Below are positions 1-64,000 of a stretch of 64,000 nt of DNA, piece by piece. Position 1 is the first letter of the stretch; the number at the start of each line of letters is the position of its first letter. This stretch comes from Phreatobacter sp. Its GTDB lineage: Bacteria > Pseudomonadota > Alphaproteobacteria > Rhizobiales > Phreatobacteraceae. The position numbers were made by a program, and so were the translations under genes. The notes under the pieces were generated by a model, which saw only the letters and a list, made by a program, of their open reading frames with translations, searched no databases and was not told the DNA's origin. The stretch covers positions 124,001-188,000 of the forward strand of contig NZ_JALHMP010000001.1 in the NCBI RefSeq assembly GCF_022843985.1. The letters are read 5' to 3'.

Positions 1-531
1 GGAACCAACCGGGCCCATGGCCTCCTGGCCGCTTCCGACTGGCGCGAAACCGTCATCCAGCTCTATTCCTTTTCCAAGGCCTATGCGGTGCCCGGCCACC
101 GCATCGGTGCAATCACGGCAGGGCCCCAGGCCATGGGACAGGTCCTCAAGGTTCTCGACAGTTTCCAGATCTGTGCCGCACGCCCGGCCCAGGAGGCGCT
201 CGCCTGGGGGATTTGCGGCGTCGCCCAATGGCGGGCGGAGACGCGGGCGACGATCAATGGCCGGATCGCTGCCTTCGAGACCGTCGTTAAGGCCTGCGCG
301 GGCTGGACCATCTCGTCCATCGGCGCCTATTTCGCCTATGTTCGACATCCCTTCGCAGGAATCGGGGCGGAACGGGTGGCCGAGGCGCTAGCCCGGGAGC
401 GCGGCGTCCTCGGCCTGCCGGGCAGCTATTTCGGCCCCGGCCAGGAAGACCACCTGCGCTTCGCCTTTGCCAATGCCGACGAGGCCGCGATCGCCAGCCT
501 CCCCCATCGGCTCGCAGGCCTTTCGCCCTGA
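1..531 (+). CDS. PLP-dependent aminotransferase, C-terminal part (partial)
   Basis: The reading frame is open from the first base of the window to a TGA, so the N-terminal part lies upstream. The visible 176 residues contain SFSKAYAVPGHRIG, which is the fold-type I aminotransferase site: the Lys after SFS is expected to form the Schiff base with pyridoxal phosphate, and the downstream GHR Arg should bind the cofactor phosphate. The tail (FAGIG, ARERGVLGLPG, DHLRFAFAN) matches the C-terminal small domain of class I/II aminotransferases, including the Arg of LRFAFAN that binds substrate carboxylate. Substrate cannot be told from this part. It converges on dnaE with only six bases between the stop codons and no visible terminator. 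Confidence 0.85.
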   Translation, partial: GTNRAHGLLAASDWRETVIQLYSFSKAYAVPGHRIGAITAGPQAMGQVLKVLDSFQICAARPAQEALAWGICGVAQWRAETRATINGRIAAFETVVKACAGWTISSIGAYFAYVRHPFAGIGAERVAEALARERGVLGLPGSYFGPGQEDHLRFAFANADEAAIASLPHRLAGLSP

Positions 532-537
532 AGGTGC

Positions 538-3500
538 CTACATCTCCATGACCGCCTGGACGCCGGGCACGGCCTTGATGGCGCCGGCGATCTGCGGCGA
601 GACCGCGAAGCGGCCAGGCAGTTTCACCTCGACCTCGCTGCCGGCATCGGCAAGCCGGATGACGAGGCTCACCTCACCATCGCCCTTCACCGGCAGGCGG
701 CGGGCGATCGAGTCGATGGCTCCGAGATCCTCGACGAAGACGCGGAAGCCCTTCTGGACACGCACGGCCGCGGCATCAAGCGGCTCGACCGACTGGATGC
801 GCACGCGCACGTCATCGCCCTGCAACTCGGCACCGACGGCCAGCAACACCGCCTTGCCGGGCTCGAGCAGATCGCGATAGAGCGCCAGACCCTCCGAGAA
901 CAGCACGCCCTCGTAATGGCCGGAGGGATCGGAAAAGGTGACGATGCCCATCTTGTTGCCGGTCTTGGTGCGCCGCTCCTGTCGCGACGTGACGACGCCG
1001 GCCAGCCGCCCGGCGCTGGCGCCCTGACGGACGCTGCGGGAAAATTCCAGGAACGGCTCGATGCGCAGGCGCTTCAATGCTGCCTGGTAATCGTCCAGCG
1101 GGTGGCCCGACAGGAAGAAGCCGATGGCCTTGTATTCCTCGTCCAGCTTCTCGGCCGGCAGCCAGGGCTCGACCTTCGGCACGCGGATGAGCGGTGCGCC
1201 AGAGCCGCCGAAGAGCTCATCCTGGCCGAGCGCCCGCCCCTCGGCCTGACGCTGGGCTTCCGCCAGCACCTGGTCGATGGCGGCGAAGGCGGCGGCGCGG
1301 TTCGGCTCCAGATCGTCGAAGGCGCCGGCGGAGGCGAGGTTCTCCAGTGTCTTGCGGTTGAGCATCCGCGGGTTGATGCGCTGGGCGAAGTCGCCGAGGT
1401 CGCGGAACGGCTGCTCGCTGCGCGCCGCCACCACGGCCTCCACCGCCTGCTGGCCGACACCCTTCACCGCCGCCAGGGCATAGAGAATGCGGCCCTCGGC
1501 CACCTCGAAATGGACACCCGAGCGGTTGATGCTCGGCGGGTCGACGGGAATGCCGAGGCGCACCGCCTCGCGGCGGAATTCGGACAGCTTGTCGGTGTTG
1601 GACAGGTCGAGCGTCATGGAGGCCGCCATGAATTCGACCGGGTAATTCGCCTTCAGATAGGCCGTATGATAGGAAACGAGGGCATAGGCTGCCGCGTGGC
1701 TCTTGTTGAAGCCGTAATCGGCGAATTTGGCGAGAAGATCGAAAATCTCGTCCGCCTTGGCCTTGGGGATCGACCGCTCGACACAGCCGGAGACGAAGCG
1801 CTCGCGCTGCTTGTCCATCTCCGCCTTGATCTTCTTGCCCATGGCGCGGCGCAGGAGATCGGCCTCGCCGAGCGAGTAGCCCGACAGGATCTGCGCCGCC
1901 TGCATCACCTGCTCCTGGTAGACGATGATGCCGTGGGTCTCGGAGAGCACCTGCTCGAGCAGCGGATGGGGGTATTCGGCCTTTTCGTGGCCGTGCTTGC
2001 GGGCGCAATAGACCGGAATGTTGGCCATGGGGCCCGGGCGATAGAGCGCGACGAGGGCGATGATGTCCTCGAAGCGGCTCGCCCGCATCTCGACGAGGGC
2101 CTTGCGCATGCCGGCGCTTTCCACCTGGAACACGCCGACCGTCTCGCCGCGGGCCAGCATGTCGTAGGTCCTGGCATCGTCGAGCGGGATGGTGGCGAGG
2201 TCGATGGCAATGCCGCGCCGGGCGATCAGTTCCACCGCCTTCTGCAGCACGGTGAGCGTCTTCAGGCCGAGGAAGTCGAATTTGACCAGCCCGGCCTGCT
2301 CGACCCATTTCATGTTGAACTGGGTGACCGGCATGTCGGTCTTCGGGTCTCGGTAGAGCGGCACGAGCTCGACCAGCGGCCGGTCGCCGATGACAAGGCC
2401 GGCGGCGTGGGTCGAGGCGTGGCGGTTGAGCCCTTCCAGCTTGGTGGCGATGCCGAAGAGGCGGGAGACGACGGGGTCCTCGTCGCGGGCCGCCTGGAGC
2501 TTGGGCTCGCCCTCGATGGCCTTGTCCAGCGTGACCGGAGCCGCCGGATTCTGCGGCACGAGCTTGCAGAGCTTGTCGACCTGGCCATAGGGCAACTCGA
2601 GGACGCGACCGACATCGCGCAAAACGCCGCGGGCCTGCAGGGTGCCGAAGGTGATGATCTGCGCCACCTGGGCGCGACCATAGCGCTCCTGGACGTAGCG
2701 GATCACCTCGTCGCGGCGGTCCTGGCAGAAGTCGATGTCGAAGTCCGGCATCGACACACGCTCAGGGTTCAGGAAGCGCTCGAAGAGCAGCGCAAAGCGC
2801 AGCGGATCGAGGTCGGTGATGGTCAGGGCATAGGCGACGAGGGAGCCAGCGCCCGAGCCACGGCCGGGACCGACGGGAATGTTCTGCGCCTTGGCCCATT
2901 TGATGAAGTCCGCCACGATCAGGAAATAGCCGGGGAACTTCATGCCGGCGATGATCGAAAGCTCGAAATCCAGGCGGTCGCGATAGTCCTTCTCGGTGAG
3001 GCCCGGGGCCGGTCCATGGACGGCGAGCCGCCGGTCGAGCCCCTCGCGGGCCTGGCGGGCCAGTGCGGCGGCCTCGTCCAGCACTGCGCCGCCGGCCTCC
3101 TCGGTGAAGCTCGGCAGGATCGGCTTGCGGGTCTTCGGCCGGAAGTGGCAGCGGCGGGCGATCTCCACCGTCGAGGCCACGGCCTCCGGCAGGTCGGCGA
3201 AGAGGGCCACCATCTCCACCTGGGTCTTGAACCGGTGCTCGGGCGTCAGCTGGCGCCGTTCGGAATCGCCCAGCACTCGCCCCTCGGCGATGGCGATCAG
3301 GGCATCATGGCTCTCGTAGTCTCCCAGCGAAGCAAAATAGCACTGGTTGGTGGCGACCAGCGGCAGGCCGCGCGCATAGGCCTCCTGGATGAGGTCGGGC
3401 TCCACCGCCTTCTCCTCGTCGAGGCCGTGGCGCTGCAGTTCGACATAGAGCCGGTCTCCGAAGATCGATTCGAGCCGGTCGAGGCGGCTGCGGGCGAGGT

Positions 3501-3993
3501 CTGCCTGGCTGTCGCGGAAGGCCTGGTCAACCGGACCGCCCGGGCCGCCGGTCAGCGCAATCAGTCCGTCGCCATGGGCGGCGAGCACGGCGAGCGAAAT
3601 GCTGGCATCGCCGACATCGGCGCTCTCCATGAAGGCCCGAGACGACAGCGCCATCAGGTTCAGATAGCCCTGCTCGCTCGCCGCCAGAAGGGCGATGCGA
3701 GGTTTGGCCGCCTGAAGATTGGGCCGTTTGGGATCGACGGCCCTGTCGCCGCAGTCGAGACCGAGGGTGAGGCCGATGATCGGCTGGATGCCCTCGCCTT
3801 TCATTTTCTCGGAGAATTCGAGGGCGGCGAAGAGATTGTTGGTGTCGGTGACGGCTACTGCCGGCATCCGGTCATGGCCGGCCAGCTTGGCAAGCTTGCC
3901 GATGCCCAGCGCACCCTCCAGCAGAGAGAAGGAGGAATGGACCCGCAAGTGGACGAAAGCCTGTCCTGCCATCCAATCCCGTGTCCCTGCCAT
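538..3993 (-). CDS. dnaE: DNA polymerase III alpha subunit (replicative, DnaE1 type)
   Basis: Catalytic subunit of the chromosomal replicase. The 1151 residues begin with a PHP domain (HLRVHSSFSLLEGAL near residue 15), continue into the polymerase core with GPGRGSGAGSLVAYAL and the catalytic PDFDIDF near residues 412-418, and have a helix-hairpin-helix/OB-fold region towards the C-terminus (GVVTSRQERRTKTGNKMG). Length and N-terminus fit replicative DnaE1 rather than the shorter SOS polymerase DnaE2/ImuC. A second Met at residue 8 is a possible alternative start. The gene lies downstream of lolC, lolD and a 31-codon microprotein gene preceded by two LexA-type boxes, so part of its transcription may be damage-responsive; that regulatory link is inference. 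Confidence 0.97.
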   Translation of the reverse strand: MAGTRDWMAGQAFVHLRVHSSFSLLEGALGIGKLAKLAGHDRMPAVAVTDTNNLFAALEFSEKMKGEGIQPIIGLTLGLDCGDRAVDPKRPNLQAAKPRIALLAASEQGYLNLMALSSRAFMESADVGDASISLAVLAAHGDGLIALTGGPGGPVDQAFRDSQADLARSRLDRLESIFGDRLYVELQRHGLDEEKAVEPDLIQEAYARGLPLVATNQCYFASLGDYESHDALIAIAEGRVLGDSERRQLTPEHRFKTQVEMVALFADLPEAVASTVEIARRCHFRPKTRKPILPSFTEEAGGAVLDEAAALARQAREGLDRRLAVHGPAPGLTEKDYRDRLDFELSIIAGMKFPGYFLIVADFIKWAKAQNIPVGPGRGSGAGSLVAYALTITDLDPLRFALLFERFLNPERVSMPDFDIDFCQDRRDEVIRYVQERYGRAQVAQIITFGTLQARGVLRDVGRVLELPYGQVDKLCKLVPQNPAAPVTLDKAIEGEPKLQAARDEDPVVSRLFGIATKLEGLNRHASTHAAGLVIGDRPLVELVPLYRDPKTDMPVTQFNMKWVEQAGLVKFDFLGLKTLTVLQKAVELIARRGIAIDLATIPLDDARTYDMLARGETVGVFQVESAGMRKALVEMRASRFEDIIALVALYRPGPMANIPVYCARKHGHEKAEYPHPLLEQVLSETHGIIVYQEQVMQAAQILSGYSLGEADLLRRAMGKKIKAEMDKQRERFVSGCVERSIPKAKADEIFDLLAKFADYGFNKSHAAAYALVSYHTAYLKANYPVEFMAASMTLDLSNTDKLSEFRREAVRLGIPVDPPSINRSGVHFEVAEGRILYALAAVKGVGQQAVEAVVAARSEQPFRDLGDFAQRINPRMLNRKTLENLASAGAFDDLEPNRAAAFAAIDQVLAEAQRQAEGRALGQDELFGGSGAPLIRVPKVEPWLPAEKLDEEYKAIGFFLSGHPLDDYQAALKRLRIEPFLEFSRSVRQGASAGRLAGVVTSRQERRTKTGNKMGIVTFSDPSGHYEGVLFSEGLALYRDLLEPGKAVLLAVGAELQGDDVRVRIQSVEPLDAAAVRVQKGFRVFVEDLGAIDSIARRLPVKGDGEVSLVIRLADAGSEVEVKLPGRFAVSPQIAGAIKAVPGVQAVMEM

Positions 3994-4097
3994 GGCTCGC
4001 CCGCGCCGAGTCGCTAGACGGCCGACCTTGGCGGTTAGGCGCCCTCTCTCGCAAGGGGTGAGGCGCCCTGGTCACCGCTATGCACAGGCCGGTGTCG

Positions 4098-4193
4098 TCA
4101 TCCCTGAAGCGCTTGCGCCCAGACGGTGATCATGCCGGTGAAGAGACCCAGGGCGACCAGGGCGGCGGCGTCTTCGATGAAGCTGCGGATCAT
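4098..4193 (-). CDS. 31-aa single-span membrane microprotein, SidA-like candidate
   Basis: This small frame runs from an ATG with a strong Shine-Dalgarno (GGGAGGA, six bases upstream) to TGA. The 31-residue product has a short amphipathic start (MIRSFIEDAAA) followed by one hydrophobic span of about 17 residues (LVALGLFTGMITVWAQAL). Two LexA-type boxes lie 37-82 bases upstream on its strand. It sits between lolD and dnaE and is read in the same direction as both. Caulobacter SidA is a 29-residue inner-membrane, SOS-induced division inhibitor acting on FtsW/FtsN; from memory its gene also lies just ahead of dnaE, which should be checked. Size, topology, regulation and position agree, but homology of the sequence itself is unverified. 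Confidence 0.75.
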   Translation of the reverse strand: MIRSFIEDAAALVALGLFTGMITVWAQALQG

Positions 4194-4229
4194 AATGTCC
4201 TCCCGCGTTTCCGAAAGCCAGGACATCAT

Positions 4230-4244
4230 GTTCTCATTTTGTTC
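4230..4244 (-). promoter_or_regulatory. LexA (SOS) box 2, GTTC-N7-GTTC
   Basis: The plus strand reads GTTCTCATTTTGTTC, an exact match to the alphaproteobacterial LexA consensus GTTC-N7-GTTC, with an AT-rich spacer. It lies 37 bases upstream of the microprotein start, close to or just downstream of the expected promoter -10 region, where repressor binding would block transcription. It is inverted relative to the second box, and the two centres are 31 bp apart. Confidence 0.7.
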
Positions 4245-4260
4245 ACGGAACAATAGACCG

Positions 4261-4275
4261 GAACAAAATCGGAAC
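4261..4275 (-). promoter_or_regulatory. LexA (SOS) box 1, GTTC-N7-GTTC
   Basis: On the minus strand this reads GTTCCGATTTTGTTC, again an exact GTTC-N7-GTTC. The overlapping sequence TTGTTC-N16-TATTGT is a possible -35/-10 pair for the microprotein gene, so bound LexA would cover the promoter. A third GTTC half-site occurs between the two boxes (minus strand, near 4250) but at N9 spacing from its neighbour. Confidence 0.7.
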
Positions 4276-4303
4276 AATCGGTGTTAACGGACCGTTACCA
4301 GCC

Positions 4304-5032
4304 TCACAACTCGACGATGAGGCCGTCGCGGATGGTCACCCGCCGGTCCATGCGGCCCGCGAGGTCCATATTGTGGGTGGCAACAACCGCGGCGAGGCGC
4401 GAGGCCCGCACCAGTTGCCCGAGCGCCGAGAAGACGTGGTCGGCGGTCTTCGGGTCGAGATTGCCCGTCGGCTCGTCCGCCAGCAGGAGGCGCGGCGCAT
4501 TGGCGACAGCGCGGGCGATGGCGACGCGCTGCTGCTCGCCGCCGGACATTTCCGCGGGACGGTGAGTCTGGCGCTCGCCTAGGCCGAGATAGGTCAGGAG
4601 TTCGCTCGCCCGGGCCTTGGCCTCCTTGTAGGAGAGGCCGCGGATCATCTGCGGCAGGATGACGTTCTCCAGCGCCGAGAATTCGGGCAGCAGGTGGTGG
4701 AACTGGTAGACGAAGCCGATCTCCAGCCGGCGGATGCGGGTGCGATCCTTGTCGGCGAGCTTCGAGGTCGCGCGCCCGCTGATATAGACCTCGCCGCCGT
4801 CGGGGGCTTCCAGCAGGCCGGCGAGGTGCAGCAGGGTCGACTTGCCGGTGCCGGAAGGAGCGATCAGGGCCACGGTCTCGCCGGGCCAGATGGCGAAATC
4901 GGCACCCTTGAGGATTTCGAGCGGCGCGCCGGCCTCGGCATAGCGGCGCTCGACCTTCTCCATCCACAGGACGGGGGCCTCTTCGCCGCCAGCGGCGGCG
5001 ACCGGGGCTTCGGCGGTCACGACATCACTCAT
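4304..5032 (-). CDS. lolD: Lipoprotein-releasing ABC transporter ATP-binding protein LolD
   Basis: ATPase of the LolCDE-type machine that extracts outer-membrane lipoproteins from the inner membrane and hands them to LolA. The 242 residues show Walker [10 protein letters not shown] at 58-66 (the first Gly of the consensus is replaced by Ala), signature [14 protein letters not shown], and Walker [13 protein letters not shown]. The N-terminal 20 residues are an Ala/Glu-rich extension before the family core. The start overlaps the end of lolC by eight bases (ATGAGTGA), so the two are translationally coupled. Spacing to the microprotein gene downstream is about 110 bases and holds the LexA boxes, so dnaE can be transcribed separately from lolCD. 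Confidence 0.95.
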
Positions 5033-6293
5033 AGCGCAGCGCCTCGACCGGATCGAGCTTGGCCGCCCGCCAGGACGGGTAGAGGGTGGCGAGCAGGGAC
5101 AGGACCAGCGCCATGAACAGCACGGTCAGGGTCTCGCCCGTCGACATGTCCGCCGGGATCTGGGTGAGGAAGCGCACGGTCGGGTCCCACAGGGTGGTGC
5201 CGGTCAGCCAGGAGACGAATTCCTGGATCTTCTCGATGTTGAGGCAGACGACGACGCCAAGGATGAACCCGGCGATGGTGCCGACCACACCAATGGAGGC
5301 GCCGGTGATGAGGAAGATGCGCATCACGGCGCCGCGCGTGGCGCCCATCGTTCGCAGGATGGCGATGTCGCGGCCCTTGTCCTTCACCAGCATGATCAGG
5401 CCGGAAATGATGTTGAGCGCCGCGACGAAGACGATCAGCGTCAGGATCATGAACATGACGTTGCGCTCGACCTGGAGGGCCGAGAAGAAGGTGGCGTTGC
5501 GCTGCCGCCAGTCGACGATGAAGACCGGCCGCTCGACGCCTTCCGACACGGCGCGGCGGTATTGTTCGATACGGTCGGCATTGTCGGTATAGACCTCGAT
5601 GGAGGAGGCATCGCCGTCGCGATTGAAATAGGCCTGCGCCTCGGTGAAGGGCATGAAGACGAAGGCGGAATCATATTCCGTCATGCCCACCTCGAAGATG
5701 GCCACGATCGGATAGGCCTTGATCCGGGGCGTCATGCCCATGGGGGTGGACGAGCCCTTCGGCGAGACGAGGGTCAGGCTGTCGCCGAGCCGGAGCGAAA
5801 GCTGGTTGGCGAGCCTCTGGCCGACCATGACCCCTTCACTCGTGTCGAAATCCTCAAGGCCGCCCTGCTTGATGTTGGTGGAGATCAGCGGCAGGCGGCG
5901 CAGGTCCTCGGCCCGCATGCCGCGCACGATGGCGCCGCCGGCATTGAAGGCGGAGGAGGCCAGCGCCTGGCCCTCGATGACCGGGGCCGCCAGCCGCACG
6001 CCCTGAATGCGCATGAGGCGCTGGGCCACCTCGACATAGTCGGTCAGCGGCGTGTCGATCGGCTGGAGAACCATGTGGCCCTGGACGCCGAGGATCTTAC
6101 CGAGCAGTTCCTTCCGGAAGCCGTTCATCACCGCCATGACGATGATGAGCGTCGCGACGCCCAGCATGATGCCGATAAAGGAGAACCCGGCGATGACCGA
6201 GATGAAACCCTCCTTGCGGCGCGCCCGGAGGTAGCGCAGCGAGAGCATCCATTCGAAAGCGGAAAAGGGGCGTGTTCCGGTGGCTTCTGACAT
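5025..6293 (-). CDS. Lipoprotein-releasing ABC transporter permease LolC/E
   Basis: Membrane partner of LolD. I start it at the internal Met ([15 protein letters not shown]) because the family begins about there; an upstream in-frame Met at 6338 would add 15 unlikely residues. The 422-residue product has an N-terminal membrane span ([28 protein letters not shown]), a large periplasmic MacB-like core domain, and three C-terminal spans typical of the FtsX/LolE fold. As usual in alphaproteobacteria, a single permease gene accompanies lolD, probably forming a homodimer; this is why I give no C or E letter as symbol. It is the first gene of the lolCD pair. Confidence 0.93.
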
Positions 6294-6400
6294 CGACCAA
6301 TCATGGGGTTGAACCGCAGGGCGCGGGTCAGCCCACACAAACTATCTGATTCAGGCCTTCTCGCGACGGGGGAGCGGCGGAATTTCCGGGGCCCGGCGCT

Positions 6401-7456
6401 TCACGCCGCATTGACCCGCCGAAACCTGTTGAAAACGGCGAAGGCGGCGCCCGACAGCAGCACGTCGACATAGCGCAGCGACTGGAAATACCCGTTCAGC
6501 GAGACGCGTGGCAGGGCGGTCAGGTGGTCGCGGTGCTCGGGGAAGAGCAGACCGGGGCGGGTCGTCACGGCGGTCTTGAAGCCGAGGTCGCGGGCCATGG
6601 CGAATTCGCGCGGGCCCGCCGAAGTCGGATCCCCGACGGGATAGGCGAAATGATCGATCCTGCGGCCGAGCTCGGCCTCGATGCGCTCGCGCGAGGCGGC
6701 CATTTCCCGACGCACCGTCTCCTCAGGGAACTTGGCGAGCATCAGGTGGTCGATCGTATGGGCGCCGAAGGTGACGAGCGGATCGGAACCGAGCGCCCTC
6801 ACCTCGTCCCAGGTCATGCACAGGTCCCGGCAGATATCGCGGAAGTCGATGCCGTGGCGGGCCGACAGGTCGCGGACATAGGCGCGCAATTCGGTCTCGG
6901 GCAGAGAACGCAGCCACCAGTAGATTTCGCCGAAGGCCTCGCGCTTGAGCTGGGCGTTGGAACAGTCGAAATGCACGGTCTGGCCAGCGATCGACGCGGT
7001 CACCGCCCGCTGGGTGCGGACCGTGTGCTCAAGAACCAGCCACCAGAGCTCGCCCTCATGGTCCATGAAGGAGGTGGGCAGATAGATGGTGAAGGGTACG
7101 CCGTGCTTCTTCAGGATCGGATAGGCGAATTCGGCATTGTCGCGATAGCCGTCATCGAAGGTGAAGGCGACGAAGGGCCGGCCCTCTTCGCCCGCCGCCA
7201 GCCGGTCATGGGCCTCGTCGAGGGTGACGATGTCGAAGCCACCGGCACGCACCCGCTCGACGACGCCCTCGAGATAGTCGGGAGTGATCTCGAGAAGCGC
7301 ATTGGGGGCGAACTCCTGCTGCCGTGCCGGACGCACGTGATGCAGCATGAGGATGGCGCCGACGCCGCCGACATAGGGGCGCATCAGGCGGTGGGCGCTG
7401 GTGAGGTAGAGCGCTTCCAGACCGACCTTGAAGACGTTCATCCGCAGGCCGCTCAT
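6401..7456 (-). CDS. NodB-type polysaccharide deacetylase family protein
   Basis: The 351 residues carry the NodB homology domain: TFDDGYRDN (metal-binding Asp pair) and GAHTIDHLML, an HxxxH metal site. Such enzymes remove N- or O-acetyl groups from polysaccharides. No clear signal peptide is visible, so a cytoplasmic role on lipid-linked repeat units, or action at the membrane, is possible. A second Met (MNVFKVG) at residue 6 is an equally good start. It is divergent from the acetyltransferase-like gene at 7566 and belongs with the exopolysaccharide locus. The holdfast deacetylase HfsH is a functional parallel, by inference only. Confidence 0.87.
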   Translation of the reverse strand: MSGLRMNVFKVGLEALYLTSAHRLMRPYVGGVGAILMLHHVRPARQQEFAPNALLEITPDYLEGVVERVRAGGFDIVTLDEAHDRLAAGEEGRPFVAFTFDDGYRDNAEFAYPILKKHGVPFTIYLPTSFMDHEGELWWLVLEHTVRTQRAVTASIAGQTVHFDCSNAQLKREAFGEIYWWLRSLPETELRAYVRDLSARHGIDFRDICRDLCMTWDEVRALGSDPLVTFGAHTIDHLMLAKFPEETVRREMAASRERIEAELGRRIDHFAYPVGDPTSAGPREFAMARDLGFKTAVTTRPGLLFPEHRDHLTALPRVSLNGYFQSLRYVDVLLSGAAFAVFNRFRRVNAA

Positions 7457-7565
7457 TCCTGGACTCCTCCTCGACCTGGCATTCCATGCGCAAAATCACG
7501 GACAGAGTGCCAACCATTTCTTGAGACTTCTTTGACAACCTCGTTCCTTCGACCGAGGCGCCCAG

Positions 7566-8777
7566 ATGACTTCCATCGCCGAGACGTTGTCGCCCCAGCC
7601 CGCGCCGCAGGCCGGCCTGCAGACGTCGTCTTGCGCTGTCGGCGTGCGGGTCTTCGACCATTTCGACGCGGTTCGCGCCGACTGGCGCGTGCTCGAGGCC
7701 GAGGCACCGCACAGCGGCTACCAGCGTCTTGGCTGGCAGGAGGCATTCCTGCGCCATCTCGGTCCCGGCGAGGTCCCCTGTCTGGCGCTGCTGGACGATG
7801 AGGCCGGCCAGCCTCAGGCTCTGCTGCCCTTCGTCGTCAGGCGCCGGGCGGGCGTAACCATCGCCAGTTTCATCGGCGGCAAACACTCCAATTTCGGCAT
7901 GGGCCTGTGGCGACCCGCCTTCGCGGCCAGCCTGACGGCGGCTGGCCTGATGGCGGCGCTGCGCCAGATCGCCCGGCAGTCGCCGATGCCCATCGATCTC
8001 TTCACGCTGACCAACCAGCCGCTCGCCTGGGGCGGGCACGCCAATCCCTTCGCGCTGCTGCCCCACCGCCCCTCCCCGTCCTTCGGCTATCATCTGGCGC
8101 TCGGACCCGATGGCGATGCGGTGCTCGACCGGGTCGTCTCCTCGTCATCACGCCGCAAGATCCGCCGCAAGGAACGCTCGCTCGCCGAGATGGGAGCGTT
8201 GTCCTTCGTCGTGGCGTGCGAGCCCGCCGCCATTGTCCGGTTCACCGACACGTTCCTCGCCTACAAGGCGACGCGGTTCGCCGAACTCGGCATCGCCAAT
8301 GTCTTCGCTGTCAGCGGCATGCGCGACTTCATCATCGACGCCGCGTCTGGCGAGGCTCCGGCCCTCGAACTCAGTGCCCTCATGGTCGGCGACGAGCCGG
8401 TAGCGCTCTTCGCCGGCACCATCGCCCAGGGGCGCTATTCCGGCATGTTCAATGCCATGATCCCCGGGCCGATGCAGAAGGACAGCCCGGGTGAATTGCT
8501 GCTCCACCATCTGATCCGCGACTGCTGCGCCCGCGGCCTCGCGGTTTTCGACCTTGGGGCCGGCGAGGCTGGCTACAAGTCGCACATCTGCGATGGCATC
8601 GACCCGCTCTTCGATCAGGCGATTGCCACGACCGCCAAGGGTGCCGCCCTGGCGGCGGCGCTCGGAGCGCTGGGGCATGCCAAGCGACGGGTCAAGCAAT
8701 CGCCTTTCCTGTGGTCGCTGGTCGGAAAGCTGCGCCGCCTGCGCGCCAAACCGGCGGCCCGGGATAACGCGGCCTGA
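7566..8777 (+). CDS. GNAT/FemAB-like acyltransferase (CelD/BcsL family)
   Basis: A 403-residue soluble protein with the layout of the CelD/BcsL acetyltransferases. An N-terminal region (FDHFDAVRADWRVLE, the usual lead-in of this family) is followed by a C-terminal GNAT-like domain containing SSSRRKIRRKERSL and the later FDLGAGEAGYKS stretch that closes these domains. These proteins modify sugars or lipids in polysaccharide pathways. Its neighbour is a deacetylase, and the acetyltransferase-like HfsK accompanies deacetylase HfsH in holdfast loci, so a role in tuning acetylation of the polymer is a reasonable inference. It ends one base before the stop codon of the convergent chain-length gene. 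Confidence 0.8.
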   Translation: MTSIAETLSPQPAPQAGLQTSSCAVGVRVFDHFDAVRADWRVLEAEAPHSGYQRLGWQEAFLRHLGPGEVPCLALLDDEAGQPQALLPFVVRRRAGVTIASFIGGKHSNFGMGLWRPAFAASLTAAGLMAALRQIARQSPMPIDLFTLTNQPLAWGGHANPFALLPHRPSPSFGYHLALGPDGDAVLDRVVSSSSRRKIRRKERSLAEMGALSFVVACEPAAIVRFTDTFLAYKATRFAELGIANVFAVSGMRDFIIDAASGEAPALELSALMVGDEPVALFAGTIAQGRYSGMFNAMIPGPMQKDSPGELLLHHLIRDCCARGLAVFDLGAGEAGYKSHICDGIDPLFDQAIATTAKGAALAAALGALGHAKRRVKQSPFLWSLVGKLRRLRAKPAARDNAA

Positions 8778-8778
8778 C

Positions 8779-10914
8779 TCAGGCGGCCGCCATCTCGTCG
8801 TCGATGGCGAGCATCACCACGACCGGCCGAAGCCCAGCACCCGTCAGCCGCTCATAGGCACTCTGGACACCGGCATCGCCAGCTTCGCCTTCGCTGACCA
8901 CGACTGCATCATCCGCGAGGGCGACGAGGTCGTCGAAAGCGGCCGCAGCGGCGGGCAGAATGCCGCCCGACAGCACGATCGCGTCATAGCCGTGCGCCAG
9001 GGCCTCCACGGCGAAGGCCGCCATGTCCGCTGCGGGCGCGCCCACCGTGCCAACGGGGACGATATGCGCCGGCGATTGTGAATCGCGATGGATGATGTCG
9101 CCGAAGCCGGCGCGTCCGGCGGCGAAATCCGAGAGGCCGGCGGCCCGGAACCCCGCCATAGTCGACAGGAAAGCATTCTCGTCATCGAGATCGATCATCA
9201 CCACGCGGCGGCCGGCGACCGCCAGCTCCCGCCCGAGCGCGAGGGTGACGCCGGATGCGGAGAGGCCGTCCCGGGTCGCGACCACCAGCGTGCGGCGGCA
9301 AGCGGCCTCTCCGGTGCCGGGGTCGAGCAGATGGGCAAGCGCGGCGATGCTCTCCGGTGCCACCGGCGTGAGGGTCTCCGGGAAGACCGATTGTTCGGCT
9401 GAGGCGGCGAGCGGCGGCGCCTCGACCTGCCGTCGCACATCGGCGGCCGGCGCCGCCGTCCCTTCGGAAGGGTCATCGCTTGCCGAAAACTCTGCGGGAG
9501 GCGTTCCGACCAGCAACGCCAGTGTCGCCACCGCGGTAATCGCCAGGATCAGTGTACCGAGGGTGACGATGAGGATGGTTGGAAGCTTCTTCGGGAAGGC
9601 CGGGACATTGGAAAGGAGGGCGCGCGAGATAACCCGGGCGTCGGCCGGCAGAGCGGAGAGTGTATCGCGGGCGGAGGCATCGCGGTAGCGGGCAAGAAGC
9701 GTCTCAAGCTGGTCGCGCAGCGACTTGGCCTCGCGATCGAGGACGCGCAGCTGCACCTCCTGCTCGCTGGCCTCCCCGGCCTGCCGCTTCACCTGATCGA
9801 GGTTCTGCTGCAGCGCCTCGACGCGAGCCCCGGCGAAGCGGGCATCGTTCTCCAGCACCCGGACAAGCTTTTCGGCCTCGGAGCGGATCTGCCCATCGAG
9901 ATTGAGGCGCTGGGCCTGCAGCTCGGCGATGCGCGGATGGCGCGGGCCGAGGGTGGACGATTGTTCGGCCAGCTGGGCGAGCACGGCGGCGCGCTGCTCG
10001 TTGAGACGGCGGATGATCTCGGAATTGACGATTTCGCCCGATTCGATCGGCCGGCCGGACCTCAGGAAGTCACGCAGCAACCGGGCACGGGTCTGCGCGT
10101 CAGACTGCTGGGCCCGGGCGGCGGCGATCTGACTGTTGACCTCGGCGAGTTGCTGGGCGGTCAGGCTGGTATTGTTGGTGCCTACGAAGAGATTGGCGCG
10201 GGCCCGGAAGCTCTCGACACGGCCCTCGGCCTCCTCGACCTTGCGGCGCAAGCCGTCGACCTCGCCCGAGAGCCACTGACTGGCATTGCGGGTCTGGCTG
10301 CGCTTGTTCGCCTGCTGGGCCTCGATGAACTGGGCGGCGACCATGTTGGCGGCCTCGGCGGCGAGCGCCGGGTCCTGCGAATCGAACTGGATGGCAATGA
10401 TGCGCGACCTGTCGACCTGATAGGCCGTCAGCTTCTCGAAATAGCTGCGCAGCACCCGCTCTTCGGCGGTCATGCGCATCGGATTCTCGGCAAGACCGAG
10501 GAAGATCAGCACCTGTTTGACGGGATTGAAACTGCGCAGGGCGGGATCGAATTCCGGCTTGCGGGCGAGGTCGAGCTTCTGCGCCACGGCCTTGGCGACG
10601 TCACGGGAGAGAATCAGCTGGACCTGGCTGAGAACGGCCTCCTGGTCGACGGCCGCGCGGTCGGCGCCACCGGAGCGATCGCTTTCCGGGCGGGTAAAGG
10701 AGCTCTCGCCGTTCTCGACGAGAATGCGGGCCTCGGAGCGATAGGTCGGAGCGGTCAGGCTGACGGCGGCGAAGCTGATGGCGAGCGCGGCCAGGGTCGG
10801 AGCAATGATCCAGAAGCGCGAAGCCCAGAGGGCGCGGGCCAGACCCGCGAGGTCGAGATCGACCAGGGAAGCCCTGTCGCGACCTGACGGTATCGTGTCT
10901 CCTGCCCCGACCAT
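8779..10914 (-). CDS. Exopolysaccharide chain-length protein (Wzz/GumC) fused to a degenerate BY-kinase domain
   Basis: A polysaccharide co-polymerase. The start chosen is the ATG at 10914, which has AGGAGG ten bases upstream; an ATG at 10941 lacks this. Of 711 residues, the first span lies near 35-53, followed by a periplasmic Wzz domain with long coiled coils (roughly 180-430), a second span near 452-472, and a cytoplasmic CpsD/BY-kinase-like domain from about 540. In that domain the Walker A position reads RDGLSASGVT, without the Lys of GxxxxGK(S/T), while Walker A' (VVMIDLDDE) is kept. No tyrosine cluster ends the protein. It therefore probably does not phosphorylate, and may act as a structural regulator of polymer length. 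Confidence 0.88.
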   Translation of the reverse strand: MVGAGDTIPSGRDRASLVDLDLAGLARALWASRFWIIAPTLAALAISFAAVSLTAPTYRSEARILVENGESSFTRPESDRSGGADRAAVDQEAVLSQVQLILSRDVAKAVAQKLDLARKPEFDPALRSFNPVKQVLIFLGLAENPMRMTAEERVLRSYFEKLTAYQVDRSRIIAIQFDSQDPALAAEAANMVAAQFIEAQQANKRSQTRNASQWLSGEVDGLRRKVEEAEGRVESFRARANLFVGTNNTSLTAQQLAEVNSQIAAARAQQSDAQTRARLLRDFLRSGRPIESGEIVNSEIIRRLNEQRAAVLAQLAEQSSTLGPRHPRIAELQAQRLNLDGQIRSEAEKLVRVLENDARFAGARVEALQQNLDQVKRQAGEASEQEVQLRVLDREAKSLRDQLETLLARYRDASARDTLSALPADARVISRALLSNVPAFPKKLPTILIVTLGTLILAITAVATLALLVGTPPAEFSASDDPSEGTAAPAADVRRQVEAPPLAASAEQSVFPETLTPVAPESIAALAHLLDPGTGEAACRRTLVVATRDGLSASGVTLALGRELAVAGRRVVMIDLDDENAFLSTMAGFRAAGLSDFAAGRAGFGDIIHRDSQSPAHIVPVGTVGAPAADMAAFAVEALAHGYDAIVLSGGILPAAAAAFDDLVALADDAVVVSEGEAGDAGVQSAYERLTGAGLRPVVVMLAIDDEMAAA

Positions 10915-11073
10915 GATGCCGCCACCTCCTGCAACGTCCACGCAGGCTGAATAGAAATCATTAGGGTTGCCATCGGGTTAATCAGCCGAGGCCGGGACGC
11001 GCCCAGTCAGTCTTTCTTAACCACGCTGGCCGATGATCGCCGCCATGATCACGAGAGGTTTCGAGGTGCAGCC

Positions 11074-11697
11074 GTGAAGCGCTCTTTCCTGCTGGTTGCG
11101 GCGACAGCGCTGGTTCTGGCTGGGTGCGCCGGCCGTCCGGGCGCCGGCCCCGGCACGCTCGTCGATACGACGCGCGGTACGGCCGGGCCCGTCGGCCCGG
11201 AAGGCGCGCTGGTGCCGCACGAGCAGATCATGCCGCGCGGCCCCTATCTCCTCGACACCGGCGACCGTCTGCGGGTGGTGGTCTTCGGTCAGGAGGGCCT
11301 GACCAACTCCTATGCTGTGGATGCCACGGGCTCCATCGCCATGCCGCTGATCGGCCTCGTCCCGGCAGCCGGCCGCTCGACGGACATGCTGGCCCGGGAC
11401 ATCGCCGCCAAGCTGCGCGGCGGCTTCATTCGCGAGCCGAGTGTTTCCGTCGAGGTCGAGACCTACAGGCCCTTCTTCATTATGGGCGAAGTGACCGCCG
11501 GCGGGCAGTTTCCATTCGTCACCGGGATGACCGCGCAGAACGCCATCGCCATTGCCGGCGGGTTCACGCCGCGCGCCAACCGCTGGAATATCGAGGTCAC
11601 CCGCAAGGTGAACGGCCAGCTCTACCGCGCCGACGTACCGCTGACCCACCCTCTCGCCCCCGGCGATACCGTCGTGGTGCGCGAGCGCTGGTTCTGA
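11074..11697 (+). CDS. Polysaccharide export lipoprotein, Wza-like
   Basis: The 207 residues start with a lipoprotein signal peptide ending in the lipobox LAGC (Cys at about residue 18). A poly-export domain follows (GDRLRVVVFGQEGLTNSYAVD) and then an SLBB-type segment (RPFFIMGEVTAGGQFPF, TAQNAIAIAGGF). It is much shorter than E. coli Wza and lacks the C-terminal outer-membrane helix, as is common in rhizobial exporters of this type. It should form the periplasmic part of the export channel together with the chain-length protein encoded divergently upstream. The glycosyltransferase gene starts five bases after its stop. Confidence 0.88.
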   Translation: MKRSFLLVAATALVLAGCAGRPGAGPGTLVDTTRGTAGPVGPEGALVPHEQIMPRGPYLLDTGDRLRVVVFGQEGLTNSYAVDATGSIAMPLIGLVPAAGRSTDMLARDIAAKLRGGFIREPSVSVEVETYRPFFIMGEVTAGGQFPFVTGMTAQNAIAIAGGFTPRANRWNIEVTRKVNGQLYRADVPLTHPLAPGDTVVVRERWF

Positions 11698-11702
11698 CGC
11701 CT

Positions 11703-12830
11703 TTGTCCTTATCGAGCCTTGCGATCCTCCATGTCATGCGCGCGCCGGTCGGCGGGCTGTTCCGGCACGTGGTCGACCTTGCGGCGGCGCAGGCCGCCCG
11801 CGGACACCGCGTCGGCATCGTCGCCGACGCCTCGACCGGCGGCGATCGGGCGGCAGCGGTCTTCGAGGGCCTGAAGCCGGTGCTCGCCCTCGGCCTCGCC
11901 CGGGTGCCGATGAGCCGCGAACTCGGCCCGGCCGATTGGTCCGCCGGCCGCGGCGTCGCGCAGATCCTCGCCGCGAAGGACATCGACGTCGTTCACGGCC
12001 ACGGGTCCAAGGGCGGCGCCTTCGCCCGTCTTGCGGGTGGCTCACGCCTCAAGGTCTACACGCCCCATGGCGGCAGCCTCCACTATTCGCGCACGACGCC
12101 CGTCGGCTTCGTCTACCTGACGCTCGAACGCCTGCTCGCGGCCCGCACCGACCTGTTCCTGTTCGAGAGCCTGTTCGGCCTCAACGCCTTCGCCGCCAAG
12201 GTCTGCAAGCCCCGCGGCGCCGTGCGCGTCGTGCATAACGGCGTCAGCGAAGGCGAGTTCTCATCCGTGCCATCGCGGCAGGGCGCGACCGACCTCCTGT
12301 TCATCGGCGAGTTGCGGCACCTGAAGGGCATTGACGTGTTGATCGACGCCATCGCCCTCCTGCGCGGGCGCGGGCGCGTTTTGACCGCGACCATCGTCGG
12401 TGACGGTCCCGATGCCGGCCACTTCCGCCAGAAGGCCGCGGATGCCGGCTTAACCGACGCCGTGACCTTTACGGGCGCGCTTCCCGCACGCGAAGCCTTT
12501 GCCCGCGGCCGCCTGCTCGTCGTGCCCTCGCGGGCGGAATCGCTCCCCTATGTGGTGCTGGAGGCCGGCGCGGCGGGACTGCCGGTGCTGGCGAGCGCCG
12601 TCGGCGGCATCGGCGAGATCTTCGGACCCGACGCGGACAGGCTGGTGGCGCCCAGCAGTGACTGGGCGCTCGCGGGTGCCATAGCCGCCGCCCTCGACGA
12701 TCCCAACGAGACCCGCGCCCTGGCCGCGCGCCTGCGCGAGCGCATCCAGGCCGGCTTTTCCGTCGACGCCATGGCCGAGGGCGTGCTTGCCGCCTATGGC
12801 GAGGCCCTCGCACTGCGCCGCGCCGCCTGA
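11703..12830 (+). CDS. Glycosyltransferase family 4 protein
   Basis: A GT-B fold transferase of 375 residues. I place the start at TTG 11703 because the first beta strand and glycine loop (AILHVMRAPVGGLFRHV) must be included; the ATG at 11736 would cut into it. The second half has the GT4 donor site: LLFIGELRHLKGIDVLIDA, then VVPSRAESLPYVVLEAGAAGLPVLAS with the EX7E-type Glu. It adds a sugar to the lipid-linked repeat unit; donor and linkage cannot be told. It is the only transferase of this type in the window besides the initiating enzyme, so other sugars must be added by enzymes encoded elsewhere or the repeat is short. Confidence 0.88.
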   Translation: MSLSSLAILHVMRAPVGGLFRHVVDLAAAQAARGHRVGIVADASTGGDRAAAVFEGLKPVLALGLARVPMSRELGPADWSAGRGVAQILAAKDIDVVHGHGSKGGAFARLAGGSRLKVYTPHGGSLHYSRTTPVGFVYLTLERLLAARTDLFLFESLFGLNAFAAKVCKPRGAVRVVHNGVSEGEFSSVPSRQGATDLLFIGELRHLKGIDVLIDAIALLRGRGRVLTATIVGDGPDAGHFRQKAADAGLTDAVTFTGALPAREAFARGRLLVVPSRAESLPYVVLEAGAAGLPVLASAVGGIGEIFGPDADRLVAPSSDWALAGAIAAALDDPNETRALAARLRERIQAGFSVDAMAEGVLAAYGEALALRRAA

Positions 12831-12925
12831 GCACCAGGACGGATCAAGCGAAAAGCAACCTTTTGCGATTAAAGCTGGCCGCAGGGACGTGACGCGCACT
12901 GCGCGGGCGCGAAGGAGACAACCAC

Positions 12926-14464
12926 ATGCTGGGATTTACCGGCCGCGACATCATCAAGGAGGCGGAAGCGGCGCGCGCCAGCCAGCCGGCCAGCGACAAC
13001 CGCCGCCCCTTGTCGGATCTCGCTGAGCGTATCGCCGGGGAGACGGTCGGGACGGTCTATTCGCCGGTCGTGCTGTCCGGCCTCGTCAGGCTCGCCGAGT
13101 TCGTCATCGTGATGGCACTGGGCGCGACGATCTATCTGGGATGGGTCTTTCCCCAGCATGGCGTGCAATGGCCCTCGCTCCTCGGCCTCGTCGGCGTCGC
13201 GGCGCTGGCGCTCGCGGCCTTCCAGGCGGCCGGGCTCTATGACGTCCACGTCTTCCGCACCCATGTCGCGCAGTTCAGCCGGCTGTTTTTCGCCTGGACC
13301 ATGGTCTTCCTGGTGGCGATGGCCATCGCCTTTTTCGCCAAGGCCGGCGATTCCTTCTCGCGGGTCTGGCTTGGCTCCTGGTATCTGAGCGGCCTCGTCA
13401 TCCTGATGGGTCAGCGCGTCGGGCTCGCCCAGTTGGTGCGCACCTGGTCGCGCGCCGGGCGGCTGCAACGCCGCGCCGTCGTCGTCGGCGGCGGCGAGCC
13501 GGCGGAGGAACTGATCCGCTCCATCCTCGCCCAGTCCGACAGCGACGTGACCATTTGCGGGACATTCGACGACCGGACCGACGACCGCTCTCCGGCTCAT
13601 GCGGCTCATGTGCCAAAGCTCGGCACGGTCGATGACCTGCTGGAATTCGCGCGCCGTACCCGGGTCGATCTCGTCATCGTCACGATCCCGATGAGCGCCG
13701 AAAAGCGCGTGCTCGACATGCTCCGCAAGCTGTGGATCCTGCCGGTAGACATCCGCCTCGCTGCCCATACCGCCAAGCTGCGGTTCCGCCCGAGGGCCTA
13801 TTCCTATATCGGCAACGTTCCCGTCCTCGATGTCTTCGACAAGCCGATCCAGGACTGGGACATCGTGCTGAAATGGGTGTTCGACAAGATCGTCGGCACC
13901 GCCGCGCTGATCGCCCTTTCGCCGATCTTGCTGGCCACCGCCATCGCCGTGAAGCTCGATTCGAAGGGGCCGGTCTTCTTCCGCCAGAAGCGTTACGGCT
14001 TCAACAACGAGATGATTGAGGTTTTCAAGTTCCGCTCCATGCATACGGAGATGAGCGACGCCACGGCCTCGAAGCTCGTGACCAAGGGCGACCCGCGCGT
14101 TACCCGCGTCGGCCGGTTCATCCGCAAGACCTCCATCGACGAATTGCCGCAGCTCTTCAACGTCGTCTTCAAGGGCAACCTGTCGCTTGTCGGTCCACGC
14201 CCGCATGCCGCCCATGCCAAGGCCGCCGACAAGCTCTATGACGATGTCGTCGACGGCTATTTTGCCCGCCACAAGGTCAAGCCCGGCATTACCGGCTGGG
14301 CCCAGATCAACGGCTGGCGCGGCGAGACGGACACGCCGGAGAAGATCCAGCGGCGCGTCGAGCACGACCTCTACTATATCGAGAACTGGTCCGTTCTCTT
14401 CGACCTCTATATCCTCGCCAAGACGCCGATCTCGCTCGCCCAGCATCGCGAGAACGCATTTTGA
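12926..14464 (+). CDS. Undecaprenyl-phosphate glucose phosphotransferase (WcaJ/HfsE type)
   Basis: The initiating enzyme that moves a sugar phosphate onto undecaprenyl phosphate. The 512 residues have four N-terminal membrane spans, a CoA-binding-like domain (RRAVVVGGGEPAEELI), a further membrane-associated helix near 315-340, and the C-terminal catalytic bacterial sugar transferase domain: GPVFFRQKRYGFNN, FKFRSMHTE, and TSIDELPQLFNVV followed by LVGPRPH. The Asp-Glu in IDELPQ is the likely active site. An AAGGAGA ribosome site precedes the ATG. It is read together with wza and the GT4 gene upstream, and its stop overlaps the polymerase start by four bases. Confidence 0.92.
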   Translation: MLGFTGRDIIKEAEAARASQPASDNRRPLSDLAERIAGETVGTVYSPVVLSGLVRLAEFVIVMALGATIYLGWVFPQHGVQWPSLLGLVGVAALALAAFQAAGLYDVHVFRTHVAQFSRLFFAWTMVFLVAMAIAFFAKAGDSFSRVWLGSWYLSGLVILMGQRVGLAQLVRTWSRAGRLQRRAVVVGGGEPAEELIRSILAQSDSDVTICGTFDDRTDDRSPAHAAHVPKLGTVDDLLEFARRTRVDLVIVTIPMSAEKRVLDMLRKLWILPVDIRLAAHTAKLRFRPRAYSYIGNVPVLDVFDKPIQDWDIVLKWVFDKIVGTAALIALSPILLATAIAVKLDSKGPVFFRQKRYGFNNEMIEVFKFRSMHTEMSDATASKLVTKGDPRVTRVGRFIRKTSIDELPQLFNVVFKGNLSLVGPRPHAAHAKAADKLYDDVVDGYFARHKVKPGITGWAQINGWRGETDTPEKIQRRVEHDLYYIENWSVLFDLYILAKTPISLAQHRENAF

Positions 14465-15696
14465 CCCTCGCCCTCCCCGCGCCCCGCGCCGGGGGGATGC
14501 TCCAAGGCGGTGAGCCGTTCCGGCTCGCCGCCCTCTGGCTCATGATGGTCGGAGGTGCCTTCGTCTTCGCCGAGCCCTCGCCCTACGAGATCGGCGCGCT
14601 TGGGGCCATAATAGCTTTTGCCGTGACGGGCGGCCTACGGCTGCGGGCGGCACACGGCCCGTTGCTCATCGTCCTCGTCGTCTATTGCCTCGGCCTCACG
14701 ATTGCGGCGATTCCCGTTCTCGGCGCGCCCCAGGTCGCGCCCTGGGTCGCCGTCTCCTGGTATCTTGCGGTCACCATGGTGTTCTTCGCCATCGTGGCGG
14801 TCGACAATACAGAAGCGCGGATGCGGGTGATCACCCGCGCCTGGACTCTGGCGGCACTGATCGCCGCCGTCGCCGGGATTGCCGGCTATTTCCGGTTGTT
14901 CCCAGGCGCCTTCGACCTCTTCACGCTCTATGGCCGTGCCAAGGGCACTTTCAACGACCCGAATGTGTTCGGTCCGTTCCTCATCCTGCCGCTCCTGGTC
15001 GCGATGCAGGCCTTCCTGCGTGCCACCTCCGGGTCGCTCATCCGCGCGGGGGCTGTCTTCGCGATCTTGCTCGTCGCTCTGCTGCTGTCCTTTTCGCGCG
15101 GCGCCTGGGTCCATTTCGCCCTGTCCGCGGTGATCATGGTCGGCCTGATGGTACTGACCGCCGAGACGGCAGCCCAGCGATTCCGGATCCTTCTCGTCGT
15201 CGCCGCTGGCTTCGTGCTGCTGATCGCCTTCGTCGGCGCCCTTCTCAGCATCGACAAGGTCGCCGAACTGATGCGGGAGCGGGCGAGCCTCACCCAGAGC
15301 TACGATGCCGGTCCGATGGGACGATTCGGCCGTCACGCCTATGGCTGGCAGATGGCGCTCGACGAGCCGCTCGGCATCGGGCCGCTGCAATTCACCCGAT
15401 TCTTTCCCGAGGCCCCGCACAATGTCTATCTGAATTCCGTCATGGCCGGCGGCTGGACGGGCGGAATCGCCTATATCGTCCTGGTGGCGGCGACGCTGCT
15501 GGTTGGGCTGGTCGCAGCCCTCGGCCGGACGCCCTGGCAGCCCTTCACCATCGCCGTTTTCGCGACGTTCTGCGGCCTCGCCTTTGAAGGACAGATCATC
15601 GACAGCGACCACTGGAGGCATTTCTGGGTGCTGGCGGGCCTGCTCTGGGGACTGGCCATCACCAAGCGGGTTGCGGCGGCGCGCGAAACGTCCTAA
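14461..15696 (+). CDS. O-antigen ligase/polymerase family membrane protein (Wzy-like)
   Basis: The 411-residue polytopic protein has about ten to twelve hydrophobic spans and a larger periplasmic loop with the Wzy_C features GTFNDPNVFGPF and EAPHNVYLNSVM. It probably polymerises the exported repeat units. The only sensible start is a TTG overlapping the upstream stop (TTGA), implying coupling to the initiating transferase. No Wzx flippase gene occurs in the window, so the repeat must be flipped by a protein encoded elsewhere. The tRNA-Pro gene starts 15 bases after its stop. Confidence 0.85.
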   Translation: MTLALPAPRAGGMLQGGEPFRLAALWLMMVGGAFVFAEPSPYEIGALGAIIAFAVTGGLRLRAAHGPLLIVLVVYCLGLTIAAIPVLGAPQVAPWVAVSWYLAVTMVFFAIVAVDNTEARMRVITRAWTLAALIAAVAGIAGYFRLFPGAFDLFTLYGRAKGTFNDPNVFGPFLILPLLVAMQAFLRATSGSLIRAGAVFAILLVALLLSFSRGAWVHFALSAVIMVGLMVLTAETAAQRFRILLVVAAGFVLLIAFVGALLSIDKVAELMRERASLTQSYDAGPMGRFGRHAYGWQMALDEPLGIGPLQFTRFFPEAPHNVYLNSVMAGGWTGGIAYIVLVAATLLVGLVAALGRTPWQPFTIAVFATFCGLAFEGQIIDSDHWRHFWVLAGLLWGLAITKRVAAARETS

Positions 15697-15710
15697 ATGC
15701 CACGCACGGT

Positions 15711-15787
15711 CGGAGTGTAGCGCAGCCCGGTAGCGCACTTGCATGGGGTGCAAGGGGTCAGAGGTTCAAATCCTCTCACTCCGACCA
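15711..15787 (+). tRNA. tRNA-Pro (GGG anticodon)
   Basis: A 77-base cloverleaf with encoded CCA. Acceptor arms CGGAGTG and CACTCCG pair over seven bases, the T arm is AGAGG-TTCAAAT-CCTCT, and the anticodon arm CTTGC-ATGGGGT-GCAAG gives GGG at positions 34-36, with G37 as expected of proline tRNAs. It closes the exopolysaccharide locus. I see no duplicate of its 3' end in the next few hundred bases that would mark an integrated element. Confidence 0.95.
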
Positions 15788-15952
15788 ATTTTCCACCAAT
15801 ACTGGATTTCGCCCCGGATCTCGTTCGGTTGTGCAGGTGCCAGCTGTTTGGCGCCATGACCGGCGCTGTACTCAACCCGATGTCTCTTTACCTATCGATG
15901 GCACGGAACCGCAGTCCTTCCGGCAGGTTCATCTGGCAGGAGGATACCTGTC

Positions 15953-16315
15953 ATGGCCCATATCGACCCCAACGACGACCGCCTCACTGTGAAGCCGACC
16001 CGGTGGGACAGGGAGCCGCGACCAGATGTCGACCCGCCGAGCGATCCGCGCATAGCGCGAAACACCTATGGCAACTGGGGCCTGATCGGCGGCGTCGCCG
16101 CGGTCCTGGTGCTCGGCATCGTCATTTTCGCGATGATGGGCGGCAATCCGAGCGGCCAGACCACGCGCGAGCAATCGCAGACGACCGTGCCACGCGCCGA
16201 TCCGACCACCACCGGCGCGACGCCGCCTGCAGCCGCTCCGACGGCGCCCGGTTCTGCGCCGCCTGCGACCGCTCCCATGACGCCCGGCTCCACGCCGCCG
16301 CGGCAGTCGCCGTAA
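15953..16315 (+). CDS. Hypothetical single-span membrane protein with Pro/Ala/Thr-rich tail
   Basis: The 120 residues begin with a charged cytoplasmic segment (MAHIDPNDDRLTVKPTRWDRE). One membrane span follows (NWGLIGGVAAVLVLGIVIFAMM, about 42-63), then a low-complexity tail rich in Pro, Ala and Thr with imperfect repeats of the type APTAPGSAPPATAP. A GGAGGA site lies a few bases upstream. I do not recognise a named family. The tail could span the periplasmic space as an extended tether. It stands alone between the tRNA and a non-coding stretch. Confidence 0.7.
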   Translation: MAHIDPNDDRLTVKPTRWDREPRPDVDPPSDPRIARNTYGNWGLIGGVAAVLVLGIVIFAMMGGNPSGQTTREQSQTTVPRADPTTTGATPPAAAPTAPGSAPPATAPMTPGSTPPRQSP

Positions 16316-16656
16316 CCCGGCCTTGCCACGGGTTCGCCTCTGCCCTTCCCGCGGGCCGGAGAGGCGCGAGATGGCTGGCGAGGCCGGCCTTTACCGAGAG
16401 CATGCGCGACGCGGCCGAAAAGCGGTTCATGTCGATCTGAGTACCGATCAGCGCATCCCCGTCTTGGGGCTTGCGCCTGACATGCCGACGCCCGCCCCGC
16501 CACCGGCATGCAATGAGTGGCGCTTGCAGGCTGCTACCGCAGACGCCAGCCGCAGACGCAAGCGGCCGGGCCTTCGCCAATGGTGCAAACGGCCTTGCCG
16601 CTGACCCTGTCCTCGTCCCACACTGATGCGAACGAGGCAGTCGAACGGGATCGGCG
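16316..16656 (+). other. Intergenic stretch without recognisable gene
   Basis: About 340 bases between two small membrane-protein genes. Open frames exist on both strands but their translations are Arg/Pro/Ala-rich, share no family features and lack good ribosome sites. I see no RNA gene, terminator or mobile-element remnant. Confidence 0.5.
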
Positions 16657-17064
16657 ATGCAGCTCAACACGCGGTTCAGGCCACGGCTCGGTGGATGGCT
16701 GGGCATCGCCGTCGTCCTGCTGCTGCCGCCGGCCATCGGCGCCGCCTATGTCGGCGCGCTCAATGCCGCGACCTTCGACGACCGCAGCCTGTTGTGGCAG
16801 CTCACCATCGGGCTGCTGCTGTTCGTTCCGGTCGGGCCGCTGCTCATCCTGTACGGCAGCGAATGGGTCACGCGTCCCGATCCGGAGGCCCTGGCAAAAA
16901 TCGACAAGATCATTTCCGAGCTCGAATTCGCCAATGTCCAGGCAGGGGAACTGGAGCGTGGTCTCGAGCCGGTGCGGGACGTCGCGGACCATATGCGTCG
17001 GCGCATCGAGGAAGCCGCCAAGGCGCCACCGCCGCCGTCACCGACCCCGAGCTGGCGCCGCTAG
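16657..17064 (+). CDS. Hypothetical membrane protein with C-terminal helical tail
   Basis: A 135-residue protein with two membrane spans (LGIAVVLLLPPAIGAAYVGAL near 14-34 and LTIGLLLFVPVGPLLILYG near 49-67) and a charged, probably helical C-terminal region (ALAKIDKIISELEFANVQAG) that ends in a proline-rich tip. No catalytic motif is visible and I do not recognise the family. It converges on the merR-family gene with four bases between the stops. Confidence 0.65.
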   Translation: MQLNTRFRPRLGGWLGIAVVLLLPPAIGAAYVGALNAATFDDRSLLWQLTIGLLLFVPVGPLLILYGSEWVTRPDPEALAKIDKIISELEFANVQAGELERGLEPVRDVADHMRRRIEEAAKAPPPPSPTPSWRR

Positions 17065-17068
17065 GCGA

Positions 17069-17920
17069 TCAGCGCCCGTCGAAGGACGCATCAAGCCGCT
17101 TGCGGCATTCCAGGAGTTCATAGAGCGCGGCCTGCAGGCGACGGACATCGTCGGCGGCGAGCCGGGCAACCGCCGGCACGACCGGCGATGCCGGCGGGGA
17201 TGGGACCGCGATCCGCATTGAGGGCATATCCACGACCGGGCGGACCTGCGGCGGGAGTTCCGGCACGGCGATGGGCATCGGCACCCGTGCGACAGGCCTT
17301 TCCGGCTCGGCCTGCACCGGCATGGGGCGCTGGACCAACGGATGGGCTGCAGGCGACGGGCGCGGCGCGATGACGGGTTCGCGCCGTCCAGGGTCGTATC
17401 CCGCATCATCGGGATCGTCGTCCTCGTCCTCCGGCGCGGCCGCCCGTGCGAAGGGCGGCGCGCCATAGGACGACGCGGCGAAGGCCGGAGGGCCGCCGGA
17501 GGCAAGGGCAAGAGGTCGGCCGTCGGCGGTTTCGTTCTCGTCGTCGTCCAGCAAGGGATCGATGATATCCGGACCCTTAGGCTTCGGCAGGGTCGCGGCC
17601 CCCTCGCCGCGCCCCAGTGCCTGAATCGCCTTGACGCCACTCTCCTTGATGATCCGCTGCACGCCACGGATCGTGTAGCCCTCGCCATAAAGGAGATGGC
17701 GTATGCCTTTCAGAAGGTCGATGTCGTCGGGACGGTAGTAGCGACGGCCGCCGCCGCGCTTCAGCGGCCTGATCTGGCTGAAGCGGGTTTCCCAGAACCT
17801 CAGGACATGTTGCGGCAGATCGAGGTCGTCGGCGACCTCACTGATCGTGCGATATGCGTCGGGGGCCTTGTCCACCACAATTCCGGCTCTGTGTGAGAAT
17901 GCGCGATAACGCGATGGCAT
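17069..17920 (-). CDS. MerR family transcriptional regulator with long disordered tail
   Basis: The N-terminal 100 residues hold a MerR-type winged helix: [25 protein letters not shown] and then [20 protein letters not shown]. This is the group of regulators found next to ihfA in alphaproteobacteria. The middle of the 283-residue protein is acidic and proline-rich low complexity (for example [13 protein letters not shown]), and a short helical end ([18 protein letters not shown]) closes it, perhaps for dimerisation. No effector-binding Cys cluster is visible. It is the last gene of the plsX-fabH-ihfA series, 58 bases after ihfA. Confidence 0.85.
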
Positions 17921-17978
17921 CGGGCAAAATCACGGTGGCGGATTCGTGGCGCGGCGGCAACCGCGTTGCGTGTTGCCG

Positions 17979-18293
17979 TCAGTCGCGCATGCCCTCGACG
18001 CTCTGGCCGTTGATCTTGGCCTTCAGGATGTTGGAGGGCTTGAAGACCATGACGCGGCGCGGTGCGATAGGCACCTCCTGCCCGGTCTTCGGATTGCGGC
18101 CGACGCGTTCCCCCTTGGAGCGGACGACGAAGGAGCCGAAGGACGAGAGCTTGACCGTCTCGCCATCGGCCAGGCAGTCGGTGATCTCCTTCAGGACCAG
18201 CTCGACAAGTTGTGCGGATTCGGTCCGCGACAGCCCCACCTTCTGATAGACGGCCTCGCAAAGATCAGCGCGCGTGACTGTCTTGCCCGCCAT
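17979..18293 (-). CDS. ihfA: Integration host factor subunit alpha
   Basis: A 104-residue member of the HU/IHF family, which bends DNA as a heterodimer with IhfB. Seen: [20 protein letters not shown] at the N-terminus, the family signature [19 protein letters not shown], and the minor-groove arm with the conserved Pro of GQEVPIAP. The spelling and the tail ([12 protein letters not shown]) are those of the alpha subunit rather than HU. It lies downstream of fabH, the order usual in Hyphomicrobiales. Confidence 0.95.
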
Positions 18294-18434
18294 GTCGATC
18301 CCCCAACACTTGCCACTGGATATGGCGGCCTTGCTCCGGGCCGAGGCACCGAAACCGCTCTTATCACTCTGATTTTACTATCACTATGGGGTCAACTGGC
18401 AACGGTCAACCCATTGTAAGCGGAACAGGATGCC

Positions 18435-19409
18435 TCACCAGCGGATCAACGCGGAGCCCCAGGTGAAGCCACCGCCCATGGCTTCCAGCATGACCAGATG
18501 GCCCGGCTGGATGCGCCCGTCGCGAACCGCCACGTCGAGCGCGAGCGGGATCGAGGCGGCGGAGGTGTTGCCATGGCGGTCCACGGTGATGACGACCTTT
18601 TCCGGCGCGATCTTCAGCTTCTCGGCCGAGGCGTCGATGATGCGCTTGTTGGCCTGGTGCGGGACGAACCAGTCGAGATCGGCCGAGGTCGTGCCGGTGG
18701 CGGCATAGGCGTCGTTCATCACGTCGGTGATCATGCCGACGGCATGTTTGAAGACCTCGCGGCCCTCCATGCGCAGGTGACCGACGGTCTGGGTGAGCGA
18801 GGGCCCGCCGTCGACATAGAGCTTGGTGGTATGGCGTCCGTCGGAGCGCAGATGGGTCGTCAGGACCCCGCGGCCGGCGAGGCCGTCGGGCTGCTCCTGG
18901 GCCTCGAGAACGACGGCGCCGGCCCCGTCCCCGAAAAGGACGCAGGTGGTGCGATCGGTCCAGTCGAGGATGCGGGAGAAGGTTTCGGCGCCGATGACCA
19001 GCGCCCGTCTGTGGCTGCCCGAGCGCAGGAACTTGTCCGCCGTCGACAGGGCGAAGACGAAGCCCGAACAGACGGCCTGCAGGTCGAAGGCGACGCCGTG
19101 CCGGATGCCGAGGCGATCCTGGATCGTCGTGGCACTGGCCGGGAAGGTCCGGTCCGGCGTCGATGTCGCCAGGATGATGAGGTCGATGTCCTGGGCATCG
19201 AGGCCGGCGGCAGCGAGCGCCGCGCTGGCCGCGGCGAGGCCGAGGTCGGAGGTGGTTTCGCCATCGGCGGCGATATGGCGCTCACGGATGCCCGACCGCT
19301 GGACGATCCACTCGTCCGAGGTGTCCACGAGCGTCGAGAGTTCGGCATTGGTCATGACGCGGGCGGGCAGATAACTGCCCACACCGCGCACCACGGAACG
19401 AAGTGTCAC
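18435..19409 (-). CDS. fabH: 3-oxoacyl-ACP synthase III (KAS III)
   Basis: Condenses acetyl-CoA with malonyl-ACP to start type II fatty-acid synthesis. In 324 residues the catalytic triad is visible: Cys114 in [10 protein letters not shown], His in [10 protein letters not shown] (about 250) and Asn in [10 protein letters not shown] (about 280). Length is normal. The ATG overlaps the plsX stop by four bases (ATGA). About 140 bases separate it from ihfA. Confidence 0.97.
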
Positions 19410-20470
19410 GATGCGGCCTCAAGAGGGGCGACCGGCGGCGCCGGACGCGAAGCATGATAAGCGTCCAGCATGGAGCGGATCTTCGACTGGAGATCGTAGC
19501 GGGCCATGTCGTAGGCGAGATCGACAGCGCTGGCAAAGCCTAGCGGATCGGTGCCGCCATGGCTCTTGATGACGATGCCGTTCAGGCCGAGGAAGACGGC
19601 GCCGTTGCTCTTGCGCGGGTCCATCTTCTCACGCAGCGTCGAGAAGGCATTACGGGCGAGGAGATAGCCAAGCTTGGCTCGCCAGGTGCGCGACATGGCG
19701 GAACGCAGATACTCGCCAATCTGCTTGGCCGTGCCCTCGCCGGTCTTGAGGGCGATGTTTCCGGTGAAGCCCTCGGTGACGATCACGTCGGTGATGCCCT
19801 TGCCGATATCGTCACCCTCGACGAAACCGCGATAATCCAGCGTCTTCATGTCGGCATCGCGGAGGATCTGGCCGGCCTCGCGGATGAATTCGAGGCCTTT
19901 GACCTCCTCGACGCCGATGTTGAGGAGGCCGACGGTCGGCCGCTTGAGATCGAAGACGACGCGTGCCATGGCGGCGCCCATCACCGCCATGTCGACGAGG
20001 GCGGCGGCATCGGCGCCGATAGAGGCGCCCATGTCGAGGACGATCGATTCGCCGCGCAGCGTCGGCCAGAGGGCGGCGAGCGCCGGGCGTTCGACGCCGT
20101 CCATGACCTTGAGATTGAAGGCGGCCATCGCCATCAGCGCGCCGGTATTGCCGGCCGAGACGGCGGCCTGAGCCCGCCCGAACTTCACCTCGTCGAGGGC
20201 CCGCCACATCGACGAGACGCGGCGGCCATAGCGCAGCGCCTTGGAGGGCTTGTCATCCATGCGGATGGCAACGTCGGCATGGACGATCTCGCAACGCGCC
20301 CGGACGCGCGGATTGGCGGCGAGGAGCGGCGTGATCTGCCGCTCGTCGCCGACCAGCACGAATTCGATGTCGCCGTGGCGAGACAGCGCGATCTCCGCGC
20401 CCGGCACGACGACGGAGGGACCGAAATCGCCCCCCATGACGTCGAGGGCCAGCCGTACCTTCTCGGACAT
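19406..20470 (-). CDS. plsX: Phosphate acyltransferase PlsX
   Basis: Makes acyl-phosphate from acyl-ACP for phospholipid synthesis by the PlsX/PlsY route. The start is set at [18 protein letters not shown], since the family begins here; an in-frame ATG at 20572 would add 34 residues of unlikely composition. The 354-residue length is standard, with [13 protein letters not shown] near the N-terminus, [10 protein letters not shown] in the middle and [16 protein letters not shown] later. Coupled to fabH. Confidence 0.97.
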
Positions 20471-20609
20471 GCACCTATCCGTATGACCGACGCCCGAGGC
20501 CGGGGGCCCCGATGGACCGCGAGCCCCGACGGCGCGAGGAGCCGGGACAATAGCGTCTGGCACCGCCTGCACAAGGGGCAGGCACGCCGAACACCGAACC
20601 GGCGCCTGT

Positions 20610-21173
20610 TTAGGTGCCGCGCTTCAGTTTGGAAAGCCCCGCAAAGGGCGATGTCTCGCCACCATCGTCGGGCGGCTGAAAGGCGGCGTCGGGCTTGCGG
20701 GGATAGGGATCGACCCCGAGGGCCAGGAACTCGGCGGCGATGGCGGCGGCGTCGATGACGCCGCCGATGAGGGGATCATCCGCCGCGACCGCAGCATCGA
20801 TGGCGAGGCCATCCTCCTCGTCATGGATGAGATGGGCTTTCAGCTTGTCCTCAGGACGGAAGCTCGCGTCTACATCCTCGGCGATGGTGTTCTCAACCGG
20901 GTCGAGGGTGACGACGCAGGTCTGCGTGACGGTCGCACTGACCCTGCCGGTGACCACCAGACCATCGCCGCGATAGGGTTTGACATGGATGTCGAGGTCG
21001 AAGGCCGACATCGCGTCGACACCGATGAAGGCTGCGAAGGTCGCGAGATCCTGATCCGCAAGCTGGCGGCGTCGAACATGGACGCCGGATGCCGAGACAT
21101 CGACCAGCCGAATGGGCCAGAGCGGCAGCGGCGCACCTGGACGCCGCCCGCCATCGGCACGTTCACCGGTCAT
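20610..21173 (-). CDS. YceD/DUF177 family protein
   Basis: The 187 residues start at MTGERADGG; the ATG overlaps the end of the chaperone gene by 11 bases (ATGACCGGTGA), which fixes the start. The core [16 protein letters not shown] and the acidic middle with [20 protein letters not shown] are those of DUF177. In many bacteria this gene precedes rpmF-plsX and has been linked to 23S rRNA metabolism. Here rpmF is absent and plsX follows directly. Biochemical role unsettled. Confidence 0.85.
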
Positions 21174-21708
21174 GACGCTCTCCGGGAGGCACGGCCGGAA
21201 ACGCGATGTCTCCGGCGAGAAACAGTTCGTAGGGCTGCGCGGCGAGCGCCGCCGCCGCCTGGCGGACATAGGCGGCCAGGACATGGGTGTCGGCTGAGAG
21301 ATCGGCGAGGACGTTGCGGGCGAGCGCGGCTTCGAGGGTTTCCCCATCCCCGCCGGCGAGGGCCTTGTCGTAGGCCTGGACGCGTCCATAGAAGGATTCG
21401 CCCATCTCGCGAATCTTCTTCGGCACCTTGGTGTCGGAGACGCCGAGTTCGCGCAGGCCGCGGTCGAAATCGAGGAACAGCATATCGAAGAGCGCCTGGC
21501 CGAGCTGGCGGCGTTCCTCGCTCTCTTCCTTCAGCCGGTGAAGCACCAGAAAGGCATGGAGCACCACCATCTCGAAACGGCCATGCACGGTATCGGGAAC
21601 GCCATGGTCGCGGAAGAAGAGGGGATTGCGCGCCTGCGCCACGATGGCGCCGTAAAGCGTCTCGATGGTCGGGTCCTGCTTCTTGCGACGGAACAGGCTC
21701 AGAATCAT
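21163..21708 (-). CDS. Ubiquinol-cytochrome c chaperone family protein (CBP3-like)
   Basis: A 181-residue protein matching the family of mitochondrial CBP3/UQCC1, which assists assembly of cytochrome b into complex III. Typical stretches are YGAIVAQARNPLFFRDHGVP, then FEMVVLHAFLVLHRL, and LFDMLFLDFDRGLRELGVSD with KKIREMGESFYGR. The protein is cytoplasmic, with no signal peptide. It heads the minus-strand operon that continues into yceD, and is divergent from bamE. Confidence 0.88.
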   Translation of the reverse strand: MILSLFRRKKQDPTIETLYGAIVAQARNPLFFRDHGVPDTVHGRFEMVVLHAFLVLHRLKEESEERRQLGQALFDMLFLDFDRGLRELGVSDTKVPKKIREMGESFYGRVQAYDKALAGGDGETLEAALARNVLADLSADTHVLAAYVRQAAAALAAQPYELFLAGDIAFPAVPPGERHDR

Positions 21709-21828
21709 CGGTTTTGCCGCCTTCGGGTTGAAATGGTTGCGGACGGGAGTTAAGTCAACGCGCCGGCGTCTTCAAGCGGCGGTTTACCGCCCTCGCCGGC
21801 GGCATCGGATTGAGAAGGTCGGCAGAGA

Positions 21829-22323
21829 ATGATGCGCGTTACGTCACGTCCCGCCAAGGCAGCGCTTGTCGCAGGTCTCGCGGCACTCCTGTCGGCCTGC
21901 TCGCAGGGACCATCCGTGTCGTCCCTGACACCGAGCCTGCCGACTCCGACGCAATTCAGCATCGGCGAGACCTTCAACCGCGGCTATGTGGTCTCCGAGG
22001 AGGCCCTCGCCCAGGTGAAGGAAGGCAACAGCCAGGATCAGGTGCTGATCGCGCTCGGCACGCCGACGACGATCTCCACCATTAACGGCGACGTATTCTA
22101 CTATATTTCAGAGAAGCAGACGCGAACCTTCACGTTCCAGCAGCCGCGGACCGTCGAGCGCAACGTGATGGCCGTCTATTTCAATTCCCGTCGCCAGGTT
22201 GAACGGGTCGCCAATTACGGGCTGCAGGACGGCAGGGTCTTCGACTTCATTTCCCGCTCCACCGTCACCGGTGGCGAAGAGGCCAACCTCCTGCGGCAGA
22301 TCATCGCGGGCCCGCGCAGCTGA
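21829..22323 (+). CDS. bamE: Outer membrane protein assembly factor BamE (SmpA/OmlA)
   Basis: A lipoprotein of the BAM complex that inserts beta-barrels into the outer membrane. The 164 residues have a signal peptide with lipobox LSAC (Cys near 24) and one SmpA/OmlA domain: KEGNSQDQVLIALGTPTTIS followed by FYYISEKQTRTF. Met2 could also be the start. A strong terminator follows. The divergent position next to the CBP3-like gene is common in Hyphomicrobiales. Confidence 0.9.
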   Translation: MMRVTSRPAKAALVAGLAALLSACSQGPSVSSLTPSLPTPTQFSIGETFNRGYVVSEEALAQVKEGNSQDQVLIALGTPTTISTINGDVFYYISEKQTRTFTFQQPRTVERNVMAVYFNSRRQVERVANYGLQDGRVFDFISRSTVTGGEEANLLRQIIAGPRS

Positions 22324-22358
22324 TCGATCTGCTCGGGGTCATGTCCGTTTAGGTGTGT

Positions 22359-22382
22359 GGCCCCGCTCCAGCGGGGCCTTTT
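22359..22382 (+). terminator. Rho-independent terminator after bamE
   Basis: Perfect eight-base stem GGCCCCGC/GCGGGGCC with loop TCCA, followed by TTTT. It starts 36 bases after the bamE stop. Confidence 0.9.
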
Positions 22383-22407
22383 GTTTGTGCCCCGGCGCCC
22401 GGCATGG

Positions 22408-22440
22408 AAAAGCCCCGCGGGATCGCTCCCGCAGGGCTTT
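22408..22440 (-). terminator. Terminator after hppA
   Basis: Hairpin of AAAGCCC-GCGGGA pairing with TCCCGC-GGGCTTT around a four-base loop. On the minus strand the single interruption becomes a G-U pair and the stem is followed by TTTT, so it serves hppA, whose stop lies 20 bases away. It may also back up the bamE terminator. Confidence 0.85.
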
Positions 22441-22459
22441 CTGTCACAGTTAGCGGCAC

Positions 22460-24616
22460 TCAGCGGGCGAGGATCGCCAGCAGCAACAGCGCCACGATGT
22501 TGCAGATCTTGATGGCCGGATTGACGGCGGGGCCGGCCGTGTCCTTGTAGGGGTCGCCGACGGTGTCGCCGGTGACCGAGGCCTTGTGCGCTTCGGAACC
22601 CTTCAGATGGGTGACGCCGTCCTTGTCGACGAAGCCGTCCTCGAAGCTCTTCTTGGCATTGTCCCAGGCGCCGCCGCCCGAGGTCATGGAGATGGCGACG
22701 AAGAGGCCGTTGACGATGACGCCGAGGAGCGAGGCGCCGAGCGCGGCGAAGGCCGAGGCCTTGGAGCCCGACAGGGCCAGCACGCCGAAATAGGCGACGA
22801 GCGGCGCCAGGACCGGCAGCAGCGAGGGGATGATCATCTCCTTGATCGCCGCCTTGGTGAGCATGTCGACGGCGCGGGCATAGTCCGGCTTGTCGGTGCC
22901 GGCCATGATGCCCGGCTTTTCCTTGAACTGGCGGCGGACCTCCTCGACGACCGAACCGGCGGCGCGGCCGACGGCGGTCATGGCGATGCCGCCGAAGAGA
23001 TAGGGAATGAGGCCGCCGAAGATCAGGCCGGCGACGACATAGGGATCCGACAGGTCGAAAGTGACCGGCGACATGCCCTTGAAGTAGGAATAGGTCGTCG
23101 CTCCCGCCTTGTTCGCCTCGGTGATGAAGTAGTTGAGGTCGTAGCTGTAGGCGGCGAAGAGCACGAGAGCGCCGAGGCCGGCAGAGCCGATGGCATAACC
23201 CTTGGTGACCGCCTTGGTGGTGTTGCCGACGGCGTCCAGGGCATCCGTCGAGTGGCGCACCTCCTTGGGCAGTCCGGCCATTTCGGCGATACCGCCGGCA
23301 TTGTCGGTGACAGGGCCGAAGGCGTCGAGGGCGACGATCATGCCGGCGAGGCCGAGCATGGTGGTGACCGCGATCGCCGTGCCGAAGAGACCGCCAAGCT
23401 GGAAGGTGGAGATGATGCCACCGACGATGACGATGGCCGGCAGCGCGGTGGATTCAAGCGACACCGCGAGGCCCTGGATGACATTGGTGCCGTGTCCGGT
23501 GACGGAGGCCTGGGCGATGGAGACGACCGGGCGCTTGCCCGTGCCGGTGTAGTATTCGGTGATCCAGACGATCAGGCCGGTGACGGCGAGACCGACGAGG
23601 CCGCAGGCGAAGAGGGCCGAACCGGTGATGGTCTTGCCGCCGACGACGCCGATGGACCCCCAGCCGGTGACGAACTGCGTCGCCAGCGCCAGACCGCCGA
23701 TGGACAGGACGCCGGTGACGATGAGGCCCTTGTAGAGGGCACCCATGATCGAGTTGTTGGCGCCGAGCTTCACGAAGAAGGTACCGGCGATGGAGGTGAC
23801 GATGCAGACGGCGCAGATGGCCAGCGGATAGATCAGCGCCGATTCCAGCGCCGGGGTACCGGCGAAGAAAATGGCGGCGAGAACCATCGTGGCGACGACG
23901 GTCACCGCATAGGTCTCGAAGAGGTCGGCGGCCATACCGGCGCAGTCTCCGACATTGTCGCCGACATTGTCGGCGATCGTCGCGGGGTTGCGCGGATCAT
24001 CCTCGGGAATGCCGGCCTCGACCTTGCCGACGAGGTCGGCGCCGACATCGGCGCCCTTGGTGAAGATACCACCGCCGAGACGGGCGAAGATGGAGATGAG
24101 CGAGGCGCCGAAGCCGAGGGCCACCAGACCGTCGATGACCGTACGGCTCGTGGGGGCAAGGCCTCCCGGACCGGTCAGGGCCCAGAAATAGATGGCGACA
24201 CCGAGGAGCGCGAGGCCGGCAACCAGGAGACCGGTGACCGCACCGGCCTTGAAGGCGATGTCGAGGCCGGCGGCGAGCGACTTGGAAGCCGCCTGGGCCG
24301 TGCGCACATTGGCGCGGACCGAGACGTTCATGCCGATGAAGCCGGCGGCCCCCGAGAGGACGGCACCGATGAGGAAGCCGATGGCGACGATCGTGCCGAG
24401 CAGCCAGGCGACGAGCAGGAGGATGGCGGCGCCGACGATCGCGATGGTGATGTACTGGCGCTTGAGATAGGCGGATGCGCCTTCGGCGATCGCGCCGGCG
24501 ATCTCCTGCATGCGAGCCGACCCCGCATCGGCAGCCAGGAGCGACTTGGTCGCCCAGGCGCCATAGACGACGGACAGGAGCCCGGCGCCGATGATGACCC
24601 ACAATGCTGTATTCAT
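22460..24616 (-). CDS. hppA: K+-independent H+-translocating membrane pyrophosphatase
   Basis: Couples pyrophosphate hydrolysis to proton export. The start at [14 protein letters not shown] is chosen because an upstream ATG (24769) adds 51 residues of non-membrane sequence. The 718-residue product has about 15-16 spans. The substrate site [20 protein letters not shown] and the metal-binding [18 protein letters not shown] are intact. The motif [10 protein letters not shown] carries Lys where K+-dependent enzymes have Ala, so this belongs to the K+-independent class. It probably recovers energy from PPi made in biosynthesis. Single-gene unit with its own terminator. Confidence 0.96.
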
Positions 24617-24842
24617 CGATGTTTCCTCTGTCGCGGCGCCCCGTGGGGCGGCCGTCCAATCCCCGTGGAACTGGATGTCCCTGCTCGTTTCTTGTGTGGT
24701 GGTGATGGGCTGACGCCCGCCCCACGACGAGTCCGACGCATTTCTGCCAAAGTCCCGGGTCCGAAGCAACGGATGGGAGGGCTGCGCGGCTCGTCCTTTC
24801 GGCTGTAATCTGTGTTTTCCGGCGCATTCCGGCCGTGGGACG

Positions 24843-26054
24843 TCAGGCCAGTCCCGGTTTCGGCCGGGAACCCACGGCGAGCGCCACGGCCGCGATCGCG
24901 ACGATGGGGAACACGACCCAGTTCACCATGTCCCAGCCGTAGGTCGTCACGATCTTTCCCGAGGAGAAGGAGCCGATCGCCATGACCCCGAAAACGCAGA
25001 AATCATTGACGGACTGGATGCGGGTGCGCTCCTCCGGCCGGGCCGTCGCAGCCACCATGGCACTGGCGCCGATATAGCCAAAGTTCCAGCCGAGACCGAG
25101 CAGGATCAGCGCGACGTAGAAGTGCGGGACGGTAATGCCCATCAGCGCCACCACCGCGGAGATGGCGGTCAGGGCGAGGCCGAGGGCGACGATTCGCGGC
25201 GCGCCATAGCGGGCGATAAGGCTGCCGGTGAAAAAACTCGGCGCATACATGGCGATGACGTGCCACTGGATGCCGTAGGCGGCATCATCGATGGAGTGGT
25301 TGCAGCCGATCATCGCGAGTGGCGCGGCGGTCATGACGAAATTCATCAGCATATAGGTGGCGGCCCCGCAGATCACGGCGGTGACGAAGGCGCGGTCGCG
25401 GAAATAGGCGGAGGTCGGCCGCGTCACGGTGCCGATCGGCGGCGCCTTGGGCTTGGGAATGTCGACGAAGGACAGGATCACGCCGGCCATCAGGGCCACG
25501 ACCGCCTGGCCGATATAGGTGCCGGCGAAGAGCACCGGCGGCACGGCGTCCTTGGTCCAGACCACGAGTTGCGGTCCGACGACGCCGGCGAGGACGCCGC
25601 CCGTCATGACCCAGGAGATGGCCTTGGGCCGGAAGGCGTCGGAGGCGGTGTCGGCAGCCGCGAAACGGTAGCTCTGGGCGGCTGAGGCGTAGAATCCGGC
25701 GCAGAAGGTGGCGAGGCAGAAGACGGGAAAACTCGCCCACATTACCCCGAGATAGCCGAAGAGGCCGGTCAGGACACCGGCGCCGGTGGCGATCTGGTAG
25801 GCGGTCCGGCGACCATAGCGGCGCACCAGCATGCCGACCGGCAGCGAGGCCGCCGCGAGACCGACCACGAAGATCGAGATCGGCAGCGTCGCCAGCGAGC
25901 GGACCGGTGCGAGTTGCGCGCCGACGATGGCGCCGGTGGCGAACATCACGGTCGTGTTCGCGCCGGCCAATGCCGTCGCCAGCGCCAGGATGAAAGCGTT
26001 GCGCTTCGCGAGCCTGTCGCCGATGGCCAGGTCTTCGGGTGTGGTGCTGGTCAT
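24843..26054 (-). CDS. MFS transporter
   Basis: A 403-residue major facilitator with about twelve spans and a loop 2-3 motif of the form [15 protein letters not shown] second similar motif ([16 protein letters not shown]) lies in the C-terminal half. Ser/Thr-rich N-terminus and length are ordinary. Substrate unknown. It is divergent from the OYE-type oxidoreductase at 26344 across a 289-base gap, in which I see no recognisable operator or small gene. Confidence 0.85.
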
Positions 26055-26343
26055 GGCGGCTTCACGCGATCAGGAAAGGCGGTCTCTCCGGCGGGCAGTC
26101 GGCATAACAAACGTACCGACGATCGTCATTGCAGGAGAAGCGCCGTCTCAATAGCCCGCTTTACCGCCTTTCGCCATCGATCCTGCGACGTGCAGGCCTG
26201 CAAGGCAGGCATGAGCGATCCGCCTTCCGCGCCACAGGGCTTGCGCTCCGCAGGGCTTGGCAGACGTGCCCTGCGCCCCAGGTGCTTGCCTAGGGGAAGC
26301 TGTTGCTGTCCCCTCGCCTTGTCCTTCCGTCTCAGAGACCGTC

Positions 26344-27453
26344 ATGAGCCAGCTTTTCTCGCCCCTCGCCATCGGCCCCGTGACGGTGCCCAACCGCATC
26401 GTCGTGGCGCCGATGTGCCAGTATTCCGCCGATGATGGCTGCATGAACGACTGGCACCTCCAGCACCTCATGAACCTCGCCATGTCGGGCGCGGGCATGG
26501 TGGTGGTCGAGGCAACAGCCGTCGAGCGTCTCGGGCGGATCACCCATGGCTGTGTGGGCCTCTACAATGACGCTAACGAGCGGGCGATACGGCGCGTCAT
26601 CGACGCGGCGCGCGCCGTGGCCCTGCCGGGCACGACCTTCGGCATCCAGATCGCCCATGCCGGCCGCAAGGCCTCGTCCGAGCGGCCCTGGGAGGGCGGC
26701 GGTCCGCTGAAGGACAATGCCGACCCCTGGCCAACGGTCGCCGCTTCGGCGACCGCCTTCGACGAGGGCTGGCATGTGCCGCGGGAAATGACCGGGCCGG
26801 ACATGATGCGGATCGCCACAGCCTTCGTCGCGGCGGCGAAACGGGCCGTGCGGATCGGCTTCGACTCCGTCGAGCTGCACATGGCCCACGGCTATCTCCT
26901 GCACAATGTCATGAGCCCGCTGTCCAACATGCGCACGGATGGCTTTGGTGGCAGCCGCGAGAACCGCTTCGCCTGGCCGCTGTCGATCGCCGCCGCGGTC
27001 AAGGCGGCGGTGCCCGCCCATGTCGCGGTGGGGGCCCGCATCACCGGCCAGGACTGGACCGAGGATGGTCTTCAGGTGGCCGATGCCGTGGCGCTCGCCG
27101 CCGAACTCAGGGCCGTTGGCCTCGATTTCGTCTGCGTGTCGTCGGGCGGCGCGCATCCGCGCGCGCGGGTCCAGGTGAAGCCGGGCTACCAGGTGCCTTT
27201 TGCCACAGCGGTGAAGGCGGGATCGGGCATCACCACGCGCGCCGTCGGCCTCATCAACACGCCGTCGCAGGCGGAGGAGATCATCGCCAGCGGTGCGGCG
27301 GATCTCGTCGCCATCGGCCGCGGCCTCCTCGACAATCCGCGCTGGGGCTGGCACGCAGCCGAAGAACTCGGTGCCGAGCTGACCTATCCGCCGCAATATG
27401 CCCGCGTCGCGAAGAGGCTCTGGCCGGGTGCGGTGCTGGCACGGCCGTCATAG
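26344..27453 (+). CDS. NADH:flavin oxidoreductase, old yellow enzyme family (YqjM-like)
   Basis: An FMN-dependent ene-reductase of 369 residues. I start at [18 protein letters not shown], where the family begins; the ATG at 26257 adds unrelated residues. [11 protein letters not shown] holds the Cys and Tyr typical of the YqjM class, and [19 protein letters not shown] provides the pair of His residues that bind the substrate carbonyl. GGSRENR and [13 protein letters not shown] mark the later FMN-binding loops. It reduces activated C=C bonds; the natural substrate is not evident from context. Confidence 0.92.
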
Positions 27454-27610
27454 CTGCCGCCATCCACACCCGTCCCTTTGCTTCCGCCGCGCATGCGCCT
27501 ATAAGGGCGCGCCCGCGGGCCTTTCCGGCTCCGTGGGTCGCAGGCGATTCACGGACCGATCGGTCCGGATCGCGGCACGGACCCTCGGAGCGGATCCAAG
27601 ACCCCGGCGC

Positions 27611-28066
27611 ATGAGCACCGTCCTCATCCTCAACGGCCCCAACCTCAACCTGCTCGGCACGCGCGAGCCAGCGATCTATGGCTCGACGACGCTCGCCGAT
27701 GTCGAGGCACTGTGTCGCGCCGAGGCGGACAAACACGGCCTCGTCGCCGATTTCCGCCAGTCCAATCACGAAGGCGTCCTCGTCGACTGGATCCACGAGG
27801 CCGGCCGCGCTCATGCCGCCGGCACGCTGAAGGGCGTCGTCTTCAATGCCGGTGCCTATACCCATACCTCGCTGGCGCTGGCCGACGCCACCCGCGGCAC
27901 CGGCATTCCGCTGATCGAGGTCCACATCACCAATGTGCACGCCCGCGAGGCGGTGCGGCATCATTCCTTCCTGTCACCCGTCGCGCGCGGCATCATCGTG
28001 GGGCTCGGCCCCATGGGATATGCGCTCGCCATCGCCGCCGTCGCGGCGCTTCCGGCCAAGGCGTGA
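27611..28066 (+). CDS. aroQ: Type II 3-dehydroquinate dehydratase
   Basis: Third step of the shikimate pathway. The ATG at 27611 gives the normal 151-residue length. Conserved features are [14 protein letters not shown] with the catalytic Tyr23 just after, [12 protein letters not shown] for substrate binding, and [11 protein letters not shown] with the catalytic His. Followed after 35 bases by accB, the usual aroQ-accB-accC order of alphaproteobacteria. Confidence 0.97.
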
Positions 28067-28101
28067 GCGGTCCCCGCCGCGCCAAGCCACATGAGGGCCC
28101 T

Positions 28102-28584
28102 ATGCTCAAAGGCAAATCTTCCATCGACACGGCGATGATCCGCGAACTGGCGCAGGTTCTGGCCGATACCGATCTCACCGAGATCGAGATCGAACTCGAG
28201 TCGCTGAAGATCCGCGTCGCCCGTCAGGTCACTGTCCATGCGACGGTGGCGGCGCCGGCGCCTGTCGCCGCGGCCCCGATGGCACCTGTTCCGGCCGCGC
28301 CGACGCTGGCGCGCCCGGCACCCGCCGGCGACGACGATCCGCGCAAACATCCCGGCGTCGTGCCATCACCCATGGTCGGCACCGCCTATCGCCGCCCCTC
28401 GCCCGACGCCAAGCCGCTGGTCGAGGTCGGCCAGGTCGTCAAGGAGGGCGAGCGCCTCTGCCTGATCGAGGCGATGAAGACCTTCAACGACATCGTCGCG
28501 CCGCGGTCCGGCACGGTGACGCGCATCCTGTTCGACGACGGCCGGCCGGTGGAATACGGCGAGCCGCTGATGATCATCGAGTGA
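28102..28584 (+). CDS. accB: Acetyl-CoA carboxylase biotin carboxyl carrier protein
   Basis: The 160 residues comprise an N-terminal helical part ([19 protein letters not shown]), a Pro/Ala linker (about 48-75) and a C-terminal biotinyl domain. Biotin is attached at Lys126 in EAMKTFND. The motif reads EAMKT instead of the E. coli EAMKM, as is usual in alphaproteobacteria. The stop overlaps or abuts the start of accC. Confidence 0.97.
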
Positions 28585-28592
28585 GCGCCCCG

Positions 28593-29948
28593 ATGTTCAA
28601 CAAGGTGCTGATCGCCAACCGCGGTGAGATCGCGCTGCGGGTCCTCCGCGCGTGCAAGGAACTCGACATCGCCACCGTCGCCGTCCATTCGACGGCCGAC
28701 GCCGACTCGATGCACGTAAAGCTCGCCGACGAAAGCGTCTGCATCGGCCCGCCCTCGGCCCGCGAGAGCTATCTCCATATTCCCTCGCTGCTGGCGGCCT
28801 GCGAAATCACCGGCGCGGATGCCGTCCATCCCGGCTACGGCTTCCTGTCGGAGAACGCGCGCTTCGCCGACATCCTCGAGAGCCATGGCATCACCTTCAT
28901 CGGCCCCAAGGCGGAGCATATCCGCATCATGGGTGACAAGATCGAGGCCAAGCGCACGGCCAAGCGCCTCGGCATTCCCACGGTTCCCGGATCCGAGGGC
29001 GGCATCTCCGACGACGAGGAAGCCAGGGCTGTGGCCCGGGAGATCGGCTTTCCCGTCATCATCAAGGCGGCTGCCGGCGGCGGCGGGCGTGGCATGAAGG
29101 TGGCGCGCTCGGCGGACGAACTCGAAGTGGCCCTGCAGACGGCCAAGACCGAGGCCAAGGCGGCCTTCGGCGACGACGCCGTCTATATCGAGAAATATCT
29201 CGGCAAGCCGCGCCATATCGAGATCCAGGTCCTCGGCGACGGCCAGGGCAGTGCCATCCATCTGGGCGAGCGCGACTGCTCGCTGCAGCGCCGCCACCAG
29301 AAGGTCTGGGAGGAAGGCCCCTCCCCGGTGATCACGCCAGCGCAGCGCGCCGAGATCGGCGGCGTCTGCGCCCGCGCCATGGCCGACATGGGCTATACCG
29401 GGGCCGGCACCATCGAATTCCTCTATGAGGACGGCCAGTTCTTCTTCATCGAGATGAACACCCGCATCCAGGTCGAACATCCGGTCACCGAGATGATCAC
29501 CGGCGTCGACCTCGTCAACGAGCAGATCCGCATCGCCTCGGGGCAGAAACTGTCGCTGAAGCAGTCAGACATCGTCGTCGAGGGCCATGCCATCGAATGC
29601 CGGGTCAATGCCGAGAACCCCGCGACCTTTCGGCCTTCGCCCGGCAAGCTCAACCTGTTCCACACGCCCGGCGGCATCGGCGTGCGCGTCGACAGCCACG
29701 CCTACCAGGGCTATACGATTCCGCCCTATTACGATTCGCTTGTCGGCAAGCTGATCGTCCACGGCCGCACCCGCACCGAATGCCTGGCGCGCCTGCGCCG
29801 TGCCCTGGACGAGTTCGTGGTGGACGGCATCGAGACGACATTGCCGCTGTTCCGCACCCTGGTCCGCAATCCGTCGATCATCGCCGGCGAGTACGATATC
29901 CACTGGCTGGAGAAGTTCCTGGCCGGCGAGGCGGCCAAGAACGCCTAA
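28593..29948 (+). CDS. accC: Acetyl-CoA carboxylase biotin carboxylase subunit
   Basis: Carboxylates biotin on AccB at the cost of ATP. I choose the ATG at 28593 ([16 protein letters not shown], 451 residues) because it matches the family N-terminus; a GTG at 28581 overlapping the accB stop would add four residues. ATP-grasp features: [13 protein letters not shown] (glycine-rich loop), [35 protein letters not shown] with the metal-binding Glu residues. C-terminal biotin-carboxylase domain ECRVNAENP. It converges with the HAD gene, four bases apart. Confidence 0.97.
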
Positions 29949-29952
29949 GGCG

Positions 29953-30612
29953 TCAGGTCCGCCACAGGCCCTTCAACACCACCGGCACGTCCTCGTAGGC
30001 ACCGACGAGGGCGTGGGGCCGCGACCCGAGCAGCGCCCGTGGTGCGTGATAGCCCCAGGTGACGCCGATCGCGGCGACGCCGGCGGAATGGGCCATGTCG
30101 ATGTCATAGGTCGTGTCGCCGATCATCACCGTGTCCTCGGGACGGGCGCCGACGGCCGCCATGGCCTGTTCGATCATGGCGGGATGGGGCTTCGACGGCG
30201 CGTCATCGGCGGTCTGGATGGTGGCGAAACGCTCCAGCAGCCCGTGATGGGTCATGACGATGCGCACGCCGCGCTGCGACTTGCCCGTGGCGATGCCAAG
30301 CGCGATCTCCTGCCCCGCCAGCCATTCCACCACCTCGCGGGCACCGTCATAGAGCGGCTCGGCATGTCCCGCCTTCTGCCGCTGGGCGTGGAAGGCACCC
30401 TTGTAGGCCTCGACGAGCACCGGAATATCCGCATCGTCAGCGCTCGTCAGTGCGGCGAAGGCTTCCGCGAGCGACAGGCCGACGATGGAGAGCGTCGCCT
30501 CACGCGCGGGCGCGGGGCGCCCCAGTGTGGCGAAGGCCTCGTTCATGCAGGCCATGATGAGATGCTGGCTGTCGACGAGGGTGCCGTCACAGTCGAAAAT
30601 GACGAGTTTCAC
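29953..30612 (-). CDS. HAD-IA family hydrolase, phosphoglycolate-phosphatase-like
   Basis: A 219-residue HAD phosphatase with motif I FDCDGTLVDS, motif II GIATGKSQ, and motif IV MIGDTTYDIDMAHSAG; the cap domain lies between motifs I and II. The start is uncertain. GTG 30612 lies just before motif I, as the family requires, and follows a hairpin (30619-30640). An ATG at 30651 with a weak AAGG site would add 13 residues and include the hairpin. Its location below rluC, crcB and rarA is a common Hyphomicrobiales arrangement. Substrate unknown. Confidence 0.85.
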   Translation of the reverse strand: MKLVIFDCDGTLVDSQHLIMACMNEAFATLGRPAPAREATLSIVGLSLAEAFAALTSADDADIPVLVEAYKGAFHAQRQKAGHAEPLYDGAREVVEWLAGQEIALGIATGKSQRGVRIVMTHHGLLERFATIQTADDAPSKPHPAMIEQAMAAVGARPEDTVMIGDTTYDIDMAHSAGVAAIGVTWGYHAPRALLGSRPHALVGAYEDVPVVLKGLWRT

Positions 30613-30618
30613 TGCACA

Positions 30619-30640
30619 GGCGCTCCGGGACCGGAGCGCC
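30619..30640 (-). other. Perfect inverted repeat ahead of HAD gene
   Basis: GGCGCTCCGG and CCGGAGCGCC are separated by two bases, giving a stable hairpin with a four-base loop. It lies between the stop of the exported-protein gene and the GTG of the HAD gene. No T-run follows on either strand, so it is not a standard terminator; it may protect mRNA ends or set differential expression. Confidence 0.5.
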
Positions 30641-30664
30641 TTGTGGGTCATCCGCGCCTTCAGT

Positions 30665-30988
30665 TCAAGCGCCGAACCGGCAGGACCTGACAGCCATGCG
30701 GAATTCCGGTGTGCGGGGCATGTAGCCGCGCCCGCGCACGGCATCGCGGCACTGGACGATGCGGGCGAGATCCGGCCGGCGTGCCTGAAGGCAGGCGATC
30801 ACGGCGCCGCGGACCTCGGGCCCCCGATAGCCGCGGGCGCGGGCTTCCTGGCGGCACTGGAAGCGCTCGGCGCGCAGTTCGGGATTGCCGGGGCCCATGC
30901 CCGGCCCCGGACCATCGCCATAGGGCTGGGCGGCGAGCGGCGAGGCGGCCAGTAGCGCGAGCATGCACCCAAAGGCGAGGCGTTTCAT
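30665..30988 (-). CDS. Small exported protein, unknown function
   Basis: The 107 residues begin with a signal peptide (MKRLAFGCMLALLAASPLAAQ). The mature part opens with a Gly/Pro-rich segment (YGDGPGPGMGPGNPEL) and then contains four Cys in a repeated pattern: FQCRQEARARGYRG, VIACLQARRPDL, VQCRDAVRGRGY and RSCRFGA. The spacing suggests two internally repeated helical units and two periplasmic disulphides. I do not recognise the family. Confidence 0.7.
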   Translation of the reverse strand: MKRLAFGCMLALLAASPLAAQPYGDGPGPGMGPGNPELRAERFQCRQEARARGYRGPEVRGAVIACLQARRPDLARIVQCRDAVRGRGYMPRTPEFRMAVRSCRFGA

Positions 30989-31060
30989 GGCAATCTCCGG
31001 TCGAGGGCGCGGCGAACGACCCTTGACGACCGGCCGCTGAGCCCCGGGTGAAGACCGGGT

Positions 31061-31282
31061 TCAGCCCTGGCGCCGCTCCAGCGTCTCGACCCGCGCCTCC
31101 AGCGCCGCAATGCGCTTCTCGGCGAGGTCGTTGGCCCGCCGCAACTCACCGACAAGATCTTTCATGGCCCGGCTGTCGCCGCCCGGCACGGTGCGGATCA
31201 CCCGGCGCGTCACCATGACGATGAGCACGAGAATGATAGCGAGCACCACAGCGGTGACATAGATCCAGCCGGTCAGGGACAT
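31061..31282 (-). CDS. PspB-like small membrane/coiled-coil protein
   Basis: A 73-residue protein with one N-terminal span (WIYVTAVVLAIILVLIVMV) and a charged coiled-coil tail (LRRANDLAEKRIAALEARVE). Size and layout are those of PspB-type envelope proteins, but no pspA or pspC is nearby, so the resemblance may be architectural only. The ATG shares one base with the stop of the pseudouridine synthase gene (TGATG) and GGAGGAG precedes it, so it is translated by coupling. Confidence 0.7.
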   Translation of the reverse strand: MSLTGWIYVTAVVLAIILVLIVMVTRRVIRTVPGGDSRAMKDLVGELRRANDLAEKRIAALEARVETLERRQG

Positions 31283-32988
31283 CACTCCTCCGGAGCCTCG
31301 ACGATGGGATCGTAATGCGACACGTCCCATCCCAGCAGGTTGAAGGTCTGCTCCATATGGGGCGGCAGCGGCGCCGACACGTCGATCGTGCCCTTGCCGC
31401 GCGGATGCGGCACGACGAGACGGCGGGCGTGGAGATGCAGCTTGTGCTGGATGCCGCCGGGAATCTCCCAGTTCTCGACATCGAAATATTTGGGATCGCC
31501 GAGGATCGGATGGCCGATCTCGGCGGCGTGGACGCGCAACTGGTGGGTGCGGCCCGTCACCGGCTTCATCGAGAGCCAGGAGAGCTTCTGCGCCATCGTG
31601 TCGATGACGGCATAATAGCTCACCGCATGGCTCGCACCCTTGTCGCCGTGCCTGGCGATGCGCATGAAGCTCTCGTCCTCGCGCTCCTCCTTGGCGAGAT
31701 AGGTCGAGACGCGGCCCTGCCGCGGCTTCGGCACGCCGGCGACCACGGCCCAGTAGATCTTTCGGGCGGAGCGGGTGCGGAAGGTCTTGGCGAGGGCGGC
31801 CGCGGCGAAGCGCGACTTGGCGACCAGCAGGCAGCCCGACGTGTCCTTGTCGAGACGGTGGACGAGGCGCGGCCGCTGCCCGTCCTCGTCGGTGAGGACC
31901 GCCAGCATGCCGTCGAGGTGCTTCTTGGTGCCCGACCCGCCCTGCACGGCAAGCCCGGCAGGCTTGGCCAGCACCATGACATCGGCATCCTCGTAAAGCG
32001 TGATGGAGGCGAGGAACCCGGCGACGTCCTCGCCGACCTTGGCGGACATCGGCCGCGCCTGGTCGAGCTTGAGCGGCGGCACGCGCACCGCCTGACCGGC
32101 CTCCAGCCGGTCCTTGGTCTCGACGCGGCGGCCATTCACCCTGAGCTCGCCCTTGCGGACGATGCGCTGGATGTAGCTGAACGAGAGCTGCGGGAAGCGG
32201 GCGGCGAGGAAACGGTCGACGCGCATGTCGGCCTCGTCCGCGGTGACGGTCAGGGTCTGGACGCCGGTCTGCAGCGTGTCGGTGGCTGCGGCCTTCAATT
32301 CCGCCCGGGTCGGGCCTGCGGGGGCCGCCACCGGTGCACGGCGCGGCGGGCGCGGCTCGGCACGCCCATCGGCTCGGACAGGTCCGCGACGGGGTGCCTC
32401 ATCGCCAGCCGCCCTGTCACGCGGGGCCCGTGAGCGCACCGCACGGTCGGCGGCCCGGGCCGGGCGGCGCTCGTCCGATGCGGGCTCGCGGCCCATCCCG
32501 CGCGGTTCCTGGATGGCATCGATGTCGAGATCGGCCTCGGGCACCCAGGTCGCATTGTCGAGGTCCCAGTCGTCGGAGCGGCCCCGCCGCGGCGACCCGT
32601 CGAAGGAGCGCAGTTCCGTCGGCTCGCGCCGGACGCGCTCCCGGCGCGGGCGTTCCGAGCGGCGCTCGTCGGCATCGCGCTCCTCGGGGCGGCGGTCCTC
32701 GAAGCCGCGCTCCTCGCGCCTTGCGAAGGGACGGCCGCTGCGCACCGGACCGCGGGGCGTGCGCTCGGCCTCGGCGGCGAAGGGGGGGCGCTTGGCCGGC
32801 GGGCGGGCGCCCATGCGCGGCGTCTCGCCGGCTGTACCGGCGCTGCGCCCACGCGCAGGCTTGCCCGGGCCCTTGCCGGGTCCTTTGGCGAATCCTTTGG
32901 CCGGTCCCTTGGCCGCACCCTTGCCGCCGGAGCGCTTGGCGCCGCGGTCGACCGGTCCGTGACCGGGCGGTTTGCCCCTGCCCTTCAT
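31282..32988 (-). CDS. RluC/RluD-family pseudouridine synthase with long basic N-terminal extension
   Basis: The C-terminal half is a standard large-subunit rRNA pseudouridine synthase. An S4 RNA-binding domain (MRVDRFLAARFPQLSFSYIQ) begins near residue 255, and the catalytic motif HRLDKDTSG near 380 holds the nucleophilic Asp. RTHQLRVH follows near 480. Odd is the first 240 residues: a Lys/Arg/Gly/Pro-rich low-complexity tail, beginning with repeats like AKGPAKGFAKGPGKGPGK (about 26-43) and continuing with Arg-rich, Asp/Glu-mixed sequence. Usual family members have 300-350 residues, here 568. Overlaps crcB by four bases. Confidence 0.9.
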   Translation of the reverse strand: MKGRGKPPGHGPVDRGAKRSGGKGAAKGPAKGFAKGPGKGPGKPARGRSAGTAGETPRMGARPPAKRPPFAAEAERTPRGPVRSGRPFARREERGFEDRRPEERDADERRSERPRRERVRREPTELRSFDGSPRRGRSDDWDLDNATWVPEADLDIDAIQEPRGMGREPASDERRPARAADRAVRSRAPRDRAAGDEAPRRGPVRADGRAEPRPPRRAPVAAPAGPTRAELKAAATDTLQTGVQTLTVTADEADMRVDRFLAARFPQLSFSYIQRIVRKGELRVNGRRVETKDRLEAGQAVRVPPLKLDQARPMSAKVGEDVAGFLASITLYEDADVMVLAKPAGLAVQGGSGTKKHLDGMLAVLTDEDGQRPRLVHRLDKDTSGCLLVAKSRFAAAALAKTFRTRSARKIYWAVVAGVPKPRQGRVSTYLAKEEREDESFMRIARHGDKGASHAVSYYAVIDTMAQKLSWLSMKPVTGRTHQLRVHAAEIGHPILGDPKYFDVENWEIPGGIQHKLHLHARRLVVPHPRGKGTIDVSAPLPPHMEQTFNLLGWDVSHYDPIVEAPEE

Positions 32989-33368
32989 GAGAAACTCCTG
33001 ATGACGGCGAGGCCGACCGCGACGGCTGCGATCGAAAGAAACACCGAAAGCACCACATAGAGGGCGGCGGCCCCGTAGTCACCCCGCTCGATCAGCGTCA
33101 TGGCATCAAGGGAGAAGGCGGAGAAGGTGGTGAAGCCGCCGAGAATGCCGGTGGTCAGGAAAAGACGGAGCTCCTGGCTCCACGGCACGGAGACGCGGAA
33201 GGCGAGCCAGCCGGCGATAAGGCCCATGGCCAGGCCGCCCGCCAGATTGACGATGAGGGTGCCGGCCGGAAAGCCCGGCCCGAAAGCCTTCAGGGACCAG
33301 ACGTTGACGCCGTAACGCGCTGCCCCGCCGATGCCGGACCCGAGAAAGACGAGGAGGAGCTTGGTCAT
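32985..33368 (-). CDS. crcB: Fluoride channel CrcB/Fluc
   Basis: The 127 residues form four membrane spans. GGAARYGVN at 14-22 and GGFTTFSAFSLD near 77-88 are the Fluc signatures lining the fluoride path; the Asn of IVNLAGG is also conserved. It exports fluoride as a dual-topology dimer. No fluoride riboswitch fits into the 39-base gap to rarA. The stop overlaps the next gene by four bases. Confidence 0.94.
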   Translation of the reverse strand: MTKLLLVFLGSGIGGAARYGVNVWSLKAFGPGFPAGTLIVNLAGGLAMGLIAGWLAFRVSVPWSQELRLFLTTGILGGFTTFSAFSLDAMTLIERGDYGAAALYVVLSVFLSIAAVAVGLAVIRSFS

Positions 33369-33407
33369 GACCCAAGGGTTAGCGGATGTCGGCAGCGGCG
33401 TGAAGCG

Positions 33408-34712
33408 TCACCCACCGCGCTCCCGCCTGAGCTTCGCCCACCACTCCATCCGCTTTCCGATCTCGCGCTCGAAGCCGCGCTCGACCGGCCTGTAAAGCGA
33501 CTGGCGGCCGATGGCCTCGGGCCAGTAATCCTGACCGGAGAAGGCGTCGGGCTCGTCGTGGTCGTAGCGATAGCCCTCGCCATAGCCTTCCGATTTCATC
33601 AGCTTCGTCGGGGCGTTGAGGATGGTCTTGGGCGGCGTCACGCTGCCGCGTTCCTTGGCCAGCGCCATGGCGGCCTTCCAGGCGGTGTAGGCGGCGTTGG
33701 ATTTGGGCGCCGTGGCGACGTAGAGCACGGCATTGGCGAGCGCCAGTTCGCCTTCGGGACTGCCGAGGAAGTCGTAGGCGTCCTTGGCGGCATTGGCGAC
33801 GACGAGGGCCTGCGGGTCGGCGAGGCCGATATCCTCGACCGCCATGCGGACGACGCGGCGGGCGATGAAGAGCGGGTTCTCGCCGGCATCCAGCATGCGC
33901 GCGAGGTAGTAGAGCGCCGCGTCGGGATCGGAGCCGCGCACCGTCTTGTGGAGCGCGGAGATGAGGTTGTAGTGACCCTCCTGCGCCTTGTCGTAGATCG
34001 GCGCCCGGCGCTGGACGATCTCCGACAGGCCGGCCGTGTCGAAAACCTCGCCCGCGCCGGCGGCCCGCCAGACCTCTTCCGCCAGCGTCAGGATGGCCCG
34101 GCCGTCGCCATCGGCCATGCGCACGAGCGCGAGGCGCGCATCGGCGTCGAGCGGCAGCGCCCTCGCCTCCAGCGCCTCGGCGCGGGCCAGAAGCTTCTCC
34201 AGCGCGTCGTCGTCGAGGGAGCGGAAGGTGAGCACGCGGGCGCGCGACAGCAGCGCCGCATTGAGTTCGAAGGACGGGTTCTCCGTCGTCGCCCCGACGA
34301 GGGTCACGGTGCCGTCCTCGACGACGGGGAGGAAGGCGTCCTGCTGCGAGCGATTGAAGCGGTGGATCTCGTCGACGAAGAGCAGCGTGCCGCGGCCCTG
34401 GACGCGCCGGGCGCGGGCCTGTTCGAACACCTTCTTCAGATCGGCGACACCTGTGAAGATGGCGGAGATCTGCTCGAAGGCGAGATCGGTCTCGCCGGCC
34501 AGCAGCCGCGCCACCGTCGTCTTGCCGGTGCCTGGGGGACCCCAGAAGACGAGAGAGCCGAGCGAGCGGGTGCGCAGGAGCCGTGTCAGCGCGCCGTCGG
34601 GGCCGGTCAGATGGTCCTGGCCGGCGACCTCGGCCAGGGTCTGCGGGCGGAGGCGGTCGGCGAGCGGACGCGGCGCCTTGGGATCGGGGCCGGCGGCCTC
34701 GAAGAGGTCCAC
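33408..34712 (-). CDS. rarA: Replication-associated recombination protein RarA (MgsA)
   Basis: An AAA+ ATPase acting at stalled forks, related to clamp loaders. In 434 residues: RLRPQTLAEVAGQDHL at the start, Walker A GPPGTGKTTVARLLA (about 59-73), Walker B LLFVDEIHRFN, sensor LVGATTENPSFELN, and the tetramerisation domain towards the C-terminus (FLGSPEGELALA, KGYGEGYRYDHD-like end). It follows the protease gene by four bases and likely shares its transcript. Confidence 0.95.
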   Translation of the reverse strand: MDLFEAAGPDPKAPRPLADRLRPQTLAEVAGQDHLTGPDGALTRLLRTRSLGSLVFWGPPGTGKTTVARLLAGETDLAFEQISAIFTGVADLKKVFEQARARRVQGRGTLLFVDEIHRFNRSQQDAFLPVVEDGTVTLVGATTENPSFELNAALLSRARVLTFRSLDDDALEKLLARAEALEARALPLDADARLALVRMADGDGRAILTLAEEVWRAAGAGEVFDTAGLSEIVQRRAPIYDKAQEGHYNLISALHKTVRGSDPDAALYYLARMLDAGENPLFIARRVVRMAVEDIGLADPQALVVANAAKDAYDFLGSPEGELALANAVLYVATAPKSNAAYTAWKAAMALAKERGSVTPPKTILNAPTKLMKSEGYGEGYRYDHDEPDAFSGQDYWPEAIGRQSLYRPVERGFEREIGKRMEWWAKLRRERGG

Positions 34713-34716
34713 GCCC

Positions 34717-36129
34717 TCAGCCGCCCATCATGGAATTGATGATCTGGCCGCCGCGGTCGATCTGGAAACGCCAGAGGCGGGCGCGCTGCGCGGTGGCCTC
34801 GCGCAGGTCGGCCGGCGTCCTGATCTCGCGGCCGTTGACGGCGACGACGACGTCGCCGGGCTGCAGACCCACCTGCCCCGCCGCCGAATTGGGCTCGACC
34901 GCCATGATGACGACGCCGTCGGTGCGATGGGCGACGCGCAACTCGTCGGCCATGCCGGGAGCGAGCGTCGCGACCCGCGCGCCGGCGAAGGGCGAGGGTC
35001 CGCTGAGGGTTATGGCGTCCTGGCCGCCGGGCGGCGCCGGTTGCAGCGCCACCGGCACGACGAGATTGCGGCCATTGCGGGTGACGGCGAGGCTGGCCAT
35101 GCCGCCGATCGGCTTGACGCCGAAGCGGTAGCCGAAACCGTCGGGGTCCTCGACCACCTGGCCATCGACGGCGGTGATGAGGTCGCCGGCGCGCATCCCG
35201 GCCCGGGCGGCGGGCGAATTCGGCACCACCGACACGACCAGGGCCCCGGTCGGACGGGCGAGCCTCAGGCTTTCGGCAACATCGGCCGTGACGGTCTGCA
35301 GGCGACCGCCGAACCAGGGCCGCTGCACGGTCTGGCTGCCGGACCTCGCCGATTCCACCACGAGGCGGACCAGCGCGGTGGGGATGGCGAAGCCGATGCC
35401 GTGGCTGCCGCCGGACCGCGAGAAGATCGCCGTGTTGACGCCGATGAGGCGGCCGGACATGTCGACCAGCGCGCCGCCGGAATTGCCGGGATTGATGGCG
35501 GCATCGGTCTGAACGAAGGACTGATAATCGGCCACACCGACCTGGGTGCGGGCGAGAGCCGAGATGATGCCCTGTGTGACCGTCTGGCCGACGCCGAAGG
35601 GATTGCCGATGGCCAGCACGATGTCGCCCACCTCGAGCCCGTCGGACTCGCCGATGTCGATCACCGCAAGGTCGGTCGGCGGGTTCTTCAGCTTCAGCAC
35701 GGCGAGATCGGTGCGCGGGTCGCGCAGGACGATGTCGACCTCGAACTCGCGCCGGTCGGCGAACGCGATCTTCACCTCCGTCATGTTCTGGATGACGTGA
35801 TTGTTGGTGATGACGAGACCGGAGCGGTCGACGATGACGCCGGAACCGAGCGAGCGGGCGACCTCGGCGCGGCCGGGGCCCTGCTGCGGCCCGCCGCGGT
35901 CACCGAAGAAGCGGCGGAAGATCGGATCGTCGAAGAAGGGATGGGCCTGCACCTGCTCAACGCGGGCGCCATAGACATTGACCACGGCCGGTGCGGCGCG
36001 CTTCACGACGGGCGCGAACGACAGCTGCATCTCGGCGCGGCTCTGCGGCGCCTGACGCTGGGCCGATGCGGGCGAGGTGGCGAGGGCCGCGAGAGCGGCG
36101 GCAAGAACGAGGATGGTGAATCTGGTCAT
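34717..36129 (-). CDS. Do-family serine protease (DegP/DegQ type)
   Basis: A periplasmic HtrA protease/chaperone. The ATG at 36129 starts a clear signal peptide ending in SPASAQ (about 23); an open frame continues upstream but is not coding. In 470 residues the catalytic triad is His in VITNNHVIQNM, Asp in DPRTDLAVLKLKNP, and Ser in INPGNSGGALVD. Two PDZ domains follow (AARAGMRAGDLITAVDG and SAAGQVGLQPGDVVVAVNG). It degrades misfolded envelope proteins. It heads the unit degP-rarA-crcB-rlu on the minus strand. Confidence 0.94.
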   Translation of the reverse strand: MTRFTILVLAAALAALATSPASAQRQAPQSRAEMQLSFAPVVKRAAPAVVNVYGARVEQVQAHPFFDDPIFRRFFGDRGGPQQGPGRAEVARSLGSGVIVDRSGLVITNNHVIQNMTEVKIAFADRREFEVDIVLRDPRTDLAVLKLKNPPTDLAVIDIGESDGLEVGDIVLAIGNPFGVGQTVTQGIISALARTQVGVADYQSFVQTDAAINPGNSGGALVDMSGRLIGVNTAIFSRSGGSHGIGFAIPTALVRLVVESARSGSQTVQRPWFGGRLQTVTADVAESLRLARPTGALVVSVVPNSPAARAGMRAGDLITAVDGQVVEDPDGFGYRFGVKPIGGMASLAVTRNGRNLVVPVALQPAPPGGQDAITLSGPSPFAGARVATLAPGMADELRVAHRTDGVVIMAVEPNSAAGQVGLQPGDVVVAVNGREIRTPADLREATAQRARLWRFQIDRGGQIINSMMGG

Positions 36130-36252
36130 GGCCGCAATATAGCGACGGCGCCGCCGTCCCGGAAGGGAATGCAGGCGGCCGATGCACGCGAACGGATTGA
36201 CCGGCTCCGGGCCAGCGACCACCCTCGGGTCAGAGGAAACGCGGAGACCCCC

Positions 36253-37005
36253 ATGACACCGATCGACTTTGCCGCCGGCAATTACCGCTATGTGCCGAGC
36301 GTGTTCCAGTATTCCGCCGGTGCCGCCGCCCTGCCCGGCTATCACGTCGAGCGCGTGATGTTCCGCAACCCCGTGCCGCTGAAGGATGGCTTTGCCCGTA
36401 TCGCTGCAATGATCAAGGGAGCCGGGCGGCCGCTGACCGCCTTCTGTGCCTGCGAACTCAGATCGCCCGCCCCCTTCGACGATGCCGGCTTCAAGGCCTT
36501 CAACGAGATCTATGTCGGGACACTCGCCGAATGGGGCATCTATGACCCCGCGACCAAGGCCAATCCCGTGGCACGGTCGAATGTCTGTCCGGAGATCGGC
36601 GGCCCGCCGGAGCCGTCCTTCCACGCCTTTTCCTATATTGCCGCGGGTGATGCCGGCGTGCCGCAATTCGTCATTTCCGGCTCCGGCGAGGCGCGCGAGG
36701 GATCCGGGCCCTATGCCGAACGCATCGTCCGCCTCAACGACACCAGCCCGCAGGGCTTGCGCGAGAAGGGCATCTTCGTGCTGGAGCAGATGGAAAAACG
36801 CATGGCGGCCTTCGGCCATGGCTGGTCGGTGACGACCGCGGCACAGGTCTATTGCGTGCACGACATCCACCCCTTCCTCGCCGACGAGATCGTCCGGCGC
36901 GGGGCGGCCCGCTGCGGCCTGACCTGGCATTTCAACCGGCCCCCGGTCGTCGGGCTCGATTACGAGATGGATTGCCGGAGCGTCGCCATCGAGCGCAGCA
37001 TCTGA
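36253..37005 (+). CDS. CnbZ-like 2-aminomuconate-type deaminase family protein
   Basis: A 250-residue protein. The ATG at 36253 has GGAGAC upstream and begins MTPIDFAAGNYRYVPSVFQY. This and GRPLTAFCACELRSPAPF recall proteins annotated as 2-amino-5-chloromuconate deaminase (CnbZ), known from chloronitrobenzene breakdown. Other conserved stretches are ARSNVCPEI and SFHAFSYIA. No aromatic-ring cleavage genes are near, so the natural substrate in this organism is likely different. The assignment is from memory of the family and unverified. Its stop shares a base with the MFS start (TGATG), which suggests that the transporter carries its substrate or product. Confidence 0.55.
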   Translation: MTPIDFAAGNYRYVPSVFQYSAGAAALPGYHVERVMFRNPVPLKDGFARIAAMIKGAGRPLTAFCACELRSPAPFDDAGFKAFNEIYVGTLAEWGIYDPATKANPVARSNVCPEIGGPPEPSFHAFSYIAAGDAGVPQFVISGSGEAREGSGPYAERIVRLNDTSPQGLREKGIFVLEQMEKRMAAFGHGWSVTTAAQVYCVHDIHPFLADEIVRRGAARCGLTWHFNRPPVVGLDYEMDCRSVAIERSI

Positions 37006-38198
37006 TGCCACAGGCCTGGGGCTGGCGCGACTTCTTCGCCCCGGTCCTCGCCGGCTATTGCGGTCTTCTCATCGGGGTGGGCATGGGGCGCTTCGGCTAT
37101 CCCCCGCTCATCCCCGCCATGGTGGAAGCGGGCTGGGCGAGCCCGACGACGCTGCATCTCGCCGGGGCCTTCAACCTCGCCGGCTATATCGTCGGCGCCG
37201 GAACGGCCCTGGCCACGGCAAGGGCGCTCGGGGTCCGGCCGGCGATCACGGTCGCGGCGGCATTCGCAGTGCTCGCTTTCGCGGTCTCGGCGACCCCGCT
37301 TCCGGCCTGGGCCTTCATCGCGCTGCGGGCGCTGTCGGGGGCCACCGGCGGCGTGTTGATGATCGTCATCCCGCCGGTGGTCGCCAATGTCGTGGCGCCC
37401 TCGCACCGGGGACGGGCCAACGGCCTCGCCTTCGCCGGGGTCGGAACCGGTTTCGTGCTCTCGGGGACCGCCGTACCGGCCTTTGCCGCAGGCGGGCCTG
37501 CCGGCGCCTGGCTCGCCCTGGCGGCGGCGCTGGCCATCGCCAGCGTCGTGATGATGGCCTTCCTGCCGCGCTCGGCTCCCCCCGTCGCCGCCAATCGCAA
37601 CGCTCCAGCACCGGCCTGGCGCCGCGATCCCGCGTTCTTCGGCCTCGCGGCCGCCTATTGCGGCGCCGCGGCGGGCTATGTCCCGCATACGATCTTCTTC
37701 GTCGATCACGTGGCGCGCGATCTCGGATTCGGCCTGGCAGTGGGAGGCTGGATCTGGGTGGCAGCGGGCATCACAGCCGTCCTCGCCCCCATGGTTGCAG
37801 GGCTCGCCGCCGACCGATTCGGTTATGGGCCGGTGCTGCGCGTCATCGTCGCCCTGATGGCCATCGGCGCGGCCATTCCCGCCCTCACCCACAATCTCTT
37901 GCTGCTGACGCTCTCCGCCATGATGGCGGGAGGGCTGATGATCGGTTTGGGATCATCCACCTCCGGGCGCACCCGCGAGATCGTCGGTCCGGCCGCCCAC
38001 ACCGCCGCCTGGGCGCTGCAGACGGTCGCCTTCGCGGTCGTCCAGGCGGCGGCGGCCTATGGCTTCACGGCGCTGCTCGTGGCGACCGGCAGCTACGCCC
38101 TCGTCTTCGCCCTTGCCGGCGGCATCATGGCGACCGGGCTGGCGCTGGAATTGATCACGGCCCGCCGCGGCCGCGCACCGTCCCCTGACGCTCAATGA
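37005..38198 (+). CDS. MFS transporter, YbfB/YjiJ family
   Basis: Twelve-span carrier of 397 residues. The early motif GVGMGRFGYPPLIPAMV is characteristic of the YbfB/YjiJ group. Other spans include FIALRALSGATGGVLMIVIP and LLLLTLSAMMAGGLMIGLG. The start overlaps the deaminase stop, so the two form one unit. Substrate unknown; coupling suggests a small carboxylate or amino-carboxylate. The stop codon lies at the edge of the hairpin that terminates rplQ from the other strand. Confidence 0.87.
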   Translation: MPQAWGWRDFFAPVLAGYCGLLIGVGMGRFGYPPLIPAMVEAGWASPTTLHLAGAFNLAGYIVGAGTALATARALGVRPAITVAAAFAVLAFAVSATPLPAWAFIALRALSGATGGVLMIVIPPVVANVVAPSHRGRANGLAFAGVGTGFVLSGTAVPAFAAGGPAGAWLALAAALAIASVVMMAFLPRSAPPVAANRNAPAPAWRRDPAFFGLAAAYCGAAAGYVPHTIFFVDHVARDLGFGLAVGGWIWVAAGITAVLAPMVAGLAADRFGYGPVLRVIVALMAIGAAIPALTHNLLLLTLSAMMAGGLMIGLGSSTSGRTREIVGPAAHTAAWALQTVAFAVVQAAAAYGFTALLVATGSYALVFALAGGIMATGLALELITARRGRAPSPDAQ

Positions 38199-38224
38199 AA
38201 AAGGGCAGCCCCGGGGCCGCCCTT
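38196..38224 (-). terminator. Terminator at the end of the alpha operon (after rplQ)
   Basis: AAGGGC-GCCCC pairs with GGGGC-GCCCTT; on the minus strand the single interruption is a G-U pair and a run of five T follows. It ends the long ribosomal transcript 45 bases after rplQ, and overlaps the stop codon of the convergent MFS gene. Confidence 0.85.
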
Positions 38225-38268
38225 CCTCGGACCCGCCGCAAGGGCAGGCCGCCAAGCGACCGGCAGGA

Positions 38269-38688
38269 TCAGGCCGCGGCCTGCTCCGGCTTCGCCTGGA
38301 CCGGACCGGAATCCTTGCCCTTGGCGTCGACGTCGCGGTCGACGAACTCGATCACCGCGACCGGCGCATTATCGCCGTAGCGGAAGCCCGCCTTCAGCAC
38401 GCGGGTGTATCCACCCTGGCGCGACTGGTAGCGGGGGCCGAGAACCTCGAAGAGCTTCTTGACCATGCCGAGGTCGCGGATCTGCGAGACCGCCTGACGG
38501 CGGGCATGCAGGTCGCCGCGCTTGCCGAGCGTCACCAGCTTCTCGACGATCGGACGCAGGTCCTTCGCCTTCGGCAGGGTGGTAACGATCTGCTCGTGCT
38601 TGATGAGCGCAGCGCACATGTTGGCAAACATCGCCTGACGATGCTCGGCCGTGCGGTTGAACTTGCGGTGGGCTTTGCCGTGACGCAT
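38269..38688 (-). CDS. rplQ: 50S ribosomal protein L17
   Basis: The 139 residues start at [20 protein letters not shown], the invariant L17 N-terminus; an upstream in-frame ATG at 38835 is ignored for that reason. The core ends near [16 protein letters not shown]. The last 20 residues ([17 protein letters not shown]) are a variable alphaproteobacterial tail. L17 lines the peptide exit region. Last gene of the alpha operon. Confidence 0.98.
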
Positions 38689-38740
38689 CGCCTTGTCCTC
38701 CGGTGGATCGCGGACCTCACGGTCGGCGAGAATTGAAAAA

Positions 38741-39757
38741 TCAGTAGTGGTCCTCGAAGCGCTTGGCGAGCTCTTCGATATTCTCCGGCGGCCAGCCCGT
38801 AACCTCCATGCCGAGGTGGAGGCCCATCTGGGCAAGCACTTCCTTGATCTCGTTCAGCGACTTGCGGCCGAAGTTCGGAGTGCGGAGCATTTCCGCCTCG
38901 GTCTTCTGGATCAGATCGCCGATATAGACGATGTTGTCGTTCTTCAAGCAGTTGGCCGAGCGGACCGACAGCTCCAGCTCGTCGACCTTCTTCAGCAGCG
39001 CCGGGTTGAAGGCCAGATCCGGGATCGACTCCTGGACGACTTCCTTGCGCGACTCCTCGAAGTTCACGAAGATTTCCAGCTGGTCCTGCAGGATGCGCGC
39101 CGCATAGGCGATGGCATCCTCGGGCGAGACCGAACCGTTGGTTTCGACCGTCAGGGTCAGCTTGTCGTAGTCGAGCACCTGGCCCTCGCGGGTCGGCGAG
39201 ACCTGGTAGGACACCTTCTTGACCGGCGAATAGAGGCTGTCGACCGGAATGAGCCCGATCGGCGCGTCTTCGGCGCGGTTCTTCTCGGAGGGCACGTAGC
39301 CCTTGCCGGTGTCGACGGTGAATTCCATGCGGATCGCCGCGCCCTCGTCGAGGGTGCAGATGACCAATTCCGGATTGAGGACCACGACGTCGCCGACGGT
39401 CTGGATGTCGCCGGCGGTGACGACGCCCGGACCTTCCTTGCGCACGACCATGCGCTTGGGGCCGTCGCCCTGCATCTTGATAGCGATGTCCTTGATGTTC
39501 AGGACGATGTCGGTGACATCCTCGCGCACGCCCGGGATCGACGAGAATTCGTGCAGCACGCCATCGATCTGCACGGCAGAGACGGCCGCGCCCTGGAGCG
39601 AGGACAGGAGAATGCGGCGCAGGGCATTGCCCAGCGTGACGCCGAAGCCGCGCTCAAGCGGCTCGGCGGTGGCAGTGGCAATGCGCTTGGGGTCATCGCC
39701 GGGAACGATGTGGAGCTTCTCCGGCTTGATCAGTTCCTGCCAGTTCTTCTGGATCAC
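38741..39757 (-). CDS. rpoA: RNA polymerase alpha subunit
   Basis: The 338 residues include the N-terminal dimerisation domain ([22 protein letters not shown] near 32-53) and the C-terminal domain that contacts UP elements and activators ([19 protein letters not shown], then [12 protein letters not shown]). It nucleates assembly of the beta and beta-prime subunits encoded at the far end of this window. It lies between rpsK and rplQ; the 141-base gap to rpsK contains two small GC-rich inverted repeats. Confidence 0.99.
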
Positions 39758-39898
39758 GGGGTCTACCCTTCGCTTGGATCTGGCCGCTGTCTCGTCCCCT
39801 GCAGGACCCTGACGACCGGTTCCCCTCGCCGCGCGGCGGGGGATGGAAAATCGAGGACCGCCACAGGCCGGACCTCGATTGCGAGACGTGAAAACAAC

Positions 39899-40288
39899 TC
39901 AGACGCGGCGGCGCTTGCGTGGGCGGCAGCCATTGTGCGGGATGGGGGTCACGTCGCGGATGGAGGTGACGGTAAAGCCGGCGGCCTGGAGGGCGCGCAG
40001 GGCCGATTCACGTCCCGAACCGGGACCCGACACCTCGACCTCGACGGTGCGCATGCCGTGCTCGGAGGCCTTGCGGGCGGCATCCTCGGCGGCGACCTGG
40101 GCGGCGTAGGGGGTCGACTTGCGCGAACCCTTGAAGCCCATGGTGCCCGACGAGGACCAGGCAATGGTATTGCCCTGGGCGTCGGTGATGGTGATCATCG
40201 TGTTGTTGAACGACGCGTTCACGTGGCAGACGCCGGAGGCGATGTTCTTTCGCTCGCGGCGGCGAACGCGGTTGGCTTCCTTGGCCAT
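39899..40288 (-). CDS. rpsK: 30S ribosomal protein S11
   Basis: The 129 residues show [19 protein letters not shown] and the end [19 protein letters not shown], both typical of S11. It sits on the small-subunit platform near the mRNA exit site. Gene order rpsM-rpsK-rpoA is the standard alpha operon; rpsD is absent here, as is usual for alphaproteobacteria. Confidence 0.99.
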
Positions 40289-40373
40289 GGTCTGGTCCTT
40301 GTCCTTCAGGCGCGCCCGTAATGCCAGGCGCTCGGGAAACGAGCCGGAGCGCTAGAGGCGCCCCAGGTCATGA

Positions 40374-40742
40374 TCACTTCTTCTTGCCGGCGATCGCCTT
40401 GGCCGGGCCCTTGCGGGTGCGGGCATTGGTATGTGTGCGCTGGCCGCGGACCGGCAGCCCCTTGCGGTGCCGCAGGCCGCGATAGCAGCCGAGGTCCATG
40501 AGACGCTTGATGTTCATCGAGACTTCGCGGCGCAGGTCGCCCTCGACCATGTAGTCGCGGTCGATGGTCTCGCGCACCGCGAGGATTTCCTGGTCGGTCA
40601 GCTGATTCACACGGCGCTCGGCCGGGATCTTGACCTTCTCGCAGATCTCGCTGGCGTATTTCGCGCCGATGCCGTGAATGTACTGCAGCGCGATTATTAC
40701 GCGCTTGTTGGTCGGGATGTTGACACCCGCGATACGAGCCAT
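40374..40742 (-). CDS. rpsM: 30S ribosomal protein S13
   Basis: Started at [19 protein letters not shown], giving the normal 122 residues; an ATG 48 bases upstream is out of family. The middle has [12 protein letters not shown] with the helix-hairpin-helix, and the tail [20 protein letters not shown] contacts the P-site tRNA. A 196-base gap with a strong hairpin separates it from adk. Confidence 0.99.
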
Positions 40743-40834
40743 ATCTCGTCTCCATGTGATCCGCGTTGCCGCGGTGAGAAATGAACCCATGCGCCGGTGG
40801 AGGCCGGCCCTTGCATGGTTGTCCTTGAAACGGT

Positions 40835-40863
40835 TCGATCCGCCTGCACAGCAGACGGATCGA
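40835..40863 (-). other. Intercistronic RNA hairpin between adk and rpsM
   Basis: On the minus strand TCGATCCGTCTGC and GCAGGCGGATCGA form a 13-pair stem with one U-G wobble and loop TGT. On the plus strand the same site has a C-A mismatch, so the structure is better formed in the adk-rpsM transcript. The downstream T-run is weak (CGTTTC), so attenuation or mRNA processing is more likely than full termination. Confidence 0.6.
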
Positions 40864-40938
40864 GATTACCGTCGATCGGACGAGATGGGGCGCATAGCCT
40901 GCCACCGCCCGCCCGTCAAGCCGAAACTGCCGGAAACC

Positions 40939-41520
40939 TCAGACTCCGAGGTGGGCCGCGATGGCTTTCGTGACGTCGTCGATCGGCGCCATGCCGTCGA
41001 CCGTCTTCAGAGCCCCCTTCGAGGCATAGTAGTCGGAGACCGGTGCGGTCTGGGCGCGATAGGCGTCGAGCCGCTTCTTCAAGGCCTCGGCATTGTCATC
41101 GGCCCGTACCGCCTCGCCGCGGGCCGTCATTTCGGCGACACGCTTCTCGATACGGCCGACCAGGATGCCCTCGTCGACCTTCAGTTCGATGACCGCGTCA
41201 AGCCCCATGCCGGACTTGGCCAGCATGGCATCGAGAGCCTCGGCCTGGGCGACCGTGCGCGGGAAGCCGTCGAGGATGAAACCCTTGGCGCAATCGGGTT
41301 CGGCGATCCGATCCTCGATGATGCCGACGACGATCTCGTCGGAGACGAGTTCGCCGCGTGCCATGACGTCCTTGGCCTTCAGACCGATCGGCGTTCCCGC
41401 CTTGACAGCGGCCCTGAGCATGTCACCCGTGGAGAGCTGCACGAGCCCGTGGTGCTCCACCAGACGCTGTGCTTGGGTCCCCTTCCCCGCTCCGGGAGGC
41501 CCGAGCAGAATCAGCTTCAT
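40939..41520 (-). CDS. adk: Adenylate kinase
   Basis: Interconverts ATP+AMP and 2 ADP. The 193-residue form is the short type without the zinc LID, typical of alphaproteobacteria. P-loop [14 protein letters not shown] at 7-20, AMP site [11 protein letters not shown], and [14 protein letters not shown] are present. The ATG overlaps the secY stop by four bases. Confidence 0.98.
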
Positions 41521-42845
41521 CGACGTTTCCCCCTGAGCTGCGACTTCTTGATCAGCCCCTCATACTGGTGGGCCAACAGATAACCCTGGACCTGCGCGAC
41601 CGTATCGAGCGTCACGGTGACGACGATAAGCAGCGAGGTGCCGCCCAACAGATAGAAGCTTTGTCCAAGCTGGCCAATCAGCACTTCGGGCAATAGGCAG
41701 ACCAGGGTGATATAGGCGGCGCCGACGACCGTGATGCGGGTCAGGACGTAGTCGATGTATTGCGCGGTCTTCTCGCCGGGCCGGATGCCGGGAATGAAGC
41801 CACCATATTTGCGCAGATTGTCGGCCGTTTCCGTCGGGTTGAACACGATGGCCGTGTAGAAAAAGCAGAAGAAGATGATCAGGAGCGCATAAAGCGCCAT
41901 GAACAGCGGCTGCCCGTGGCCGAGAAGCTGGGCGGTCAGGCGCAGCCATTCCGCCGGATCCGTTTGGAACGACAGCGCGGTGGTCGGCAGCAACAGCAGC
42001 GACGAGGCGAAGATCGGCGGAATGACGCCGGCCGTGTTCAGCTTCAAGGGCAGATGGGACGAGTTCCCCTCGAAGACCTTGTTGCCCTGTTGACGCTTTG
42101 GATACTGGATCAGCAGCCGCCTCTGGGCCCGCTCGAAGAAGACGATCACGACGATCGTGAAGGCGATCAGCACGAGCAGCCCGAGGAGAAGCGGCGTCGC
42201 GATGACGCCCTGACGGCCGAGTTCGAAAGCCTGGGCGAGGACGCTCGGCAGTTCGGCGACGATTCCAGCGAAGATGATCAGCGAGATGCCATTACCGACG
42301 CCGCGCTGGGTGATCTGCTCTCCGAGCCACATCAAGAACATGGTGCCACCGGTCAGGGTGATCACGGTGCTCATGACGAAGAACAGGCCGGGATTAGCGA
42401 CGACCGTCCCGGAGGACTGCAGGCCGACCGCGATGCCCCAGGACTGGAACACGGCAAGGACCACGGTCAGGTAGCGGGTGTACTGGTTGATCTGCTTGCG
42501 GCCCTGCTCGCCCTCCTTCTTCAGCTTCTCGAGCTCCGGCACGACGGCGGTCAGCAGCTGGATGATGATGGAGGCGGAGATGTAAGGCATGATGTTCAGC
42601 GCGAAGATCGCCATGCGCCCGACGGCGCCGCCGGCGAAGACGTTGAACATCGCCAGAACGCCCTGGTTGGCGTTGAAGATCTGACGCAGCGCTTCCGGAT
42701 CGATGCCTGGCAGCGGGATATAGGTGCCGAGGCGATAGACCAGCAGAGCGCCGAGGGTGAACCACAGGCGCTTCTTCAGGTCCTCGGCCTTGCCGAAGGC
42801 ACCGAAATTCAGATTGGCGGCCAGTTGTTCCGCTGCCGATGCCAT
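41517..42845 (-). CDS. secY: Protein translocase subunit SecY
   Basis: The ten-span core of the Sec channel, 442 residues. The start at [15 protein letters not shown] is chosen over an ATG 54 bases upstream. Features: [15 protein letters not shown] with the plug following, [39 protein letters not shown], and the cytoplasmic loop Arg residues ([16 protein letters not shown]). It sits between rplO and adk as usual; a hairpin lies in the rplO-secY gap. Confidence 0.99.
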
Positions 42846-42975
42846 GGTGGCTCCGATGCAAGAGGGACGGACGCGTCCATCCGGAAAAGTCGCATTCACT
42901 TAGCGGCCCGGGGCCGCCTTAGCCAGCCCCCCGGCGTCGCAGGGCGACGCGGGGCGGAAGGCTCGTACAGATGAA

Positions 42976-43006
42976 GAGGGGCCGGTCCTCGTCGAACCGG
43001 CCCCTC
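42976..43006 (-). other. Strong hairpin between rplO and secY
   Basis: GAGGGGCCGGT and ACCGGCCCCTC pair perfectly over 11 bases with a nine-base loop. On the transcribed (minus) strand it is followed by TTCATCTG, without a proper T-run. It lies about 40 bases after the rplO stop and 130 ahead of secY, in an unusually long gap for this operon, and may act as attenuator or processing site. Confidence 0.65.
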
Positions 43007-43049
43007 GAACCTTGAACGTCGCGCCCGGATAGGGAGGACCGGCCGGCCG

Positions 43050-43526
43050 TCAGGCCGCGGCCTCTTCCTTCGGCGTCAGGAGGGTGACGGTGCCGCCAGC
43101 CTTCTCGACAGCCGCAACGGCGCCGGCGGAAGCGCCCGTGACGGTCAGCTCGATCTTCGACGTCAGTTCGCCGGTGGCCACGAGGCGGATGCCATCGCGC
43201 GAGCGACGGATGACGCCGCTCTCGACCAGGGCGGCCTCGTCGATCTTGCCGGCCTTCAGCTTGCCGGAGTCGATCGCGCGCTGGATGCGGGCGAGCGTCA
43301 CTTCGACGAACGAGAGGCGGAAGATGTTGTTGAAGCCACGCTTCGGCAGGCGGCGATGCAGCGGCATCTGACCGCCCTCGAAGCCTTTGATGGCGACGCC
43401 GGAGCGCGACTTCTGGCCCTTCACGCCGCGACCGGCGGTCTTGCCCTTGCCGGACCCGATGCCACGACCGACGCGCATCTTGCGATGCGTTGCGCCGTCG
43501 TTGTCCTTCATGTCGGTGAGTTTCAT
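43050..43526 (-). CDS. rplO: 50S ribosomal protein L15
   Basis: The 158 residues show the basic Gly-rich N-terminal extension of L15 ([20 protein letters not shown]) that threads into 23S rRNA, then [20 protein letters not shown]. The C-terminus has a short Ala/Glu tail. Last ribosomal gene before secY. Four bases after rpmD. Confidence 0.99.
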
Positions 43527-43530
43527 GAGA

Positions 43531-43716
43531 TCAATCCACCACTTTCACGAGGTGAGCGACCTTCGCGATCATGCCGCGGACACTCGGGGTGTCCTCCAGC
43601 GTGGCACGACGGTGCAGCTTGTTGAGCTTCAGGCCGACGAGGGTCGCTTCCTGCGACTTCTCGCGGCGGATCGGCGAGCCGATCTGCTCGATGGTGACGG
43701 TTGCTTTATTGGCCAT
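43531..43716 (-). CDS. rpmD: 50S ribosomal protein L30
   Basis: A 61-residue L30: [20 protein letters not shown], then [20 protein letters not shown]. Length is typical of the bacterial short form. It lies between rpsE and rplO in the spc operon. Confidence 0.98.
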
Positions 43717-43727
43717 GGATCCGATCC

Positions 43728-44282
43728 TTACGCGTCACCCTCGCCTTCCTCCTGGCGGCGGGCCTGGAGGACCGACACCTTGAGGCCACGGCGAGCCGCG
43801 ACGGAGCGCGGGCTGTCCTGGTTCTTCAGCGCGTCGAACGTGGCGCGCACCATGTTGTAGGGATTGGAAGACCCCATCGACTTGGCGACCACGTCGGCCA
43901 TGCCGAGCGTTTCGAAGACGGCGCGCATCGGACCGCCGGCGATGATGCCGGTACCCGCCGGAGCTGCGCGCAGGATGACCTTTCCGGCGCCGTGACGACC
44001 GTGCACGTCATGATGGAGGGTGCGGCCCTCGCGCAGAGCGACGCGGATGAAGCCGCGCTTGGCCGATTCGGTCGCCTTGCGGATCGCTTCCGGCACCTCG
44101 CGGGCCTTGCCGTGGCCGAAGCCGACGCGGCCCTTCTGGTCGCCCACCACGACGAGCGCAGCAAAACCGAAGCGCTTGCCGCCCTTCACCGTCTTGGAGA
44201 CACGGTTGATGTGCACGAGCTTGTCGGTGAATTCGCTGTCACGCTCTTCGCGGTTGCGCTCGCGTTCACGTTCCCGAGCCAT
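43728..44282 (-). CDS. rpsE: 30S ribosomal protein S5
   Basis: The 184 residues begin with an unusual charged Arg/Glu run ([20 protein letters not shown]) before the double-stranded-RNA-binding fold ([18 protein letters not shown]). The later [19 protein letters not shown] is the S5 signature. Extended charged N-termini are seen in other Hyphomicrobiales S5 proteins. S5 helps set translational accuracy. Confidence 0.99.
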
Positions 44283-44319
44283 GTTCTGTCCTTTCGGCGG
44301 TGAGAACCGCCCGTATCCG

Positions 44320-44682
44320 TTAGAAGCTCAGGCCGCCCTCGCGGGCGCCGTCGGCGAGCGCCTTGACGCGCCCGTGATAGAGATAGGCGCCGCGGTCGAA
44401 GACCACGGTGGAAACCCCCGCCTGCACTGCGCGCTCGGCGATGAGCTTGCCGACGGCAGATGCCGCGGCCTGATCGGCGCCGGTCTTCAGCGAAGACTTC
44501 AGGTCCTTCTCCAGTGACGAGGCACTCGCAACCGTCACGCCCTTCGAATCGTCGATGATCTGCGCATAGATATGCTTCGACGACCGGAAGACGCTCAGCC
44601 GCGGACGCCCATTCGCCGTCGAGCGCAGGGCCCGACGGACACGCGCCTTGCGACGCTCCGTTGCATCCTTAAAATTGGCCAT
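44320..44682 (-). CDS. rplR: 50S ribosomal protein L18
   Basis: The 120 residues start [39 protein letters not shown] and [20 protein letters not shown], both 5S rRNA-binding L18 motifs, are present. The frame extends upstream but without coding sense; this ATG matches the family. Confidence 0.99.
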
Positions 44683-44764
44683 AGCCAGCTCCTTTGATCG
44701 GATGCGCGCCTGACAGGCCACGCATCCCGGAAGACGGACAGGCCCCGACCCGGGGCCGCCCGCC

Positions 44765-45298
44765 TTACTTCTTCTTGCCTTCCTTGCGGAAGATGAACTC
44801 GCCCGCGTAGCGGACGCCCTTGCCCTTGTAGGGCTCCGGACCACGATATTCGCGGATCTCGGCGGCGACCTGGCCCACCTGCTGCTTGTCGTTGCCGGAG
44901 ATGACAATCTCGGTCGGCTTCGGCGTCGCGATGGTGATGCCTTCCGGCACGGGATAGTTGATGTCGTGGCTGTAGCCGAGTGCGAGGTTGAGAACCTTGC
45001 CCTGCGCGGCCGCACGATAGCCGACGCCGGTGATCTCAAGCTTCTTCTCGAAGCCCTTGCTCACGCCGACGGCGAGGTTCGACACACGGGTGCGGGCCAT
45101 GCCCCACATGGAGCGGGCGCGCTTGCCTTGGTCGCGCGGGTCCACCTTGATGACGTTGCCGTCGATCTTGACGGTCACGTCCTCCGGGCAGGTGAACGAG
45201 AGTTCACCCTTGGGACCCTTCATCTTCACGGTCTGGCCAGACACCTGGGCGGTAACGCCCTGCGGCAGGTCGACCGGCTTCTTACCGATACGAGACAT
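44765..45298 (-). CDS. rplF: 50S ribosomal protein L6
   Basis: Standard 177-residue L6 with two duplicated domains. [15 protein letters not shown] opens it, and the C-terminal signature [20 protein letters not shown] is intact. It lies near the factor-binding site of the large subunit. Confidence 0.99.
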
Positions 45299-45335
45299 TG
45301 GATATCGTCCTTTGTCGTGAGGGAGCCCTGCCAGG

Positions 45336-45734
45336 TCAGAAGACCGTGCAGAGCACCTCCCCGCCTACATTCTGTTCCCGGGCATCGTGGTCGGCCATCA
45401 CACCCTTGGGGGTGGAGATGATCGTGATGCCGAGACCGTTGGACACGCGCGGCGTGTTGCCGACGCCGGCATAGACCCGGCGGCCAGGCTTGGAGACGCG
45501 CGAGATTTCGCGGATGACCGGCTCACCGTCGAAATACTTGAGCTCGATCTCGAATTCCGAACGACCGTTCGGATGCGTGACGGTCATGTAGTCGCGGATA
45601 TAGCCTTCGGACTTGAGCACCTCGAGCACGCGGGCGCGCAGCTTCGAGCCCGGCGTCAGGACGCGGGTCTTGCGGCGCATCTGCGCGTTGCGGATGCGGG
45701 TCAGCATATCACCGAGCGGATCGTTGAGGGCCAT
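45336..45734 (-). CDS. rpsH: 30S ribosomal protein S8
   Basis: The 132 residues contain [20 protein letters not shown] and the end [20 protein letters not shown] with the conserved STPKG. S8 binds helix 21 of 16S rRNA; in other bacteria it also represses the spc operon at rplE, and I cannot see such a target here with certainty. Confidence 0.99.
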
Positions 45735-45747
45735 GATCTGTCTCCTC

Positions 45748-46053
45748 TCACCAGCTCGACTTCACGAGGCCCGGAACGAGCCCCTTGTTGCCGAGGTCAC
45801 GCAGAGCCACGCGGCTCATGCCGAGCTTGCGATAGAACGCCCGCGGACGGCCGGTGACTTCGCAGCGGTTCTTGATGCGGACCTTGGCGCCGTTGCGCGG
45901 CAGGCTCGCAAGCTTCACGGTCGCCGCAAAACGCTCCTCGATCGAGATCGACTGGTCCATCACGGTCGCCTTCAGCGCAGCGCGCTTCTTGGCATCCCGC
46001 GCGACCAGAGCGCGGCGGTGGTTGTTCTTTTCGATGGAGCTCTTCTTCGCCAT
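45748..46053 (-). CDS. rpsN: 30S ribosomal protein S14
   Basis: A 101-residue S14 of the zinc-free (C-) class: [16 protein letters not shown], then [24 protein letters not shown]-type ending (the remaining Cys alone cannot form the zinc knuckle). Sits between rplE and rpsH. Confidence 0.99.
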
Positions 46054-46107
46054 CGGTTTCTCCTGGTTTCCGCGTCTGAGACGGGCTTCTAGTTCAAGAA
46101 ACCCGGC

Positions 46108-46665
46108 TCACTGCCGGAACGGGAAGTTGAAGGCCTTGAGGAGAGCACGGGCTTCCTCGTCGGTCTTGGCGGTGGTGCACACGATGATGTCCATGCCCCA
46201 CATCTGATCCACCTTGTCATAGGAGATCTCGGGGAACACGACGTGCTCCTTCAGACCCATGGCGAAGTTGCCACGGCCGTCGAAGCTCTTCGGGTTGAGG
46301 CCGCGGAAGTCACGGACGCGCGGGAGCGCGATCGTGACCAGGCGGTCGAGGAACTCGTACATGCGCTGCTTGCGAAGGGTGACCTTGCAGCCCAGCGGCA
46401 TGTTCTCGCGAACCTTGAAGTTCGAAATGGCCTGACGGGCCCGGGTGATGACCGGCCGCTGGCCGGTGATCAACGCGAGATCCGCTGCGGCGACCGTCGC
46501 CTTCTTGGAATCGGCGGTGGATTCGCCGACGCCCATATTGACGACGATCTTTTCGATCTGCGGGATCTCGAAGGGGTTCTTGTAACCGAACTCCTCGGCA
46601 AGCTTCTGCCGGACCACGCTGTCGTAATGCGCCTTGAGGCGCGGGGTGTATGCCGCCTCAGCCAT
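46108..46665 (-). CDS. rplE: 50S ribosomal protein L5
   Basis: Starts at [18 protein letters not shown]; an ATG 99 bases upstream lies inside rplX. The 185 residues include [15 protein letters not shown] and [16 protein letters not shown]. The ATG overlaps the rplX stop by eight bases (ATGGCTGA). L5 binds 5S rRNA. Confidence 0.99.
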
Positions 46666-46975
46666 CGATGGTCTCCCCGGACTTCTTGGCCACACGCACC
46701 TTCTTGCCGTCGGCGAGAACCTTGAAGCCGATACGCGTCGGCTCCCCGGTCTTCGGGTCGGCATAGGCCAGGTTCGACAGATGGATCGGGCTCTCCTTGG
46801 AGATGATCCCGCCTTCCGACGTCTGGCTCTGGCGCTGATGGCGCTTCACGATATTGACGCCGCGCACGAGAGCACGGCCCTCGGTCGGCATGACCTGGAT
46901 CACCTCGCCGGTGCGACCCTTGTCGCGACCGGTGAGAACGACGACCTTGTCGCCCTTCTTGATCTTCGCAGCCAT
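46658..46975 (-). CDS. rplX: 50S ribosomal protein L24
   Basis: The 105 residues begin with the KOW motif ([20 protein letters not shown]), then [15 protein letters not shown]. One of the first proteins to bind 23S rRNA. ATG shares one base with the rplN stop (TGATG). Confidence 0.99.
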
Positions 46976-47343
46976 CACAGCACCTCCGGCGCGAGCGAGA
47001 TGATCTTCATGTGGTTCTTGGCCCGCAGCTCGCGCGGAACCGGTCCGAAGATACGGGTGCCGATCGGCTCCTTCTGATTGTTGATCAGAACGGCCGCATT
47101 GCGGTCGAAGCGGATCACCGAGCCGTCGACGCGGCGGATGTCCTTGGCGGTGCGAACGACGACCGCCTTCATGACGTCGCCCTTCTTCACGCGGCCGCGC
47201 GGAATCGCTTCCTTCACCGACACCACGATGATGTCGCCGACATGGGCGTAACGGCGCTTGGCGCCACCGAGCACCTTGATGCACATGACGCGGCGTGCGC
47301 CCGAATTATCCGCCACATCGAGATTGGTTTGCATCTGGATCAT
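46975..47343 (-). CDS. rplN: 50S ribosomal protein L14
   Basis: A 122-residue L14 starting [20 protein letters not shown], with the signature [17 protein letters not shown] and the end [11 protein letters not shown]. First gene of the spc portion after rpsQ; 75 bases separate the two. Confidence 0.99.
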
Positions 47344-47418
47344 GACGCAACCTCTTCCTTTCGCGCCCGTCTCGGGTCTCCCCGACGGCGGCGCGCTGTT
47401 CTAACGATCACCGAAAGC

Positions 47419-47652
47419 TCACGCCTTCGGCAGCACGACCCAACGCTTCAGCTTCGACAAGGGCTTGGCCTCCTCGATGCTCACCACGTCGCCCGCCTTG
47501 AAGGCATTGCCTTCATCGTGGGCGTGATAGTTCTTGGTGCGACGCACCGTCTTCTTCAGCAGCGGATGGGTGAAGCGACGCTCCACCTTCACCACGACCG
47601 TCTTGTCCTGCTTGTCGCTGACGACGATGCCCTCGAGCACACGCTTCGGCAT
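47419..47652 (-). CDS. rpsQ: 30S ribosomal protein S17
   Basis: A 77-residue OB-fold protein: [20 protein letters not shown], then [17 protein letters not shown]. Slightly shorter than the E. coli protein. Last gene of the S10 portion. Confidence 0.98.
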
Positions 47653-47663
47653 ATGCCCTCTCC

Positions 47664-47861
47664 TTACTTCTTCTCGGCGCGCTTCTGCGCGGCGATGGTC
47701 TTGACGCGGGCGATGTCGCGGCGGACCTGACGGACGCGCGCGACGTTCTCGAGCTGACCGGTGGCCTTCTGGAAGCGCAGGTTGAACTGCTCCTTCTTCA
47801 GGTCACCCAGCTGGCCCTCGAGTTCGTCGAGGGTCTTGGTCCGGACTTCTTCGGCCTTCAT
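47664..47861 (-). CDS. rpmC: 50S ribosomal protein L29
   Basis: The start at [18 protein letters not shown] gives 65 residues, the L29 norm; a Met 15 bases upstream is not used by the family. Two-helix protein with [19 protein letters not shown], located at the peptide exit where trigger factor docks. Confidence 0.98.
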
Positions 47862-47872
47862 GACGCCTCTCC

Positions 47873-48286
47873 TCACTCAGCGATGCGCTGCACGAAGCGC
47901 GTCTTGATCGGCAGCTTGGCAGCGGCCAGTTCCAGCGCCTTCTTGGCGACGTCGACGGGAACGCCGTCGAGCTCGAACATGATGCGGCCAGGAGCGACCT
48001 TGGCGGCCCAGTATTCGTTGGCACCCTTGCCGGAGCCCATGCGGACCTCGGCGGGCTTCTTCGACACCGGCACATCGGGGAAGATGCGGATCCAGACACG
48101 GCCGGCGCGCTTCATCTCGCGGGTCATCGCGCGACGGGCGGCCTCGATCTGGCGCGCGGTGATGCGCTCCGGTTCCATGGCCTTCAGGCCGAACTGGCCG
48201 AAGTTCAGGTCGGTACCACCCTTCGCGGCGCCGCTGATGCGACCCTTGAACTGCTTACGGTACTTGGTTTTCTTGGGCTGAAGCAT
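47873..48286 (-). CDS. rplP: 50S ribosomal protein L16
   Basis: The 137 residues begin [37 protein letters not shown]-type sequence (here [18 protein letters not shown]) is the L16 signature; it lies by the A-site tRNA elbow. Confidence 0.99.
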
Positions 48287-48304
48287 GGTTCTAGACCTTC
48301 ATCC

Positions 48305-49018
48305 TCACGCCGCGTCGCGGTCTTGACCGCGGGAACGGCGGGTCGATCCCTCGCCCTCGGACAACTTCTTGTCCTGGGCCATCGGATCGTGCTCCATGAT
48401 TTCGCCCTTGAAGATCCACACCTTCACGCCGCACGTCCCGTAGGTCGTGAAGGCCGTGGCAACGCCATAGTCGACGTCGGCACGCAGGGTGTGCAGCGGC
48501 ACGCGACCTTCGCGATACCACTCCAGGCGGGCGATCTCGGCGCCGCCGAGGCGGCCCGAGCAGTTGATGCGGATGCCTTCAGCGCCCAGACGCATGGCCG
48601 ACTGAACGGCACGCTTCATGGCACGGCGGAAGGCGACGCGACGCTCGAGCTGCTGGGCGATCGACTCGGCCACCAGGGTCGCGTCGGTCTCGGGCTTGCG
48701 GATCTCGACGATGTTGATGACGACTTCGGCGTCGGTCATCTTCGAGACGGCCTTCTTCAGCTTGTCGATGTCGGCGCCCTTCTTGCCGATCACGATGCCC
48801 GGGCGAGCCGAGTGGACCGTGACACGGCATTTGCGGTGCGGACGCTCGATGACGATCTTGGAGACCGCCGCCTGCTTCAGCAGCTTCATCAGTTCACGGC
48901 GGATCTTGAGATCCTCGTGCAGCAGCTTGCCGTACTCGCCCTTGTTGGCGAACCAGCGGGAATCCCACGTCCGGTTGATGCCGAGGCGGAAACCGATCGG
49001 ATTGATCTTCTGACCCAT
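48305..49018 (-). CDS. rpsC: 30S ribosomal protein S3
   Basis: Starts at [20 protein letters not shown]; a Met 42 bases upstream is excluded as it lies in the rplV end. The 237 residues include the KH domain ([20 protein letters not shown]) and the C-terminal signature ([17 protein letters not shown]). S3 shapes the mRNA entry tunnel. Confidence 0.99.
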
Positions 49019-49028
49019 CGTTCTCTCC

Positions 49029-49412
49029 TCAGGCCTTGGCTTCCTCGACCTGACGAACAACGATCGTCAGGTGCGAGAACGGCTTTTCGATCCGGGCGCC
49101 GCGACCGCGGGCACGGGCGTGGAAGCGCTTCAGCACGAAGGCCTTGCCGACATGGGCCTCGGCGACGACCAGATCGTCGACGTCGAGGTCATGGTTGTTC
49201 TCGGCATTGGCGATGGCGCTCTCGAGGCACTTCTTGACGTCGCTGGCGATCCGCTTGCGCGAGAACTCCAGATCGGCGAGCGCGGTGTCGACCGGCTTGC
49301 CGCGGATCAGCGCGGCAACCAGGTTCAGCTTGCGCGGCGAGACCCGAAGCATGCGGGCGACCGCCTTGGCTTCGTTGTCGGCCAGCGCGCGGGGTGTTGC
49401 GGACTTACCCAT
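49029..49412 (-). CDS. rplV: 50S ribosomal protein L22
   Basis: The 127 residues: [38 protein letters not shown], and the exit-tunnel hairpin with [19 protein letters not shown]. Starts three bases after the rpsS stop. Confidence 0.99.
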
Positions 49413-49415
49413 GGC

Positions 49416-49694
49416 TCACTTCCGCTTCGCTTTTTTGTCGGCCGCATGGCCGTAGAAGGTGCGGGTCGGCGAGAATTCGCCGAACTTGTGGCCAACCATC
49501 TCCTCGGTGACCTGCACCGGGACATGCTTCTGACCGTTGTAGACGCCGAAGGTCAGCCCCACGAAATGGGGCAGGATCGTGGAGCGACGGCTCCAGATCT
49601 TGACGACCTCGTGACGGCCCGACGAGCGGGCTGCCTCGGCCTTCTTCAGGAGGTATCCGTCGACGAACGGACCTTTCCAGACGGAACGTGCCAT
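49416..49694 (-). CDS. rpsS: 30S ribosomal protein S19
   Basis: A 92-residue S19: [40 protein letters not shown], and [19 protein letters not shown]. It forms a complex with S13 in the head of the small subunit. Confidence 0.99.
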
Positions 49695-49706
49695 GACGGG
49701 CCTCTG

Positions 49707-50540
49707 TTACTTCTTCTTCGAATGACGGCTCGACACGATAAACTTGTCGGTCCGCTTGTTCGAACGAGTCTTCTTGCCCTTGGTCGGGAAGCCCCAGGGC
49801 GTGACGGGGTGACGGCCGCCGGAGGTGCGGCCTTCGCCGCCGCCGTGCGGGTGGTCGATCGGGTTCATGGCGACGCCGCGGTTGTGCGAGCGCCAGCCAA
49901 GCCAGCGGTTACGACCGGCCTTGCCGATCGATACGTTCATGTGGTCCGGATTCGAAACCGCACCGATGGAGGCGAGGCAACGGCCGTGGACGAGACGCTG
50001 TTCGCCGGAATTGAGGCGAAGGATGACATAGCCCTCGTCACGGCCGACGATCTGGGCATAGGTGCCGGCGGATCGGGCGACAGCGCCGCCCTTGCCGATC
50101 TTCAGCTCCACGTTGTGCACGATCGTGCCCACGGGGATGTTGGCGATCGGCATCGCATTGCCGGGCTTCACGTCGGCGCTCTCGGCCGAGATGACGCTGT
50201 CACCAACGGCCAGGCGCTGCGGCGCCAGGATGTAGGACAGCTCGCCGTCGGCATATTTGATCAGCGCAATGAAGGCCGAACGGTTCGGATCATACTCAAT
50301 CCGCTCCACCACGGCCGCCATGTCCGTCTTGCGGCGCTTGAAGTCCACGAGACGGTAGGAGCGCTTGTGACCACCGCCGCGGAACCGCGAGGTGATGCGC
50401 CCGAGATTGTTGCGGCCGCCGGTCGAGTGCTTGCCTTCCGTCAACGACTTGACAGGCTTGCCCTTGTAGAGGTCCGAGCGGTCGACCAGGACGAGCTGAC
50501 GAAGGCTCGGCGTGATCGGCTTGAAAGTCTTGAGTGCCAT
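49707..50540 (-). CDS. rplB: 50S ribosomal protein L2
   Basis: The 277 residues start [20 protein letters not shown]. The conserved peptidyl-transferase-supporting loop [20 protein letters not shown] contains the essential His. Important for subunit association. Confidence 0.99.
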
Positions 50541-50555
50541 GGTTTACCCCTCGCC

Positions 50556-50855
50556 TCACAGACCGGTCGTGATGTCGATGGAGTGCCCCTCGGCGAGGGT
50601 CACAACCGCCTTCTTCACGTCGGAGCGCTGGCCGAGCATGCCCTTGAAACGCTTGGTCTTACCCTTCTGGACGAGCGTGTTAACGCTCTTGACCTTGACG
50701 TCGAACAGCTTCTCCACCGCCGCCTTGATCTGCGGCTTGGTGGCTTCCAGGGCCACCTTGAAGACGACCTGGTTGTTTTCAGCGACCAGCGAGCCCTTCT
50801 CGGTGATCAGCGGCGCCTTGATGACGTCGTAGTGACGCGGATCGACGGTGCTCAT
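50556..50855 (-). CDS. rplW: 50S ribosomal protein L23
   Basis: The 99 residues include [20 protein letters not shown] and the end [20 protein letters not shown]. Docking site for trigger factor and SRP at the tunnel exit. The ATG overlaps the rplD stop by four bases (ATGA). Confidence 0.99.
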
Positions 50856-51472
50856 TTGAAGCGCGCCTCCAGTGCGTCGACGGCCGCCCGGGTCAGGACC
50901 AGGGTGTTCCGGCGCATGATGTCGTAGACGTTGATGCCCTGCACGGGGAGGACATCGACGAGCGGGATGTTGCGGGCCGCGAGCGCGAAGTTCTTGTCGA
51001 CCTCGGCGCCGTCGATGATCAGCACGCTCTTGAAGCCGAGCTTCTCGAACTGCGCCTTCAGCGACTTGGTCTTGGCAGCCTCGGTGGAGGCCTTTTCCAG
51101 CACCACGAACGAGCCGGCCTTCACCTTGGTGGAGAGAGCATGCTTGAGGCCGAGGGCACGGACCTTCTTCGGCAGATCGTGCTCGTGGGAGCGCGGGGTC
51201 GGACCGAAGGAGCGACCGCCGCCGCGGAAGAGGTTGGCACGCGCCGAGGAGTGACGGGCGGAACCCGTTCCCTTCTGCTTGTACATCTTCTTGCCGGTGC
51301 GGTGGATCTCGGCGCGGTTCTTGACGTCGTGGGTGCCGGCGCGGCGCTTGGCGAGCTGCCAGCGAACGACGCGGTGGAGGATGTCGGCACGGGGCTCGAG
51401 GCCGAAGATCTCATCCGAGAGATCAACGGAGCCGGCGTCGGCGCCTTCCAGGGTCTTGATTGTCAGTTTCAT
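50852..51472 (-). CDS. rplD: 50S ribosomal protein L4
   Basis: Started at [20 protein letters not shown], 206 residues; an ATG at 51538 lies in rplC. The tunnel-lining loop reads [20 protein letters not shown]. In E. coli L4 also regulates the S10 operon; no matching leader is evident upstream of rpsJ here. Confidence 0.99.
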
Positions 51473-51473
51473 C

Positions 51474-52196
51474 TCAACCCTCCGTGGTTTCGGCGGCGGC
51501 AGCCGGAGCGGCGTCGGCACCCGGCAGCTTGAAGCCACCCGGCAGCGGCGCGTCCTTCGGCAGCGGCTTCTTCACCGCGTCGCGGACGAGAATCCAGCCA
51601 CCCTTGGAGCCGGGGACAGCGCCCTCGACCATGATCACGCCGCGCTCCACGTCGGTGCGCACGACCTTGAGGTTCTGCGTGGTGACACGCACATCGCCCA
51701 TATGGCCGGCCATGCGCTTGTTCTTGAACACCTTGCCGGGGTCCTGGCGGTTACCGGTCGAACCGTGGGAACGGTGCGAGACGGAGACGCCGTGGGTGGC
51801 GCGCAGACCGCCGAAATTGTGGCGCTTCATGGCGCCGGCAAAGCCCTTGCCCTGGCTGGTGCCCGTCACGTCGACGAACTGGCCGGCAATGAAGTGATCG
51901 GCGGAGAAGCGGGCGCCGACCGGCACGACCTCCTTCTCGCCGACACGAAACTCGACGATCTCGTGCTTCGGCTCGACCTTGGCGATGGCGAAGTGGCCAC
52001 GCTGGGCCTTCGTCGTGTTCTTCACCTTGGCAAGCCCGGCGCCGAGCTGCAGCGCCAGATAGCCATCCCGCTCCGCCGTGCGGTGGGCAACGACCTGGCA
52101 GTCGTCCAGCAGAAGCACCGTCACAGGGACGTGCTCACCGCCATCGGTGAAGATGCGGGTCATCCCCATCTTCTTGGCAATCACACCGGAACGCAT
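51474..52196 (-). CDS. rplC: 50S ribosomal protein L3
   Basis: Started at [20 protein letters not shown] (240 residues); a Met three codons earlier (MRAM) is possible. The L3 signature with its glutamine-bearing loop ([19 protein letters not shown]) is present. The C-terminus has an Ala-rich tail ([13 protein letters not shown]). A 135-base gap separates it from rpsJ. Confidence 0.98.
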
Positions 52197-52331
52197 CGCG
52201 CGCATTCCTCGTTTTGGGGTCGTCCGTGCCCTGAGGGCGGACCGGAGAGGACCCGGGTTCAACGTGAGATGCGCCGGTCAACGGTGCATCGGCATATTTG
52301 TCGGCAGGCCGTCATCGGCCTGTCGCAGGAC

Positions 52332-52637
52332 TCAGAGTTTGATCTCGACGTCGACACCGGCGGCGAGATCGAGCTTCATCAGCGCGTCTACCGTCTGCGG
52401 GGTCGGGTCCACGATGTCGAGAAGCCGCTTGTGGGTGCGGATCTCGAACTGCTCACGCGACTTCTTGTCGATGTGCGGCGAGCGGTTCACCGTGAACTTC
52501 TCGATCCGCGTCGGCAGCGGAATCGGCCCGCGGACCTGGGCACCCGTGCGCTTCGCCGTGTTGACGATCTCGCGCGTCGAGGTGTCCAAGACCCGGTGGT
52601 CGAACGCCTTGAGGCGGATCCGGATGTTCTGGCTCAT
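52332..52637 (-). CDS. rpsJ: 30S ribosomal protein S10
   Basis: A 101-residue S10 (NusE): [20 protein letters not shown] and [20 protein letters not shown]. It doubles as a transcription antitermination factor with NusB. It follows tuf by 65 bases, so str and S10 operons are probably read through. Confidence 0.99.
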
Positions 52638-52702
52638 TGGTTCGCCCCTTTAAGGCAAAGCGGGGAAGACGCGCGGCACGCCGCGCGTCCTCGGGAAATA
52701 AA

Positions 52703-53893
<1,191 letters not shown>

Positions 53894-53959
53894 GACGGCC
53901 TCCTTCAATGTTCGCGATGCCGGAGGATCAGTGGACCCGGTCCGGCAAGAGACCGATGT

Positions 53960-56035
53960 TTACGCGTATTTGGCCTGAACTTCGGCGGCGACGTTGGACG
54001 GCGCCTGCTCGTAGTGGCTGAACTGCATCGTGTAGCTGGCGCGGCCCTGGCTGAAGGAGCGCAGCTGGTTGACGTAGCCGAACATGTTCATGAGCGGCAC
54101 CTTGGCCTGGATCACGTTGGCATTGCCACGCATGTCCTGACCCTGGATCTGGCCACGGCGGGAGTTGAGATCGCCGATGACCGAACCGGTGTACTCCTCA
54201 GGGGTGACGACCTCGACCGACATGATCGGCTCGAGCAGCACCGAAGCGCACTTCTGAAGCGCCTCGCGCATGGCGGCGCGGGAGGCGATCTCGAAGGCGA
54301 GGACCGAGGAGTCGACGTCGTGGTAGGCGCCGTCGATGAGGGTCGTCTTGACGTCGACCACGGGGAAGCCGGCGATGATGCCCGCCCCCATGACCGAGTC
54401 GATGCCCTTCTCGACGCCCGGGATGTACTCCTTGGGAACCGCGCCACCGACGATCTTCGACTCGAAGGCATTGCCGGCGCCGGCTTCGTTCGGCTCGACG
54501 ATGATCTTGATCTTCGCGAACTGACCGGTGCCGCCCGTCTGCTTCTTGTGGGTGTAGTCGATCTCGGCGCGCTTGGTGATCTTCTCGCGGAAGGCCACCT
54601 CGGGAGCGCCGACCGTGACGTCGACCTTGTGGGTGCGGCGCAGGATGTCGACCTTGATGTCGAGATGGAGCTCGCCCATGCCCTTGATCCGGGTCTGGCC
54701 GGACTCGGCGTCGGTGGAGACACGGAAGGACGGATCCTCCGAGGCCAGCTTCATCAGCGCCAGGGCCATCTTCTCCTGGTCAGCCTTGGTCTTCGGCTCG
54801 ACGGCCATCTCGATGACCGGCTCGGGGAATTCCATGCGCTCGAGGATGACGGGCTTCTGCGGGTCGCAGAGCGTGTCGCCGGTGCGGGTGTCCTTGAGGC
54901 CGACGAGAGCGACGATGTCACCGGCATAGGCCTCGGCGATTTCCTCGCGGTTGTTGGCGTGCATGAGAACCATGCGGCCGACACGCTCGTTCTTCTCGCG
55001 GGACGAGTTCATCAGGGCCATGCCCTTCTCGAGCTTGCCCGAATAGATGCGGCAGAAGGTCAGGACGCCGTACTGGTCGTCCATGATCTTGAAGCCAAGG
55101 AGCGACAGGGGCTCGGAGTCGGACGACTTGCGCTCGATCTCGGCCTCGGTCTTGGGGTCGATCCCCTTGATCGCCGGCACGTCGACAGGCGACGGCAGAT
55201 AGTCGACCACGGCGTCGAGAAGCGTCTGGACGCCCTTGTTCTTGAAGGCCGAGCCGCAGAGCACGGGGAAGAAGGCCGAGGTCAGGACGGCCTTGCGGAT
55301 GAGGCGCTTCAGAGTCGCTTCATCCGGTTCGTTGCCCTCAAGATATGCTTCCATCGCGGCATCGTCGAGCTCGACGGCGGCCTCGACCAGCTCGTTACGA
55401 TACTCGGCGGCCTTCTCCTTGAGATCGTCGGGGATCTCGAGATTGGCGTCGAAATCGGCGCCGAGCGACTCGCCCGACCAGACGACCGCCTTCATGCGGA
55501 CGAGATCGACGAGGCCCTTGAAGTTGGATTCCGACCCGATCGGCAGCTGAATGGCGATCGGCTTCGCACCGAGGCGCTTCTTGATGTCCTCAAGGCACAT
55601 GTAGAAGTCGGCGCCGGTCTTATCCATCTTGTTGGCGAAGACGATGCGCGGGACCTTGTACTTGTCGCCCTGGCGCCAGACCGTCTCGGTCTGCGGCTCG
55701 ACGCCCTGGTTGGAGTCGAGGACGCAGACTGCGCCGTCGAGCACGCGCAGAGAACGCTCGACCTCGATGGTGAAGTCGACGTGGCCGGGCGTGTCGATGA
55801 TGTTCAGGCGCTTGCCCGCCCACTGGGCGGTCGTCGCGGCGGACGTGATGGTGATGCCGCGCTCCTGCTCCTGCTCCATGAAGTCCATGGTCGCGGCGCC
55901 GTCGTGGACTTCGCCGATCTTATGGGACTTGCCGGTGTAGTAGAGGATCCGCTCGGTCGTCGTCGTCTTGCCCGCATCGATGTGGGCCATGATTCCGAAA
56001 TTGCGGTAGTCCTCGATCGCGTGCGTGCGCGGCAT
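53960..56035 (-). CDS. fusA: Elongation factor G
   Basis: The 691-residue translocase has G1 [16 protein letters not shown]3 DTPGHVDFT and G4 NKMDKTG in the GTPase domain, then domains II-V, with the domain IV tip region [15 protein letters not shown]-like (here [14 protein letters not shown]). Between rpsG and tuf as in the standard str operon. Confidence 0.99.
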
Positions 56036-56076
56036 GATCTCAGTTCCTTCGGTTCCGGATGAACCGTGACAGTTCG

Positions 56077-56595
<519 letters not shown>

Positions 56596-56634
56596 CTACG
56601 CGCCTCGGCCAGGAGCGGCCGGTGGAAACAATTC

Positions 56635-57006
56635 TTACTTCGGCCGCTTGGCGCCGTACTTGGAACGGCGCTGCTTGCGGTTCTTGACGCCCTGCGTGTC
56701 GAGAACGCCGCGCAGGATGTGGTAGCGCACGCCGGGAAGATCCTTGACGCGACCGCCACGGATCATGACCACGGAGTGCTCCTGGAGGTTGTGCCCCTCA
56801 CCCGGAATGTAGCCGATGACCTCGAAGCCGTTGGTCAGTCGCACCTTGGCAACCTTGCGGAGCGCCGAGTTCGGCTTCTTCGGGGTCGTCGTGTAGACAC
56901 GCGTGCACACGCCACGCTTCTGCGGGCAGCCCTCCATATGGCGGGACTTCTCGCGGTAGGTGCGCGGCTGACGCGGCTTGCGGATCAGCTGGTTGACTGT
57001 CGGCAT
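56635..57006 (-). CDS. rpsL: 30S ribosomal protein S12
   Basis: The 123 residues start [39 protein letters not shown] holds Lys43 and [13 protein letters not shown] holds Lys88, the positions changed in streptomycin-resistant mutants; both are wild type here. First gene of the str operon, preceded by a structured leader of almost 300 bases. Confidence 0.99.
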
Positions 57007-57070
57007 CGGCGGCCTTGTCCTTGAACCATTGAGGCCCGGTCGCCCGGATCTCGTGTAAAGCCTTGCTGCG

Positions 57071-57092
57071 CCTGTCCCGTTGGCGGAACAGG
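57071..57092 (-). other. rpsL leader hairpin B
   Basis: On the minus strand CCTGTTCC pairs with GGGACAGG (one U-G wobble) around loop GCCAAC. On the plus strand the wobble is a C-A mismatch, so the structure belongs to the rpsL transcript. It lies 65 bases before the rpsL start. Confidence 0.55.
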
Positions 57093-57095
57093 CAA

Positions 57096-57135
57096 CCGGG
57101 CGCTCGGTTTGCCCCGAAAGACAAACTGCGCCCGG
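57096..57135 (-). other. rpsL leader hairpin A
   Basis: CCGGGCGC and GCGCCCGG pair over eight bases, and an inner GTTTG/CAAAC pairing extends the stem. No T-run follows, so it is not a plain terminator. Together with hairpin B it makes a structured 5' leader, a possible site for growth-rate or protein-mediated control. Confidence 0.55.
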
Positions 57136-57291
57136 CGAAAACAGAGGATCGCCAGTCCTTGCGGGCGGGCGATCGTGCGTTTCGATCTGACTGACGTCAG
57201 GCGATGCGGTCTCGGTTAGCCTCGGTCGGAACCGGCTTGAAGCCGTTCCCAGGACCGCGTGTGCAACCGACCTTCATCGGAAAGTCGGGTG

Positions 57292-57320
57292 GCAATACAC
57301 GCTGAGTCGAGCCCCGTCAA
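57292..57320 (-). promoter_or_regulatory. Sigma-70-type promoter candidate for the str operon
   Basis: On the minus strand TTGACG (57320-57315), a 17-base spacer and TATTGC (57297-57292). The predicted transcript starts near 57285 and has a leader of about 280 bases before rpsL. It is the best -35/-10 pair in the gap, as expected for a highly expressed operon. Confidence 0.6.
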
Positions 57321-57630
57321 GCACGACAGCCTATCCGGTTCTGCAAAGACCACATGTTTCGCGGGTCCCGCGCAATGCGACAGAAACATTCCCGTCCACA
57401 CCCGGCATGATCCGTCATTATCGGGCGCTTAAGTCATGATCCGGCACCGCGGGACCGTCACCTGCACCGCCGTCCCCTTGCCAGTCTGACCGGGAATCGG
57501 AGTATCGCAGACGATGTGACTCGGGGGGGCATCTGTCGGACCGGGGGCAACCTGAACGTTTCACACTGTTGTAGTGATCTGACGTGAACTGGGTGCATTT
57601 GTGCAGCCCAAGATGAAAAGGATGAAGACC

Positions 57631-58017
57631 ATGGCGTTCAGGAACGTCGCATTCGCAGCCATCGCCGCTGCCACTCTCGTCGGCGCCTTCGGTCTGCCGG
57701 CCCAGGCGCAGACCGACCGTGACGGTCAGCAGCGCTGGATCAACATCGTCAACCGTTCCGGCGTTACGATCCGCGAGTTCTACATGACCGACGTCGACAC
57801 CCGTGGCTGGGGCGACGACCGTCTCGGGCAGAACGTGGTCGAGCCCGGCGACTCGCTCCGGGTGGTTCCGACCCCGCGCCAGCGCTCGCGCGGCTATTGC
57901 CAGTACGACATGAAGGTCGTCTTCGCCAACGAGCGCACCGTTGAGCGCCGCGGCGTCAACCTGTGCCAGACCACCAACCTCGTCTGCACCTCGACGGGGT
58001 CCTGCCGCGTCAACTGA
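57631..58017 (+). CDS. Small exported protein, unknown function
   Basis: I start at the ATG at 57631 (MAFRNVAFAAIAAATLVGAF), which has AAGGA about nine bases upstream; in-frame ATGs at 57613 and 57622 and a GTG at 57601 are alternatives. The signal peptide ends in PAQAQ. The mature part of about 100 residues contains QRWINIVNRSGVTIREFYMT, a beta-rich core, and four Cys (GYCQYD, NLCQTTNLVCTSTGSC, counted over both). Similar proteins seem to occur in other Hyphomicrobiales without known function. It is the only plus-strand gene between rpoC and rplQ, bounded by a strong terminator. Confidence 0.75.
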   Translation: MAFRNVAFAAIAAATLVGAFGLPAQAQTDRDGQQRWINIVNRSGVTIREFYMTDVDTRGWGDDRLGQNVVEPGDSLRVVPTPRQRSRGYCQYDMKVVFANERTVERRGVNLCQTTNLVCTSTGSCRVN

Positions 58018-58041
58018 CACGGCCAGGCTCTTCCCTGCCGC

Positions 58042-58067
58042 AAGGCCGCCCGGACGGGCGGCCTTTT
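58042..58067 (+). terminator. Terminator after the exported-protein gene
   Basis: GGCCGCCCG and CGGGCGGCC form a nine-base stem with loop GA (four-base loop in practice), followed by TTTT. It lies 25 bases after the stop. Confidence 0.9.
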
Positions 58068-58158
58068 GCGTTTCGGGGCCGGATCACGGCCGCTGGCGCA
58101 TGGGATGGTCGTCGATGTCGGGGATTGCACCGCCCTGAGCGGCCCCGTCCCCGCAAGC

Positions 58159-58187
58159 AAAAGGGCCGCCTTTCGGGCGGCCCTTTT
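58159..58187 (-). terminator. Terminator after rpoC (bidirectional)
   Basis: AAAAGGGCCGCC and GGCGGCCCTTTT pair around a five-base loop, with T-runs on both strands. It is 48 bases after the rpoC stop on the minus strand, and backs up the convergent terminator at 58042. Confidence 0.9.
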
Positions 58188-58235
58188 CGTATGTCCAGGA
58201 CAGGCAGGGGGTAGGCCCCCTGCCCTCGCCCCGCA

Positions 58236-62438
<4,203 letters not shown>

Positions 62439-62569
62439 CGCCGTCTCCTAAGCCCGGTGTCCCGGGGGGAAGTTCGGGGCCGGAATACAATTCCCGGCCG
62501 ATGAAAGCGTCGTCAGGTGGAACGTCGGGGGAGCGGACGGACCCGATCCCCTAAGCAGGCACGAACGCC

Positions 62570-64000
<1,431 letters not shown>

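Follow-up and report, generated by a model that had tools for sequence, protein, structure and literature searches.

The window analysed here is a stretch of 64,000 nucleotides from the genome of Phreatobacter sp. (Alphaproteobacteria; Rhizobiales), and it carries a microprotein gene placed between a lolD-type gene and dnaE, with a gap of 104 nt between the microprotein stop codon and dnaE (Table 1). An FtsX-type gene at 5025-6338 adjoins the lolD-type gene, and the name lolD is assumed here from this neighbour. On re-reading of the sequence, the 31-codon frame, its stop and its coordinates were as the initial annotation had given them, and the two exact GTTC-N7-GTTC boxes that it had placed 37-82 nt upstream do start 37 and 68 nt ahead of the ATG; the GGGAGGA ribosome site, said to stand six bases ahead of the ATG, was found to end 4 nt before it. 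An in-frame upstream ATG (MMSWLSETRED-; 4224-4229, minus strand) is present about 11 codons ahead of the conserved start, both in the window and in some close relatives, and gene finders might choose this longer form. It is the MIR/MVR start that carries the ribosome site, and the genus-wide conserved part begins there.

Table 1. Features of the microprotein locus, in window coordinates
Feature	Position (nt)	Strand	Basis
SidA-type single-span microprotein gene, 31 codons, MIRSFIEDAAALVALGLFTGMITVWAQALQG	4098..4193, stop included	-	reading frame, conservation, selection, predicted helix
Ribosome site GGGAGGA	4198..4204	-	4 nt before ATG, read from sequence
Proximal predicted LexA site, exact GTTC-N7-GTTC, GAACAAAATGAGAAC in gene direction	4230..4244	+	motif and genome scan
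Distal predicted LexA site, exact GTTC-N7-GTTC	4261..4275	-	motif and genome scan
dnaE, DNA polymerase III alpha subunit	538..3993	-	Pfam PHP, DNA_pol3_alpha, finger and HHH_6; TIGR00594, 1196 bits
lolD-type ABC ATPase gene, upstream neighbour of the microprotein gene	4304..5032	-	Pfam ABC_tran

The single hydrophobic span claimed for the encoded protein is borne out as one predicted membrane helix. AlphaFold2 models the window protein as a single helix over residues 2-30 (mean pLDDT 96), and its best 19-residue hydropathy mean is 1.76, relative to 2.06 for the Caulobacter frame discussed below. Neither Pfam nor NCBIfam had a match to the window protein or to one relative scanned alongside it, and a tblastn search on plasmids likewise gave none.

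The frame is a real gene, because it occurs in all 12 genus genomes searched (its own included; 77-100% identity), and because these sequences vary as a coding sequence under purifying selection would. Specifically, the variable columns number 11, 3 and 26 of 31 at the three codon positions, and the pooled pN/pS is 0.20 in the microprotein frame, rising to 2.1 and 6.2 when the two alternative frames are read. Three loci of the first search (L015, L017 and L019) were dropped, as they lie inside long open frames of 478, 461 and 391 aa, respectively.

Alphaproteobacterial LexA binds GTTC-N7-GTTC. The window holds three matches to this pattern (1.65 expected), two of them within 46 nt at the microprotein gene; the third, at 42645-42659 on the minus strand, has a GC-rich spacer and was taken as chance. 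Across the whole genome, 109 matches were counted versus 48 for the reversed pattern. One lexA gene scores above cut-off in this genome, and two exact boxes stand just upstream of it. Among 11 box-bearing stretches picked for inspection, mainly for their AT-rich spacers, boxes precede ssb, an SRAP gene and a ligase-associated damage-response helicase gene, as well as ImuA-like and YifB-like genes that both fall below curated cut-offs; the remaining boxes stand before an ATPase gene, a radical SAM gene, fumA, or nothing clear. Taken together, this makes GTTC-N7-GTTC the very probable SOS operator of this genome. Two of the inspected stretches bear mention in their own right. At the first (L374; C17:1640), an exact LexA-type box lies 44 nt before the gene for a 655-aa ATPase that weakly resembles the retron Eco8 effector and PtuA, and that is possibly an SOS-controlled phage defence gene. 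At the second (L375; C19:14732), a GAAC-A7-GAAC box is followed, after about 190 nt, by a gene for class I fumarate hydratase.

Within the order, a profile built from 10 sequences matched 61 of 150 genomes at an E-value of 0.1, with several of the weaker matches inside long frames. An exact box was present at 22 of 26 loci checked, and dnaE was shown by motif at 20 of them; four of the six misses are beside dnaE by position, and the other two lie 1.6 kb from dnaE (G475) and on another contig than dnaE (G454). Because selection by profile was to be avoided, dnaE-upstream regions were sampled next: dnaE was found in 147 of the 150 genomes, and 110 upstream regions (30 loci and 80 stretches) were examined. 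At least one exact box occurs in 58 of these, versus 1.6% of block-shuffled regions, and a member scoring above 10 bits with the iterated profile occurs in 53. Box and member coincide strongly (47 regions with both, 11 with the box only, 6 with the member only and 46, or 42%, with neither; Fisher p = 5e-14). The 10-bit threshold was chosen after the decoys had been seen, a stricter first threshold having given 22 members; that first decoy threshold was inflated by one "decoy" on the opposite strand, which resembles a member in flipped orientation. This is L237 (G485, family f11 of the order), where the member-like frame MVRDVAALGALTAFATMLAVVVGGA stands on the strand opposite dnaE, as if flipped; apart from it, opposite-strand controls score no higher than 7.4 bits. 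A short hydrophobic frame follows just past the box in several of the 11 box-only regions, and absence from 42% of regions may be either real or a matter of members below detection.

SidA was described in Caulobacter, and the initial annotation had suggested that sidA lies just before dnaE there. Similarity to PopZ picked out no Caulobacter from 50 genomes of the class. A PopZ probe led to named genomes (80 loci kept), 30 of which were searched and 29 of which yielded dnaE; 25 of the 29 are labelled Caulobacter or Phenylobacterium, and the others Caulobacterales, Alphaproteobacteria or, in two cases, Proteobacteria bacterium. This synteny holds in all 29 of these Caulobacterales-type genomes, each of which has a SidA-type frame of 29-32 residues directly before dnaE, with an exact box at 20 loci and none at the other nine. 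By their length, box and place, we take these frames to be the published SidA; their membrane character, like their length and box, agrees with that of the inner-membrane SidA described in the literature (PMC4211646). In C. crescentus, sidA and dnaE are taken to be neighbours. In the literature, sidA is listed as CCNA_02004 (PMC10769358) and Caulobacter dnaE as CC1926 (PMC1839093). A genome-wide study includes sidA among the genes with a corrected start (PMC4117421), which fits the in-frame upstream ATG seen at seven Caulobacter-type loci (L215, L219 and L221-L225).

The relationship between the two sets of frames was assessed with profiles. When an order-only profile, whose 79 rows all come from the window's order, was used to rank 1150 six-frame stretches, the 29 Caulobacterales frames took ranks 1-29 (best E-value 1e-7), with scores from 27.5 down to 10.9 bits and the next frame at 4.9 bits. 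With a narrower first profile, Caulobacterales frames took up ranks 1-10, and the top 42 contained 26 of the 29. Profile-profile comparison with hhalign (A2, order, against A3, Caulobacterales) gave a probability of 57% and a P-value of 1e-4, and column permutations reached the real score in 2 of 300 and 12 of 300 cases, so that the real score is modestly ahead; the iterated profile separated the frames more clearly. Pairwise identity of the window protein to the Caulobacter frame is low, at 24%, and none of the 15 Caulobacterales rows in A3 has the tryptophan seven residues past the core phenylalanine.

At the level of the class, 365 of 385 genomes have a dnaE place, and 150 of these places were listed. 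Of 60 dnaE-upstream regions taken from the 150, mostly from larger genomes and three from the window's own order, 14 have a box, and nine of these have a member above 5 bits (top decoy, 4.3 bits). The single member-only match among the 60, L094, is probably false. Over all 385 genomes, the narrow profile A2 gave 10 matches, eight of them weak, and a joint profile gave 17 whole-genome matches at an E-value of 0.01, four of which were profile rows and three of which came from the window's own order. In all 17, dnaE starts within 300 nt past the microprotein, and 16 have an exact box. As a whole-genome search that is free to match anywhere lands only before dnaE, this is strong evidence that the class matches form one gene family. 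The count of 17 in 385 is likely a lower bound, since the sample holds many small genomes.

The ranking by the order-only profile and the restriction of class matches to the place before dnaE both support the view that the window microprotein is a homologue of SidA, encoded at a conserved position under predicted LexA control, and that its gene is probably orthologous to Caulobacter sidA. The suggestion of a positional counterpart in another order is upheld by computation, through homology to the Caulobacter frame and a shared place before dnaE. The gene itself, the selection on it, its boxes, its position and this homology are all computational results.

The likeness to Caulobacter SidA extends to length (31 residues in the window protein and 29 in SidA, or about 30 in both), to one predicted membrane helix, to an alphaproteobacterial LexA box upstream with dnaE directly downstream, and to a pattern centred on [DE]xxA and F that can be aligned between the two and is scored by the order-only profile. 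There are differences as well. The window protein has its tryptophan seven residues past the core phenylalanine, whereas the Caulobacterales rows have one two residues past; the window has two exact boxes, whereas each of the 20 box-bearing Caulobacterales loci has one; and lolD is immediately upstream in the window, whereas a frame resembling the end of lolD by eye lies more than 1 kb upstream at two Caulobacter loci.

SidA is reported to be a 29-residue, SOS-induced, inner-membrane division inhibitor that acts through FtsW/FtsN (PMC4211646). By analogy, the best explanation for the window locus, and one held with fairly high confidence, is that a real gene, the homologue and probable orthologue of sidA, is held by LexA and encodes a damage-induced inner-membrane blocker of the late division complex. 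In the undamaged cell, LexA on both boxes would keep the microprotein gene off; upon DNA damage, cleavage of LexA would allow its transcription. The 31-residue protein would then insert in the inner membrane as one helix, its N-terminus kept inside by its arginine, bind the late division complex FtsW/FtsI/FtsN and hold it inactive, such that septum synthesis would be delayed until the DNA is repaired. Damage induction, membrane insertion, FtsW/FtsN binding and the division block are all expectations drawn from SidA. A modelling study places SidA on TM7 of FtsW with low confidence (PMC13396833). Compared with FtsW of C. vibrioides OR37, the FtsW encoded here shows 50% identity and retains A31, F145 and A246 (numbering assumed from the start MASNA), sites at which changes suppress SidA and/or DidA; given the overall identity of 50%, this conservation is a weak sign that fits the same target.

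Related inhibitors are known from elsewhere. DidA, a small transmembrane protein of Caulobacter, likewise inhibits FtsW/I/N once DNA has been damaged, but it is SOS-independent (PMC4211646). By description, YneA of Bacillus, SosA of Staphylococcus and ChiZ of Mycobacterium are also damage-induced small membrane division inhibitors, for which FtsW is the target, demonstrated or predicted (PMC13396833), although they belong to other phyla; yneA and chiZ are listed beside sidA as genes unrelated to sulA (PMC4211646).

An alternative is that the frame encodes a leader peptide to adjust dnaE transcription or translation, with LexA really controlling dnaE. In nearly all loci checked, the frame and dnaE are near each other and share a strand, and some other small Caulobacter frames have been judged leaders (PMC4117421). 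However, what is conserved, class-wide, is the amino-acid pattern of a membrane helix, and SidA is reported to work as a protein (PMC4211646). In the window, RNA that spans the gap from the frame to dnaE is no better folded than shuffles (z = 1.45). Moreover, dnaE lies 0.6-0.7 kb from the microprotein in two members of the genus (G007, locus L005, and G006, locus L008), unlike in most of the genus, and 1.6 kb downstream in G475, while the frame of G485 is on the opposite strand to dnaE. A leader role is accordingly unlikely, and dnaE may be co-induced as a side effect.

A second alternative is an SOS-induced peptide of the TisB/DinQ kind, which acts on the membrane and is not a division inhibitor. 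TisB of E. coli is an SOS-induced single-span peptide, and both TisB and DinQ act on the membrane and are under antisense control. DinQ, also of E. coli, has been described as an SOS-regulated single-span peptide. The window protein shares their size class, single span and predicted LexA control, but the conserved place beside dnaE and the homology to SidA, whose targets are reported to be FtsW/FtsN (PMC4211646), make this reading very unlikely. Finally, it is scarcely credible that the frame arose by chance next to LexA sites with a role for dnaE or with none: a length of 31 codons is by itself weak evidence of a gene, but this notion is, in our view, refuted by the codon-position variability and pN/pS given above, and profile conservation across the order and class also speaks against it.

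SidA is likely to be an old alphaproteobacterial SOS division inhibitor, not one peculiar to Caulobacter, that stands beside dnaE in many families of the class and has been lost, or has become unrecognisable, elsewhere. At about 30 codons, the family is easily missed in annotation. Relatives of SidA outside Caulobacter were not found in the literature searched, which mostly left out subscription papers, the 2011 founding paper among them, and the new part is the class-wide reach of the SidA-type gene. Outside the gammaproteobacteria, the textbook example of an SOS division inhibitor, SulA, is reported not to be widely conserved (PMC4211646). A SidA-type family at one place in many families would represent one answer to post-damage division arrest in the class, and it would supply natural variants with which to map the FtsW contact. 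It also suggests that the LexA-type sites found ahead of dnaE are there for a hidden gene.
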